Assembly: GCA_947453445.1 (NCBI GenBank)
Contig: CANGGP010000030.1
Coordinates: 1 to 38,543 of the forward strand
DNA: 38,543 nucleotides
Source of the DNA: Sphingobacteriaceae bacterium
Lineage (GTDB): Bacteria; Bacteroidota; Bacteroidia; B-17B0; Aurantibacillaceae
Reading direction: 5' to 3'
A program made the position numbers and the translations under genes. Below the pieces are notes generated by a model. It was not told the origin of the DNA, made no database searches, and saw only the letters and a program-made list of their open reading frames with translations. Within the stretch, counting starts at the first letter, position 1, and every line of letters starts with the position of its first letter. Of this stretch, positions 1-38,543 are shown one piece after another.

Positions 1-1592
1 ATGTATAAAACACCCACCAATTGTGATCCAATTTGTGTGGCCAAGCGAATGCGTTGGGCTTCGCCCCCGCTTAAAGATCGCGATGAACGGTTTAAAGTCA
101 CATAATCCAAACCCACTTCCATCAAGAATTGTATGCGGGCTCGAATTTCTTTGAGCACTTCTTTGGCAATTGTATTTTGATTTTTATTTAAACGTGATTC
201 TATCTTTTCGAAAAACTTTTGCAGTACCGAAATATCCAGTTCAGACAATTCGGAAATATTTTTGTTATCGATTTTAAAATAAAGTGCTTCTTTTTTTAAG
301 CGGTGGCCCTCGCATGAAGGGCAGCTCTTTTTATTCGTAAAACCTTGCACCCAGCGCAGCATGGCCGGACTAGGATCTTCTTCTGATTGACGAATAATGA
401 AAGTCGCAACGCCTTCAAAACTTGTGTCGTATGAGCCTGCTTCGGTGTTTACTTTAAACAATTCTTCACTACCGTACAATATTACATTCACTGCATCTTC
501 ATCAATTTCTTCGAAGGGTGTGTCAAGCCCAAAACCGTATGTATGACCAATGGCTTCAATTTGTTTAAAAATCCAAGCACCTGAACCTTTTTGAGGTCCA
601 ATGGGTAAGATGGCGCCTTTGGCAATGGATAATTTTTTATTGGCAACAATTTTATCGATGTCGATTTCAGAAATCTCACCCAAACCATTGCATTTAGGGC
701 AAGCGCCATAAGGTGAATTAAATGAAAATAAATTTGGTGCCGGTTCATCGTAACTGATGCCCGTGCTGGGGCACATTAAAAAACGTGAAAAGAACCTTGC
801 CTTAGGCGCATCTGTTTGAACCTTCGCGCTACTTTTTTTGGGCTTTAACTTTTCTTCGGCATGTTCAATGAGCATCACCACGCCCTTGCCTTGTTTCATA
901 GCTACTTGCAAAGATTCATACAAACGTGTGCGAATGGATTTGTCGATTTCAAGGCGGTCAATCACTACTTCGATATCGTGAATTTTGTAACGATCCACTT
1001 GCATTTTCGGCGTAATGTCGAGTATTTCACCGTCTACCCTTACTTTATTAAAACCTTTCTTACGGATGTCTTCGAACAACTCGCGGTAATGGCCTTTGCG
1101 TCCTCTGATTAAAGGCGCCAATAAATTGATTTTTTTTGAATTGTAATCTGTGATGATTAAATCCACTATTTGATCATCGCTGTAACGCACCATTTTTTCG
1201 CCGGTGTTATAAGAAAAGGCTTCGCCGGCGCGTGCAAACAGAAGGCGCATAAAATCGTATATCTCAGTAATGGTACCAACTGTAGAGCGAGGGTTTTTAT
1301 TTACTGTTTTTTGTTCGATGCTGATCACAGGGCTTAAGCCCGAAATTTTATCTACATCGGGGCGCTCCATATTGCCAAGAAATTGCCTGGCATATGATGA
1401 AAAACTTTCAATGTATCGGCGTTGGCCTTCGGCATAAATGGTATCAAATGCCAGTGATGATTTACCACTGCCACTAAGGCCTGTAACAACAACCAATTGG
1501 TTTCGCGGAATAACCAAAGATATGTCTTTCAAATTGTGTGAGCGTGCACCAATTACTTCAATGTTTTCGTCGTCTAGTATTTCTGTTGACAT
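1..1592 (-). CDS. uvrA: UvrABC excinuclease subunit A, N-terminal part (partial)
   Basis: UvrA is the DNA-damage-recognition ATPase of nucleotide excision repair; it dimerises and loads UvrB on lesions. The minus-strand frame opens at an ATG at 1592 (MSTEILDDENIEV) and runs off the left edge after about 530 of the usual 940 or so residues. The first Walker A is GLSGSGKS at about residues 38-45. The first ABC signature, LSGGEAQRIRLATQIGSQL, lies at the left edge, so the first ATPase half is nearly complete and the second is outside the window. Zinc-type Cys pairs are visible (CPKC, CPSC). In the first zinc module the opening pair reads CPSTG, so the second Cys is absent; the partner pair CPKC is present. 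It is divergent from the PNGase F-like gene, with 161 bases between them. The identification is very secure. Confidence 0.97.
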   Translation of the reverse strand, partial: MSTEILDDENIEVIGARSHNLKDISLVIPRNQLVVVTGLSGSGKSSLAFDTIYAEGQRRYIESFSSYARQFLGNMERPDVDKISGLSPVISIEQKTVNKNPRSTVGTITEIYDFMRLLFARAGEAFSYNTGEKMVRYSDDQIVDLIITDYNSKKINLLAPLIRGRKGHYRELFEDIRKKGFNKVRVDGEILDITPKMQVDRYKIHDIEVVIDRLEIDKSIRTRLYESLQVAMKQGKGVVMLIEHAEEKLKPKKSSAKVQTDAPKARFFSRFLMCPSTGISYDEPAPNLFSFNSPYGACPKCNGLGEISEIDIDKIVANKKLSIAKGAILPIGPQKGSGAWIFKQIEAIGHTYGFGLDTPFEEIDEDAVNVILYGSEELFKVNTEAGSYDTSFEGVATFIIRQSEEDPSPAMLRWVQGFTNKKSCPSCEGHRLKKEALYFKIDNKNISELSELDISVLQKFFEKIESRLNKNQNTIAKEVLKEIRARIQFLMEVGLDYVTLNRSSRSLSGGEAQRIRLATQIGSQLVGVLY

Positions 1593-1645
1593 AGTTTATT
1601 CCTTTATAACACACCATGATGAATGATGTTTAAAGCAAGCAAAAA

Positions 1646-1679
1646 AAAATGTAGACAGAAAATATTTTTAAGAACAAAA
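1646..1679 (-). promoter_or_regulatory. Candidate uvrA promoter
   Basis: On the minus strand a TTTTG (1679-1675) is followed after 21 bases by TACATTTT (1653-1646). This resembles the Bacteroidota sigma consensus TTTG / TAnnTTTG, with one mismatch in the -7 box. It would give a 5' leader of roughly 45 bases before the uvrA ATG at 1592. No LexA-like palindrome was recognised. This is pattern matching only. Confidence 0.4.
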
Positions 1680-1753
1680 TGCGAGATACAAATGTTAAGG
1701 TGTGGAGATAAAATTCAATAATTTGTTACATTTACTTCCCTAAGAATTGAAGC

Positions 1754-3712
1754 ATGCAAATAACGACAAAGACATTTAAAAAAATTTCCATCTTGGCCCT
1801 GCTACTGCTATGTATCATATCCGGAGATGTTTACGCAAATCCCGGCGACACCACTTGGGTTACAGTATACAATAAAAGGTGGTTAGACCATTACGGAAAT
1901 TACGATACCAGTGCCACATTCCCAACAGGTAAGCGTTACAGAAAAATAAGATTGCATTATATTTTGGGCCGTTATGCTTGTCCGGGAAACCCACAATATT
2001 GTGGTTCGTGGGATTATACCACGCAAATTTACGCCCGACATGCGGGTCTTGATAGTGTTGAAATTGCAAGGGTGATTACACCTTATGCCACTGATTGGAT
2101 TAATAAAGGAAAGTCGAATGATTATGTAATTGAGGTGACGGATTATGCCAGTCACTTAGATGGAAACTGCGGTATGCGGTTCAATTATTCAGGTTATTCG
2201 TGGGGTTTTACAATCACCTTAAAAATTGAATTTATAGAGGGTGTGCCTCCAATGGATGAAATAGCCGTAAAGAATATTTACGATGGCTATTTTCCATACG
2301 GTAATGCCAACAATTCGATTGAAAATTATTTAACAGCAAAAACTTTTAGTTACGGCAATACTGTATCGCGCAGCTTTATTAAGAATACTGTAAGCGGCCA
2401 CGGTGCTGATGCCAACGATTGCAGCGAGTTTTGCAGCAAGTATTACAAACAAAAAATAAACGGCAATGTGATTAGCCAAAAACAATTGTGGAGAAACGAT
2501 TGTGGCAGAAATGAAATATATCCGCAAACCGGCACATGGATATACGAAAGAGCCAATTGGTGTCCCGGTGCTGTGGTTTGGCCTATTTATCACGATATTA
2601 GTCAGGTTACCGGCAGTAGCAACAGTTTTAGTGTTGATGCCGATATGGAACCTTACACAACAGCCACCTTAAGTGCCGGTTACAATTGGGTGTCGCAGTT
2701 AATAACCTACGGTGTACCAAATCACAGTTTGGATGTTTCGGTTGAAGATATATTATCACCGACAAAAGATCCTAATTACACCCGCGAAAATCCTTCATGT
2801 GCATCGCCAATTATTCGCATTAAGAATGTTGGCACACAAACTGTAAGTTCGGTGGTAGTTCATTACGGTTTTCAAGGTGGCGCAAGCTTAACCCACACTT
2901 GGACCGGTCATTTGAATTATTTAGATACAGCTTTGGTGGTTTTGCCGCCATCAACCGTAATTATGACAGCCACAACAAGCGCTACATTTACTGTGAATTT
3001 AGGACAAGTAAACGGCAGTACTGATCAAAATGCGTTTAATAATATTTACCAATCGGCTTTTACACCGGCAGTTGTTTTTCCTGATACCATTGTGGTGAAA
3101 CTATTTACAAATAAGAGTACAGATCCTATCACCGGAAAAAATGAATCCTCATGGACCTTATACGATCAAAACGGATTGGTGTATGCATCACGACATAATT
3201 GTAACAACATATCTTTATACATTGACACAGTTGTTTTAACCCCGGGATGTTATAAATTATCTTTGGATGATTCAGGATGCGATGGCTTGAGTTGGTGGGC
3301 CAATACAGCCGCGGGTAATGGATCATGTCGTTTTGAGCGACCAACAGGTGGCGGTGCATTTTTCACTTTCCCAAGTGATATTGGTTGTAATTTTACAAAG
3401 AATTTTAATGTATTGCCTAGACCTTTAAACGCGGTGGATGTTAAGAGTATTGCCATTGAGAATGATTTGGCAGTTTATCCAAATCCAGTATTAAACCAAT
3501 TGTATATAAAGTTCGATTTAAATCAGGCCGAAAAAGTAAATTACCAAATTACTGATGTGAGCGGCAAAGTGGTGTTCAAAAAATCAATCCTTGTTCCCGG
3601 CGGTGCTTATGATACCATTGATGTTTCGGCTTTTGATGCAGGTGTTTATTTTGTAACAGCCAACATGAATGATGGCAGCAAAATGGTTAAAAAAATTATC
3701 ATACAACATTAA
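1754..3712 (+). CDS. T9SS-secreted PNGase F-like peptide-N-glycosidase
   Basis: The 652-residue protein has a signal peptide (about 1-28), then a two-domain region resembling Flavobacterium/Elizabethkingia PNGase F, which removes whole N-glycans from asparagine. The first domain has CGSWDY, whose D87 matches the catalytic Asp of the WDRxANVYV region of PNGase F. The second has HGADANDCSEFCSKY, whose E225 between two Cys matches the catalytic Glu in GCAEWC, followed by RANWCPG, matching the RAGWCPG region of PNGase F. A CARDB-like beta segment follows (about 335-430), then a Cys-containing beta region with DSGCDGLSWWAN (about 435-560). A type A T9SS sorting domain ends the protein (about 571-652: LAVYPNPVLNQLYI through GVYFVTANMNDG to MVKKIIIQH), predicting outer-membrane export and possible surface attachment. 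PNGase F itself is much shorter. Fold assignment and catalytic residues are from memory of the family, not from an alignment program. Confidence 0.85.
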   Translation: MQITTKTFKKISILALLLLCIISGDVYANPGDTTWVTVYNKRWLDHYGNYDTSATFPTGKRYRKIRLHYILGRYACPGNPQYCGSWDYTTQIYARHAGLDSVEIARVITPYATDWINKGKSNDYVIEVTDYASHLDGNCGMRFNYSGYSWGFTITLKIEFIEGVPPMDEIAVKNIYDGYFPYGNANNSIENYLTAKTFSYGNTVSRSFIKNTVSGHGADANDCSEFCSKYYKQKINGNVISQKQLWRNDCGRNEIYPQTGTWIYERANWCPGAVVWPIYHDISQVTGSSNSFSVDADMEPYTTATLSAGYNWVSQLITYGVPNHSLDVSVEDILSPTKDPNYTRENPSCASPIIRIKNVGTQTVSSVVVHYGFQGGASLTHTWTGHLNYLDTALVVLPPSTVIMTATTSATFTVNLGQVNGSTDQNAFNNIYQSAFTPAVVFPDTIVVKLFTNKSTDPITGKNESSWTLYDQNGLVYASRHNCNNISLYIDTVVLTPGCYKLSLDDSGCDGLSWWANTAAGNGSCRFERPTGGGAFFTFPSDIGCNFTKNFNVLPRPLNAVDVKSIAIENDLAVYPNPVLNQLYIKFDLNQAEKVNYQITDVSGKVVFKKSILVPGGAYDTIDVSAFDAGVYFVTANMNDGSKMVKKIIIQH

Positions 3713-3721
3713 GACAAGATT

Positions 3722-4144
3722 TTGACTTTAATCGATCAATACATTGCCTCCAATAAATTCGGCCAATTGATAGGCATGGAATTTAAAATTGTTGAACCGG
3801 GCTTGGTGCATTATAGCGTGAAGGTGAATGAAACCCATTTGGCAACGCCTTTTGCAGCGCATGGTGGATTGATCGCCGCATTGGTTGATGGGGCCTTGGG
3901 TGTGGCCGGCTTATCGGCGGTATATGAGCAAAACAAAGTGGTTAGCACCATTGAGCATAAGTTGAATTATTTATCAGCGGCCTTTTTAAACGATCAGCTC
4001 ATCGCAATAGGAAAAGTGGAACAAAAAGGCAATCGCATTTTGGTGATTAGTTGTGATGTGATTTGTGAGAACCGCGAAAATAAAATCATCGCAAAAGCAT
4101 TGGGTACTTTTAATGCGTATGATGCTGCTAAGGCAGGTTATTGA
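3722..4144 (+). CDS. PaaI-family hotdog thioesterase
   Basis: This 140-residue single-hotdog protein probably hydrolyses an acyl-CoA thioester in the cytoplasm; its substrate cannot be told. The family motif HGGLIAALVDGALGVAG lies at about residues 47-63, with D56 in the usual catalytic acid position. The start is a TTG at 3722, 9 bases after the stop of the PNGase F-like gene and in the same frame as that stop. The next in-frame ATG (residue 19) would remove the first beta strand, so TTG is preferred. The 3' end overlaps the convergent thiamine-binding-protein gene by 7 bases. It is probably co-transcribed with the upstream gene, although no functional link is apparent. Confidence 0.82.
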   Translation: MTLIDQYIASNKFGQLIGMEFKIVEPGLVHYSVKVNETHLATPFAAHGGLIAALVDGALGVAGLSAVYEQNKVVSTIEHKLNYLSAAFLNDQLIAIGKVEQKGNRILVISCDVICENRENKIIAKALGTFNAYDAAKAGY

Positions 4145-4422
4145 AATTTGGCAATTTTATCATCAAAATGTAAATCACGCGTAGCGGCGTGAATCTTTAC
4201 ATTGATTAATAATTCGGAACAATTTTTTTCCAGACTTGTATTTTGAATGGCTTGAATCAAAGCGTACACTTTTTCTGATTCACCTTCTACCACTGTTTCG
4301 AATGGGCAAACCTTGAATTTTAAACCGCTTGCTTCGATTAAGGCAATGGCTCTGTCAATCACGGCATATCTATGTTCATCGGTGTCAAGCGGTAATAATT
4401 GAATGGCGGCATTAATTTTCAT
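4138..4422 (-). CDS. Thiamine-binding protein family (MTH1187/YkoF-like, DUF77)
   Basis: The 94-residue protein has the ferredoxin-like pattern of the MTH1187/Thiamine_BP family: an N-terminal strand MKINAAIQLLPL, a helix containing VIDRAIALIEASGL, and the motif FETVVEGESEKVYALIQAIQ. Family members are small cytoplasmic proteins; some bind thiamine or its precursors, and others have no known ligand. It is the last gene of a minus-strand set, and its start overlaps the end of the upstream SRPBCC-like gene by 11 bases. Its end overlaps the convergent thioesterase gene. Family membership is likely; the ligand is not established. Confidence 0.75.
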   Translation of the reverse strand: MKINAAIQLLPLDTDEHRYAVIDRAIALIEASGLKFKVCPFETVVEGESEKVYALIQAIQNTSLEKNCSELLINVKIHAATRDLHFDDKIAKFQ

Positions 4423-4837
4423 GATTTGATAAATTTAGTTGTGCTAATTTTTGTGACATGGTATTGACCAAAGCTTTGAGTGATTTTTCGGCCATCGCCA
4501 AAATAAAAGGGTTTAAATCGCCATTTAATTCTATTTGACATTGACCGGGAAGATCAGGCTCTCCAATAAATGAGGCGATTAAAGTAAAATTAAACTTGGC
4601 CAAGCCCTCACTCTTAAAAACAATTTGCGAAAAGGGTGTTTCAGCATGCCTAGTAATGCGCATAGGTGTAATGCCTTTGATTGAAAAAGAACATTCTTGT
4701 TCAGAGTAAACAAAATTTTCGACTTTATCGTGCGGTAAAATTTGATGAAAGTTTTTAAAATCGTTTAAAAACAAGTATAAATTTTTGAGTGAAGAAACAG
4801 AATTGTTTGAGTCACTTTGAATGTTGAATGCGGCCAC
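4412..4837 (-). CDS. Hypothetical SRPBCC/polyketide-cyclase-like protein
   Basis: The 141-residue protein has no signal peptide. Its layout suggests an SRPBCC helix-grip fold: an N-terminal strand and helix (LKNLYLFLNDFKNFHQILP), alternating beta strands (CSFSIKGITPMRITR, FNFTLIASFIGE, CQIELNGDLNP), and a long C-terminal helix (ILAMAEKSLKALVNTMSQKL). The start is GTG at 4837, directly abutting the TAA of the upstream SIMPL gene, so translation is probably coupled. Its neighbours give no clue to the ligand. The fold call is inferred from pattern alone. Confidence 0.6.
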   Translation of the reverse strand: MAAFNIQSDSNNSVSSLKNLYLFLNDFKNFHQILPHDKVENFVYSEQECSFSIKGITPMRITRHAETPFSQIVFKSEGLAKFNFTLIASFIGEPDLPGQCQIELNGDLNPFILAMAEKSLKALVNTMSQKLAQLNLSNHEN

Positions 4838-5557
4838 TTAGCGTATAATTTCGTAACGAACTAAAAATGAATTGGTGATTTTAATTTTTTTGAAACCTAT
4901 TTCCGGTTCAGGCATTGCTTCTTGATCCATTGACACGGTATTGGCCATTGATTTAGCAGCTAAGCGGTACATGTTGTTTTGATATGGCTGATAAATGTTG
5001 TTATCAGTTTCGGTAATTTGCAAGGCTTTCCCACTCAAATTAATGGCCGCCAATAAATAATCAACTTTGTCCTTGGCAGCTTTAATGGCCTTGATACGAT
5101 TTTCTTTTTTGTATTGATCCAATTTTGAGTTCGACACTTTCGAAATATATGCATCATAGGCATTAATTTTGTCAAGTTTTTCATACACTTTACTTAACAA
5201 ATCAGCGTTTGTGACTTTTAAAATATAGGTTTTAGAAATGACAACATCTTTGTTCGATTTGCGAATCTTTTGATAATCGGCATGTGCATCACTAAGCACC
5301 AAGTTGCTCAGGTCGATTCCCAAATCTTTAATTTCTTGTTTTAAATCCTTTTCTTGTTTTTCAATTGTTAATTTTTCTTTGTTTTCACTGCGCTCAAGCA
5401 ATGTAATGGTGATATAAATTTCATCGGGCGTAATCTCTGTTTCGCTTGTTCCGGTTACCTCAATATAAGGCTTTGGCTCGCAGTTGTTTGAATTTTGGGC
5501 ATGCATGTTTATTGCCAAAAACAAGAAACAAAGAATAGAAGCAAAGATTTTATTCAT
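4838..5557 (-). CDS. SIMPL (DUF541) domain secreted protein
   Basis: The 239-residue protein starts with a signal peptide (MNKIFASILCFLFLAINMHAQ) and is probably periplasmic. The body matches the SIMPL/DUF541 family: an opening strand IEVTGTSETEITPDEIYITI, a heptad-like helical stretch (KEKLTIEKQEKDLKQEIKDLG, about 57-78), YILKVTNADLLSKVYEKLD, and the helix KKENRIKAIKAAKDKVDYLLAAINL before a final strand pair. SIMPL proteins are oligomeric envelope proteins whose function is mostly unknown. It heads the set with the SRPBCC-like and thiamine-binding genes, and a terminator separates it from pyrE upstream. Confidence 0.8.
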   Translation of the reverse strand: MNKIFASILCFLFLAINMHAQNSNNCEPKPYIEVTGTSETEITPDEIYITITLLERSENKEKLTIEKQEKDLKQEIKDLGIDLSNLVLSDAHADYQKIRKSNKDVVISKTYILKVTNADLLSKVYEKLDKINAYDAYISKVSNSKLDQYKKENRIKAIKAAKDKVDYLLAAINLSGKALQITETDNNIYQPYQNNMYRLAAKSMANTVSMDQEAMPEPEIGFKKIKITNSFLVRYEIIR

Positions 5558-5572
5558 GTTATTTAAAATAAA

Positions 5573-5599
5573 AAATGCACACTTTAAAGGTGTGCATTT
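5573..5599 (-). terminator. Rho-independent terminator after pyrE
   Basis: A perfect 10-base-pair stem (AAATGCACAC / GTGTGCATTT) with a 7-base loop is followed on the minus strand by TTTTATTTT. It lies 14 bases beyond the pyrE stop and just before the SIMPL gene, so it should isolate pyrE from the downstream set. Confidence 0.85.
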
Positions 5600-5613
5600 G
5601 GTTTTGAATTTTA

Positions 5614-6267
5614 TTATTTACTAACGCTTTCGCCCCATGTACTAGGATTAGCACGCCACTCTTTTAAACTTTTTAAATCGTTTTCAACGATGTATTCTTT
5701 TTTAACAGCTGCGTTGATTAATGCATTGTAATTGGTGAGTGTTTCGAGACGGCATTTTGCTTTTTTAAAATTTGTTGTTGCTTCGTCAAAACCATATGTA
5801 AAAATGGCCACCATGCCTTTTACAACACAACCTTTTTCGCGCAAGGCATCAACTGCTTTAATGCTACTTGAGCCCGTGCTTACCAAATCTTCAACCACAA
5901 CAACATTTTGTCCGCTTTCAATATCACCTTCAATCATGTTGGTTAAGCCATGTTTTTTTGCTTCGCTGCGAACGTAAACAAAGGGCAATCCCATTTCTTG
6001 TGCCACCAAAGCACCAATGGCTATACCACCGGTAGCAACACCTGCAATTACGTCCGGTTTACCATATTCGGCATTGATCAATTCAACAAAATGTTGACGA
6101 ATGTAAGTGCGTATTTTTGGATACGAAAGGGTTTTACGGTTATCACAATAAATAGGGGATTTAAGCCCACTGGCCCATGTAAAAGGTTTATCCGGTTGTA
6201 GCTTAATAGCCTTAATTTGCAGCAAAAATTCAGCTACTTTATAAGACGTGTCATCAAAAGAAGTCAT
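5614..6267 (-). CDS. pyrE: Orotate phosphoribosyltransferase
   Basis: PyrE joins orotate to PRPP to make orotidine 5'-monophosphate in de novo pyrimidine synthesis. The 217-residue length is normal. The PRPP-binding loop VVVVEDLVSTGSSS is at about residues 122-135. Other family features are KSPIYCDNRKTLSYP (36-50), where orotate and phosphate contacts occur, GVATGGIAIGALVA (76-89) and the KKHG flexible-loop segment (104-107). The ATG at 6267 follows a -7-like box by only 4 bases. It is divergent from the NUDIX gene and is followed by a strong terminator, so it is likely monocistronic. Confidence 0.96.
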   Translation of the reverse strand: MTSFDDTSYKVAEFLLQIKAIKLQPDKPFTWASGLKSPIYCDNRKTLSYPKIRTYIRQHFVELINAEYGKPDVIAGVATGGIAIGALVAQEMGLPFVYVRSEAKKHGLTNMIEGDIESGQNVVVVEDLVSTGSSSIKAVDALREKGCVVKGMVAIFTYGFDEATTNFKKAKCRLETLTNYNALINAAVKKEYIVENDLKSLKEWRANPSTWGESVSK

Positions 6268-6271
6268 GTCG

Positions 6272-6279
6272 CAAAAATA
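6272..6279 (-). promoter_or_regulatory. -7 box upstream of pyrE
   Basis: TATTTTTG on the minus strand is an exact match to TAnnTTTG. It ends 4 bases before the pyrE ATG, so transcription would start at or very near the start codon. No clear -33 TTG is seen at the expected distance. Confidence 0.4.
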
Positions 6280-6282
6280 AAC

Positions 6283-6290
6283 TAAGTTTG
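6283..6290 (+). promoter_or_regulatory. -7 box upstream of the NUDIX gene
   Basis: TAAGTTTG on the plus strand matches TAnnTTTG exactly and ends 19 bases before the NUDIX ATG at 6310. It lies back to back with the pyrE -7 box, with 3 bases between them. No convincing -33 element was found. Confidence 0.4.
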
Positions 6291-6309
6291 CTGATTAATA
6301 AAAGTTTTT

Positions 6310-6933
6310 ATGAACAAACGAATCTATTTTAACGACAAGTTTATTGAATTTATCGACAAGGAAAAATTCGAAATGCTTGCTTTACAGACTCATACACTGG
6401 ATGAAGCATCAAAGTCAAAAAAGACGTTAAAATTTTTAATAGAAGATTTTTTAAACGACAAAAAATTAGGTTCTGAAATACTTCCTGAAACACAATTTGA
6501 AGAATTGATCAGCTATTTTCAATCGAATTATTATTACATCGAAGCTGCGGGCGGTTTAATCCAAAAAAATGATCAATACCTTTTTATTTTACGCCATGGT
6601 TTATGGGATTTACCGAAAGGGAAATTAGAAAAAGGTGAAAGTTTGGACCATGCAGCCATCAGGGAATGTGAAGAAGAGTGTGCTGTGAAGGATTTGGCAA
6701 TAGAACATGGGCTGCCTTCTACTTTTCATATTTATCCATACAAAAACAGTTTTGCTTTAAAACAATCGTACTGGTATAAAATGAGAACGGGCTATGAAGA
6801 AAAATTAGTCCCTCAATTGGCAGAAGATATTACAGACGTGCAGTGGTTTAAATTGGATGAAATAAAAAATACTGTACTGGCCAAAACATATTACACCATT
6901 GGTGATTTGGTACGCGGATATTTGGGAATTTAG
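6310..6933 (+). CDS. NUDIX hydrolase
   Basis: NUDIX enzymes cleave nucleoside diphosphates linked to another group, using a metal. The 207-residue protein has a complete Nudix box at about residues 104-126: G104, E110, R118, E119, E121 and E122 are all in place (pattern GX5EX7REXXEE). The usual Gly near the end of the box is Ala. The segment before it, HGLWDLPKGKLEKGE, is typical. An N-terminal stretch of about 75 residues precedes the NUDIX domain and matches nothing I recognise. The substrate cannot be inferred. The gene stands alone, divergent from pyrE and upstream of rnpB. Confidence 0.9.
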   Translation: MNKRIYFNDKFIEFIDKEKFEMLALQTHTLDEASKSKKTLKFLIEDFLNDKKLGSEILPETQFEELISYFQSNYYYIEAAGGLIQKNDQYLFILRHGLWDLPKGKLEKGESLDHAAIRECEEECAVKDLAIEHGLPSTFHIYPYKNSFALKQSYWYKMRTGYEEKLVPQLAEDITDVQWFKLDEIKNTVLAKTYYTIGDLVRGYLGI

Positions 6934-7071
6934 AATTATTATGTTGCCTTAAGGTTGATCCCTTTTTATTTTACAAGTAGAAATAATTTTTGCCAACAAG
7001 ATTAAGAGGCAGGTGCTCAGTGTTTTTAGCGTTGAATTGAAATCAATTTATTCACAAAACAATTTTATTAG

Positions 7072-7079
7072 TATATTTA
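7072..7079 (+). promoter_or_regulatory. Candidate rnpB promoter -7 box
   Basis: TATATTTA lies immediately before the inferred 5' end of RNase P RNA (about 7081-7083) and matches TAnnTTTG except at the last base. The position is right for a -7 element, but the -33 side is not convincing. Confidence 0.35.
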
Positions 7080-7080
7080 A

Positions 7081-7447
7081 GTGCAAGTTTTCTACCGCTT
7101 TTAATTTATTTAAAAGAGGAAAGTCCGGGCAACACAGGGCAACCTGCCACTTGAAAGGGTGGGTACAATTGCAGGAATGCAGATGTAACAGAAAGTGCCA
7201 CAGAAAACAAGGTAGCCTCCAACTTGTTGGGGGTGATAGTGAAAACGTGAGGTAAGAGCTCACGGGTATTTTTAGTAATAGAAATACAGGGTAAACCTCA
7301 GGTGTTGAAAGACCAAATAGGTTGCGATAATAGGCGGCCCGTCTTATCTTCGAAAGAAGAGTCGCAACGGGTAGGTCGCATAGATAAATGGTAGATATAC
7401 CCCCGACTTTGTTGGGGATGAAACAGAACCCGGCTTACAAACTTGCA
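7081..7447 (+). ncRNA. rnpB: RNase P RNA (class A, catalytic RNA)
   Basis: The RNA subunit of RNase P matures tRNA 5' ends. The conserved 5' core GAGGAAAGTCCGGGC is at 7116-7130 and the 3' core ACAGAACCCGGCTTAC at 7423-7438; these form helix P4 and the conserved region around it. The ends close as helix P1: GCAAGTTT (7083-7090) pairs with AAACTTGC (7439-7446). Between them lie the AGGGCAACCTGCCACTTG-type region and the GAAACAGGGTAAACC-like segment, as expected. The length of about 365 bases is normal. Ends are inferred from P1 pairing and could be off by a few bases. The flanks 6934-7080 and 7448-7507 hold no gene that I can support. Confidence 0.95.
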
Positions 7448-7507
7448 AGATTAAATTAAGGTTTTAAGGCTTCATTCGGTTGAATCATCATCCTTTCATC
7501 AAGCCAA

Positions 7508-8083
7508 TCAGGTAATTCTGGTTAAGATTGCAATGATCAATAAAATAATGGCCAATGCGGCGCATAAATATGCCAACATGATGAATGTTGAGTCAAAAAA
7601 GCCTAAAAGGTAAAAAACAGCGGCTACAATTAGAAGCAAAAATGCCAGCTTTCGCAATACTTTGCGAATTACTCTTTTTACGATGGATTGCTTTTCAATT
7701 TTTTGTTTTGAAATCGAATGTCCAACTTGCAACTTACTGTTTGACGAAAAAATTTTTAATGTATTGATGTTGTGTTTGAGGGCTATTTGACTTGAGATGA
7801 ATGCAATCACCTTTTCTTTTACCGGCTTTAGCTTATTTTCTACTTTAGATTCAACAGGCTTGGCTACTTCCTTTAAAACAATCACATTAACAGGCTCTTC
7901 AGCATTGCTAAACTTTTGTTTCTGCGCTTTTAAAGGCGTTTCAGATTCTAATTTATTTGATTTTTGTTGATGGTTCGAGGCAAAATAAAAGCCTTTGTTG
8001 TATCTTCTTTTTTGCAAAGAAAATTTTGTACCACAAGAAAATAAAATGGCACTTAATAATAGAAGCGAAATAATTTTTTTCAT
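7508..8083 (-). CDS. Lipoprotein with QKRRYNKGF motif and two C-terminal TM helices (paralog 1)
   Basis: I do not recognise a function. The 191-residue protein has a lipoprotein signal with lipobox LFSC (C17), then the basic motif QKRRYNKGF at about residues 24-32, shared with the next gene upstream. A polar, Lys/Glu-rich linker follows (about 35-140), ending in a basic stretch (KRVIRKVLRK). Two hydrophobic helices close the protein (about 146-162 and 167-188). Similar short motifs directly after the lipid Cys are, from memory, common in unannotated Bacteroidota lipoproteins. If the Cys is lipidated, both ends sit in membrane, so a link between membranes or an inner-membrane loop is possible. 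It is the last gene of the run after its paralog (42-base gap) and converges on rnpB. Confidence 0.75.
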   Translation of the reverse strand: MKKIISLLLLSAILFSCGTKFSLQKRRYNKGFYFASNHQQKSNKLESETPLKAQKQKFSNAEEPVNVIVLKEVAKPVESKVENKLKPVKEKVIAFISSQIALKHNINTLKIFSSNSKLQVGHSISKQKIEKQSIVKRVIRKVLRKLAFLLLIVAAVFYLLGFFDSTFIMLAYLCAALAIILLIIAILTRIT

Positions 8084-8125
8084 GTTCTTCAGAATTAAGC
8101 GAATTTATAAAATTTCAACGACATC

Positions 8126-8719
8126 TCATTCAACTTGGTTCATGCTATTCATGATTACAAAAAACAGAGCCGATAACAAGGCACTTACCAGAGCAAACAA
8201 CAAATATGCACTTGCTGATGTGCTTAAATATAAGATAAAGTAACCAATGCCTGCAACGGCAAAAAAACCTGCTAAAACACAAACCAACACAAAAAGTGCT
8301 GTACCCGGAATATTATTTTCCTTGTCGGGCTGTTGTTTACGCCTTGAAGAAAAAACACGCTTGTATGTTTTTATTTTATGCAATTGAATCATTGTATGCT
8401 TTCTTTTCAAAAAAGCTGCTGTGTATACTTTTTTTTCAGGAAATGATTGAATAGCATAAGATGCATTTTCAGTTATTTTATTGTTTGCATTTAATTTATC
8501 ATTGATTTTTGTTTCGTTTTCCTTGTTAAAATGATCAAGCACCAATTTATTATCACTTGTGTTTTGGTTTTTTGTTTTTGTTGTTGTTGTTGCTGTTGTG
8601 TTTTGTTTATGAAAAACAGCCCAGTGAAAACCTTTGTTATATCTGCGTTTCTGCACATTTATTTTGGTTGCACAAGCAGAAAAAACAATCAGTAAGCACA
8701 AACAAATGAATGATTTCAT
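8126..8719 (-). CDS. Lipoprotein with QKRRYNKGF motif and two C-terminal TM helices (paralog 2)
   Basis: Function unknown. The 197-residue protein is a diverged paralog of the downstream gene: lipobox FSAC (C16), then QKRRYNKGF at about 23-31, then a Thr/Asn/Lys-rich linker with low complexity (TTATTTTKTK at about residues 41-50), a basic stretch before the membrane region, and two hydrophobic segments (about 140-160 and 168-190). The lipid signal, motif and C-terminal helix pair are kept, while the linker is not alignable by eye. It starts 9 bases after the stop of the 2-epimerase gene, so it is probably co-transcribed with it. Confidence 0.75.
   Translation of the reverse strand: MKSFICLCLLIVFSACATKINVQKRRYNKGFHWAVFHKQNTTATTTTKTKNQNTSDNKLVLDHFNKENETKINDKLNANNKITENASYAIQSFPEKKVYTAAFLKRKHTMIQLHKIKTYKRVFSSRRKQQPDKENNIPGTALFVLVCVLAGFFAVAGIGYFILYLSTSASAYLLFALVSALLSALFFVIMNSMNQVE
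8578..8598. repeat. TTG trinucleotide repeat inside the lipoprotein linker
   Basis: Five TTG units followed by CTG and TTG on the plus strand encode the Thr-rich linker of the minus-strand lipoprotein. Length changes would be in frame and would only lengthen or shorten the linker. Confidence 0.7.
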
Positions 8720-8728
8720 GCAATAATA

Positions 8729-9877
8729 TTAGCGAATGTGATGAATAATTTCTTGACAAATAAACTCGGAGGCCTTACCATCACCATACAAAGCAGGAAA
8801 TTTCAAATCCTTTTTGTGAAACAAAACATTAAAGGCTTCTTTAATTCGTGTTTCGTCGGCATCAACTACTATTGCAGTGCCACATTCAACCAGTTCTACC
8901 CATTCCGTTTCAGGACGTAAGATCACACAAGCCTTTTCGAAATAAAATGCTTCTTTCTGAACGCCGCCGCTATCGGTCATTACCAAGCAACAATTTTTTT
9001 CAAGGGCAATCATTTCCAAAAAAGTTGCGGGTTCCGTCATTTTAAAATGCGGATTCGCTTTCACTGCGGCTAAATTAGCCGGACTAAGATTTTGATCGAG
9101 TAATTTTGCGGTTCGCGGGTGCAATGGCAAAACAACATCCAAATTATTTTGAATTGAAATATCGTTTAAACTTTTAAAGAGGCTGTTTAACCGATCAGGC
9201 TCATCGGTATTATGATTGCGGTGAATGGTTGCAAGGATGAACTTGTTTGTTTGTACATTTAATTTTTGTAAAACATTGGTTTTTTGTTCAGCCACTTCGC
9301 TAAAAAATAAACTGTTATCGTACATCACATCGCCACTGTGATATATTTTGGCGTTGTTGGCGGTATAAGGACCCTGATTATTGTTCTTAAAACCTTCATT
9401 TAATAAATTTTGAAAGCCTGTGCTTGTTGGTGAAAACAACAAGGTGCTCACATGATCACACATAATTCGGTTGATTTCTTCAGGCATCGATTTATTAAAT
9501 GAACGCAAGCCAGCTTCTATATGAATGACAGGTAAGTTTAGTTTTGAAGCCGCAATGGCGCCCGCAAGGGTTGAATTGGTGTCGCCATATAAAACAATGG
9601 CATTCGGCTTTTCATCAAAAATTATCTTTTCGATGCCCACAATCATGGCTGCAGTTTGACTTCCGTGTGATCCTGAACCAATGTTTAAATTATAGTTGGG
9701 AGCAGGAATCCCCAATTCTTCAAAAAACACCTGACTCATATTGGCATCATAATGTTGGCCGGTATGCACGATGATTTCTTGAATTTGATTTGAAAAATTT
9801 TTATGAATGGCACGACTAAAAGCTGCAGCTTTTATAATTTGCGGTCGTGCCCCAATAACAGTGATGAGCTTAATCAT
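8729..9877 (-). CDS. wecB: Non-hydrolysing UDP-GlcNAc 2-epimerase family
   Basis: The 382-residue protein belongs to the non-hydrolysing UDP-HexNAc 2-epimerases, which interconvert UDP-GlcNAc and UDP-ManNAc or act on related diacetamido uronic acids. Seen motifs: VIGARPQIIKAAAF (8-20), HTGQHYD, YGDTNSTLAGAIAA, HIEAGLRSFNKSMPEEINR, and a C-terminal TDSGGVQKEAF with ETEWVELVECG. The TDSGGVQKEAF/ETEWVE form also occurs in WbpI-like 2-epimerases, so the exact substrate is open, and the symbol should be read as family level. It sits in a minus-strand run between the RadC gene (15-base gap) and the paired lipoproteins (9-base gap). It could feed the polysaccharide locus starting near 15 kb. Confidence 0.88.
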   Translation of the reverse strand: MIKLITVIGARPQIIKAAAFSRAIHKNFSNQIQEIIVHTGQHYDANMSQVFFEELGIPAPNYNLNIGSGSHGSQTAAMIVGIEKIIFDEKPNAIVLYGDTNSTLAGAIAASKLNLPVIHIEAGLRSFNKSMPEEINRIMCDHVSTLLFSPTSTGFQNLLNEGFKNNNQGPYTANNAKIYHSGDVMYDNSLFFSEVAEQKTNVLQKLNVQTNKFILATIHRNHNTDEPDRLNSLFKSLNDISIQNNLDVVLPLHPRTAKLLDQNLSPANLAAVKANPHFKMTEPATFLEMIALEKNCCLVMTDSGGVQKEAFYFEKACVILRPETEWVELVECGTAIVVDADETRIKEAFNVLFHKKDLKFPALYGDGKASEFICQEIIHHIR

Positions 9878-9892
9878 TTATAATTTAATTTA

Positions 9893-10591
9893 TTACAATA
9901 GTCCTTCATCGGCAAAGCTAAAATATTTTCCTTCACCTACGATGATGTGATCTAATAAAGATATCTCTAATAAATTAAATGATTCTTTTAATTTTCGTGT
10001 AATGTGTTTATCCTGTTCACTTGGAATAACTTGACCACTGGGGTGGTTGTGGGCAAGAATAACGCCACTGGCGGTTTTTTCGATGGCACATTTACAAATA
10101 AGGCGAACATCAACAACGGTGCCCGCAATGCCACCCTTGCTAATGTTTTGTTCGTGGATTACTTGATTGGCGCGGTCCAATAACACAATCCAAAATTCTT
10201 CATGCGCCAAATCGCTTAATTTTTGCGCCAGTAAATGATAGGCGCTGTTGCTTGTTGTGATTTTTACCTTTTGTACTTCGCTGCTGTCCCCTCTTCTTCT
10301 ACCCAATTCGAAGGTAGCGATAAGGTTGGCTGCTTTTACCACCCCAATGCCTTTGTATTTTTTTAAATCATGCATGGAGGCCCTAGCCAGTGCATTTAAA
10401 TTGTTTTTATAATCCCCGAGTAAGCGTTGGGCCAATTGAACAGCCGTTTCATCTTGATTTCCTGAACCCAATACAATGGCAATGAGTTCGGCATCGCTTA
10501 AATTATTTCGGCCTAGGTTCATGAGTTTTTCGCGTGGGCGATCATCTTCTGCCAAGGACTTTATGGTTAAATGTTTAGAAGTTTCGGACAT
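9893..10591 (-). CDS. radC: RadC family JAMM/JAB-domain protein
   Basis: The 232-residue protein has the full RadC layout: an N-terminal region with DRPREKLMNLGRNNLSDAELIAIVLGSG (18-45), a helix-hairpin-helix around LKKYKGIGVVKAANLIATFELGRR (76-99), and a C-terminal JAMM metalloprotease-like domain with HNHPSG (181-186) and D194, plus E132 upstream. RadC proteins were once linked to DNA repair, but a direct role is not established. It is divergent from the MFS gene (40 bases between starts) and is the first gene of a run with the 2-epimerase. Confidence 0.93.
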   Translation of the reverse strand: MSETSKHLTIKSLAEDDRPREKLMNLGRNNLSDAELIAIVLGSGNQDETAVQLAQRLLGDYKNNLNALARASMHDLKKYKGIGVVKAANLIATFELGRRRGDSSEVQKVKITTSNSAYHLLAQKLSDLAHEEFWIVLLDRANQVIHEQNISKGGIAGTVVDVRLICKCAIEKTASGVILAHNHPSGQVIPSEQDKHITRKLKESFNLLEISLLDHIIVGEGKYFSFADEGLL

Positions 10592-10618
10592 GGTAGGGTT
10601 TATTTTAAAATCATTCTA

Positions 10619-10626
10619 TAATTTTG
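10619..10626 (+). promoter_or_regulatory. -7 box upstream of the MFS gene
   Basis: TAATTTTG matches TAnnTTTG exactly and ends 5 bases before the chosen ATG at 10632. It supports that start, since the upstream in-frame ATGs lie at or before it, inside or next to radC. No clear -33 TTG is seen. Confidence 0.4.
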
Positions 10627-10631
10627 AAACG

Positions 10632-11891
10632 ATGTCGTTTTTTAAAGCAGAATCCATAGGTGTACTTCGAATTAAAGATTTCAGGCACTTTATTTTGGCA
10701 AGGTTTTTTTTAACATTGGCCATACAGATGCAATTCAGTACCATCTATCTTCAAATATATTATGAATATTCAAAAGAGGAAATCATATTGGGATTAATTG
10801 GTTTAGCGGAAGCTGTTCCTTATATCCTGATTTCCTTTTACAGCGGGCATTACGCCGACAAGCACCGTAAAAAGGATATTTTACTCAAGGCCGTTTTGTT
10901 GTTATTTATTGGTGCACTCTTTTTGTTTTTAAATGCACATCACGGCATACATTTGATGCGACAATTTGGATTAACGGTGTTGTTTGTGATTGTGTTTATT
11001 TTCGGCAGTATTCGTTCATTTTTAGGTGCAAGTACAAATCCTTTTATTAGTCAGTTGGTACCGCGACATGCTTATACCCATTCAGCGACATGGAACAGCA
11101 CGGCTTGGCATGTGGCTTGTATTTTGGGGCCCATTGTTGCCGCCTTAATTTATGGCTTTCACAACAATTACAACGGTGCTTGGTGTCATTTTACAGAAAT
11201 GTTGTTATTTGCTTTGGCGCTTTACTTTTTTTTGAAGATTAAAAACAAGGGTTTACCGGAAAAACACAACAATGAAGAAGGCGTTTTGGAAAGTGTAAAA
11301 ACGGGATTAAAGTTTGTGTTTCAAAATAAAATGGTGTTAAGTGCTTTGTCGTTAGATTTATTTGCCGTTTTGTTTGGAGGTGCTGTGGTTTTAATACCCG
11401 CCTTTACCGATAAGGTCTTGCACATGGGGCCACAAGCCTATGGATTATTAAGAACTGCGCCGGCCATAGGAGCTGTTGCAATGGCCATTGTGATGGTGTT
11501 TTATCCGCCATCAAAAAAAGCAGGTAAAGCCTTGTTATGGTCGGTGTTTGCCTTTGGTGTTTTTACGATTTTATTTGGCTTATCAAAATCATATTACATA
11601 GCCTTTTTGATGTTATTTTTCACCGGAGCATTCGACAATGTAAGTGTGATTGTGCGACATAGTATTTTACAACTTCAAACGCCCAATGCCATGCGCGGCA
11701 GGGTGAGTGCGATTAATAGTATTTTTATAGGCAGTAGCAACGAAATTGGCGCTTTTGAAAGCGGCTTTGCAGCTAAAATATTGGGATTGGTGCCATCGAT
11801 CATTTTTGGCGGCGGCATGACCATTTTGGTGGTGCTTGGCATTCACAAAATAAACCCGAAGCTCAAAGATTTAGACATCACAAAAATATAG
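10632..11891 (+). CDS. MFS transporter (EntS/MFS_3-like)
   Basis: A 419-residue inner-membrane protein with about twelve hydrophobic segments and the MFS loop motif GHYADKHRKKDILL between helices 2 and 3, after FRHFILARFFLTLAIQMQFS in helix 1. It resembles the EntS/MFS_3 branch, which exports small compounds such as siderophores or drugs; the cargo cannot be told. The open frame extends upstream to 10476, but that part is antisense to radC and not hydrophobic. MSFFKAESIGVLRIKDFRHF fits the family N terminus, so 10632 is chosen. It appears to be a single-gene unit. Confidence 0.87.
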   Translation: MSFFKAESIGVLRIKDFRHFILARFFLTLAIQMQFSTIYLQIYYEYSKEEIILGLIGLAEAVPYILISFYSGHYADKHRKKDILLKAVLLLFIGALFLFLNAHHGIHLMRQFGLTVLFVIVFIFGSIRSFLGASTNPFISQLVPRHAYTHSATWNSTAWHVACILGPIVAALIYGFHNNYNGAWCHFTEMLLFALALYFFLKIKNKGLPEKHNNEEGVLESVKTGLKFVFQNKMVLSALSLDLFAVLFGGAVVLIPAFTDKVLHMGPQAYGLLRTAPAIGAVAMAIVMVFYPPSKKAGKALLWSVFAFGVFTILFGLSKSYYIAFLMLFFTGAFDNVSVIVRHSILQLQTPNAMRGRVSAINSIFIGSSNEIGAFESGFAAKILGLVPSIIFGGGMTILVVLGIHKINPKLKDLDITKI

Positions 11892-12024
11892 CCAATTAAG
11901 GACTGATTGATAATCATATTGTTCTGCTAAAATGAAGGAAATGCAAAATGATTATTATAAAGTTCGATTTGTTTGGTTTTAATTGACCTAAAATCAAAAT
12001 TAAATCTGTAGCAGTTTTTATATG

Positions 12025-12032
12025 TAATTTTG
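12025..12032 (+). promoter_or_regulatory. -7 box upstream of the TIGR02757 gene
   Basis: TAATTTTG matches TAnnTTTG exactly. It argues against the TTG at 12030 as the start, because that codon overlaps the box. The next ATG is at 12042 and the homology-preferred ATG is at 12072. Confidence 0.38.
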
Positions 12033-12071
12033 AAAAAGACAATGACATTAAGCGGCGGAAATACAAACAAA

Positions 12072-12842
12072 ATGCCACATTCGGAGATAAAGACATTTTT
12101 GGATGAAGCCTATTTTAAATACAATCAACAAAACTTTATTGCTGACGATCCCATTTCGATTCCGCATCAATTTACAAAAAAAGAAGACATTGAAATTTCA
12201 GCTTTTTTGATGGCAAGTTTGGCTTGGGGTAATCGCAAATCCATCATACAAAACGGAAATAAGCTGATGAAATTGATGGATGAAGCACCGCATGATTTTA
12301 TCGTTAACCACAGTAAACAAGAGCGCAGTGTATTTGGTAAATTTGTGCACCGCACATTTAATGGCATCGATTGCATGTTTTTTATACATGCCCTTCAAGT
12401 GCTATATCAAAAGCATGGCGGATTGGAAGGCGCCTTTTATATGGAATCGAAAAATGAGAACATCAAGGCGAATATCATGGCTTTCAGGACAAAATTTCTT
12501 TCTATAAATCATTTATCACGTTCAGAAAAACACATATCGAATCCGGATAAAAACTCAAGTGCCAAACGCTTAAGCATGTATTTAAGGTGGATGGTGCGAA
12601 AGGATAAAAAAGGAGTAGATTTTGGTTTATGGAAAGGTATTTCAAGCGCTCAACTTTGTTTACCATTGGATGTGCATACCGGCAATGTAAGTCGACAACT
12701 AGGCCTTTTAAAACGTAGTCAAAACGATTGGAAAGCCGTTGAAGAAATCACCGAAACATTAAAAAGCTTTGATGCCCTTGATCCTGTAAAATATGATTTT
12801 GCTTTGTTTGGTTTAGGCGCCAACAAAGCCCTTGCGTTTTAA
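12072..12842 (+). CDS. TIGR02757 (DUF2400) family protein
   Basis: The protein of about 256 residues matches the TIGR02757 family of unknown function. The family N terminus FLDEAYFKYNQ..FIADDPISIPHQFTKKEDIEISAFLMASLAWGNRKSI is clear, and the C-terminal part SSAQLCLPLDVHTGNVSRQLGLL followed by DPVKYDFALFGLG resembles the HhH-GPD DNA-glycosylase fold, where a P-x-D-x-H segment is common. A DNA-repair role is therefore only a structural guess. The start at 12072 (MPHSEIK) gives a family-like N terminus; ATG at 12042 would add ten residues. It stands alone between the MFS gene and the convergent lipoprotein gene. Confidence 0.85.
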   Translation: MPHSEIKTFLDEAYFKYNQQNFIADDPISIPHQFTKKEDIEISAFLMASLAWGNRKSIIQNGNKLMKLMDEAPHDFIVNHSKQERSVFGKFVHRTFNGIDCMFFIHALQVLYQKHGGLEGAFYMESKNENIKANIMAFRTKFLSINHLSRSEKHISNPDKNSSAKRLSMYLRWMVRKDKKGVDFGLWKGISSAQLCLPLDVHTGNVSRQLGLLKRSQNDWKAVEEITETLKSFDALDPVKYDFALFGLGANKALAF

Positions 12843-12925
12843 ACTCGAATTTTTCACGCCGTAAATAAATTGTAAGATTGAACTTCATAAAAAATTCATG
12901 GAGTCGACATTGAATGGCATAAAAA

Positions 12926-12947
12926 AGCTGCTTATTTCTAAGCAGCT
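12926..12947 (-). terminator. Rho-independent terminator after the 12964 lipoprotein gene
   Basis: A 9-base-pair stem (AGCTGCTTA / TAAGCAGCT) with a 4-base loop is followed by TTTTT on the minus strand, 16 bases beyond the stop at 12964. The plus-strand side lacks a T-tract, so termination of the opposing TIGR02757 transcript is less certain. Confidence 0.85.
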
Positions 12948-12963
12948 CTCTAAAAAACGTTTA

Positions 12964-13821
12964 TTAATTCGACAAGCGAACCCTTAAGTCACGAATTCTT
13001 TCGGTGATTAACTTCGATTTTACATCATCCATGTCTTTTACATCTTTCACTTCAGAAATCAAGTTGTGAATTTCCTTCAAATCCTTTAACAACATTTTGT
13101 ATTCATTGTCGCCTTTATGGTCTTCTAACATTTTAATGATGTTGCCCAAATGGAAGCGTTGATCCCAAATTAATTTATTCATTTCGGCTTTTGCACTTGG
13201 ATTGGACTCAGCAGCCTTGGTACTTAAATACAATACTTCTACCCAGCTACCGGTAAATACCAATGAAGCAACATAAACACGCTTGTTTGTTCTTAAATAG
13301 GCATCACTTCTTTCATAAATATCGTCTAAAACGGCGAAAAGACTATCTCTGTTACTTAAATTAGATTCTGCTCTTTTGCCTACCATGCTTGCAATGGCGT
13401 TTTTTAAACCCAATCCATCACCCAAAATCATCACACATTTGAGGTATTCTAAAACATCAGCACCCATGTTATTGACAACAGCATATGCCATGTCGATGTT
13501 GTAAATGCCCAAATTCACGGCCTTTTGAAATTCAGATGGCAAACCACCTGCTTTACCGGGTTCGTTCAAAATGGTTCTGTCGTATGATTTCGACATTTTT
13601 TTGATGCCATAAATCAATGAAGCCGGCGACGGAATATTGGCAACAACGAAGTCGAATTTAAAGAGTACAGTGTCATCAACAGTTACTGCTGTAGTGTCGT
13701 GACTAAGTGTAGCCAATGAATCTTGACTTTCGTGGTTGTTTTCTGAATCTTTAGATCCGCCACAACCTGAAAATACAATTGCACTTAAGGCTAAAGTAGC
13801 GATGGTATTAATTATTTTCAT
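12964..13821 (-). CDS. Hypothetical lipoprotein
   Basis: The 285-residue protein has a lipoprotein signal with lipobox FSGC (C20), then a Ser/Asp/Glu-rich spacer. The rest is mostly helical, with segments such as LPSEFQKAVNLGIYNIDMAYAVV and YERSDAYLRTNKRVYVASLVFTGSWVEVLYL, ending in a charged helical tail. It reads like conserved Bacteroidota lipoproteins without a known role. It has its own candidate promoter and terminator and so is probably a single-gene unit. I do not assign a function. Confidence 0.78.
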   Translation of the reverse strand: MKIINTIATLALSAIVFSGCGGSKDSENNHESQDSLATLSHDTTAVTVDDTVLFKFDFVVANIPSPASLIYGIKKMSKSYDRTILNEPGKAGGLPSEFQKAVNLGIYNIDMAYAVVNNMGADVLEYLKCVMILGDGLGLKNAIASMVGKRAESNLSNRDSLFAVLDDIYERSDAYLRTNKRVYVASLVFTGSWVEVLYLSTKAAESNPSAKAEMNKLIWDQRFHLGNIIKMLEDHKGDNEYKMLLKDLKEIHNLISEVKDVKDMDDVKSKLITERIRDLRVRLSN

Positions 13822-13852
13822 GATATCTGTTTTAAATTAATGCTTAAACAAT

Positions 13853-13860
13853 CAAATTTA
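13853..13860 (-). promoter_or_regulatory. -7 box upstream of the 12964 lipoprotein gene
   Basis: TAAATTTG on the minus strand matches TAnnTTTG exactly and would give a leader of about 25 bases before the ATG at 13821. It lies in the short gap after the upstream thioesterase stop. A -33 TTG is not evident. Confidence 0.42.
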
Positions 13861-13868
13861 GCTGAAGG

Positions 13869-14306
13869 CTAAGGTTTAGGTACTACCATGCTTGTAAATC
13901 TACTAACACAACAAAGTTCATAATCCCCGTTTCGAATATCGATTTGCCAGGCGTGTAATTTGCCGCTTGTTTTAATGGCGGTACAAGTAGCAGTCACCAC
14001 GCCATGTGTAACTGACTTTAGGTGTGAAGCATTGATTTCGATACCCACAGCGATGAATTTTTCGCGGTTAATGGCGCACCAAGACGCTACACTGCCAATG
14101 GTTTCGGCCAAGGCAACCGAAGCGCCCCCATGCAATAAGCCGAAAGGTTGTTTGGTTTTTTCAACTACCGGCATTTGAGCCATCAGGTAGTTAGGGCCAA
14201 TTTCTATGAATTTAATTTCGAAGAATTCGCCCAAGGTGTTTTTATTTAGATCATTCAATAAATCCAAACTAATTTCACCCAGCCATATACTTGGTTTTTC
14301 AATCAT
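13869..14306 (-). CDS. PaaI/YdiI-type hotdog thioesterase
   Basis: The 145-residue hotdog protein has HGGASVALAETIGSVASW at about residues 59-76, with E69 in the catalytic position as in the YdiI/MenI type, which hydrolyse acyl-CoAs including DHNA-CoA. It differs from the other thioesterase in this window (at 3722), which has Asp in that place. Substrate not known. Its ATG overlaps the stop of the DUF4956 gene by 4 bases (ATGA), which implies coupled translation. Confidence 0.85.
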   Translation of the reverse strand: MIEKPSIWLGEISLDLLNDLNKNTLGEFFEIKFIEIGPNYLMAQMPVVEKTKQPFGLLHGGASVALAETIGSVASWCAINREKFIAVGIEINASHLKSVTHGVVTATCTAIKTSGKLHAWQIDIRNGDYELCCVSRFTSMVVPKP

Positions 14307-14965
14307 TTCGTTTGTTCTTCCTCAATGAAATACACTTTTATTTGAACTGAATTTTTACCCAAATCTATTTTACCGATTTCTACACGTTGCACTTCAATAC
14401 CTGTGCGTATTTTAATGTCTTCGAATAATAAGTTTCTATTTTCTTTTTTGATGTATTCTAATTTATCGTAGCTAATGGTTTGGCTCGATTCGTGTTGGTG
14501 GTTTGAGCGGTATTCGATGATATATGCCAACAACAAAATCAATGCGTTGATACCAATTAAAAAAGCATAATCGTATTCATCACCGGCACCCTTAATTTTT
14601 GCAACAGCACTAATTAAACCAATGGCAATAACCAAAAAAAGATAACTCATGTCTTTTAGCGATATTTCTTCAGTTTTGTATCGGAGCATGCTAAACACGG
14701 CGAATAGTCCGAATGCAGCGCCCATACTCAAATCAACTTTGTTCAACAAAAAGCAAATTAAAAATATCACCAAATTAAAAGTGAAAAATGTAAAGTATAG
14801 ATCCTTTTTTTGATAAATTTTATGATACAAGCCACGCACAAGGATGCTAATGGATATTAAATCAATGCACAAACGCAGTGCTAATTTCATCACCACTTTC
14901 TGCGTAGCAACTACATCAGCGATGGCCAAGTCATCCGAAATTTGAAGCAACATCAACGCGTTCAT
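14303..14965 (-). CDS. DUF4956 membrane protein
   Basis: The 220-residue protein has about four hydrophobic helices in residues 30-150 and the family signature DLSMGAAFGLFAVFSMLRYKTEEISLKDMSYLFLVIAIGL (78-117). A soluble alpha/beta domain follows (about 165-215: LEYIKKENRNLLFEDIKIRTG... VQRVEIGKIDLGKNSVQIKVYFI), which may face the cytoplasm. In many genomes DUF4956 genes neighbour VTC-domain polyphosphate polymerase genes; no such gene is here. Function unknown. Confidence 0.85.
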   Translation of the reverse strand: MNALMLLQISDDLAIADVVATQKVVMKLALRLCIDLISISILVRGLYHKIYQKKDLYFTFFTFNLVIFLICFLLNKVDLSMGAAFGLFAVFSMLRYKTEEISLKDMSYLFLVIAIGLISAVAKIKGAGDEYDYAFLIGINALILLLAYIIEYRSNHQHESSQTISYDKLEYIKKENRNLLFEDIKIRTGIEVQRVEIGKIDLGKNSVQIKVYFIEEEQTK

Positions 14966-15063
14966 TCTTTGCTTTTATTTAATTTGATTACTGTTTACAA
15001 TCTTGTCTAATTTACTTGATTTGACAATACAAAACAAAGTTCGAAATTGGATATAACAAAAAC

Positions 15064-15567
15064 TTAATAATAGGTGTAAGTATAAATTTTCTTGGCAATC
15101 AGATGATTTTGGGCATCAAAAGTTTTCTTTTCCACTTTCAATCCCTTGGCATCATAAGTATAAATTACTTTTTTAAACAATTGAAACTTACCGTCGTAAA
15201 TCAATTCTTCCTTTTTTTGATTTAATGCATTGTATGAGGTGGTTCTCATTTCGAGCATTTGGTGTTTTTGATTAAATTTTTGTTCGGTAATTAAATCACC
15301 GTTTTTATTGTAATTGTATTTTTTTCTTGACACAAAAATCCCGCTATCGTTGTAATTTACTTCTTCTATTAATAAGCCTGCTTGGTTGTATGTACATTTT
15401 GAATCGGTTAAAACGGTTTTACCGTGAATTTCAGTGGATGTGCAAGTTTGTACTTTATTTTTACTGATTAACTTTTTCTTTTGTCCCCATAAATTGTTTG
15501 ACTGAAACGCAAACAAAAAAAGTAACAAAATAATAAAAAGTAAATGATTGTTCGTCCTATTTTCCAT
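15064..15567 (-). CDS. Secreted protein with YD/RHS-like short repeats
   Basis: From the ATG at 15567 (MENRTNNHLL) the protein has about 167 residues with a signal peptide ending near LWGQ. The mature part holds several repeats of the form YNxxGxLIxExxY (YNQAGLLIEEVNY, YNKNGDLITEQKF, YDAKGLKVEKKTF), like the YD repeats of RHS proteins or similar beta-solenoid units. It is too short to be an RHS toxin. The open frame goes up to 15624, but its first part overlaps the deacetylase-like gene; in-frame ATGs at 15573 and 15576 are alternatives. It is the last gene of the polysaccharide run; a link to that locus is unproven. Confidence 0.7.
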   Translation of the reverse strand: MENRTNNHLLFIILLLFLFAFQSNNLWGQKKKLISKNKVQTCTSTEIHGKTVLTDSKCTYNQAGLLIEEVNYNDSGIFVSRKKYNYNKNGDLITEQKFNQKHQMLEMRTTSYNALNQKKEELIYDGKFQLFKKVIYTYDAKGLKVEKKTFDAQNHLIAKKIYTYTYY

Positions 15568-16381
15568 GGGCATCATAACTTTCAAGTTCTTGAATTGCTT
15601 GTTTAAAATTAACAAATTCAACACCGTTTCCTTTCAAATATTCTACTAACCACATATACCATTCGAGCCAAGTTTTAAAAGAATGCGAAAAATAGCGGTC
15701 ATGAAAATCAATGCCTAAAAATTGAATATTACTTTGCGCGGCTTTGTCAATTAACTTGATGGTATTTTGTTTGGCTTGTTCGAGATTCATCGATTGCCAA
15801 CTTTTGTAATTTTCAATCACCCATCCATCCATTATTTGAAATGGAAACTCCCACATCGCGCCTATTTTGTAAGGATTTTTAAAGGCGTGTTCGGTGCTAT
15901 CGTACAAATAACCGGCCTTGGCAAGCATTTGATAAGTATTTTCAGTATTGCGCACATAATGCATTCGGATACCAAATTGTGACTGATTGGTTAAGTGTTG
16001 AAATAAATTGTATTCGTCTTGAATGTGTTTTTGATCATCGAATGCGATGCCGTGAATGGCCAATTCACATTTTCGATTCAACATTTGTTCAATCCAAACA
16101 GCGGCCGATAAATTCGAATAGTTTAGTCCAACCCCCTTATTTACTGCCACAAAAAAAGAAGAAGGAACCTTGTTGATATTATTAAAGGTGATTAGCTCAT
16201 CGATGTTTTGCCATTTATTTTTAAAAATGTCAGACCATCTTAAAATATATTCTCGGGTGGAAATTTTACCTGAAAACAACTCAATGTGCATGCGCATAAA
16301 ATATTTAGGTAAAATAATGTCGCGAAATAAATGCTCCGAAACGGTGATGTGGTCAATGTCGTGCGAAATGATTGCTTTCAT
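15557..16381 (-). CDS. Polysaccharide deacetylase-like (NodB-related) protein
   Basis: The 274-residue protein opens with MKAIISHDIDHI, the metal-site strand in the place of the NodB TFDDG motif, and has ELAIHGIAFDD (H and D pair), then GIRMHYVRN and the GYLYDST segment seen in deacetylase-like proteins of capsule and exopolysaccharide loci. IQFLGIDFHDRYF supplies a later conserved His. It lacks a signal peptide and looks cytoplasmic or membrane associated. It may remove an N-acetyl group from a glycan intermediate, but activity is inferred only. Its ATG and the TGA-type end of the upstream FemAB-like gene touch at 16381, suggesting coupling. Confidence 0.75.
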   Translation of the reverse strand: MKAIISHDIDHITVSEHLFRDIILPKYFMRMHIELFSGKISTREYILRWSDIFKNKWQNIDELITFNNINKVPSSFFVAVNKGVGLNYSNLSAAVWIEQMLNRKCELAIHGIAFDDQKHIQDEYNLFQHLTNQSQFGIRMHYVRNTENTYQMLAKAGYLYDSTEHAFKNPYKIGAMWEFPFQIMDGWVIENYKSWQSMNLEQAKQNTIKLIDKAAQSNIQFLGIDFHDRYFSHSFKTWLEWYMWLVEYLKGNGVEFVNFKQAIQELESYDAHGK

Positions 16382-17355
16382 TATATCGGCAAACCTCCTT
16401 TCATTTTATACAGAAGGGCAACGGCCGGCTTAATATCTTCAATGCAGCTGTAGGTTTTTAACTCGCCGCCAAACTCACGAAAATAACGTTCAATCGATTT
16501 ATTCATCGATCCTTCAAAATCAAAATGCAACAATCCTTGATTTTTTGCCAACAAAATACATTGCCACATGCATGACACGTGTGCGCCATGGTGCTTATGT
16601 TGATCATCGAATCCGCCAAACAAATACATGCTTTTTTTGCCATAGCGCAAACAAAAGGCTACAGCCAAATCTTCTTGTCCGTTTTTGGCAACAAAGGCAT
16701 AACTGTTATGAATTGAAGCGTACTGCGATAAAATATTTTGAATAATCTCTGCATTTTTATTTTTTTCATTTCTGTCCAAACTTTTCACAACCAAATCGTA
16801 GATACGCTTTTTATCTTCAATTAATTCTATTTGCAATCCGTCTTTCTCGGCTTTTTTTATGCTTTTCCTTTTTTCTGAAGATAAATTATTCCAAAGTTGT
16901 TCTTCGCTTAAACTTAAATCAATTAAATACGTGAAACGGTTGCGCGATTGAAAACCATTCCAAATAAAGGGTTGTGTATCTACTGTATTTAAAGGCAAAT
17001 TAATATTCAGGTAATCATATGAAAGTCCTTTAAAATAAAGCGCCAAGGCCTCTGAAATTTCTTTATCAAACGTATTTCTTCCCACCACTGATTCGGCAGG
17101 ATTTACATAAAACAAATCGATGTGTGGCGCGTAGGGAGGTGTAATGACAAACTTAAAAGTTGATTTTTTAAAAGTATAATACACAAAACAACCAATTACT
17201 TCTTCATTTTTATTCAAAATGGAACAAGCTTGAATTTGTGATTTATTGTATACCGCCAACCAATTGTTACCATTAAAAACCAAGGCATGTTTTTCGCAAA
17301 ACTTTTGCCATGCGTCGAAATACTGTGAATGACTATATATTAATTCAATGGTCAA
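16381..17355 (-). CDS. FemAB/GNAT-like acyltransferase (paralog 1)
   Basis: The 324-residue protein resembles the FemAB/BioF2-type GNAT proteins (PF13480-like) found in exopolysaccharide loci. It has NNWLAVYNKSQIQACSIL (30-47), FVITPPYAPHIDLFY, LSSEKRKSIKKAEKDGLQIE (typical FemAB basic helix), and a C-terminal DFEGSMNKSIERYFREFGGEL. It is a clear paralog of the next gene upstream, which keeps the same landmarks. It could add an amino-acid or acyl group to a sugar amine; no substrate is proven. The 4-base overlap with the upstream gene supports a coupled pair. Confidence 0.75.
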   Translation of the reverse strand: MTIELIYSHSQYFDAWQKFCEKHALVFNGNNWLAVYNKSQIQACSILNKNEEVIGCFVYYTFKKSTFKFVITPPYAPHIDLFYVNPAESVVGRNTFDKEISEALALYFKGLSYDYLNINLPLNTVDTQPFIWNGFQSRNRFTYLIDLSLSEEQLWNNLSSEKRKSIKKAEKDGLQIELIEDKKRIYDLVVKSLDRNEKNKNAEIIQNILSQYASIHNSYAFVAKNGQEDLAVAFCLRYGKKSMYLFGGFDDQHKHHGAHVSCMWQCILLAKNQGLLHFDFEGSMNKSIERYFREFGGELKTYSCIEDIKPAVALLYKMKGGLPI

Positions 17356-18314
17356 AAGGATGATCGTTTTTTAAATTTTAAAGCCATTTCGAGCCATATT
17401 TTGGCTTTGTTTATGGTGTAATAAGGCACTAATTCAGGACCAAAACTGCGAAAGAATTTTTCGACACCCTTTAACATCGAGCCTTCAAAATCAAAAACCG
17501 CACAGCCCAAGTTTTTTGCTTTTTCAATGCATTTTAAAACCAAAAGATTATTAATGCCTTGCATTTTAATTTCCTTATCGATGCCCGCTAATAAATAATA
17601 ACAGTTCTTTTTATCATAAACACAAAATACAGTTCCAATGATTTTATCGCCTAATTTGGCTTGCAAGGCAAATGAATTTTCAGAATCAGAAAATTCGGTG
17701 AAAATGGCTTTTAATTCAGATTCATAAACATTGGCCCCGGCTTTGTGCAAGGTTTGAGAAAAATACTGATACAGCGATTCATTGCTCATGCTGTTTTCGT
17801 GAACTGTTACTTGTTCTTTTATGGCCTTGTTAATGGCGTTTCTGTTTTTGGAATCAAAATTCGCTTGAATATCTTCAATTGATTTAGAAAGATCGATGCG
17901 ATAGGTATAATGCGGCACCACTTTGTAATCATTCCAAAAAAAGGATTGCATGTCGCGAATCAGAGAAGGAAATGCCAAAACACACAATGCGAACTTTTGT
18001 GATTCTAAATAATCGCAAAGCGCTTGCATGATTTCTTTAGAAAAATTCAATTCAGAAGAAACATTTTTTGCTTCGTTTTTAAAGTATAATGCACAATGTG
18101 GTGTATAAGGCGGTAATTTGATGAACTTGAATCCAAATTTCTTGCTATTTAAAAAATAAAAGCCGCCGATTAATTGATTTTCATCCTTGTAGATGCCAAC
18201 CATTTGTAAGGATTCAGCATATACCGCCAACCATTTTTCAGATGCAAAAACACCAATGTGAGGCTCTACCAAGGCTGCAAATTCAGATCTATTTAAAATA
18301 GGCTTTAAAATCAT
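17352..18314 (-). CDS. FemAB/GNAT-like acyltransferase (paralog 2)
   Basis: A 320-residue paralog of the downstream gene: EKWLAVYAESLQMVGIY, FKFIKLPPYTPHCALYF, FDSKNRNAINKAIKEQVTV, then the C-terminal DFEGSMLKGVEKFFRSFGPEL. The shared framework but low residue identity by eye indicates an old duplication with possibly different acceptors. Its start overlaps the stop of the upstream GT4 gene by 4 bases. It has no signal peptide, so it should work on the cytoplasmic side of the membrane. Confidence 0.75.
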   Translation of the reverse strand: MILKPILNRSEFAALVEPHIGVFASEKWLAVYAESLQMVGIYKDENQLIGGFYFLNSKKFGFKFIKLPPYTPHCALYFKNEAKNVSSELNFSKEIMQALCDYLESQKFALCVLAFPSLIRDMQSFFWNDYKVVPHYTYRIDLSKSIEDIQANFDSKNRNAINKAIKEQVTVHENSMSNESLYQYFSQTLHKAGANVYESELKAIFTEFSDSENSFALQAKLGDKIIGTVFCVYDKKNCYYLLAGIDKEIKMQGINNLLVLKCIEKAKNLGCAVFDFEGSMLKGVEKFFRSFGPELVPYYTINKAKIWLEMALKFKKRSSF

Positions 18315-19417
18315 TTTGCTTTTACCTGTAAAATATTTTGGTAATGGTCAATCATACTTTTAAGGTTATTTTTCCAATCGTATAATTCCAATACATGTTC
18401 ACGGGCCTTTTTTCCGAGTTCTTTTGCCATGCTTTTATTTTGAAGTAAATCTTCTATGGCCTTTGCAATGGCTTCGGCATTTTTTTTAGGAACAATAAGG
18501 CCAAACTCGCCATGATTCACCACTTCCATCAAGCCACCCACATCGGTAACAATAACGGGTTTTTCGCAAGCCATGGCCTCTACAGCGGCAACGCCAAAAC
18601 TTTCACTATCATCAATCGAAACATTTAAAAAAATATCCAACAAATTATGGTATTGGTTGATTTGGTGAAAAGGAATTCTGCCGGTGACTTCAAACACCGA
18701 ATCCAAGCCTTGATCATGGATGTTTTTTTTATATGATTCTAAATCAGTACCCGGCCCAATTAAATAAAATTTGAAACGATGTTCCCCTTTTGCTGTCAAA
18801 ATTTTTGCGGCATCAATAATATAAGAAATGCCGTATTTCTCTTCAATTGGTTTAATGGTGCCAATGTGAACAATGGATTTGTCTTTTGAGGGTGAATCCA
18901 ATAAATTAAAATTTTGAATATCCACCCCAAATGGTGTCACCAAAATTTCTTTATTGGTATACTTCTTAATTTCCTTTTTCATGATTTCGCTTGTTGACAT
19001 AATCATGTCGGCCTTGCGCAAATTGTATTGAAATATTTTTTTATGCAATTTCGATCGTCCCGGAAAATCATATACATCAGAACCCCACACGGATAAAATA
19101 AAAGGACGAAATCCACTCAATGCACCTACAATGCCATAACTGGTTGCATAATGTGCGTGCAAAATATCGGGTTTAAAGTGTTTAATTATTTTTTTTAAAA
19201 TACTTACATATTTAAAATACGCCAATTTGGTGAGTGTGCTTTCGGCGTTTATTTTTTCTTCGGGTTCATAAAACAATGAAATGTTTGGATGATGATACCA
19301 CTCATAGGAGGCCTTGTTAAAACTGAACAAGCCTACCTTAATGCCGCTTTCAGCTAGTCCTAGCGCCCATTTTTCAGTGTGTTCGCTGTAAGTATCAGAT
19401 AAAAGCAGAACTTTCAA
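18311..19417 (-). CDS. GT4 family glycosyltransferase
   Basis: The 368-residue GT-B protein has the N-terminal MKVLLLSDTYSEHTEKWALGLAESG with HAHYATSYGIVGAL, and the C-terminal nucleotide-sugar site ESFGVAAVEAMACEKPVIVTDVGG (E-x7-E type). The donor and acceptor are not predictable. It lies between a GT2 gene and the FemAB-like pair, with 4-base overlaps on both sides. Confidence 0.88.
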   Translation of the reverse strand: MKVLLLSDTYSEHTEKWALGLAESGIKVGLFSFNKASYEWYHHPNISLFYEPEEKINAESTLTKLAYFKYVSILKKIIKHFKPDILHAHYATSYGIVGALSGFRPFILSVWGSDVYDFPGRSKLHKKIFQYNLRKADMIMSTSEIMKKEIKKYTNKEILVTPFGVDIQNFNLLDSPSKDKSIVHIGTIKPIEEKYGISYIIDAAKILTAKGEHRFKFYLIGPGTDLESYKKNIHDQGLDSVFEVTGRIPFHQINQYHNLLDIFLNVSIDDSESFGVAAVEAMACEKPVIVTDVGGLMEVVNHGEFGLIVPKKNAEAIAKAIEDLLQNKSMAKELGKKAREHVLELYDWKNNLKSMIDHYQNILQVKAK

Positions 19418-20334
19418 AAGCCAAGTGTTTTACCCGTAAATATATAGTTAAAAAACACAGTTTGTGTATGCCAATATGCAAAATATTTCAAGCGGTTTTT
19501 ACGTTGGAATGGGCTCAATAATGCAAATAATACAAGTCGAAAAATGATGTGTAATTGAACAAATAAGGATGCAAAAACAAAATGAATCAGAGGTTTGTGT
19601 TTTTTCAAATATTTGAGTTTACTAATCAATTGATTGGCAATAGCCGATTTATAATTTTTTTTACCCGATTGGCCAACATGGTGCATCACTTTCCAATTTG
19701 AAAAATACACTATTTGCATGCCTGCTTTACGGCCTCTCACACATAAATCAATGTCTTCCATCCAAAACAAATCATTATCAAATCCATTTAATTCAGCATA
19801 ACAATTCGCGTACATCAATAAACAAGCGCCTGATAAACCAAATGCATTTTGAGAAAGAATTTCTGTTTTTGATTTTTTGATGAAATACGACAAAAAGAGT
19901 GCTTCCATGGCAATGCTCTTAACGCCCGACACCTCAAACACCGAATCTTGTTCGCTGTCATCGCTATTTAATAATTCAGCCCCAAGTATACAACGCGGAT
20001 TTTGCTTTAAATAGTCGATGGCCAGCAAAATATCTGCCTTTAAAAGTTTGGCATCTGGGTTTAAAATCAATACAAACTCTCCTGTTGCAAGCGCAAAACC
20101 TTGGTTGTTGGCTCTTGAAAAACCGGCGTTGTAATCGTTCACAATGGTTTTAACTTCAGGAAACTGTTGCCTTAAGTTTAATATTGTGCCGTCGCTTGAA
20201 TGATTATCAATTACAATAACCTCGTAAGGCAAGCTGATGAATGATAAGGATTTGAGGCAATCAGCCAAATAATCCCAGCAGTTATAACTTACAATGATTA
20301 TGCTAACGCTTGGCTTGATGCTTAGATTTTTCAC
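19414..20334 (-). CDS. GT2 glycosyltransferase, WbbL-like
   Basis: The GT-A protein begins its fold with PSVSIIIVSYNCWDYLADCL, then EVIVIDNHSSDGT, NDYNAGFSRANNQGFALATG and LILNPDAKLL, the pattern of WbbL/RfbF-type rhamnosyltransferases. A GxxWMEDIDLCVRGRKAG region follows, then hydrophobic segments near the C terminus. An ATG exists at 20406, but its first 24 residues would overlap the divergent GT4 gene; a GTG at 20334 (KNLSIKPSVSII) gives 306 residues and is chosen, with low certainty. Only 26 bases separate it from the divergent gene. Confidence 0.82.
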   Translation of the reverse strand: MKNLSIKPSVSIIIVSYNCWDYLADCLKSLSFISLPYEVIVIDNHSSDGTILNLRQQFPEVKTIVNDYNAGFSRANNQGFALATGEFVLILNPDAKLLKADILLAIDYLKQNPRCILGAELLNSDDSEQDSVFEVSGVKSIAMEALFLSYFIKKSKTEILSQNAFGLSGACLLMYANCYAELNGFDNDLFWMEDIDLCVRGRKAGMQIVYFSNWKVMHHVGQSGKKNYKSAIANQLISKLKYLKKHKPLIHFVFASLFVQLHIIFRLVLFALLSPFQRKNRLKYFAYWHTQTVFFNYIFTGKTLGF

Positions 20335-20360
20335 AAAAATAACCTTAATTTTAAACTGTG

Positions 20361-21512
20361 ATGAACAAGCCCTTAAAAATTGCCTATTTATCCTCTGAAA
20401 CACCATTAAATAAAAGGGTTTGGAGCGGAACGCATCACAATATTTACAAAAGTTTGCAAAGCTTTGGCGAAGTTGAAATTTTAGGACCCCACGAACCCAA
20501 ATTGGCAGTACTATTGGGTAAAATTCGACACAAATTGAGTCAAGTACTTTTCGGTAAGCGTTATGATTACCGACACAGTTTTTTATTGAGCAAAAGTTAC
20601 GCTTCTTATTTTACCAAAAAACTAAATGAGTGTGATGTTGACTTGATTGTAGCACCTGCCGCCTCTTGCGAAATTGCATCATTAAACACAAAAATCCCAA
20701 TTGTATATATAACCGACGGCACCTTTGCTTCTTGTTTGAATTACCATAAAAGTTTGACGAATCTCTCAAAATCATCAACCAATGAAGGAAACGCCATTGA
20801 ACAAGCAGCCATTTCGAAAAGTTCAGCGGTGATTGTTTCTTCTGATTGGGCTGCCAATTCAGTGATTCAAGATTACAATGCCAATGTAGATAAAGTAAAA
20901 GTGATACCCTTTGGAGCCAATTTTGATTTGTTACCGGAAAAGGAAGAACTTATTTTTGATCAACAAAAAGTTTTTAAACTCTTATTTGTTGGGGTTTATT
21001 GGCAAAGCAAAGGTGGCGACATTGCTTATAATGCATTCGATATTTTGCATAAAAAAGGTTATGCCGTTAGCCTAACGGTTGTTGGATGTGAGCCGCCTCC
21101 CAATTTAATGAATCCCGATTTACATTATTATCAATTTATAGATAAAAACAGTTCAGAAGGTCAAAAGCAACTATCAGCTATATACAAGGAGCATCATCTT
21201 TTACTGCTTCCAACCCGTTTCGATTGCACACCTATTGTCATCAATGAAGCCAGTGCATTTGGTATTCCAAGTATGGTATCGAATTCAGGCGGGGTGCAGG
21301 GCCATTTGAAAGAAAACATCAATGGAAAATTAATTGATTACAAAGATCAAGGCGAATTTTTTGCCAAAGAAATTGAACAGTTGATTTTGCATCCTGAAAC
21401 TTATTTGGCCTTAAGAAAAAGCAGTCGTAATTTGTACGACAGCAACTTAAACTGGAAAAATTGGCAAACAGAATTTCGCAAAGTCATCGCCAATATAAAA
21501 GGCTTATCCTAA
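20361..21512 (+). CDS. GT4-like glycosyltransferase (lone plus-strand gene)
   Basis: The 383-residue GT-B protein begins MNKPLKIAYLSSETPLNKRVWSGTHHNIYKSL. It has VIPFGANFDLLPE at the domain hinge, LLFVGVYWQSKGGDIAYNAF, and the C-terminal motif FDCTPIVINEASAFGIPSMVSNSGG. The C-terminal domain is typical; the N-terminal domain is less standard. It is the only plus-strand gene in the 15-38 kb locus. GTG at 20358 precedes the ATG at 20361 and would add one residue. It ends 13 bases from the convergent GT2 gene. Confidence 0.85.
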   Translation: MNKPLKIAYLSSETPLNKRVWSGTHHNIYKSLQSFGEVEILGPHEPKLAVLLGKIRHKLSQVLFGKRYDYRHSFLLSKSYASYFTKKLNECDVDLIVAPAASCEIASLNTKIPIVYITDGTFASCLNYHKSLTNLSKSSTNEGNAIEQAAISKSSAVIVSSDWAANSVIQDYNANVDKVKVIPFGANFDLLPEKEELIFDQQKVFKLLFVGVYWQSKGGDIAYNAFDILHKKGYAVSLTVVGCEPPPNLMNPDLHYYQFIDKNSSEGQKQLSAIYKEHHLLLLPTRFDCTPIVINEASAFGIPSMVSNSGGVQGHLKENINGKLIDYKDQGEFFAKEIEQLILHPETYLALRKSSRNLYDSNLNWKNWQTEFRKVIANIKGLS

Positions 21513-21525
21513 AATTTAAAATGAA

Positions 21526-22551
21526 TTATTCTTTAAACATCCGAAGTATACACTTGGCCAATAAGGTGATTTTTTGTACAATATTAGGCTTATGCAAAAC
21601 GGCAATGTTTGATCGGAAATAAGTTCTAAAGGCAAAAAGACCGAGATTCGTGTAACCACAGCTATCCATCCACATTTTACCAATGCTTCGATGAAATGCA
21701 CTTTCACTAAACACCTTTAACGATTTATTTTGATCGATGAGTGACATTAACCAATCTTGAATATCATCCAATTCGCTTTTATGCTTAATAAAATAATTGT
21801 CACCTATAAAATGATGTGTCTTTAATTGCTCTTCGTTGCATTGAAATCCTAATCCGCTTAAATAATGATGTCGTATTTCAGCACATTTGCGCATTTGTTC
21901 CATACGTTTCAAATTACTAATCTGATTCACATGGTAACGGTACATGAACAAAGGTTTGTTGATGTTCACAAAATCACCCAAAGCCGATAATTCAGTCCAC
22001 AATTGAAAATCCTCAACATGCAAATAATGTCGATCGTATTCAATATTTTTTTCCTTGAATACATTTTTAATCATGGTGGTGGGGTGGCAAAAACAAGGAC
22101 CAAAAAGTAAGAGGGATTTTAAGTAATCTGAATCATTGAATGTAACGTTCCTTTTCTTTCCTTCCTTACTAAATGAATAATAATCGGTGCCAACCACAAC
22201 GGCATTTGGATTGTTTTGAAAAGCTGCTATTTGTAGTTTAAACCGATCTTTTAAGGCTATATCATCGGCATCCATGCGAGCAATATATTTGCCCTGCGCA
22301 TGTTGCAAACCTCTGTTTAAGCTTTCAATTAATCCAACATTAAAACCAATGTCAATCTTCACAATTCTTGGATCGGTGTAGGATTGAATAATTTCATCGG
22401 TTTTATCAATCGAACCATCGTTGATGATGATGAACTCAAAATCAGTATAAGTTTGTTGCAGAATACTGTCGATGGCTTCGCGTAAAAAGGCTTCACCATT
22501 ATAAACTGCCATTAATACTGATATTTCTACCGTTTTTGTTTTGTCTTGCAT
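21526..22551 (-). CDS. GT2 glycosyltransferase
   Basis: A 341-residue GT-A enzyme with VEISVLMAVYNGEAFLREAIDSIL, FEFIIINDGSIDKTDE and ARMDADDIALKDR (DxD metal site); C-terminal residues are helical. LHVEDFQLWTELSALGD carries the usual acceptor-side ED pair. It is similar in plan to the GT2 at 34610. It ends tail to tail with the plus-strand GT4 gene. Confidence 0.88.
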   Translation of the reverse strand: MQDKTKTVEISVLMAVYNGEAFLREAIDSILQQTYTDFEFIIINDGSIDKTDEIIQSYTDPRIVKIDIGFNVGLIESLNRGLQHAQGKYIARMDADDIALKDRFKLQIAAFQNNPNAVVVGTDYYSFSKEGKKRNVTFNDSDYLKSLLLFGPCFCHPTTMIKNVFKEKNIEYDRHYLHVEDFQLWTELSALGDFVNINKPLFMYRYHVNQISNLKRMEQMRKCAEIRHHYLSGLGFQCNEEQLKTHHFIGDNYFIKHKSELDDIQDWLMSLIDQNKSLKVFSESAFHRSIGKMWMDSCGYTNLGLFAFRTYFRSNIAVLHKPNIVQKITLLAKCILRMFKE

Positions 22552-22571
22552 TGATACGCCTGAAAAAGCGA

Positions 22572-23450
22572 TTAAATGCTTTCCCAGTTTGGTGCTAAGA
22601 TATCAATTGAATGACTCTTAATGTTGGTGAACCAGTACTCAGGTACAAACACCCTTTTGTTAGTATGTTGATTTAACCAAGCCCCCCACCAGCTAAAACT
22701 GCTGTTGGCAATGATATTGTGTTTACAAAGACTCATCAAATACAGGTCCCAGTATGCCTTATCAGTATGTTCAACAAAATGGGTGTTCACCCGAAAATTG
22801 AAATTCTGCTTGCACCAAGTAATATCATCTGAAAAGACAAAGATCTCTAAATTTTGCTCCTCGGCTTGCAGTTTTGAAAATGCATTTTCGTAATATGTCA
22901 TAGAGCACAAGCCATGAAAGGCATTGGCTGAGGGTAAATTTACGTAATCACCACGACGTACATGCATTGAAACGCTATTTACAGAAGTGATCTTATCACA
23001 CCAAGTTTCTAAGGATCGGGGCATAGAATCTTTCAAAACAAAATCACTCAACAATTGAACTCTGATGTTTTTAAAATAAGCCTCACTCTGCCAATAACCA
23101 TCTAAATAACTATTTGATTTTAAATTATTGAATGTTGAATTAAATTGGCTGCCGCTTTCAGCAAAATAAATAGATGAAAACAAAAAAGGAAATTTTCTTT
23201 GTGCAAGTCTCAAAATTTGATTGTTATGAAAGGGTTGAAAAGCAGCTAAATCTTTTTCTGTCGCGATGGTGGCTTGAATATTAAAACAATCCAATTCATA
23301 GTGGCGCTGTGTGTAGGCCCCTTTGGAATCATTTTTTAAAGCGCTAATATCAATTTTTAATGGCACGCCATGTTTAGTGGCCAAGGCCCTACCCGCTGCA
23401 TATTGAAACATTTGGTTACCTAAACCACCTAATAATTTTACAACAATCAT
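22572..23450 (-). CDS. GT11 family alpha-1,2-fucosyltransferase-like protein
   Basis: The 292-residue protein matches GT11, which usually transfers fucose in alpha-1,2 linkage from GDP-fucose. The opening LLGGLGNQMFQYAAGRALA, the HVRRGDYVNLPSANAFHG segment (HxRRGDY) and the late NSSFSWWGAWLN are all family motifs. It implies a terminal fucose or a related sugar in the product; no GDP-fucose synthesis genes are in the window. It overlaps the upstream GT2 by 4 bases. Confidence 0.92.
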   Translation of the reverse strand: MIVVKLLGGLGNQMFQYAAGRALATKHGVPLKIDISALKNDSKGAYTQRHYELDCFNIQATIATEKDLAAFQPFHNNQILRLAQRKFPFLFSSIYFAESGSQFNSTFNNLKSNSYLDGYWQSEAYFKNIRVQLLSDFVLKDSMPRSLETWCDKITSVNSVSMHVRRGDYVNLPSANAFHGLCSMTYYENAFSKLQAEEQNLEIFVFSDDITWCKQNFNFRVNTHFVEHTDKAYWDLYLMSLCKHNIIANSSFSWWGAWLNQHTNKRVFVPEYWFTNIKSHSIDILAPNWESI

Positions 23451-24349
23451 ATGGCTTTTTTTTTAACCTTTTTAAAGAAAATAGAAATCTTACTTAAGTT
23501 TAATAACAATGCAAAATACCACTTTGGTTCTAATATGGGTCGATTAAACTCCAAAATACTTTTTAATTGCGTAATAGGATATTGCCGAAATAAGAAAAAG
23601 AAAAATTTACTCAATTCATAATTCGGAATTTTATTCCCAAATAATTTATTGTATAAATAAGCGTATTCACCAATTTGAATATTGGCGTTGAATGAACTTG
23701 CTGTCACTTGCCCTTGATGATAACTAGTATTCACAATCAAGGCCTCCTTAATGAAATGAAAGCCCTTGTGCTGTTTTAAAAAAGCGATATAAAAATCAAC
23801 ATCAACAACATATTTAATTTGTTCATCAAACCTTAAAGCGGTTTTCTTAAACATGGTAGCTGTTGGTGAACCCACTTTATTTTTATTAAATAAGATGAAA
23901 GGATTTTTAACTAAATCGCTAATAAAACAATCTCCGGGTGTATTGTAAGAAAAAGTATTTTGTTCAACATTTAAAATTTTACTGATGCAAAACACAAAGG
24001 ACACTTCTTTATTCTTTTCAAAACTTTGCACAAAAACTTCGAGTGCTTCTTCCCTTTCAAACCAATCATCATGGTGCATCATTTTAATTAAATCACCCTG
24101 AGCCAAATCAAGCGCCTTGTTCCAATTAGCGGGTGAGCCAAGCGAAGGCGTATTTCTTACATAAATAATTTTAAATTCCCTTTGATATTTTTCAACCAGA
24201 TTTTTCACATCATCGTTAGTCGAATCATCCGTTACAATGACTTCAAAATTTTTATAGCTTTGTTTTACAATCGCATTTAAAGTTTTTGTTAAAAACACCG
24301 TTTGATTGTAAGTGGGGATGCATATACTTACCAAAGCTCTTTCAGTCAT
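23447..24349 (-). CDS. GT2 glycosyltransferase
   Basis: A 300-residue GT-A enzyme with ALVSICIPTYNQTVFLTKTLNAIV, FEVIVTDDSTNDDVK and MMHHDDWFEREEA (DD metal site). The C terminus is basic (KKVKKKAI), encoded by a run of nine A on the coding strand. Donor unknown. Its start lies 3 bases after the preceding GT2 gene's end and it overlaps the GT11 gene by 4 bases. Confidence 0.87.
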   Translation of the reverse strand: MTERALVSICIPTYNQTVFLTKTLNAIVKQSYKNFEVIVTDDSTNDDVKNLVEKYQREFKIIYVRNTPSLGSPANWNKALDLAQGDLIKMMHHDDWFEREEALEVFVQSFEKNKEVSFVFCISKILNVEQNTFSYNTPGDCFISDLVKNPFILFNKNKVGSPTATMFKKTALRFDEQIKYVVDVDFYIAFLKQHKGFHFIKEALIVNTSYHQGQVTASSFNANIQIGEYAYLYNKLFGNKIPNYELSKFFFFLFRQYPITQLKSILEFNRPILEPKWYFALLLNLSKISIFFKKVKKKAI

Positions 24350-24352
24350 GCC

Positions 24353-25297
24353 TTATGTCCATAAATAAATTTTTAACAATAAACGTTGCAAGAAAAAGGT
24401 CATTTTATCAATTCTAAATATGAAATGATAAAGTTTCATTTTTTTTATCATGGCCAGTTTCACTACAAAGTCAATTCTATTCAACTTTAATAATGAAGCT
24501 GAAATGGCCTTTACATGATCCTTAATTCTATTCTGCAATTGTGGTTTTAAACCATAAGATTCAATCAAGATGGAATTTTTTGTAAGAACACTTAAACCAC
24601 ATATCTGCATTTTTAAAACATCTTTGCTGGCACTTTTAGAATGTGTACGAATTAAAGTTTTTGTGTTTTCTAAATCAAGGTATTTAAATACACATTGATG
24701 AAGTGCCATTCTTAACCACAAGTCCCAATCTTCATTATAAAATATCGCTTCATCAAAAAGCCCGGTAGTTTTTAAAACGTCTTTTCTAAAAACTGGGGAG
24801 CTAATAACCATCACATTGCCATTTAATAATTCTTTTACCAAAGGGGCACCTCCCCCATCTATACAAGTCATCCAAGGCTTATCTTCATGCTCATTACATT
24901 GATAAGCATAAAACAGTTTTTGCGGATTAGGATCTATAAAATACCGCATGCTGCTATACACCAAATCCACTTGAACATTATTGTTTAAATAAAGCATGGC
25001 CTGATTTAATTTATCTCGTTCAATTAAATCATCCGAATCTAAAAACAAAATAAATTCACCTATTGCCACTTTTAAACCCACGTTTCTCGCATAAGCGGGG
25101 CCGTAGTTTTCAACTAACAGAATGTACTTAAATCGACTGTCTATAAGGTATTTTTCACATACTTTTGTTGTATCGTCAGTTGAACTATTATCCACAACAA
25201 TGCATTCCCACAAGGTATTAGTTTGCGCCAAAACAGATTTCAAACAATCATCAATAAAGCGAGCATAGTTATATGTTGGAATAATTATTGAAACCAT
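24353..25297 (-). CDS. GT2 glycosyltransferase
   Basis: A 314-residue GT-A enzyme: MVSIIIPTYNYARFIDDCLKS, WECIVVDNSSTDDT, FILFLDSDDLIERDKL (DxD) and FYNEDWDLWLRMAL. The C terminus is basic and helical. It overlaps the upstream GT2 gene by 13 bases, so the two are surely co-translated from one transcript. Confidence 0.88.
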   Translation of the reverse strand: MVSIIIPTYNYARFIDDCLKSVLAQTNTLWECIVVDNSSTDDTTKVCEKYLIDSRFKYILLVENYGPAYARNVGLKVAIGEFILFLDSDDLIERDKLNQAMLYLNNNVQVDLVYSSMRYFIDPNPQKLFYAYQCNEHEDKPWMTCIDGGGAPLVKELLNGNVMVISSPVFRKDVLKTTGLFDEAIFYNEDWDLWLRMALHQCVFKYLDLENTKTLIRTHSKSASKDVLKMQICGLSVLTKNSILIESYGLKPQLQNRIKDHVKAISASLLKLNRIDFVVKLAMIKKMKLYHFIFRIDKMTFFLQRLLLKIYLWT

Positions 25298-26028
25298 TTC
25301 TTAATTCTTTGCAAACGATTTTTCAATACTATTTGCTTGTGAAATTTATTAATTTGTTTTTCGCTTAGATAAGAAAATTGAATTATTTTTCTTTCGGCTG
25401 CGATAATCTGTTTGTTTTTTTCATCAGAACTTATACCTTTTAAATCAAACACTGAAATAAATTCATCAATATAAAAACAACTTACTTTTTTTACAGTAAT
25501 CATTTTGAAGAAAAAATCATAGTCTGCACACACTTTGTAATTAGTATCATAAAAACCATATTCGCTAAACAATTGCCGACGTATAAACGAAACTGGATGC
25601 CACAGCGTGTCATTCATCATGTGCTCGAAACTTAAAACTTTTGGCATATAACCATCAAGAAATTGCTGTCCGTTATCAATTTTCATGTTTCCATAAATAA
25701 TGTCGAAATTACTTAAAAATGGCATCACTTTTTTTACGGTATTCATTTGGTAAAGGTAATCTCCGGAATTTAAAAACAAACAATAGGCTCCTCTTGCTTT
25801 TGCAATACCTTTATTTTGAGCGTCGTAAATGCCATTGTCTTTTTCTGATACCCAAACATCAATATATTTTTCATTTGCCTTAATCAGATCAACGCTGCCA
25901 TCAATTGATCCACCATCTATTATTATAAATTCAATTTCTTGATTAAGTTGCGGCACAACACTTTGAACGGTTTTTTTTAAACCATCGCAGTTATTGTAAT
26001 TAATGGTTATAATCGTTAGCTTTTTCAT
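25285..26028 (-). CDS. GT2 glycosyltransferase, WcaE-like (tandem copy 1)
   Basis: A 247-residue GT-A enzyme with MKKLTIITINYNNCDGLKKTVQSV, EFIIIDGGSIDGSVDLI, WVSEKDNGIYDAQNKGIAKARG and CLFLNSGDYLY. The SEKDNGIYDA and FLNSGD motifs are those of the WcaE/colanic-acid type of GT2. It is a paralog of the adjacent 26030 gene. Donor unknown. Confidence 0.87.
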   Translation of the reverse strand: MKKLTIITINYNNCDGLKKTVQSVVPQLNQEIEFIIIDGGSIDGSVDLIKANEKYIDVWVSEKDNGIYDAQNKGIAKARGAYCLFLNSGDYLYQMNTVKKVMPFLSNFDIIYGNMKIDNGQQFLDGYMPKVLSFEHMMNDTLWHPVSFIRRQLFSEYGFYDTNYKVCADYDFFFKMITVKKVSCFYIDEFISVFDLKGISSDEKNKQIIAAERKIIQFSYLSEKQINKFHKQIVLKNRLQRIKKWFQ

Positions 26029-26029
26029 T

Positions 26030-26860
26030 TTACTTTTTTAAGAAACGGTATATGCTAGTTCTTACAAAATAAATAAAACCAAAAAAATATTTGTATAAGC
26101 TGCTTTTTTTTGTTTTGTGATACAGCCAATACACTGTGCTGCTTTTAAAATCTTGACCCTCTTTCAGCAATTGAAAAACTCTTTCAGAAACATTCATTAA
26201 CCAGGCCCTATCATTTTCGGTCTTATTAATTTTTAAATAATCAGGATTGTTGCTCATGCCATCTTCTTTAAAAAAAGCGATAAAAAAAGGAATGTGCAAA
26301 TAGGAAGCGTTGTGCTTAAAAAAAACACGAATAAAAAATTCGTAATCACCTACCAATTTAAATCCCTCATTGTAGAATCCAAAATTATAAAATAGTTTTT
26401 TTGAAATAAAAGTTGCCTGATGATACAAACTGATATTCAAAAAGAAATCCAATGAAATTTGCTCATGGGAACTACAGTCTCTGATATGACCTAACTTGTC
26501 TTCAATTTTTATGTCACCGCTAATTATATCTAGGTCATTTAAATAAGGCGACATTTTCATCAAAACCTGCTCATCTATCAAACAATCACCTGAATTTAAA
26601 AACAGTAAATAATTTCCTTTAGCTGCTCTAATTCCTTTATTCATGGCCTCATAAATGCCGTTGTCTTTTTCTGAAATAGTATAGGCAAAATGAATTTTAT
26701 AGGCATCGATCACTTTTAAACTTTCGTCTTTAGAAGCGCCATCAATGATAATAAACTCGAAATTTTTAAATGTTTGATGAATGACACTTTTTACACTTGC
26801 TTCCAAACCAGAGGCATTATTGAGATTAATGGTGATGATGGATATGAGTGGCTCTGACAT
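26030..26860 (-). CDS. GT2 glycosyltransferase, WcaE-like (tandem copy 2)
   Basis: A 276-residue GT-A enzyme with PLISIITINLNNASGLEASV, FIIIDGASKDESLKVI, ISEKDNGIYEAMNKGIRAAKG and LLFLNSGDCLI. It shares the motif set of the next gene and, by eye, about the first 120 residues run in parallel. The stop is next to the ATG of the downstream copy (one base between). The C-terminal basic helix may bind membrane. Confidence 0.87.
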   Translation of the reverse strand: MSEPLISIITINLNNASGLEASVKSVIHQTFKNFEFIIIDGASKDESLKVIDAYKIHFAYTISEKDNGIYEAMNKGIRAAKGNYLLFLNSGDCLIDEQVLMKMSPYLNDLDIISGDIKIEDKLGHIRDCSSHEQISLDFFLNISLYHQATFISKKLFYNFGFYNEGFKLVGDYEFFIRVFFKHNASYLHIPFFIAFFKEDGMSNNPDYLKINKTENDRAWLMNVSERVFQLLKEGQDFKSSTVYWLYHKTKKSSLYKYFFGFIYFVRTSIYRFLKK

Positions 26861-26861
26861 T

Positions 26862-27956
26862 TTACACTAATGTTTGATACAATTTTAAAGTTTCTTGAGC
26901 ACATTTTTTCCAGGTAAACAGTGAGGCATTTAATTTACCGGCTTGTATTAAATTTTCAATACTTTGCTTATTATAAAGCATATCAAAGGCATTGATTAAT
27001 TCATCTCTATTTTCAGGATTAATAGTAAACGCAGCATTTCCGTAAACCTCCGGTAATGAACTGGTATTTGAAGAAATTACAGGGCAACCCAATGCCATCG
27101 CCTCTAATAAAGGCATACCAAAACCTTCGTAATTTGAAATATACACCAATGCCCTTGCCGATTTATATAAACTAATTAATAGATTGTCATTTCCCGATAT
27201 GAATTTTACTTTATCGCTAATTTGAAATTTATCAATAATCTTTTTCTCACTCAAGGTCATAGTGCCACCTCCAAAACATATCAAATCAAAATCTTGATTC
27301 ACTTTTTTTTGTTCAGCAAACACTTCAAGCAACACATTAAAATTCTTATACCAACCCCTGTTACCAACGTGTAGCAAAAATGGCTTAGGGTTTCGAAAGC
27401 TGTTTATTTCAGAATGCTGTGAGGCATTTACTCCATGATGCACCACGTAAACTTTATCCTTCACTTCAGGGTAAAAATACAACAAATCTTTTTTTGTGTT
27501 TTCTGAAACAGCAATTATTAAATCTGCTTCAAGAATGGCTTGTTTTTTTTGTGCAATTATGACTTGTTCATCTTCAAGATTATTGTTGAACAATTCATAA
27601 ATCATGTCGTGAATTGTAATCACTTTAGGGCAATTAACTTTGGTTCGGTTTGTATAGTAAGTTTCATGCAAAATATTACCCGTGCCTTTCTTGCAAAAAT
27701 ACTGAAGCAGCTTTTCATTGACCACCAGTTCTTTATTGATAAAACGGTTATAAAATACTTTACGTAAAAGTGGGTTGAAAGTTAAAGCGCATTGTTCTTG
27801 TTTTGCGTGTTCTAAATAATCGTTACCATGATAGGGTGCAATAATTTTAGCTTGAACATTTAATGCGTTTAACTCCTTTGCTAATTCAAGAAAATAACGT
27901 GATATGCCACCATAATGTTGTAAATAGTAAATCTGGTAATCAAAATATACTTTCAT
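26862..27956 (-). CDS. GT4 family glycosyltransferase (mannosyltransferase-like)
   Basis: A 364-residue GT-B enzyme: QIYYLQHYGGISRYFLELAKEL in the first domain, HETYYTNRTK and LIIAVSENTKKDLL, then LLHVGNRGWYKNFNVLLEVF, and the E-x7-E site EGFGMPLLEAMALGCPVISSN with GNAAFTINP. This plan is typical of mannosyl- or related sugar transferases of O-antigen clusters. Donor not proven. One base separates its stop from the ATG of the downstream GT2 gene. Confidence 0.9.
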   Translation of the reverse strand: MKVYFDYQIYYLQHYGGISRYFLELAKELNALNVQAKIIAPYHGNDYLEHAKQEQCALTFNPLLRKVFYNRFINKELVVNEKLLQYFCKKGTGNILHETYYTNRTKVNCPKVITIHDMIYELFNNNLEDEQVIIAQKKQAILEADLIIAVSENTKKDLLYFYPEVKDKVYVVHHGVNASQHSEINSFRNPKPFLLHVGNRGWYKNFNVLLEVFAEQKKVNQDFDLICFGGGTMTLSEKKIIDKFQISDKVKFISGNDNLLISLYKSARALVYISNYEGFGMPLLEAMALGCPVISSNTSSLPEVYGNAAFTINPENRDELINAFDMLYNKQSIENLIQAGKLNASLFTWKKCAQETLKLYQTLV

Positions 27957-27962
27957 TAAATA

Positions 27963-28772
27963 TTATTTATGTTCCAACCTTCTTATCATTTGAAAATCCT
28001 TTTCTAACAAAGATTCACGCTGAACATGAAAGTAAATTGGTCTTGTTCTTAATCCAAAAAAAATTGGTTTTGATTTGATATCCTTAAAAGCAAAATTTAT
28101 TTGTGCAGTTGTTAAGACCTTTGAACTAAACAAATGTAAATTTCTGTTTTTTGTATAGAAATGCCTTGAAAATTTTTTCGCTAAATATTCGAGTGACTGC
28201 TCGCTAAAAAAAGAAATGTGCTGCCCGGTTTCCTCAGCAATGTACCACCAGTTTTCAATGTCGTTTGATATTGGGGGAATTAACTCCGTTGAAAAAACAA
28301 CATTATCCGAAAATTCAAACAATGCTTCAATTTCTTTGAGTGGATCTGAGAAGTGTTCAAACACTTCAAAGGCTGTAACTAAATCAAATTTTTGTTGTTT
28401 TATATCTTCTATATCAAAATGCTTTGCAAACAAGTTTTCGCAATATACATCTTGCCGGTAAAAATTATAACCATGGTCGCGCATTAACCTTGTAAAAACC
28501 CCATAACCACCAGCATAATCCAACATAATTTTGGCTTCAGGAAAACAAGAGTCAATCAATTTTGGAATTTCATTTAACATGCGCATGTTCCGATTTAAAA
28601 GACCAATGTCTAAACTTGTGATGGCACTACTGTATGCTTCGTGCAACCAATTGACTTTATCAGTTTGCACAAAATGACATGAATTACATTGATGGTAATT
28701 AACCTTGTGCTTTTTGAGTACCGTTTTCTCAAAAATTATGACCGTTGGGGATTCGCAAATTTTACAATTCAT
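27963..28772 (-). CDS. Class I SAM-dependent methyltransferase with N-terminal Cys pairs
   Basis: The 269-residue protein starts with a likely zinc-binding unit, CKIC (C3, C6) and CNSC (C29, C32), as in methyltransferases with an N-terminal zinc ribbon. The SAM fold then shows MLDYAGGYGVFTRLMRDHG (motif I, about residues 77-95) and FDLVTAFEVFEHFSDPLKEIEALF. It probably O-methylates a sugar of the glycan, perhaps as a chain-end signal read by an ABC exporter, but that is inference. It lies next to the Wzt-like gene (7-base gap). Confidence 0.85.
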   Translation of the reverse strand: MNCKICESPTVIIFEKTVLKKHKVNYHQCNSCHFVQTDKVNWLHEAYSSAITSLDIGLLNRNMRMLNEIPKLIDSCFPEAKIMLDYAGGYGVFTRLMRDHGYNFYRQDVYCENLFAKHFDIEDIKQQKFDLVTAFEVFEHFSDPLKEIEALFEFSDNVVFSTELIPPISNDIENWWYIAEETGQHISFFSEQSLEYLAKKFSRHFYTKNRNLHLFSSKVLTTAQINFAFKDIKSKPIFFGLRTRPIYFHVQRESLLEKDFQMIRRLEHK

Positions 28773-28779
28773 GCTTCGT

Positions 28780-30015
28780 TTAATAATTCCATTTACAATT
28801 TACAAACACCAAACCTATATCACTATTATTATATTTATAAAACTCAGAACCATTATCATACACAGTAAAAGCGCAAACGTGTTGCTTCTCATCTATTAAT
28901 TGAATGTTCGGAATGTGAATGCCTAATGAAAAGTGAAAATTATTTGGAATTAAGGTATTTGGCGGCACTTGAAGATAAAATTTCCTTGTCTTAGCATTTT
29001 CAAACTTATCCGACACGATTATTTGTGAGGTAAAAATGCGCTTGTCATACACGTCGTAAAATTGCACACCCATCAACACATCATTTAAATATTTATTTTG
29101 TTGAATCTCTAGTTCGACCACAATCGATTCGTTGTGTGCAAAATTATTTGTCAACTCCCTCTTTGAATTCAACAGAGCAATGCCTTTAATAACGTATTCC
29201 TTTTTATCATTGTCATCATAAGTCAATGCATTGTTTTTATTGGCACCACCAGCATTAAAATATAAATTAATAATATCTTTTGCGTCGCCTTGATTTTCGA
29301 CCAAACCTTTTGATAATAAAATACCCTTATTGCACAAACTTGCAATTTGCCCCATGTTATGGCTCACAAACAGAATTGTTTTTCCTTCTTTCTGACTCAC
29401 GTTTTCCATCATGCCCAAACATTTTTTTTGAAATGCTGCATCGCCAACGGCCAGCACCTCATCAACAATTAAAATATCAGGATCAAGGTGTGCCGCTACA
29501 GCAAATGCTAGACGGACATACATACCGGAAGAATATTTTTTTACAGGTGTATCTAAAAACTGTTCTATTTCGCTAAATGCAACAATCTCATCAAACTTTG
29601 AATCAATTTCCCTTTTGCTCATGCCCAAAATAGAACCATTTAAATAAATATTTTCGCGACCACTTAAATCACCATGAAAGCCTGTTCCTACTTCGAGCAG
29701 ACTTGCCATTTTACCCGTATATTCAATTCGGCCAAAGCTTGGTTTTACGATTCGGCTCAACACCTTTAGTAAGGTAGATTTACCTGCTCCATTTCTACCA
29801 ATAATGCCAACCCTATCGCCACGTTTTATTTCAAAACTAATGTCTTTTAATGCCCAAAACTCTTCAGTTGTTTCATGCCCATGACCCTTAAATGAAGTTT
29901 TAATACTTCTAGTCAAATTGCCAACAAACGAATCACTTGCTTCTTGTTGTTTATGCAATAATTTATACTTCTTACTTACATTTTCAACCTTTATCGCAAT
30001 TTCACTCATAATCAT
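28780..30015 (-). CDS. wzt: Polysaccharide ABC transporter ATPase, Wzt-like
   Basis: The 411-residue ATPase has Walker A GRNGAGKST at 73-81, the signature YSSGMYVRLAFA at 161-172, Walker B ILIVDE at 181-186 and the SHNMGQI switch near 220. About 150 C-terminal residues beyond the ABC core (about 255-411) form a beta-rich extension, as in Wzt of O9a-type systems, where it binds the modified chain end. It should power export of lipid-linked polysaccharide with the permease upstream. ATG 30015 overlaps the permease stop by 4 bases; ATG 30009 is an alternative. Confidence 0.92.
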   Translation of the reverse strand: MIMSEIAIKVENVSKKYKLLHKQQEASDSFVGNLTRSIKTSFKGHGHETTEEFWALKDISFEIKRGDRVGIIGRNGAGKSTLLKVLSRIVKPSFGRIEYTGKMASLLEVGTGFHGDLSGRENIYLNGSILGMSKREIDSKFDEIVAFSEIEQFLDTPVKKYSSGMYVRLAFAVAAHLDPDILIVDEVLAVGDAAFQKKCLGMMENVSQKEGKTILFVSHNMGQIASLCNKGILLSKGLVENQGDAKDIINLYFNAGGANKNNALTYDDNDKKEYVIKGIALLNSKRELTNNFAHNESIVVELEIQQNKYLNDVLMGVQFYDVYDKRIFTSQIIVSDKFENAKTRKFYLQVPPNTLIPNNFHFSLGIHIPNIQLIDEKQHVCAFTVYDNGSEFYKYNNSDIGLVFVNCKWNY

Positions 30016-30842
30016 ATAAAGTCGGCAAAAGATTTTTCAAAGTTTAGAAAATAACGAATCGAGGCAAACAAGGTAAGAAGCGTAATACCGAAAGAAATTA
30101 CCATGTATGTAATGCTAAAGTTTTGAAAGCAACCATAAAAACAAAACTTAAAAGCATTGATAATAAAAACAAAGGGATTAATTTGATAAATGACTTTAAG
30201 AGCGTCTGGCATATGCAGGTTTAAAACAAATTCGGAACTTAAAAAAACCGGCGAGGCATAAAACAAAATTTGCAGCACAAATGGCAAGATAAATTTAACA
30301 TCTCTAAATTTAACCGAAGCCGTTGAAAATATCAAGCCTATTGAAAAAGAAAAAACAAGACCGTATAAAATCACCAAAGGCAGAAAAATAAAATGCCAGG
30401 TAGGCAAGCCTTTAAAAATAACAAACAATATAAAAAACAAAACAAAGGCTATTAAAAAATCAATAAAGCAAACAAGCAAGCTAGAAGCAGGCAAAATAAT
30501 TTTAGGAAAATAAACTTTGGTCAAAATGTTGGCATTACTGACTAAGGAATTACTTACATCGGATATGGCGGTAGATAAAAGTTGCCAAAATACCACACCC
30601 ATTGAAACCATCAAAAAATTATCGACAAAGTTGACTTTACGATCCATTAAAAAACTCAATGTTCCAAAAATAGCAATATTGATTAAGGGCCTAATAATTG
30701 ACCAACCAAAACCTACCCAAGTTTGTTTGTATCGCACAAAAACATCACGTAACGATAAGTATTTGAACAAACCGCCATAGCGCTTTAATTCCGATATATT
30801 AAGAAATGATTTATCTGTACTTGTAATGACTGTTTTCATCAA
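30012..30842 (-). CDS. wzm: Polysaccharide ABC transporter permease, Wzm-like
   Basis: A 276-residue ABC-2 type membrane protein with about six helices and the family landmark YLSLRDVFVRYKQTWVGFGWSIIRPLI in the N-terminal part. Later LPASSLLVCFIDFLIAFVLFF and LQILFYASPVFLSS are typical. It forms the transmembrane channel with the Wzt-like ATPase and carries lipid-linked glycan across the inner membrane. The start is ATG at 30842 or 30839. It heads a unit after a 141-base gap, the largest in the locus. Confidence 0.92.
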   Translation of the reverse strand: MMKTVITSTDKSFLNISELKRYGGLFKYLSLRDVFVRYKQTWVGFGWSIIRPLINIAIFGTLSFLMDRKVNFVDNFLMVSMGVVFWQLLSTAISDVSNSLVSNANILTKVYFPKIILPASSLLVCFIDFLIAFVLFFILFVIFKGLPTWHFIFLPLVILYGLVFSFSIGLIFSTASVKFRDVKFILPFVLQILFYASPVFLSSEFVLNLHMPDALKVIYQINPFVFIINAFKFCFYGCFQNFSITYMVISFGITLLTLFASIRYFLNFEKSFADFI

Positions 30843-30854
30843 TAAAATAAAGGG

Positions 30855-30862
30855 TAAATATA
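30855..30862 (-). promoter_or_regulatory. Candidate -7 box upstream of wzm
   Basis: TATATTTA on the minus strand matches TAnnTTTG except at the last base and lies 12 bases before the ATG at 30842, in the widest gap of the locus (30843-30983). It may start the wzm-wzt-glycosyltransferase unit. The rest of this gap holds no gene I can support. Confidence 0.3.
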
Positions 30863-30983
30863 CATTTATTTGGGCTTATTTTTATCCTGAAATGGATGCT
30901 TCATCAGCATTTAGTATGCGTTTTGAATGCCTGTTCAATTGCTTATAATCACCATTAAAATTAAAGAAAAACGCAAAATTGAC

Positions 30984-32072
30984 TTATTGTGTGAGCAAGG
31001 CTTGCTCATATTGTGCCACTATTTTATCCCAATAAAACTCGTCGCGAATTTTATTGTAGTTATTTTCAACATGTTTTGCGTTCACTGCATCCAATTTATT
31101 GGTATTATCTATAATCACCGATACCTCATGAACATTGGTAAAATAAAGCCCGTCTTCTTTTAAAATGTATTTATTAAACTCATTCAAATGCGCTGCAATT
31201 AAACTTCTACAACCCATGGCTTCTAGGAGTGAGGGATTAGTGCCACCCACTGAATGACCATGAAAATAAACATTTGAATAATATCTTAAATTATTAATAA
31301 TGCTTTCATCGTAAATAGAACCGGTAAAAACAATGCGTGGGTCTTTACTGAATTTGGCACTTAAATACTGACCAAATTTATTTTTAATATTGCCCACAAC
31401 AAAAAAGGGGTAAGTCGATTTTGATGCATGCACCCCATCGAGTATCATTTCAATATTATTTTCAGGCTCCATTCTTGCAATGAGCATATTATAGGCATAT
31501 GGCTCAGCTTTAAAGGGTATTAACACCGATTGATCAGCACCATCAAACAATTTTGCACCATAAGCAATATAAGTGCTATTTGCGTGGTATTTGTTTTTTA
31601 AATAATGCGCAATACCAATCGAATCAGCAATTAAAGCATCGCTTCTTTTCACTGCCCATTTTTCAGCCTTTAGCAAAAAACGTTGTACTGATTTTGAATA
31701 TTTACTGCGTTTCCACTCTAAACCATCCATGTTGGTCACAACCCGAGTGCTCGATTTAATCAAACCCATCCAAACCGAACTGCTGGTATATCCCAAATTT
31801 AAGATGACATCAAAATTTCGGTTACGAGAGTCTAAAATGCAGTTTAAATCATACACAAACTGCCCAATGGTACCCACCTTATGTTCAGGATCATATTGGT
31901 GCAAAATGTGAATCCCATTCCAAATTTCTTCTTGATTATCGTGGTTGCTGGAGCTGTATACATAAACTTCATGACCCTTCTTTACCAAACCCAAGGAAAG
32001 ATTCTCGGCAAGTTGTTCAAATCCGCCATAATTATTTGGAATGCCCCTAGTGCCCAAAATAGCGATTCTCAT
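30984..32072 (-). CDS. GT4 glycosyltransferase with DUF1972 N-terminal domain
   Basis: A 362-residue GT-B enzyme. The opening MRIAILGTRGIPNNYGGFEQ followed by ENLSLGLVKKGHEVYVY is the DUF1972 signature seen in rhamnosyl- and related transferases. The C-terminal site is HSVGGTNPSLLEAMGCRSLIAAH. It overlaps the upstream GT4 gene by 4 bases. Donor not known. Confidence 0.9.
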   Translation of the reverse strand: MRIAILGTRGIPNNYGGFEQLAENLSLGLVKKGHEVYVYSSSNHDNQEEIWNGIHILHQYDPEHKVGTIGQFVYDLNCILDSRNRNFDVILNLGYTSSSVWMGLIKSSTRVVTNMDGLEWKRSKYSKSVQRFLLKAEKWAVKRSDALIADSIGIAHYLKNKYHANSTYIAYGAKLFDGADQSVLIPFKAEPYAYNMLIARMEPENNIEMILDGVHASKSTYPFFVVGNIKNKFGQYLSAKFSKDPRIVFTGSIYDESIINNLRYYSNVYFHGHSVGGTNPSLLEAMGCRSLIAAHLNEFNKYILKEDGLYFTNVHEVSVIIDNTNKLDAVNAKHVENNYNKIRDEFYWDKIVAQYEQALLTQ

Positions 32073-33199
32073 AATTTATTTTTTACCAGCCGTTTATTCA
32101 CTTTATCAGCTTTACCAAGTAATACATTCAAACATCGCTGCTCAAATACTTGCACAGTAAAATTAGACTTAAAATAATTAAATCCCAAGTCACTCATTTT
32201 TAATCGTAATTCAGGCGAATGCATTAAAATTTCCATTTTTTCAGCCAATACTTCGGCCTTTAATTCATGCAACAAAACACCTCTGCCATTGCCTATTACA
32301 TCCGGTATTGCTCCAATTGCTGTGGCTACGCAAGGTACACCAAATTGCATGGCTTCTAACAACACCAAGCCAAATGTATCGTAATCACTCGGTAACAAAA
32401 ATACATCTGCTTGTTTAAATTCATTCAATTTTTCTTCACCATATTTAGGTCCTAACAAGGTCACATAATCCCTTAATTGATTTTTTTCGATCAAATTTTC
32501 CAGCATGGCATAACTTACATCACCCTCTGCACCTGCCACCCGAAGTTTAAATTGAAGCCCTTTGTTTTTTAAAATAACCAAAGCGTCCATAATCAATAAA
32601 ATGCCCTTACCCTTAATCAGATTAGATAGGTACAAAAATCCAGTGTTTGCTTTATTCACATGGTAATGATTCTCGAAGTTAACCTGCGGAATGCCATTTG
32701 GTAATATATCCACCTCTCCTTGGTAAATCCTCTCCACATCTTCAACCAATGCATCCGATAAACAAATCACCCGCGTATTTTTAAAAACAACACGGTAAAT
32801 TCCTTTGATCAATGACGATTTTTCTGAAGCTTTTTTAAAACCGTAAGTGTGTAAATGCAACAGTACCTTTTTACGCATTAGTTTAGCCGCCATCACCATC
32901 ACCGCATCTTTATAAAAGGCAAATCCAAAAGGAAAAATGGTGATATAAACAAAATCGTATCGTTTGCTCGCCAATTTAAAAACCAATTTCATTAAAATCT
33001 TTAAGGTCACAAAGTACTTGTAAAAGGCACTTTTTCTTAAATCTTTAATATCCTTGGTCGTGGCCAAGTTAATATAGTCGCAGTCAATTTGCGCATTAAT
33101 GATTTTACTCGAGCGGATAATTTCGTTCATTACCGACACACCATGCACCGGTGGCGGCAATTGCATCACAAACAATATTTTCTTTTTATGCAGTTCCAA
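32069..33199 (-). CDS. GT4 family glycosyltransferase
   Basis: A 376-residue GT-B enzyme with KKILFVMQLPPPVHGVSVMNEII, GFLYLSNLIKGKGILLIMDAL and DTFGLVLLEAMQFGVPCVATAIGAIPDV. The start is a TTG at 33199; a TAAATTTT box ends 5 bases upstream. The next in-frame ATG (residue 12) would cut the first strand, so TTG is kept. It ends with a Lys/Arg-rich tail (ADKVNKRLVKNKL). Confidence 0.87.
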   Translation of the reverse strand: MELHKKKILFVMQLPPPVHGVSVMNEIIRSSKIINAQIDCDYINLATTKDIKDLRKSAFYKYFVTLKILMKLVFKLASKRYDFVYITIFPFGFAFYKDAVMVMAAKLMRKKVLLHLHTYGFKKASEKSSLIKGIYRVVFKNTRVICLSDALVEDVERIYQGEVDILPNGIPQVNFENHYHVNKANTGFLYLSNLIKGKGILLIMDALVILKNKGLQFKLRVAGAEGDVSYAMLENLIEKNQLRDYVTLLGPKYGEEKLNEFKQADVFLLPSDYDTFGLVLLEAMQFGVPCVATAIGAIPDVIGNGRGVLLHELKAEVLAEKMEILMHSPELRLKMSDLGFNYFKSNFTVQVFEQRCLNVLLGKADKVNKRLVKNKL

Positions 33200-33250
33200 T
33201 GCCTAAAATTTATTTACTTCAAAAAAAATCATCATGTTTCATCATCTTGA

Positions 33251-34552
33251 TTAATCAACCGCTGAATGCGATTTGGTAATTTTTCTTTTTTTCAAACAAT
33301 GATAACCAAAAAATGTATTAAACAGGGCAAAGAAAAATATCCCTTTGTTGGCGTCTAAAATATTTTCAGTAAAAAACCCAATACCCATGAACAACAAAAA
33401 TGATAAATACATAAAATCACGCGCCTGAATGGCAAGTCTGAAGTAATAAAACAAGGATAAAAGCAAGATGATTAAACCTACAAAACCATGTTTAATCAAA
33501 ACTGATAAGTATTGGTTGTGCGCATTAAAAGCCAAAATATATGAAATGTACAAACCATTTTGCATATAGGCGGTTTTTAACATGGCTTCTTCATCACCTG
33601 TTCCAAATCCCAACAAAGGCGATTGCTTAACAAGATCCATGGCCGCCGACCACCTGTCGAAACGGGGTTCTAAAACTTTAAAATTTTCAATGCCGGTGAT
33701 GCCTGCATTGGAGTTTAAATCCATCACCATTTCACTCGAAAAACGTTGCTTCAAATAGGGCACTTTGTTCACCACCAAAAAACCAATCACAAGCAACACA
33801 ATCATCACCGAAAAATACCTAAACTTTTTTTTGAGTCTGAAAAATGGCATTACAAACAACAAGATAAAACACACCGCCAAAATGGTATTTCTGGAAGCGA
33901 GAAAAAACATGCCAACAAATAACAAAACCAAGGCAATCAACAACAACAGCTTGTTTTTTAATGGCAGTTGACGCTTAAAAGTGCGTATCAAAAAAACAAT
34001 AGCCATGGCAACATAAAGCGATAAATAGCCGGCATGTATGTCAAGTGGTTTCGAAAATTGGTGGTTAAAATACAATCCCGAACTTAATGTACTGCTAATC
34101 GGCAATTGTAAATCAAACACCACTTCCCATATAACACAGGTAAACAAATAAAGTAAAGCCGTTATGGTAGCTGCACAAAGTGTTTTGATACTTGTTTTTA
34201 ATTTTTCAGCATCAAAATTTATTGCCAATGGCAAAATTAATGGGAATAAAAAAAGCGCCATTTGTTTTTCAAGCACAAAGCCTGCACTTTGCTTGTGATA
34301 CGACATAAAATACCAGAGCAAGGAAAGCAAATACAGCGATTGAAAAATAAGAAACTGACGTGGGATGGATTTCAATTTATCAAGGTTAATATCGAATACA
34401 CTAACAACGCTTAATAAAATCAAAATCACCGACGAATACAAGCGATCAAAAGGCAATGAAAAAATAAAACATTGAATCAACAAAAAACGAAAGCGCTCGG
34501 CTTTGTCTTCAATCTGCTTAAAAGCAGCCGCATATCGATTCAACACATTCAT
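33251..34552 (-). CDS. O-antigen ligase/polymerase-type membrane protein (Wzy_C)
   Basis: A 433-residue protein with about ten to twelve hydrophobic helices and a modest periplasmic loop. The Wzy_C region is shown by SRNTILAVCFILLFV, PLLGFGTGDEEAM, and AHNQYLSVLIKHGFVGLIILL with the conserved His (HNQYL). The family joins glycan chains either to lipid A-core (WaaL) or to each other (Wzy); sequence alone does not decide. Chains from an ABC exporter would need a ligase, so WaaL is the simpler reading. Gaps to the neighbours are 51 and 57 bases. Confidence 0.85.
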   Translation of the reverse strand: MNVLNRYAAAFKQIEDKAERFRFLLIQCFIFSLPFDRLYSSVILILLSVVSVFDINLDKLKSIPRQFLIFQSLYLLSLLWYFMSYHKQSAGFVLEKQMALFLFPLILPLAINFDAEKLKTSIKTLCAATITALLYLFTCVIWEVVFDLQLPISSTLSSGLYFNHQFSKPLDIHAGYLSLYVAMAIVFLIRTFKRQLPLKNKLLLLIALVLLFVGMFFLASRNTILAVCFILLFVMPFFRLKKKFRYFSVMIVLLVIGFLVVNKVPYLKQRFSSEMVMDLNSNAGITGIENFKVLEPRFDRWSAAMDLVKQSPLLGFGTGDEEAMLKTAYMQNGLYISYILAFNAHNQYLSVLIKHGFVGLIILLLSLFYYFRLAIQARDFMYLSFLLFMGIGFFTENILDANKGIFFFALFNTFFGYHCLKKRKITKSHSAVD

Positions 34553-34609
34553 CTTTTTATTTACTCAATTTCTTATTTCAGACATTCTTTTTGGTATTTC
34601 CTTCTGTTC

Positions 34610-35548
34610 TCATTTTAAATTGTATACTGCCTTAATCACCGCTTCAGGTAAAAACGACATCATCATTAAAAGGTAACTTTGAATTTTTATCGGCTCTATT
34701 TTTAATGATATTAGCAAATGTTTCCTGGCTTTGGCTGGTTGATAATTGTTCCACAAATATTTTTTAGCCAACATGCGGTGGTACGAACTTTCCTTTTTTT
34801 CTTTGCTCATACCTATTAAGCCTGCTTTCATTCGCGCACCTTCCTCTGCACTAATTTTGCCTGTTGCCAAGGCCTTCTTTTTTAAACGTGTAAATTCTGC
34901 ACCCCTATCCTTTTCATCAATGGTTACCGAAGAGGCATTAAACCGCACTTTAATGAGCGGTGTTTTAAAATTACACACCTTGCCTACTTTAATTAACTTC
35001 TTCCACAAAAAATAATCCTCAAAGGTAAAAGCCAACACCTCATAACCGCCCAATCTTTCAACCACCTCCTTCTTGTACATCACTGTGCTATGAATAAAAG
35101 GACAATACACATCAACCCTTTCTTGTATCTCTTCATTGCTATAACCTACGTTGTGATTCGTAAATAAAAACTCTCCCTCCTCACACATGTAATCTGCATC
35201 CGAACCAATTAATACGTAGTCTGGATGTGCCTCCATAAATTGAAATTGTTTTTCCAAACGAAAAGGATAACATACATCATCGGCATCAAAACGCGCAATG
35301 TATTTTCCCTTGGCTTGCTTTAAGCCGGTATTTAAGGCAGCCGACACGCCGCCGTTGGCCTGTTGAATTAAACGAATTCTGTTATCCGAATATGCGCGTA
35401 TCAAATCTGCCGTGCCATCATTCGAACCATCATCCACAATCAACAACTCAAATTGCGTAAAGCTCTGGCTTAGCACACTGTCAACGGCTTCCTTGATATA
35501 TTTCTCAACATTGTATGCCGGCATTAAAACCGTTATTGGAACTTCCAT
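34610..35548 (-). CDS. GT2 glycosyltransferase
   Basis: A 312-residue GT-A enzyme with VPITVLMPAYNVEKYIKEAVDSVL, FELLIVDDGSNDGTADLI, QANGGVSAALNTGLKQAKG and ARFDADDVCYPFRLEKQ (DxD). EDYFLWKKL is the acceptor-side motif. The C-terminal part is helical and basic, possibly membrane associated. Its ATG lies directly against the stop of the upstream polymerase-like gene. Confidence 0.88.
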   Translation of the reverse strand: MEVPITVLMPAYNVEKYIKEAVDSVLSQSFTQFELLIVDDGSNDGTADLIRAYSDNRIRLIQQANGGVSAALNTGLKQAKGKYIARFDADDVCYPFRLEKQFQFMEAHPDYVLIGSDADYMCEEGEFLFTNHNVGYSNEEIQERVDVYCPFIHSTVMYKKEVVERLGGYEVLAFTFEDYFLWKKLIKVGKVCNFKTPLIKVRFNASSVTIDEKDRGAEFTRLKKKALATGKISAEEGARMKAGLIGMSKEKKESSYHRMLAKKYLWNNYQPAKARKHLLISLKIEPIKIQSYLLMMMSFLPEAVIKAVYNLK

Positions 35549-37219
35549 TTAACTTTCTACTGCTTTGTTTAATTTCAAATCTAACAACATCAACAATTCA
35601 AAAATAACCATTACACTTACACGTTCATACCAATAATCAAAAAAGAAAAACCCAAACATGGCCACCAACAAATACCTGCCGTAACGCAATTGTTTAAATC
35701 GTTTGAGCCAATAAAAACAATAAAAAACACAAAAAACCAAAAGTCCTAAAAGTCCATATTCGCCCAATAACTGATTATACCAACAGAATGGTAAATTGGT
35801 AATACTGTGCGTTTCGTCATCTCTATACATCAAATATTTAAAAATAGCTTTGTGGTTATTTTTAAATGCCTCGGTTTCATAATGCGGCAAGGCCATTAAC
35901 AAGCGTGAATCATCAACAATACCCGAAGTTATAAAAGCAAGTCGCGAAGAAAATGAGCCAATACCTGCACCAAATAATGCATGCTTGATGTCGCCCGACA
36001 AGTAAGCACCGGTTTGTTTAAATGAGGTAATCTTGCCCGATTCGCGATCCAAATCAAACTTTTTTAGCCGCCCATATTCAAACATTGCCATATTCGATTT
36101 AGAGCGCGCCACCGAATCTCTTCTGAAAAAAACATAATCGTTTAATTTAATCGCCAAATCTTCTTTTCGTTTTCTTACAACCGACATTCTTCTAATCAAA
36201 CTTGAATCAATCACCGCTTGTTTTTCTTCCAATTGCAAATGCAATATTTTTTTACGATAAGTAATGTATTGAATAATCAAGTCCTCTTTGCTCAATTCCT
36301 TTTTAAGGGGTTTCACAGCAGCCAAAACCAGTGGCAACGAGTCATGCTTTATTAACATGGTGTCGGCTTTAACAGCAATACTGTCAATAATCTGTTTTTG
36401 TTCTTTTTTTCCAAACAACTGCTTTGTTGCTTTTGTCAATACACTCGCCATGTATCGCTGATTATCAGGCGTGATCTTGATGTAAAAAAGTGAAATAAAT
36501 GCCAAACAGAAAAAAGCATAATTCTTGAAAGCAATACCTCTTTTTAAAAATGCCATCATCAACAAACTGCCACCCAAAATAAAAGTGCCCAAATTACTGC
36601 CGGTCAACAAAAAAGGAATCAAACTCAAAACAACAAACAACAATGAACCTCTGTACACAAAAAACACCAACAACAATGAACAAATAATTGTATTTACCAA
36701 GTGCATGCCGCCATACACCCCGCCAATTAAATCGCCCGAAGAAATGCCATAAGGCGGCGGTGAAACTTGGGTGTAAGGATTGATGGTTTTGGTAATCAAC
36801 ATCACCTTCACCACATCAAACATAGAAACCAAAAAATTGAGCAACGTTAAAACTTCCAAAGTTTTAATGAGCTTGCCACTATCCAAAGTATCAACCGACA
36901 ATCGCAATTGATGATAACACAGCAAACAAGCCATCCATATTAACGAACCACTCAGCAACACCATCAAATGGGCATATGAATAATCACCCGAAACAAAAAC
37001 AAAATTAATGACTGCCAAACCCGCCATCAAAAAATAGAAGTAAAAAATCCCGTCCTTTTTAAACTTAAAATTTGGGCGATACAAATAAACACCAACCAAA
37101 GCAATGAGTTTAAACGACAACCTAAAATTCAAAACGAAAATCAAAAACAATAAAAGCACAGGGTCAATATTTTTGACCATTGCCTTTAACCTTTCTATAC
37201 CATTTTTTAAGTATGTCAC
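35549..37219 (-). CDS. O-antigen polymerase-like membrane protein with a long charged insert
   Basis: The 556-residue protein has hydrophobic helices in about residues 20-250 and again in about 485-550, as in Wzy/WaaL-type proteins. Between them lies an unusually long hydrophilic region (about 250-480). Its first part is highly charged and probably coiled coil (ATKQLFGKKEQKQIIDSI, then KKELSKEDLIIQYITYRKKI, then EEKQAVIDSSLIRRMSV, 263-347), and the second includes ALFGAGIGSFSSRL (414-427) and NLPFCWYNQLLGEYGLLGLL, which are the usual polymerase loop motifs. It may be a polymerase with an added periplasmic domain. The assignment rests on topology and these short motifs. Confidence 0.75.
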   Translation of the reverse strand: MTYLKNGIERLKAMVKNIDPVLLLFLIFVLNFRLSFKLIALVGVYLYRPNFKFKKDGIFYFYFLMAGLAVINFVFVSGDYSYAHLMVLLSGSLIWMACLLCYHQLRLSVDTLDSGKLIKTLEVLTLLNFLVSMFDVVKVMLITKTINPYTQVSPPPYGISSGDLIGGVYGGMHLVNTIICSLLLVFFVYRGSLLFVVLSLIPFLLTGSNLGTFILGGSLLMMAFLKRGIAFKNYAFFCLAFISLFYIKITPDNQRYMASVLTKATKQLFGKKEQKQIIDSIAVKADTMLIKHDSLPLVLAAVKPLKKELSKEDLIIQYITYRKKILHLQLEEKQAVIDSSLIRRMSVVRKRKEDLAIKLNDYVFFRRDSVARSKSNMAMFEYGRLKKFDLDRESGKITSFKQTGAYLSGDIKHALFGAGIGSFSSRLAFITSGIVDDSRLLMALPHYETEAFKNNHKAIFKYLMYRDDETHSITNLPFCWYNQLLGEYGLLGLLVFCVFYCFYWLKRFKQLRYGRYLLVAMFGFFFFDYWYERVSVMVIFELLMLLDLKLNKAVES

Positions 37220-38439
37220 TTGGTGAAATTAAAGTTTTTTTGCTTCATAGTATGTGCCTGAATCACCCGCTCATAAACCTTCAAATGCGCTTGCACAGAA
37301 CCTTCTATTGAAAAACGTTTTCCAACACTTTCATAGCCTTTTTCTGCATATTGTTTTCTTAATTGATGATCCGATAAAAGTGTCAAAATTGTGTTTGCAA
37401 TTTCCTGTACATTGTCGGGATCAACCAATGCCCCATCAAGCCCATCTGTAATGATTTCAGGCCCGCACGACCTTTTGGTATAAATCACCGCACAGGCCCT
37501 ACTCATGGCCTCAATACACATCAAACCAAATGTTTCAGAGTACGACGGAAAAACAGCCAAAGCCGACTTTGACAATTGCGACAGTAACTCAACCCGATTC
37601 ACATGACCTTCAAAATGCACGCTCTGTAAAGCTTTTTCATTCAACAATATTTTTAAAGCTTTGTTCGAGCCTTTTCCGTAAACCCACAATGTGGCTTCCG
37701 GTTTTTTTGCAAGCACCAAATTCCAAGCCTTCATCAATTGATAAATACCCTTTTTTGGCACCAAGCTGCCTGAAAAAAACACAGCATTCGCATCTATTCT
37801 TCGATTCAAATCAACCGGCGGAATTTCAATGGCATTATACAACACTTCAATGGGCGCCTGAATATGCAGCAGAGTCCGCGTTTGCTCGGCAGTGTATAAA
37901 CTCACCGAAGCAATGGCATCCGCCCTTTGCATCAATCGCAAATCATTTTTATACAATTGGCTATGAATGCTTTCACCCAACTCAGTTTGAAAATAAGTAT
38001 ACGATCCATGCAGCTTTACGAGCAAAGGACAACTAAACTGAGGCCAATCAATACCAATGCCGGTTTCAAACGACAAGGTGCTCCAGTCTGCAATTTCAAT
38101 CAAATCAATTTCTTTCTCTTTCACCAAACCTTTTACTTTGCTGATATAATGGGCTATTTCACGCTTACCCAACAAGCCGCGTTTCACAAGCCTTGGTAGT
38201 TTTTTGTAAACCCGCCACAACAACGATCCTTCCTTCAAATTGAATCCATACCGAATGCGATGCACTTCAACGCCTTCATCCATTTCAAAATCCTTCGATC
38301 CATAACCGTGCTCATACAAACCAACTACAACTACCCTATGCCCCGAACGAACCAATTGCCTGGCCATCACCTGCACCATTGTGCCAATGCCGCCGTTTTT
38401 TCCCGGAGGATATTCATCGCATATATAAAGTATCCTCAT
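37216..38439 (-). CDS. GT4 family glycosyltransferase
   Basis: A 407-residue GT-B enzyme: MRILYICDEYPPGKNGGIGTMVQVMARQL, VLYNAIEIPPVD at the hinge, VFFSGSLVPKKGIYQLMKAW, and ETFGLMCIEAMSRACAVIYTKRSCGPEIITDGLDG. These are standard GT4 motifs. The ATG at 38439 overlaps the stop of the partial gene upstream, and its stop overlaps the polymerase-like gene by 4 bases, so it is translationally coupled on both sides. Confidence 0.92.
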   Translation of the reverse strand: MRILYICDEYPPGKNGGIGTMVQVMARQLVRSGHRVVVVGLYEHGYGSKDFEMDEGVEVHRIRYGFNLKEGSLLWRVYKKLPRLVKRGLLGKREIAHYISKVKGLVKEKEIDLIEIADWSTLSFETGIGIDWPQFSCPLLVKLHGSYTYFQTELGESIHSQLYKNDLRLMQRADAIASVSLYTAEQTRTLLHIQAPIEVLYNAIEIPPVDLNRRIDANAVFFSGSLVPKKGIYQLMKAWNLVLAKKPEATLWVYGKGSNKALKILLNEKALQSVHFEGHVNRVELLSQLSKSALAVFPSYSETFGLMCIEAMSRACAVIYTKRSCGPEIITDGLDGALVDPDNVQEIANTILTLLSDHQLRKQYAEKGYESVGKRFSIEGSVQAHLKVYERVIQAHTMKQKNFNFTK

Positions 38440-38543
38440 TCCCCTTTCGACAATAAAAGCATCTTAATTTTAGCCGGCTGCAACTGCTTGCCAACAACAC
38501 ACAACAACACAAAAATCAACACACTTAGCACCGCGCTCAACAA
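38436..38543 (-). CDS. C-terminal end of a membrane protein (partial)
   Basis: The minus-strand frame entering from the right edge reads 35 residues to a TGA at 38436: a hydrophobic stretch (LLSAVLSVLIFVLLCVVG) followed by a short basic tail. The TGA overlaps the ATG of the GT4 gene in the ATGA form. A last transmembrane helix plus short tail would suit a Wzx-type flippase or another polysaccharide membrane protein, but too little is present to choose. Confidence 0.55.
   Translation of the reverse strand: MLSAVLSVLIFVLLCVVGKQLQPAKIKMLLLSKGE

Follow-up and report, generated by a model that had tools for sequence, protein, structure and literature searches.

A lipobox-and-motif cassette preceding varied two-helix modules in predicted lipoproteins of Bacteroidota

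A tandem pair of predicted lipoproteins

The window, that is, the whole 38,543-nucleotide stretch of a Sphingobacteriaceae bacterium analysed here (contig CANGGP010000030.1), carries two adjacent genes for predicted lipoproteins between a UDP-GlcNAc 2-epimerase gene and an RNase P RNA. The features are, from upstream to downstream of the pair:

8729..9877, minus strand: UDP-GlcNAc 2-epimerase gene (PF02350), 9 nt upstream of gene 1
8126..8719, minus strand: gene 1, predicted lipoprotein of 197 aa (signal peptide, lipobox, motif, linker and C-terminal hairpin)
8627..8653, minus strand: gene 1 motif QKRRYNKGF, residues 23-31, present in the family alignments; Cys16 codon at 8672-8674
8246..8296, minus strand: gene 1 hydrophobic segment 1, core residues 142-158, by hydropathy
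8153..8203, minus strand: gene 1 hydrophobic segment 2, core residues 173-189, by hydropathy
7508..8083, minus strand: gene 2, predicted lipoprotein of 191 aa with the architecture of gene 1, 42 nt downstream of it
7988..8014, minus strand: gene 2 motif QKRRYNKGF, residues 24-32, present in the family alignments; Cys17 codon at 8033-8035
7598..7648, minus strand: gene 2 hydrophobic segment 1, core residues 146-162, by hydropathy and AlphaFold2
7532..7582, minus strand: gene 2 hydrophobic segment 2, core residues 168-184, by hydropathy and AlphaFold2
7080-7453, plus strand: RNase P RNA, bacterial class A (202.7 bits), directly downstream of gene 2 and convergent with it

An earlier note on this DNA had described tandem lipobox genes with a common QKRRYNKGF and two C-terminal helices, and this is what we found on the minus strand. 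The lipoboxes read FSA before C16 in gene 1 and LFS before C17 in gene 2, and in both proteins the motif starts 7 residues past the Cys. By hydropathy, the C-terminal segments begin 126 and 157 residues past the Cys in gene 1, and 129 and 151 in gene 2. Where they align, the two proteins share 29% identity. In an AlphaFold2 model of gene 2, residues 127-160 and 168-190 are helical, mostly at pLDDT above 70, and most of the linker falls below 50. In the same model two-residue beta bridges at 27-28 and 31-32 (pLDDT of about 60) flank N29-K30, which weakly suggests a beta-turn in the motif.

The epimerase gene, which has a RadC gene directly upstream, is perhaps co-transcribed with gene 1; an epimerase gene next to a member of the family described below was found at one further locus, L300. 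Neither window gene scored above the Pfam cut-off for Pmp3 (PF01679), DUF5670 (PF18919) or DUF4190 (PF13828), no Pfam or NCBIfam model exceeded its cut-off on either hairpin, and glycine-zipper models were absent from the Pfam tables of both genes. We rejected the assignment of the hairpins to one known C-terminal family, taking the weak DUF2207_C and TctB hits as hydrophobic-composition matches. A phage match was also sought for gene 1 and none was found, and a phage origin was rejected.

Spread of the cassette and its co-occurrence with the hairpin

We defined the family by K-R-x-Y-x-x-G-[YF] within about 20 residues past the Cys. A profile of the N-terminus returned eight members in the genome of origin at E<=2.3e-12 (the window pair, a tandem triplet on contig 14 and single genes on contigs 7, 44 and 49), and the gap to the following match, at 0.031, means that the pattern is not due to chance. 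For wider searches we used a motif profile, A2, of 21 positions around the motif, with columns that exclude the lipobox; its seed of 59 rows had been picked using a lipobox filter, and all 59 are among the 169 members analysed below. A2 replaced a first broad profile, A1, which included the signal peptide and was scored on 18 candidates per genome: A1 gave many phylum matches at E 1e-3 to 1e-2, most of them spanning only about positions 1-30, i.e. signal peptides.

The motif profile matched one to eight places per genome in all 40 genomes of the genus (E<=0.01), and it matched 65 of 87 genomes and nine of ten genera in the order, so that conservation of the motif extends beyond the window pair. 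In a draw of 395 genomes from the phylum, two besides the genome of origin (G055 and G102) gave matches at E<1e-5, and 12 more genomes, with matches between 0.01 and 0.1, were taken as noise; one additional member outside the order, L034 (from G051), came from the first search for relatives. Scanning GTDB contigs with the pattern KR[KHR]YxKG[YF][YH][VFI] yielded 157 stretches and 60 confirmed relatives, 59 assigned to Bacteroidota and one to an unplaced 'bacterium'; all 60 records are metagenome-assembled, and single outliers could hence be misbinned. Among the members scanned, no Pfam or NCBIfam model describing the cassette was found, only weak single-member matches to LPAM_1 (a general lipid-attachment model), TraV, PYST-B and others. 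A literature search, judged by titles and abstract openings and with subscription journals mostly uncovered, gave no description of it either. The cassette family is apparently large, bacterial and undescribed.

A lipobox, as recognised by a permissive regular expression, is present in 166 of 169 distinct motif-profile members, and the Cys follows D or K in the remaining three. The motif usually starts 4-14 residues past the Cys, the commonest spacings being 4 (60 members) and 8 (53), and the few larger spacings and one of 1 may reflect a misassigned Cys. At the other end of the protein, at least two C-terminal hydrophobic segments were found in 156 of the 160 complete members (those not cut by a contig end), with one segment in two members and none in another two. 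Of the 158 members with any segment, the last hydrophobic core stops no more than 10 residues short of the C-terminus in 152 and no more than 20 short of it in the other six. Conservation within the motif is high (K in 153 of 158, R in 151, Y in 152, G in 153 and [YF] in 153), and across 51 aligned short-class proteins the sole invariant columns are C, K, R, Y, K and G. As a control set we took 1297 distinct non-member neighbour proteins of at least 120 aa from the same genus loci: the permissive lipobox test accepts 200, a terminal hairpin follows a soluble stretch in three, and one has both. This single protein carries a motif variant, KKRVYQRGYYADW, and is therefore a missed member, so motif and architecture co-occur almost completely. 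The composite architecture proposed in the earlier note is not accidental.

The two complete members without any hydrophobic segment do carry the cassette. L217 6892-7137 (minus strand) encodes 82 aa with a lipobox and KKRYSKGF that end in linker, perhaps a broken copy. L152 7998-9221 (plus strand) has a lipobox and KRRYLKGYYV, and its C-terminal part looks beta-rich by eye; this part gave no Pfam match and one solved-structure match at E 0.8, a beta-barrel being suspected by eye. From L152, the cassette could also serve other cargo.

C-terminal modules, linkers and genomic setting

The two C-terminal helices are present throughout as the earlier note had them, but they do not form one family. 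We grouped the C-terminal segments of 158 members into 26 clusters (70, 32, 21, 4, 4, 3, 3, 3 and 18 singletons; the count depends on single linkage at phmmer E<1e-4), many of them modules without mutual sequence match, and gene 1 and gene 2 each form a singleton. Some member hairpins do pass the Pfam cut-off, for Pmp3 (1.1e-14, the contig 49 paralog), DUF5670 (best 2.7e-10) and DUF4190 (best 2.8e-13, L154). Among 51 homologs at E<=1e-3, Pmp3 accounts for 9, DUF5670 for 7 and lmo0937 (NF033488) for 7. The L013 protein matches DUF4190 at 3.3e-10, and the 'DUF4190-like' cluster also takes in Pfam-unmatched proteins, for instance the contig 14 copy scanned. By eye, the hairpin of L327 6905-7516 (plus strand) resembles a TM2 domain (PF05154).

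An extra beta-rich domain between cassette and hairpin was detected with a regular expression in 39 members, 38 of them DUF4190-like. It measures about 70 residues, occurs both inside long-class members and in neighbouring proteins, and the two such neighbours scanned had no Pfam match at E<=0.001. In L308 1102-1752 (minus strand), L305 409-1326 (plus strand) and L154 8001-8777 it ends, by eye, in a conserved Y-x-N-G. The AlphaFold2 model of L154, a long-class protein, had a mean pLDDT of 50 and was rejected as input for a fold search. A comparison of profile A5 with solved structures returned two designed helical repeats at E of about 0.002 and three weaker matches, not taken as homology.

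For comparison we took 30 Pmp3 proteins, out of 198 phylum genomes drawn, and 30 TM2 proteins, out of 148, a set biased to high Pfam scores. None of these 60 proteins has the motif, and the single flagged lipobox sits in a zinc ribbon; the N-terminus of L367, also in this set, resembles a signal and lacks the motif. Lower in the Pmp3 phylum table stand two cassette members, the contig 49 protein of the genome of origin and the G102 protein of L338. Since Pmp3 and TM2 modules elsewhere in the phylum, unlike those of the members, come with neither motif nor credible lipobox, the lipobox goes with the motif and not with the module. Judged from the sequences, one predicted lipid-plus-motif cassette is joined to many different two-helix modules.

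The earlier note held that the motif alone is constrained. It is indeed the part most conserved among members with differing C-termini, so that a constraint on the motif can fairly be drawn; it probably also has a binding role. The word 'alone' goes too far, for the modules are conserved within subfamilies (Pmp3-, DUF5670- and DUF4190-like) and the length from Cys to helix is steady within classes. Nor is the cassette freely shuffled, because N-terminal subtype is tied to C-terminal class: the Cys-to-motif spacing is 5 or less in 60 of 70 DUF4190-like members and in none of the 32 Pmp3-like ones.

The linker is predicted to be disordered; K (14.6%), S, N and T are abundant in it among the 117 members that lack the beta domain. 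Its net charge is positive in every group (means of +5.2 to +6.3, with +4.6 in DUF4190-like members). The distance from Cys to helix 1 has a median of 125 residues in Pmp3-like, 129 in DUF5670-like, 129 in other, 167 in DUF4190-like and 174 in beta-domain members; with one member per cluster it ranges from 103 to 176, with a median of 128 (24 clusters). This length varies little within classes, and the near-constancy may come from common descent with few indels. An ASA-like element, a pattern picked after the sequences were inspected, occurs in 17 of 32 Pmp3-like linkers against 2.9 expected from shuffles, in 15 of the 17 at 34-42 residues before helix 1; DUF4190-like members have an excess of it too, at other distances (18 of 70, against 3.0 expected).

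Gene calls in the neighbourhoods were crude picks of ORFs of at least 80 aa. With them, 71 of 146 member instances are preceded on their own strand by an ORF at less than 60 nt, and 30 adjoin another member. In 21 of 28 loci, one cut copy counted, the Pmp3-like member follows an EEP-family gene (PF03372, assigned from one scanned representative), and this fixed place looks like vertical inheritance. At such loci (L210, L245, L254, L260 and others), the block by eye also includes genes for methionine aminopeptidase, phosphoglycerate mutase and an ECF sigma factor. Long-class members often sit beside DUF1761 or beta-domain protein genes, and no neighbour common to all member types was seen among called ORFs of at least 80 aa.

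On contig 14, copies 1 and 2 of the triplet (L209 6076-6239 and 6894-7055) have a common tract of 166 columns with 92.8% identity. It begins about 56 nt before the ATG, takes in the signal peptide and stops at codon 36, two codons beyond the motif. Outside it, identity in gapped alignment falls to 33-56% in downstream windows and 47-64% upstream. The four differences within the first 36 codons are all protein-silent. The simplest reading of these sequences would be gene conversion of the 5' cassette. As a general rule it was rejected, the sharply bounded tract being confined to this pair: of six other pairs, the one in G004 is a near full-length duplicate and the rest have short stretches (18-108 nt) at 84-94%. 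For within-genome pairs, mean ungapped 5' DNA identity is 0.64 at the same locus and 0.45 at different loci.

Polymorphic antagonism proteins, in which a common N-terminal cassette delivers variable membrane-active C-termini, would likewise show C-termini that vary, copies in tandem and an exchanged 5' cassette, the last seen here in one pair. This explanation is very improbable: the Pmp3-like type keeps one chromosomal place in those 21 of 28 loci and so looks housekeeping, no recurrent partner stands beside all types among ORFs of at least 80 aa, and gene 1 lacks a phage match.

Placing the two ends in the envelope

By their lipoboxes and signal peptides, members are predicted to be exported and lipidated. 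Their hairpin probably sits in the inner membrane, because helix hydropathy has group means of 2.5-3.15, while SlyB of E. coli K-12 reaches a maximum of 1.46. SlyB is an outer-membrane lipoprotein, also by its annotation in E. coli, with a two-helix glycine zipper segment. It forms ring-shaped transmembrane complexes (PMC13067283), and comparison of the sequences shows that it is, like the members, a small protein in which a lipobox precedes a hydrophobic and probably two-helix segment. This equal order of the first parts would fit a SlyB-like arrangement, with lipid and hairpin both in the outer membrane and oligomerising around partner proteins. We consider it rather improbable, since the hairpins of members are far more hydrophobic, no glycine-zipper family turned up when members were scanned with Pfam, and the hairpins are extreme C-terminal, whereas the less hydrophobic segment of SlyB is internal, is followed by a soluble stretch and comes without a KRxYxxG motif. 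The positive-inside rule gives no clear support for an orientation of the hairpin, except for the DUF4190-like loop, because the inter-helix loop and the 20 residues preceding helix 1 are equally basic.

The combination of lipid and helices, which the earlier note had called an odd topology, is less odd than that. Inner-membrane helices occur in the lipoproteins CyoA and SpoIIIJ, and SlyB too combines a lipid with helices, in the outer membrane. As generally described, CyoA and SpoIIIJ are like the members in having a lipid anchor plus membrane helices, and unlike them in being an enzyme subunit or an insertase with folded domains. What is new here is a common address on many modules, lipoproteins with helices being already known. 

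These examples bring in the main rival to the reading that we favour below, a double inner-membrane anchor. The two topologies named in the earlier note, both ends in the inner membrane or a span from it to the outer one, are thus still the foremost candidates. Both ends would pin a periplasmic loop to the inner membrane, where the motif would bind an inner-membrane or periplasmic partner, and the lipid would stay in place because, as proposed, the helices block extraction by Lol. The hydrophobicity of the helices equals that of typical inner-membrane segments, CyoA and the SpoIIIJ/YidC type are inner-membrane lipoproteins with helices, and Pmp3 and TM2 modules elsewhere in the phylum occur cassette-free (0 of 60 with the motif). 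CyoA itself is inserted by YidC and SecYEG (PMC9360617). We nevertheless hold the double anchor as possible and next in likelihood after the tether: by itself it leaves unexplained the similar distance from Cys to helix across unmatched modules, and why a two-helix protein also needs a lipid.

For the N-terminus, the known signal to compare is the lipoprotein export signal (LES) of Bacteroidota, K-(D/E)2 or Q-A-(D/E)2 (PMC5080379), which resembles the cassette motif in being a short signal past the lipidated Cys. K-(D/E)2, Q-A-(D/E)2 and paired acidic residues just past the Cys were found in none of 158 members (in about 12 rows the Cys is perhaps placed too far upstream), and the motif of the members is instead basic and aromatic and lies further in. 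As no LES was seen in the 158, the N-terminus is probably not on the cell surface. The lipid may go to the outer membrane: LolA and LolB are conserved in Bacteroidota (PMC11885536), and disordered linkers play a part in efficient Lol transport in E. coli (PMC12846838).

The same transport machinery suggests another role for the motif, that of a sorting signal, a tag that engages or avoids Lol in place of a docking site at the destination. Such a tag would be partly compatible with either a tether or a double anchor, and the motif, usually 4-14 residues past the Cys, lies near the stretch of the substrate that meets LolE. We think it unlikely, since in E. coli the contact between lipoproteins and the LolE cleft is structurally conserved and sequence-independent (PMC12846838), and since the motif is concentrated in one order and scattered elsewhere, while Lol is general.

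With LolA and LolB conserved and linkers having a role in Lol transport, we tentatively deem likeliest a tether from inner to outer membrane with a common docking motif. The strongly hydrophobic hairpin would be left in the inner membrane via a Sec/YidC route, lipid and motif would be at the outer membrane, and the flexible periplasmic tether would fix the position of its hairpin module within the envelope. On this reading, gene 1 and gene 2 would encode two tethers with different inner-membrane modules and one common docking address. Against a tether stands the basic linker (net charge of about +5), which would be periplasmic, and against its reach the greater length of the DUF4190-like class (median 167). 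We found no precedent in the literature available to us for an inner-membrane hairpin whose lipid is moved to the outer membrane.

Parts of this arrangement have counterparts in known lipoproteins. Pal ends in a folded peptidoglycan-binding domain, and is in this and in having no membrane hairpin unlike the members. It is like them in its disordered stretch past the lipid, the length of which matters (PMC12826056). The linker of the E. coli lipoprotein YbjP runs along its outer-membrane partner TolC (PMC13082787), so that, compared by description, a near-lipid linker contacts an outer-membrane partner as in the proposed docking; YbjP differs in having a globular domain, and its available description mentions no membrane hairpin (PMC13082787).

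Put together, the lipid and a KRxYxxG[YF] turn would form a dedicated envelope address, recognised by one outer-membrane or periplasmic receptor, and the members would be a new class of tether with interchangeable inner-membrane hairpins. This address would have been put before modules such as Pmp3, DUF5670 and DUF4190, and 5' gene conversion would have carried it from one tandem copy to another at least once. Taken whole, this proposal is possible, and we advance it with less confidence than the tether itself.

The family gives a common definition to one to eight uncharacterised proteins per genome in 40 genomes of the genus, and ties several widespread, poorly known membrane modules to one envelope arrangement. 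Its short motif past the lipobox is as conserved as one would expect of a sorting or docking signal, and lipoprotein targeting in the phylum is only partly understood. If the tether is true, these proteins would represent a new way of joining inner and outer membranes.
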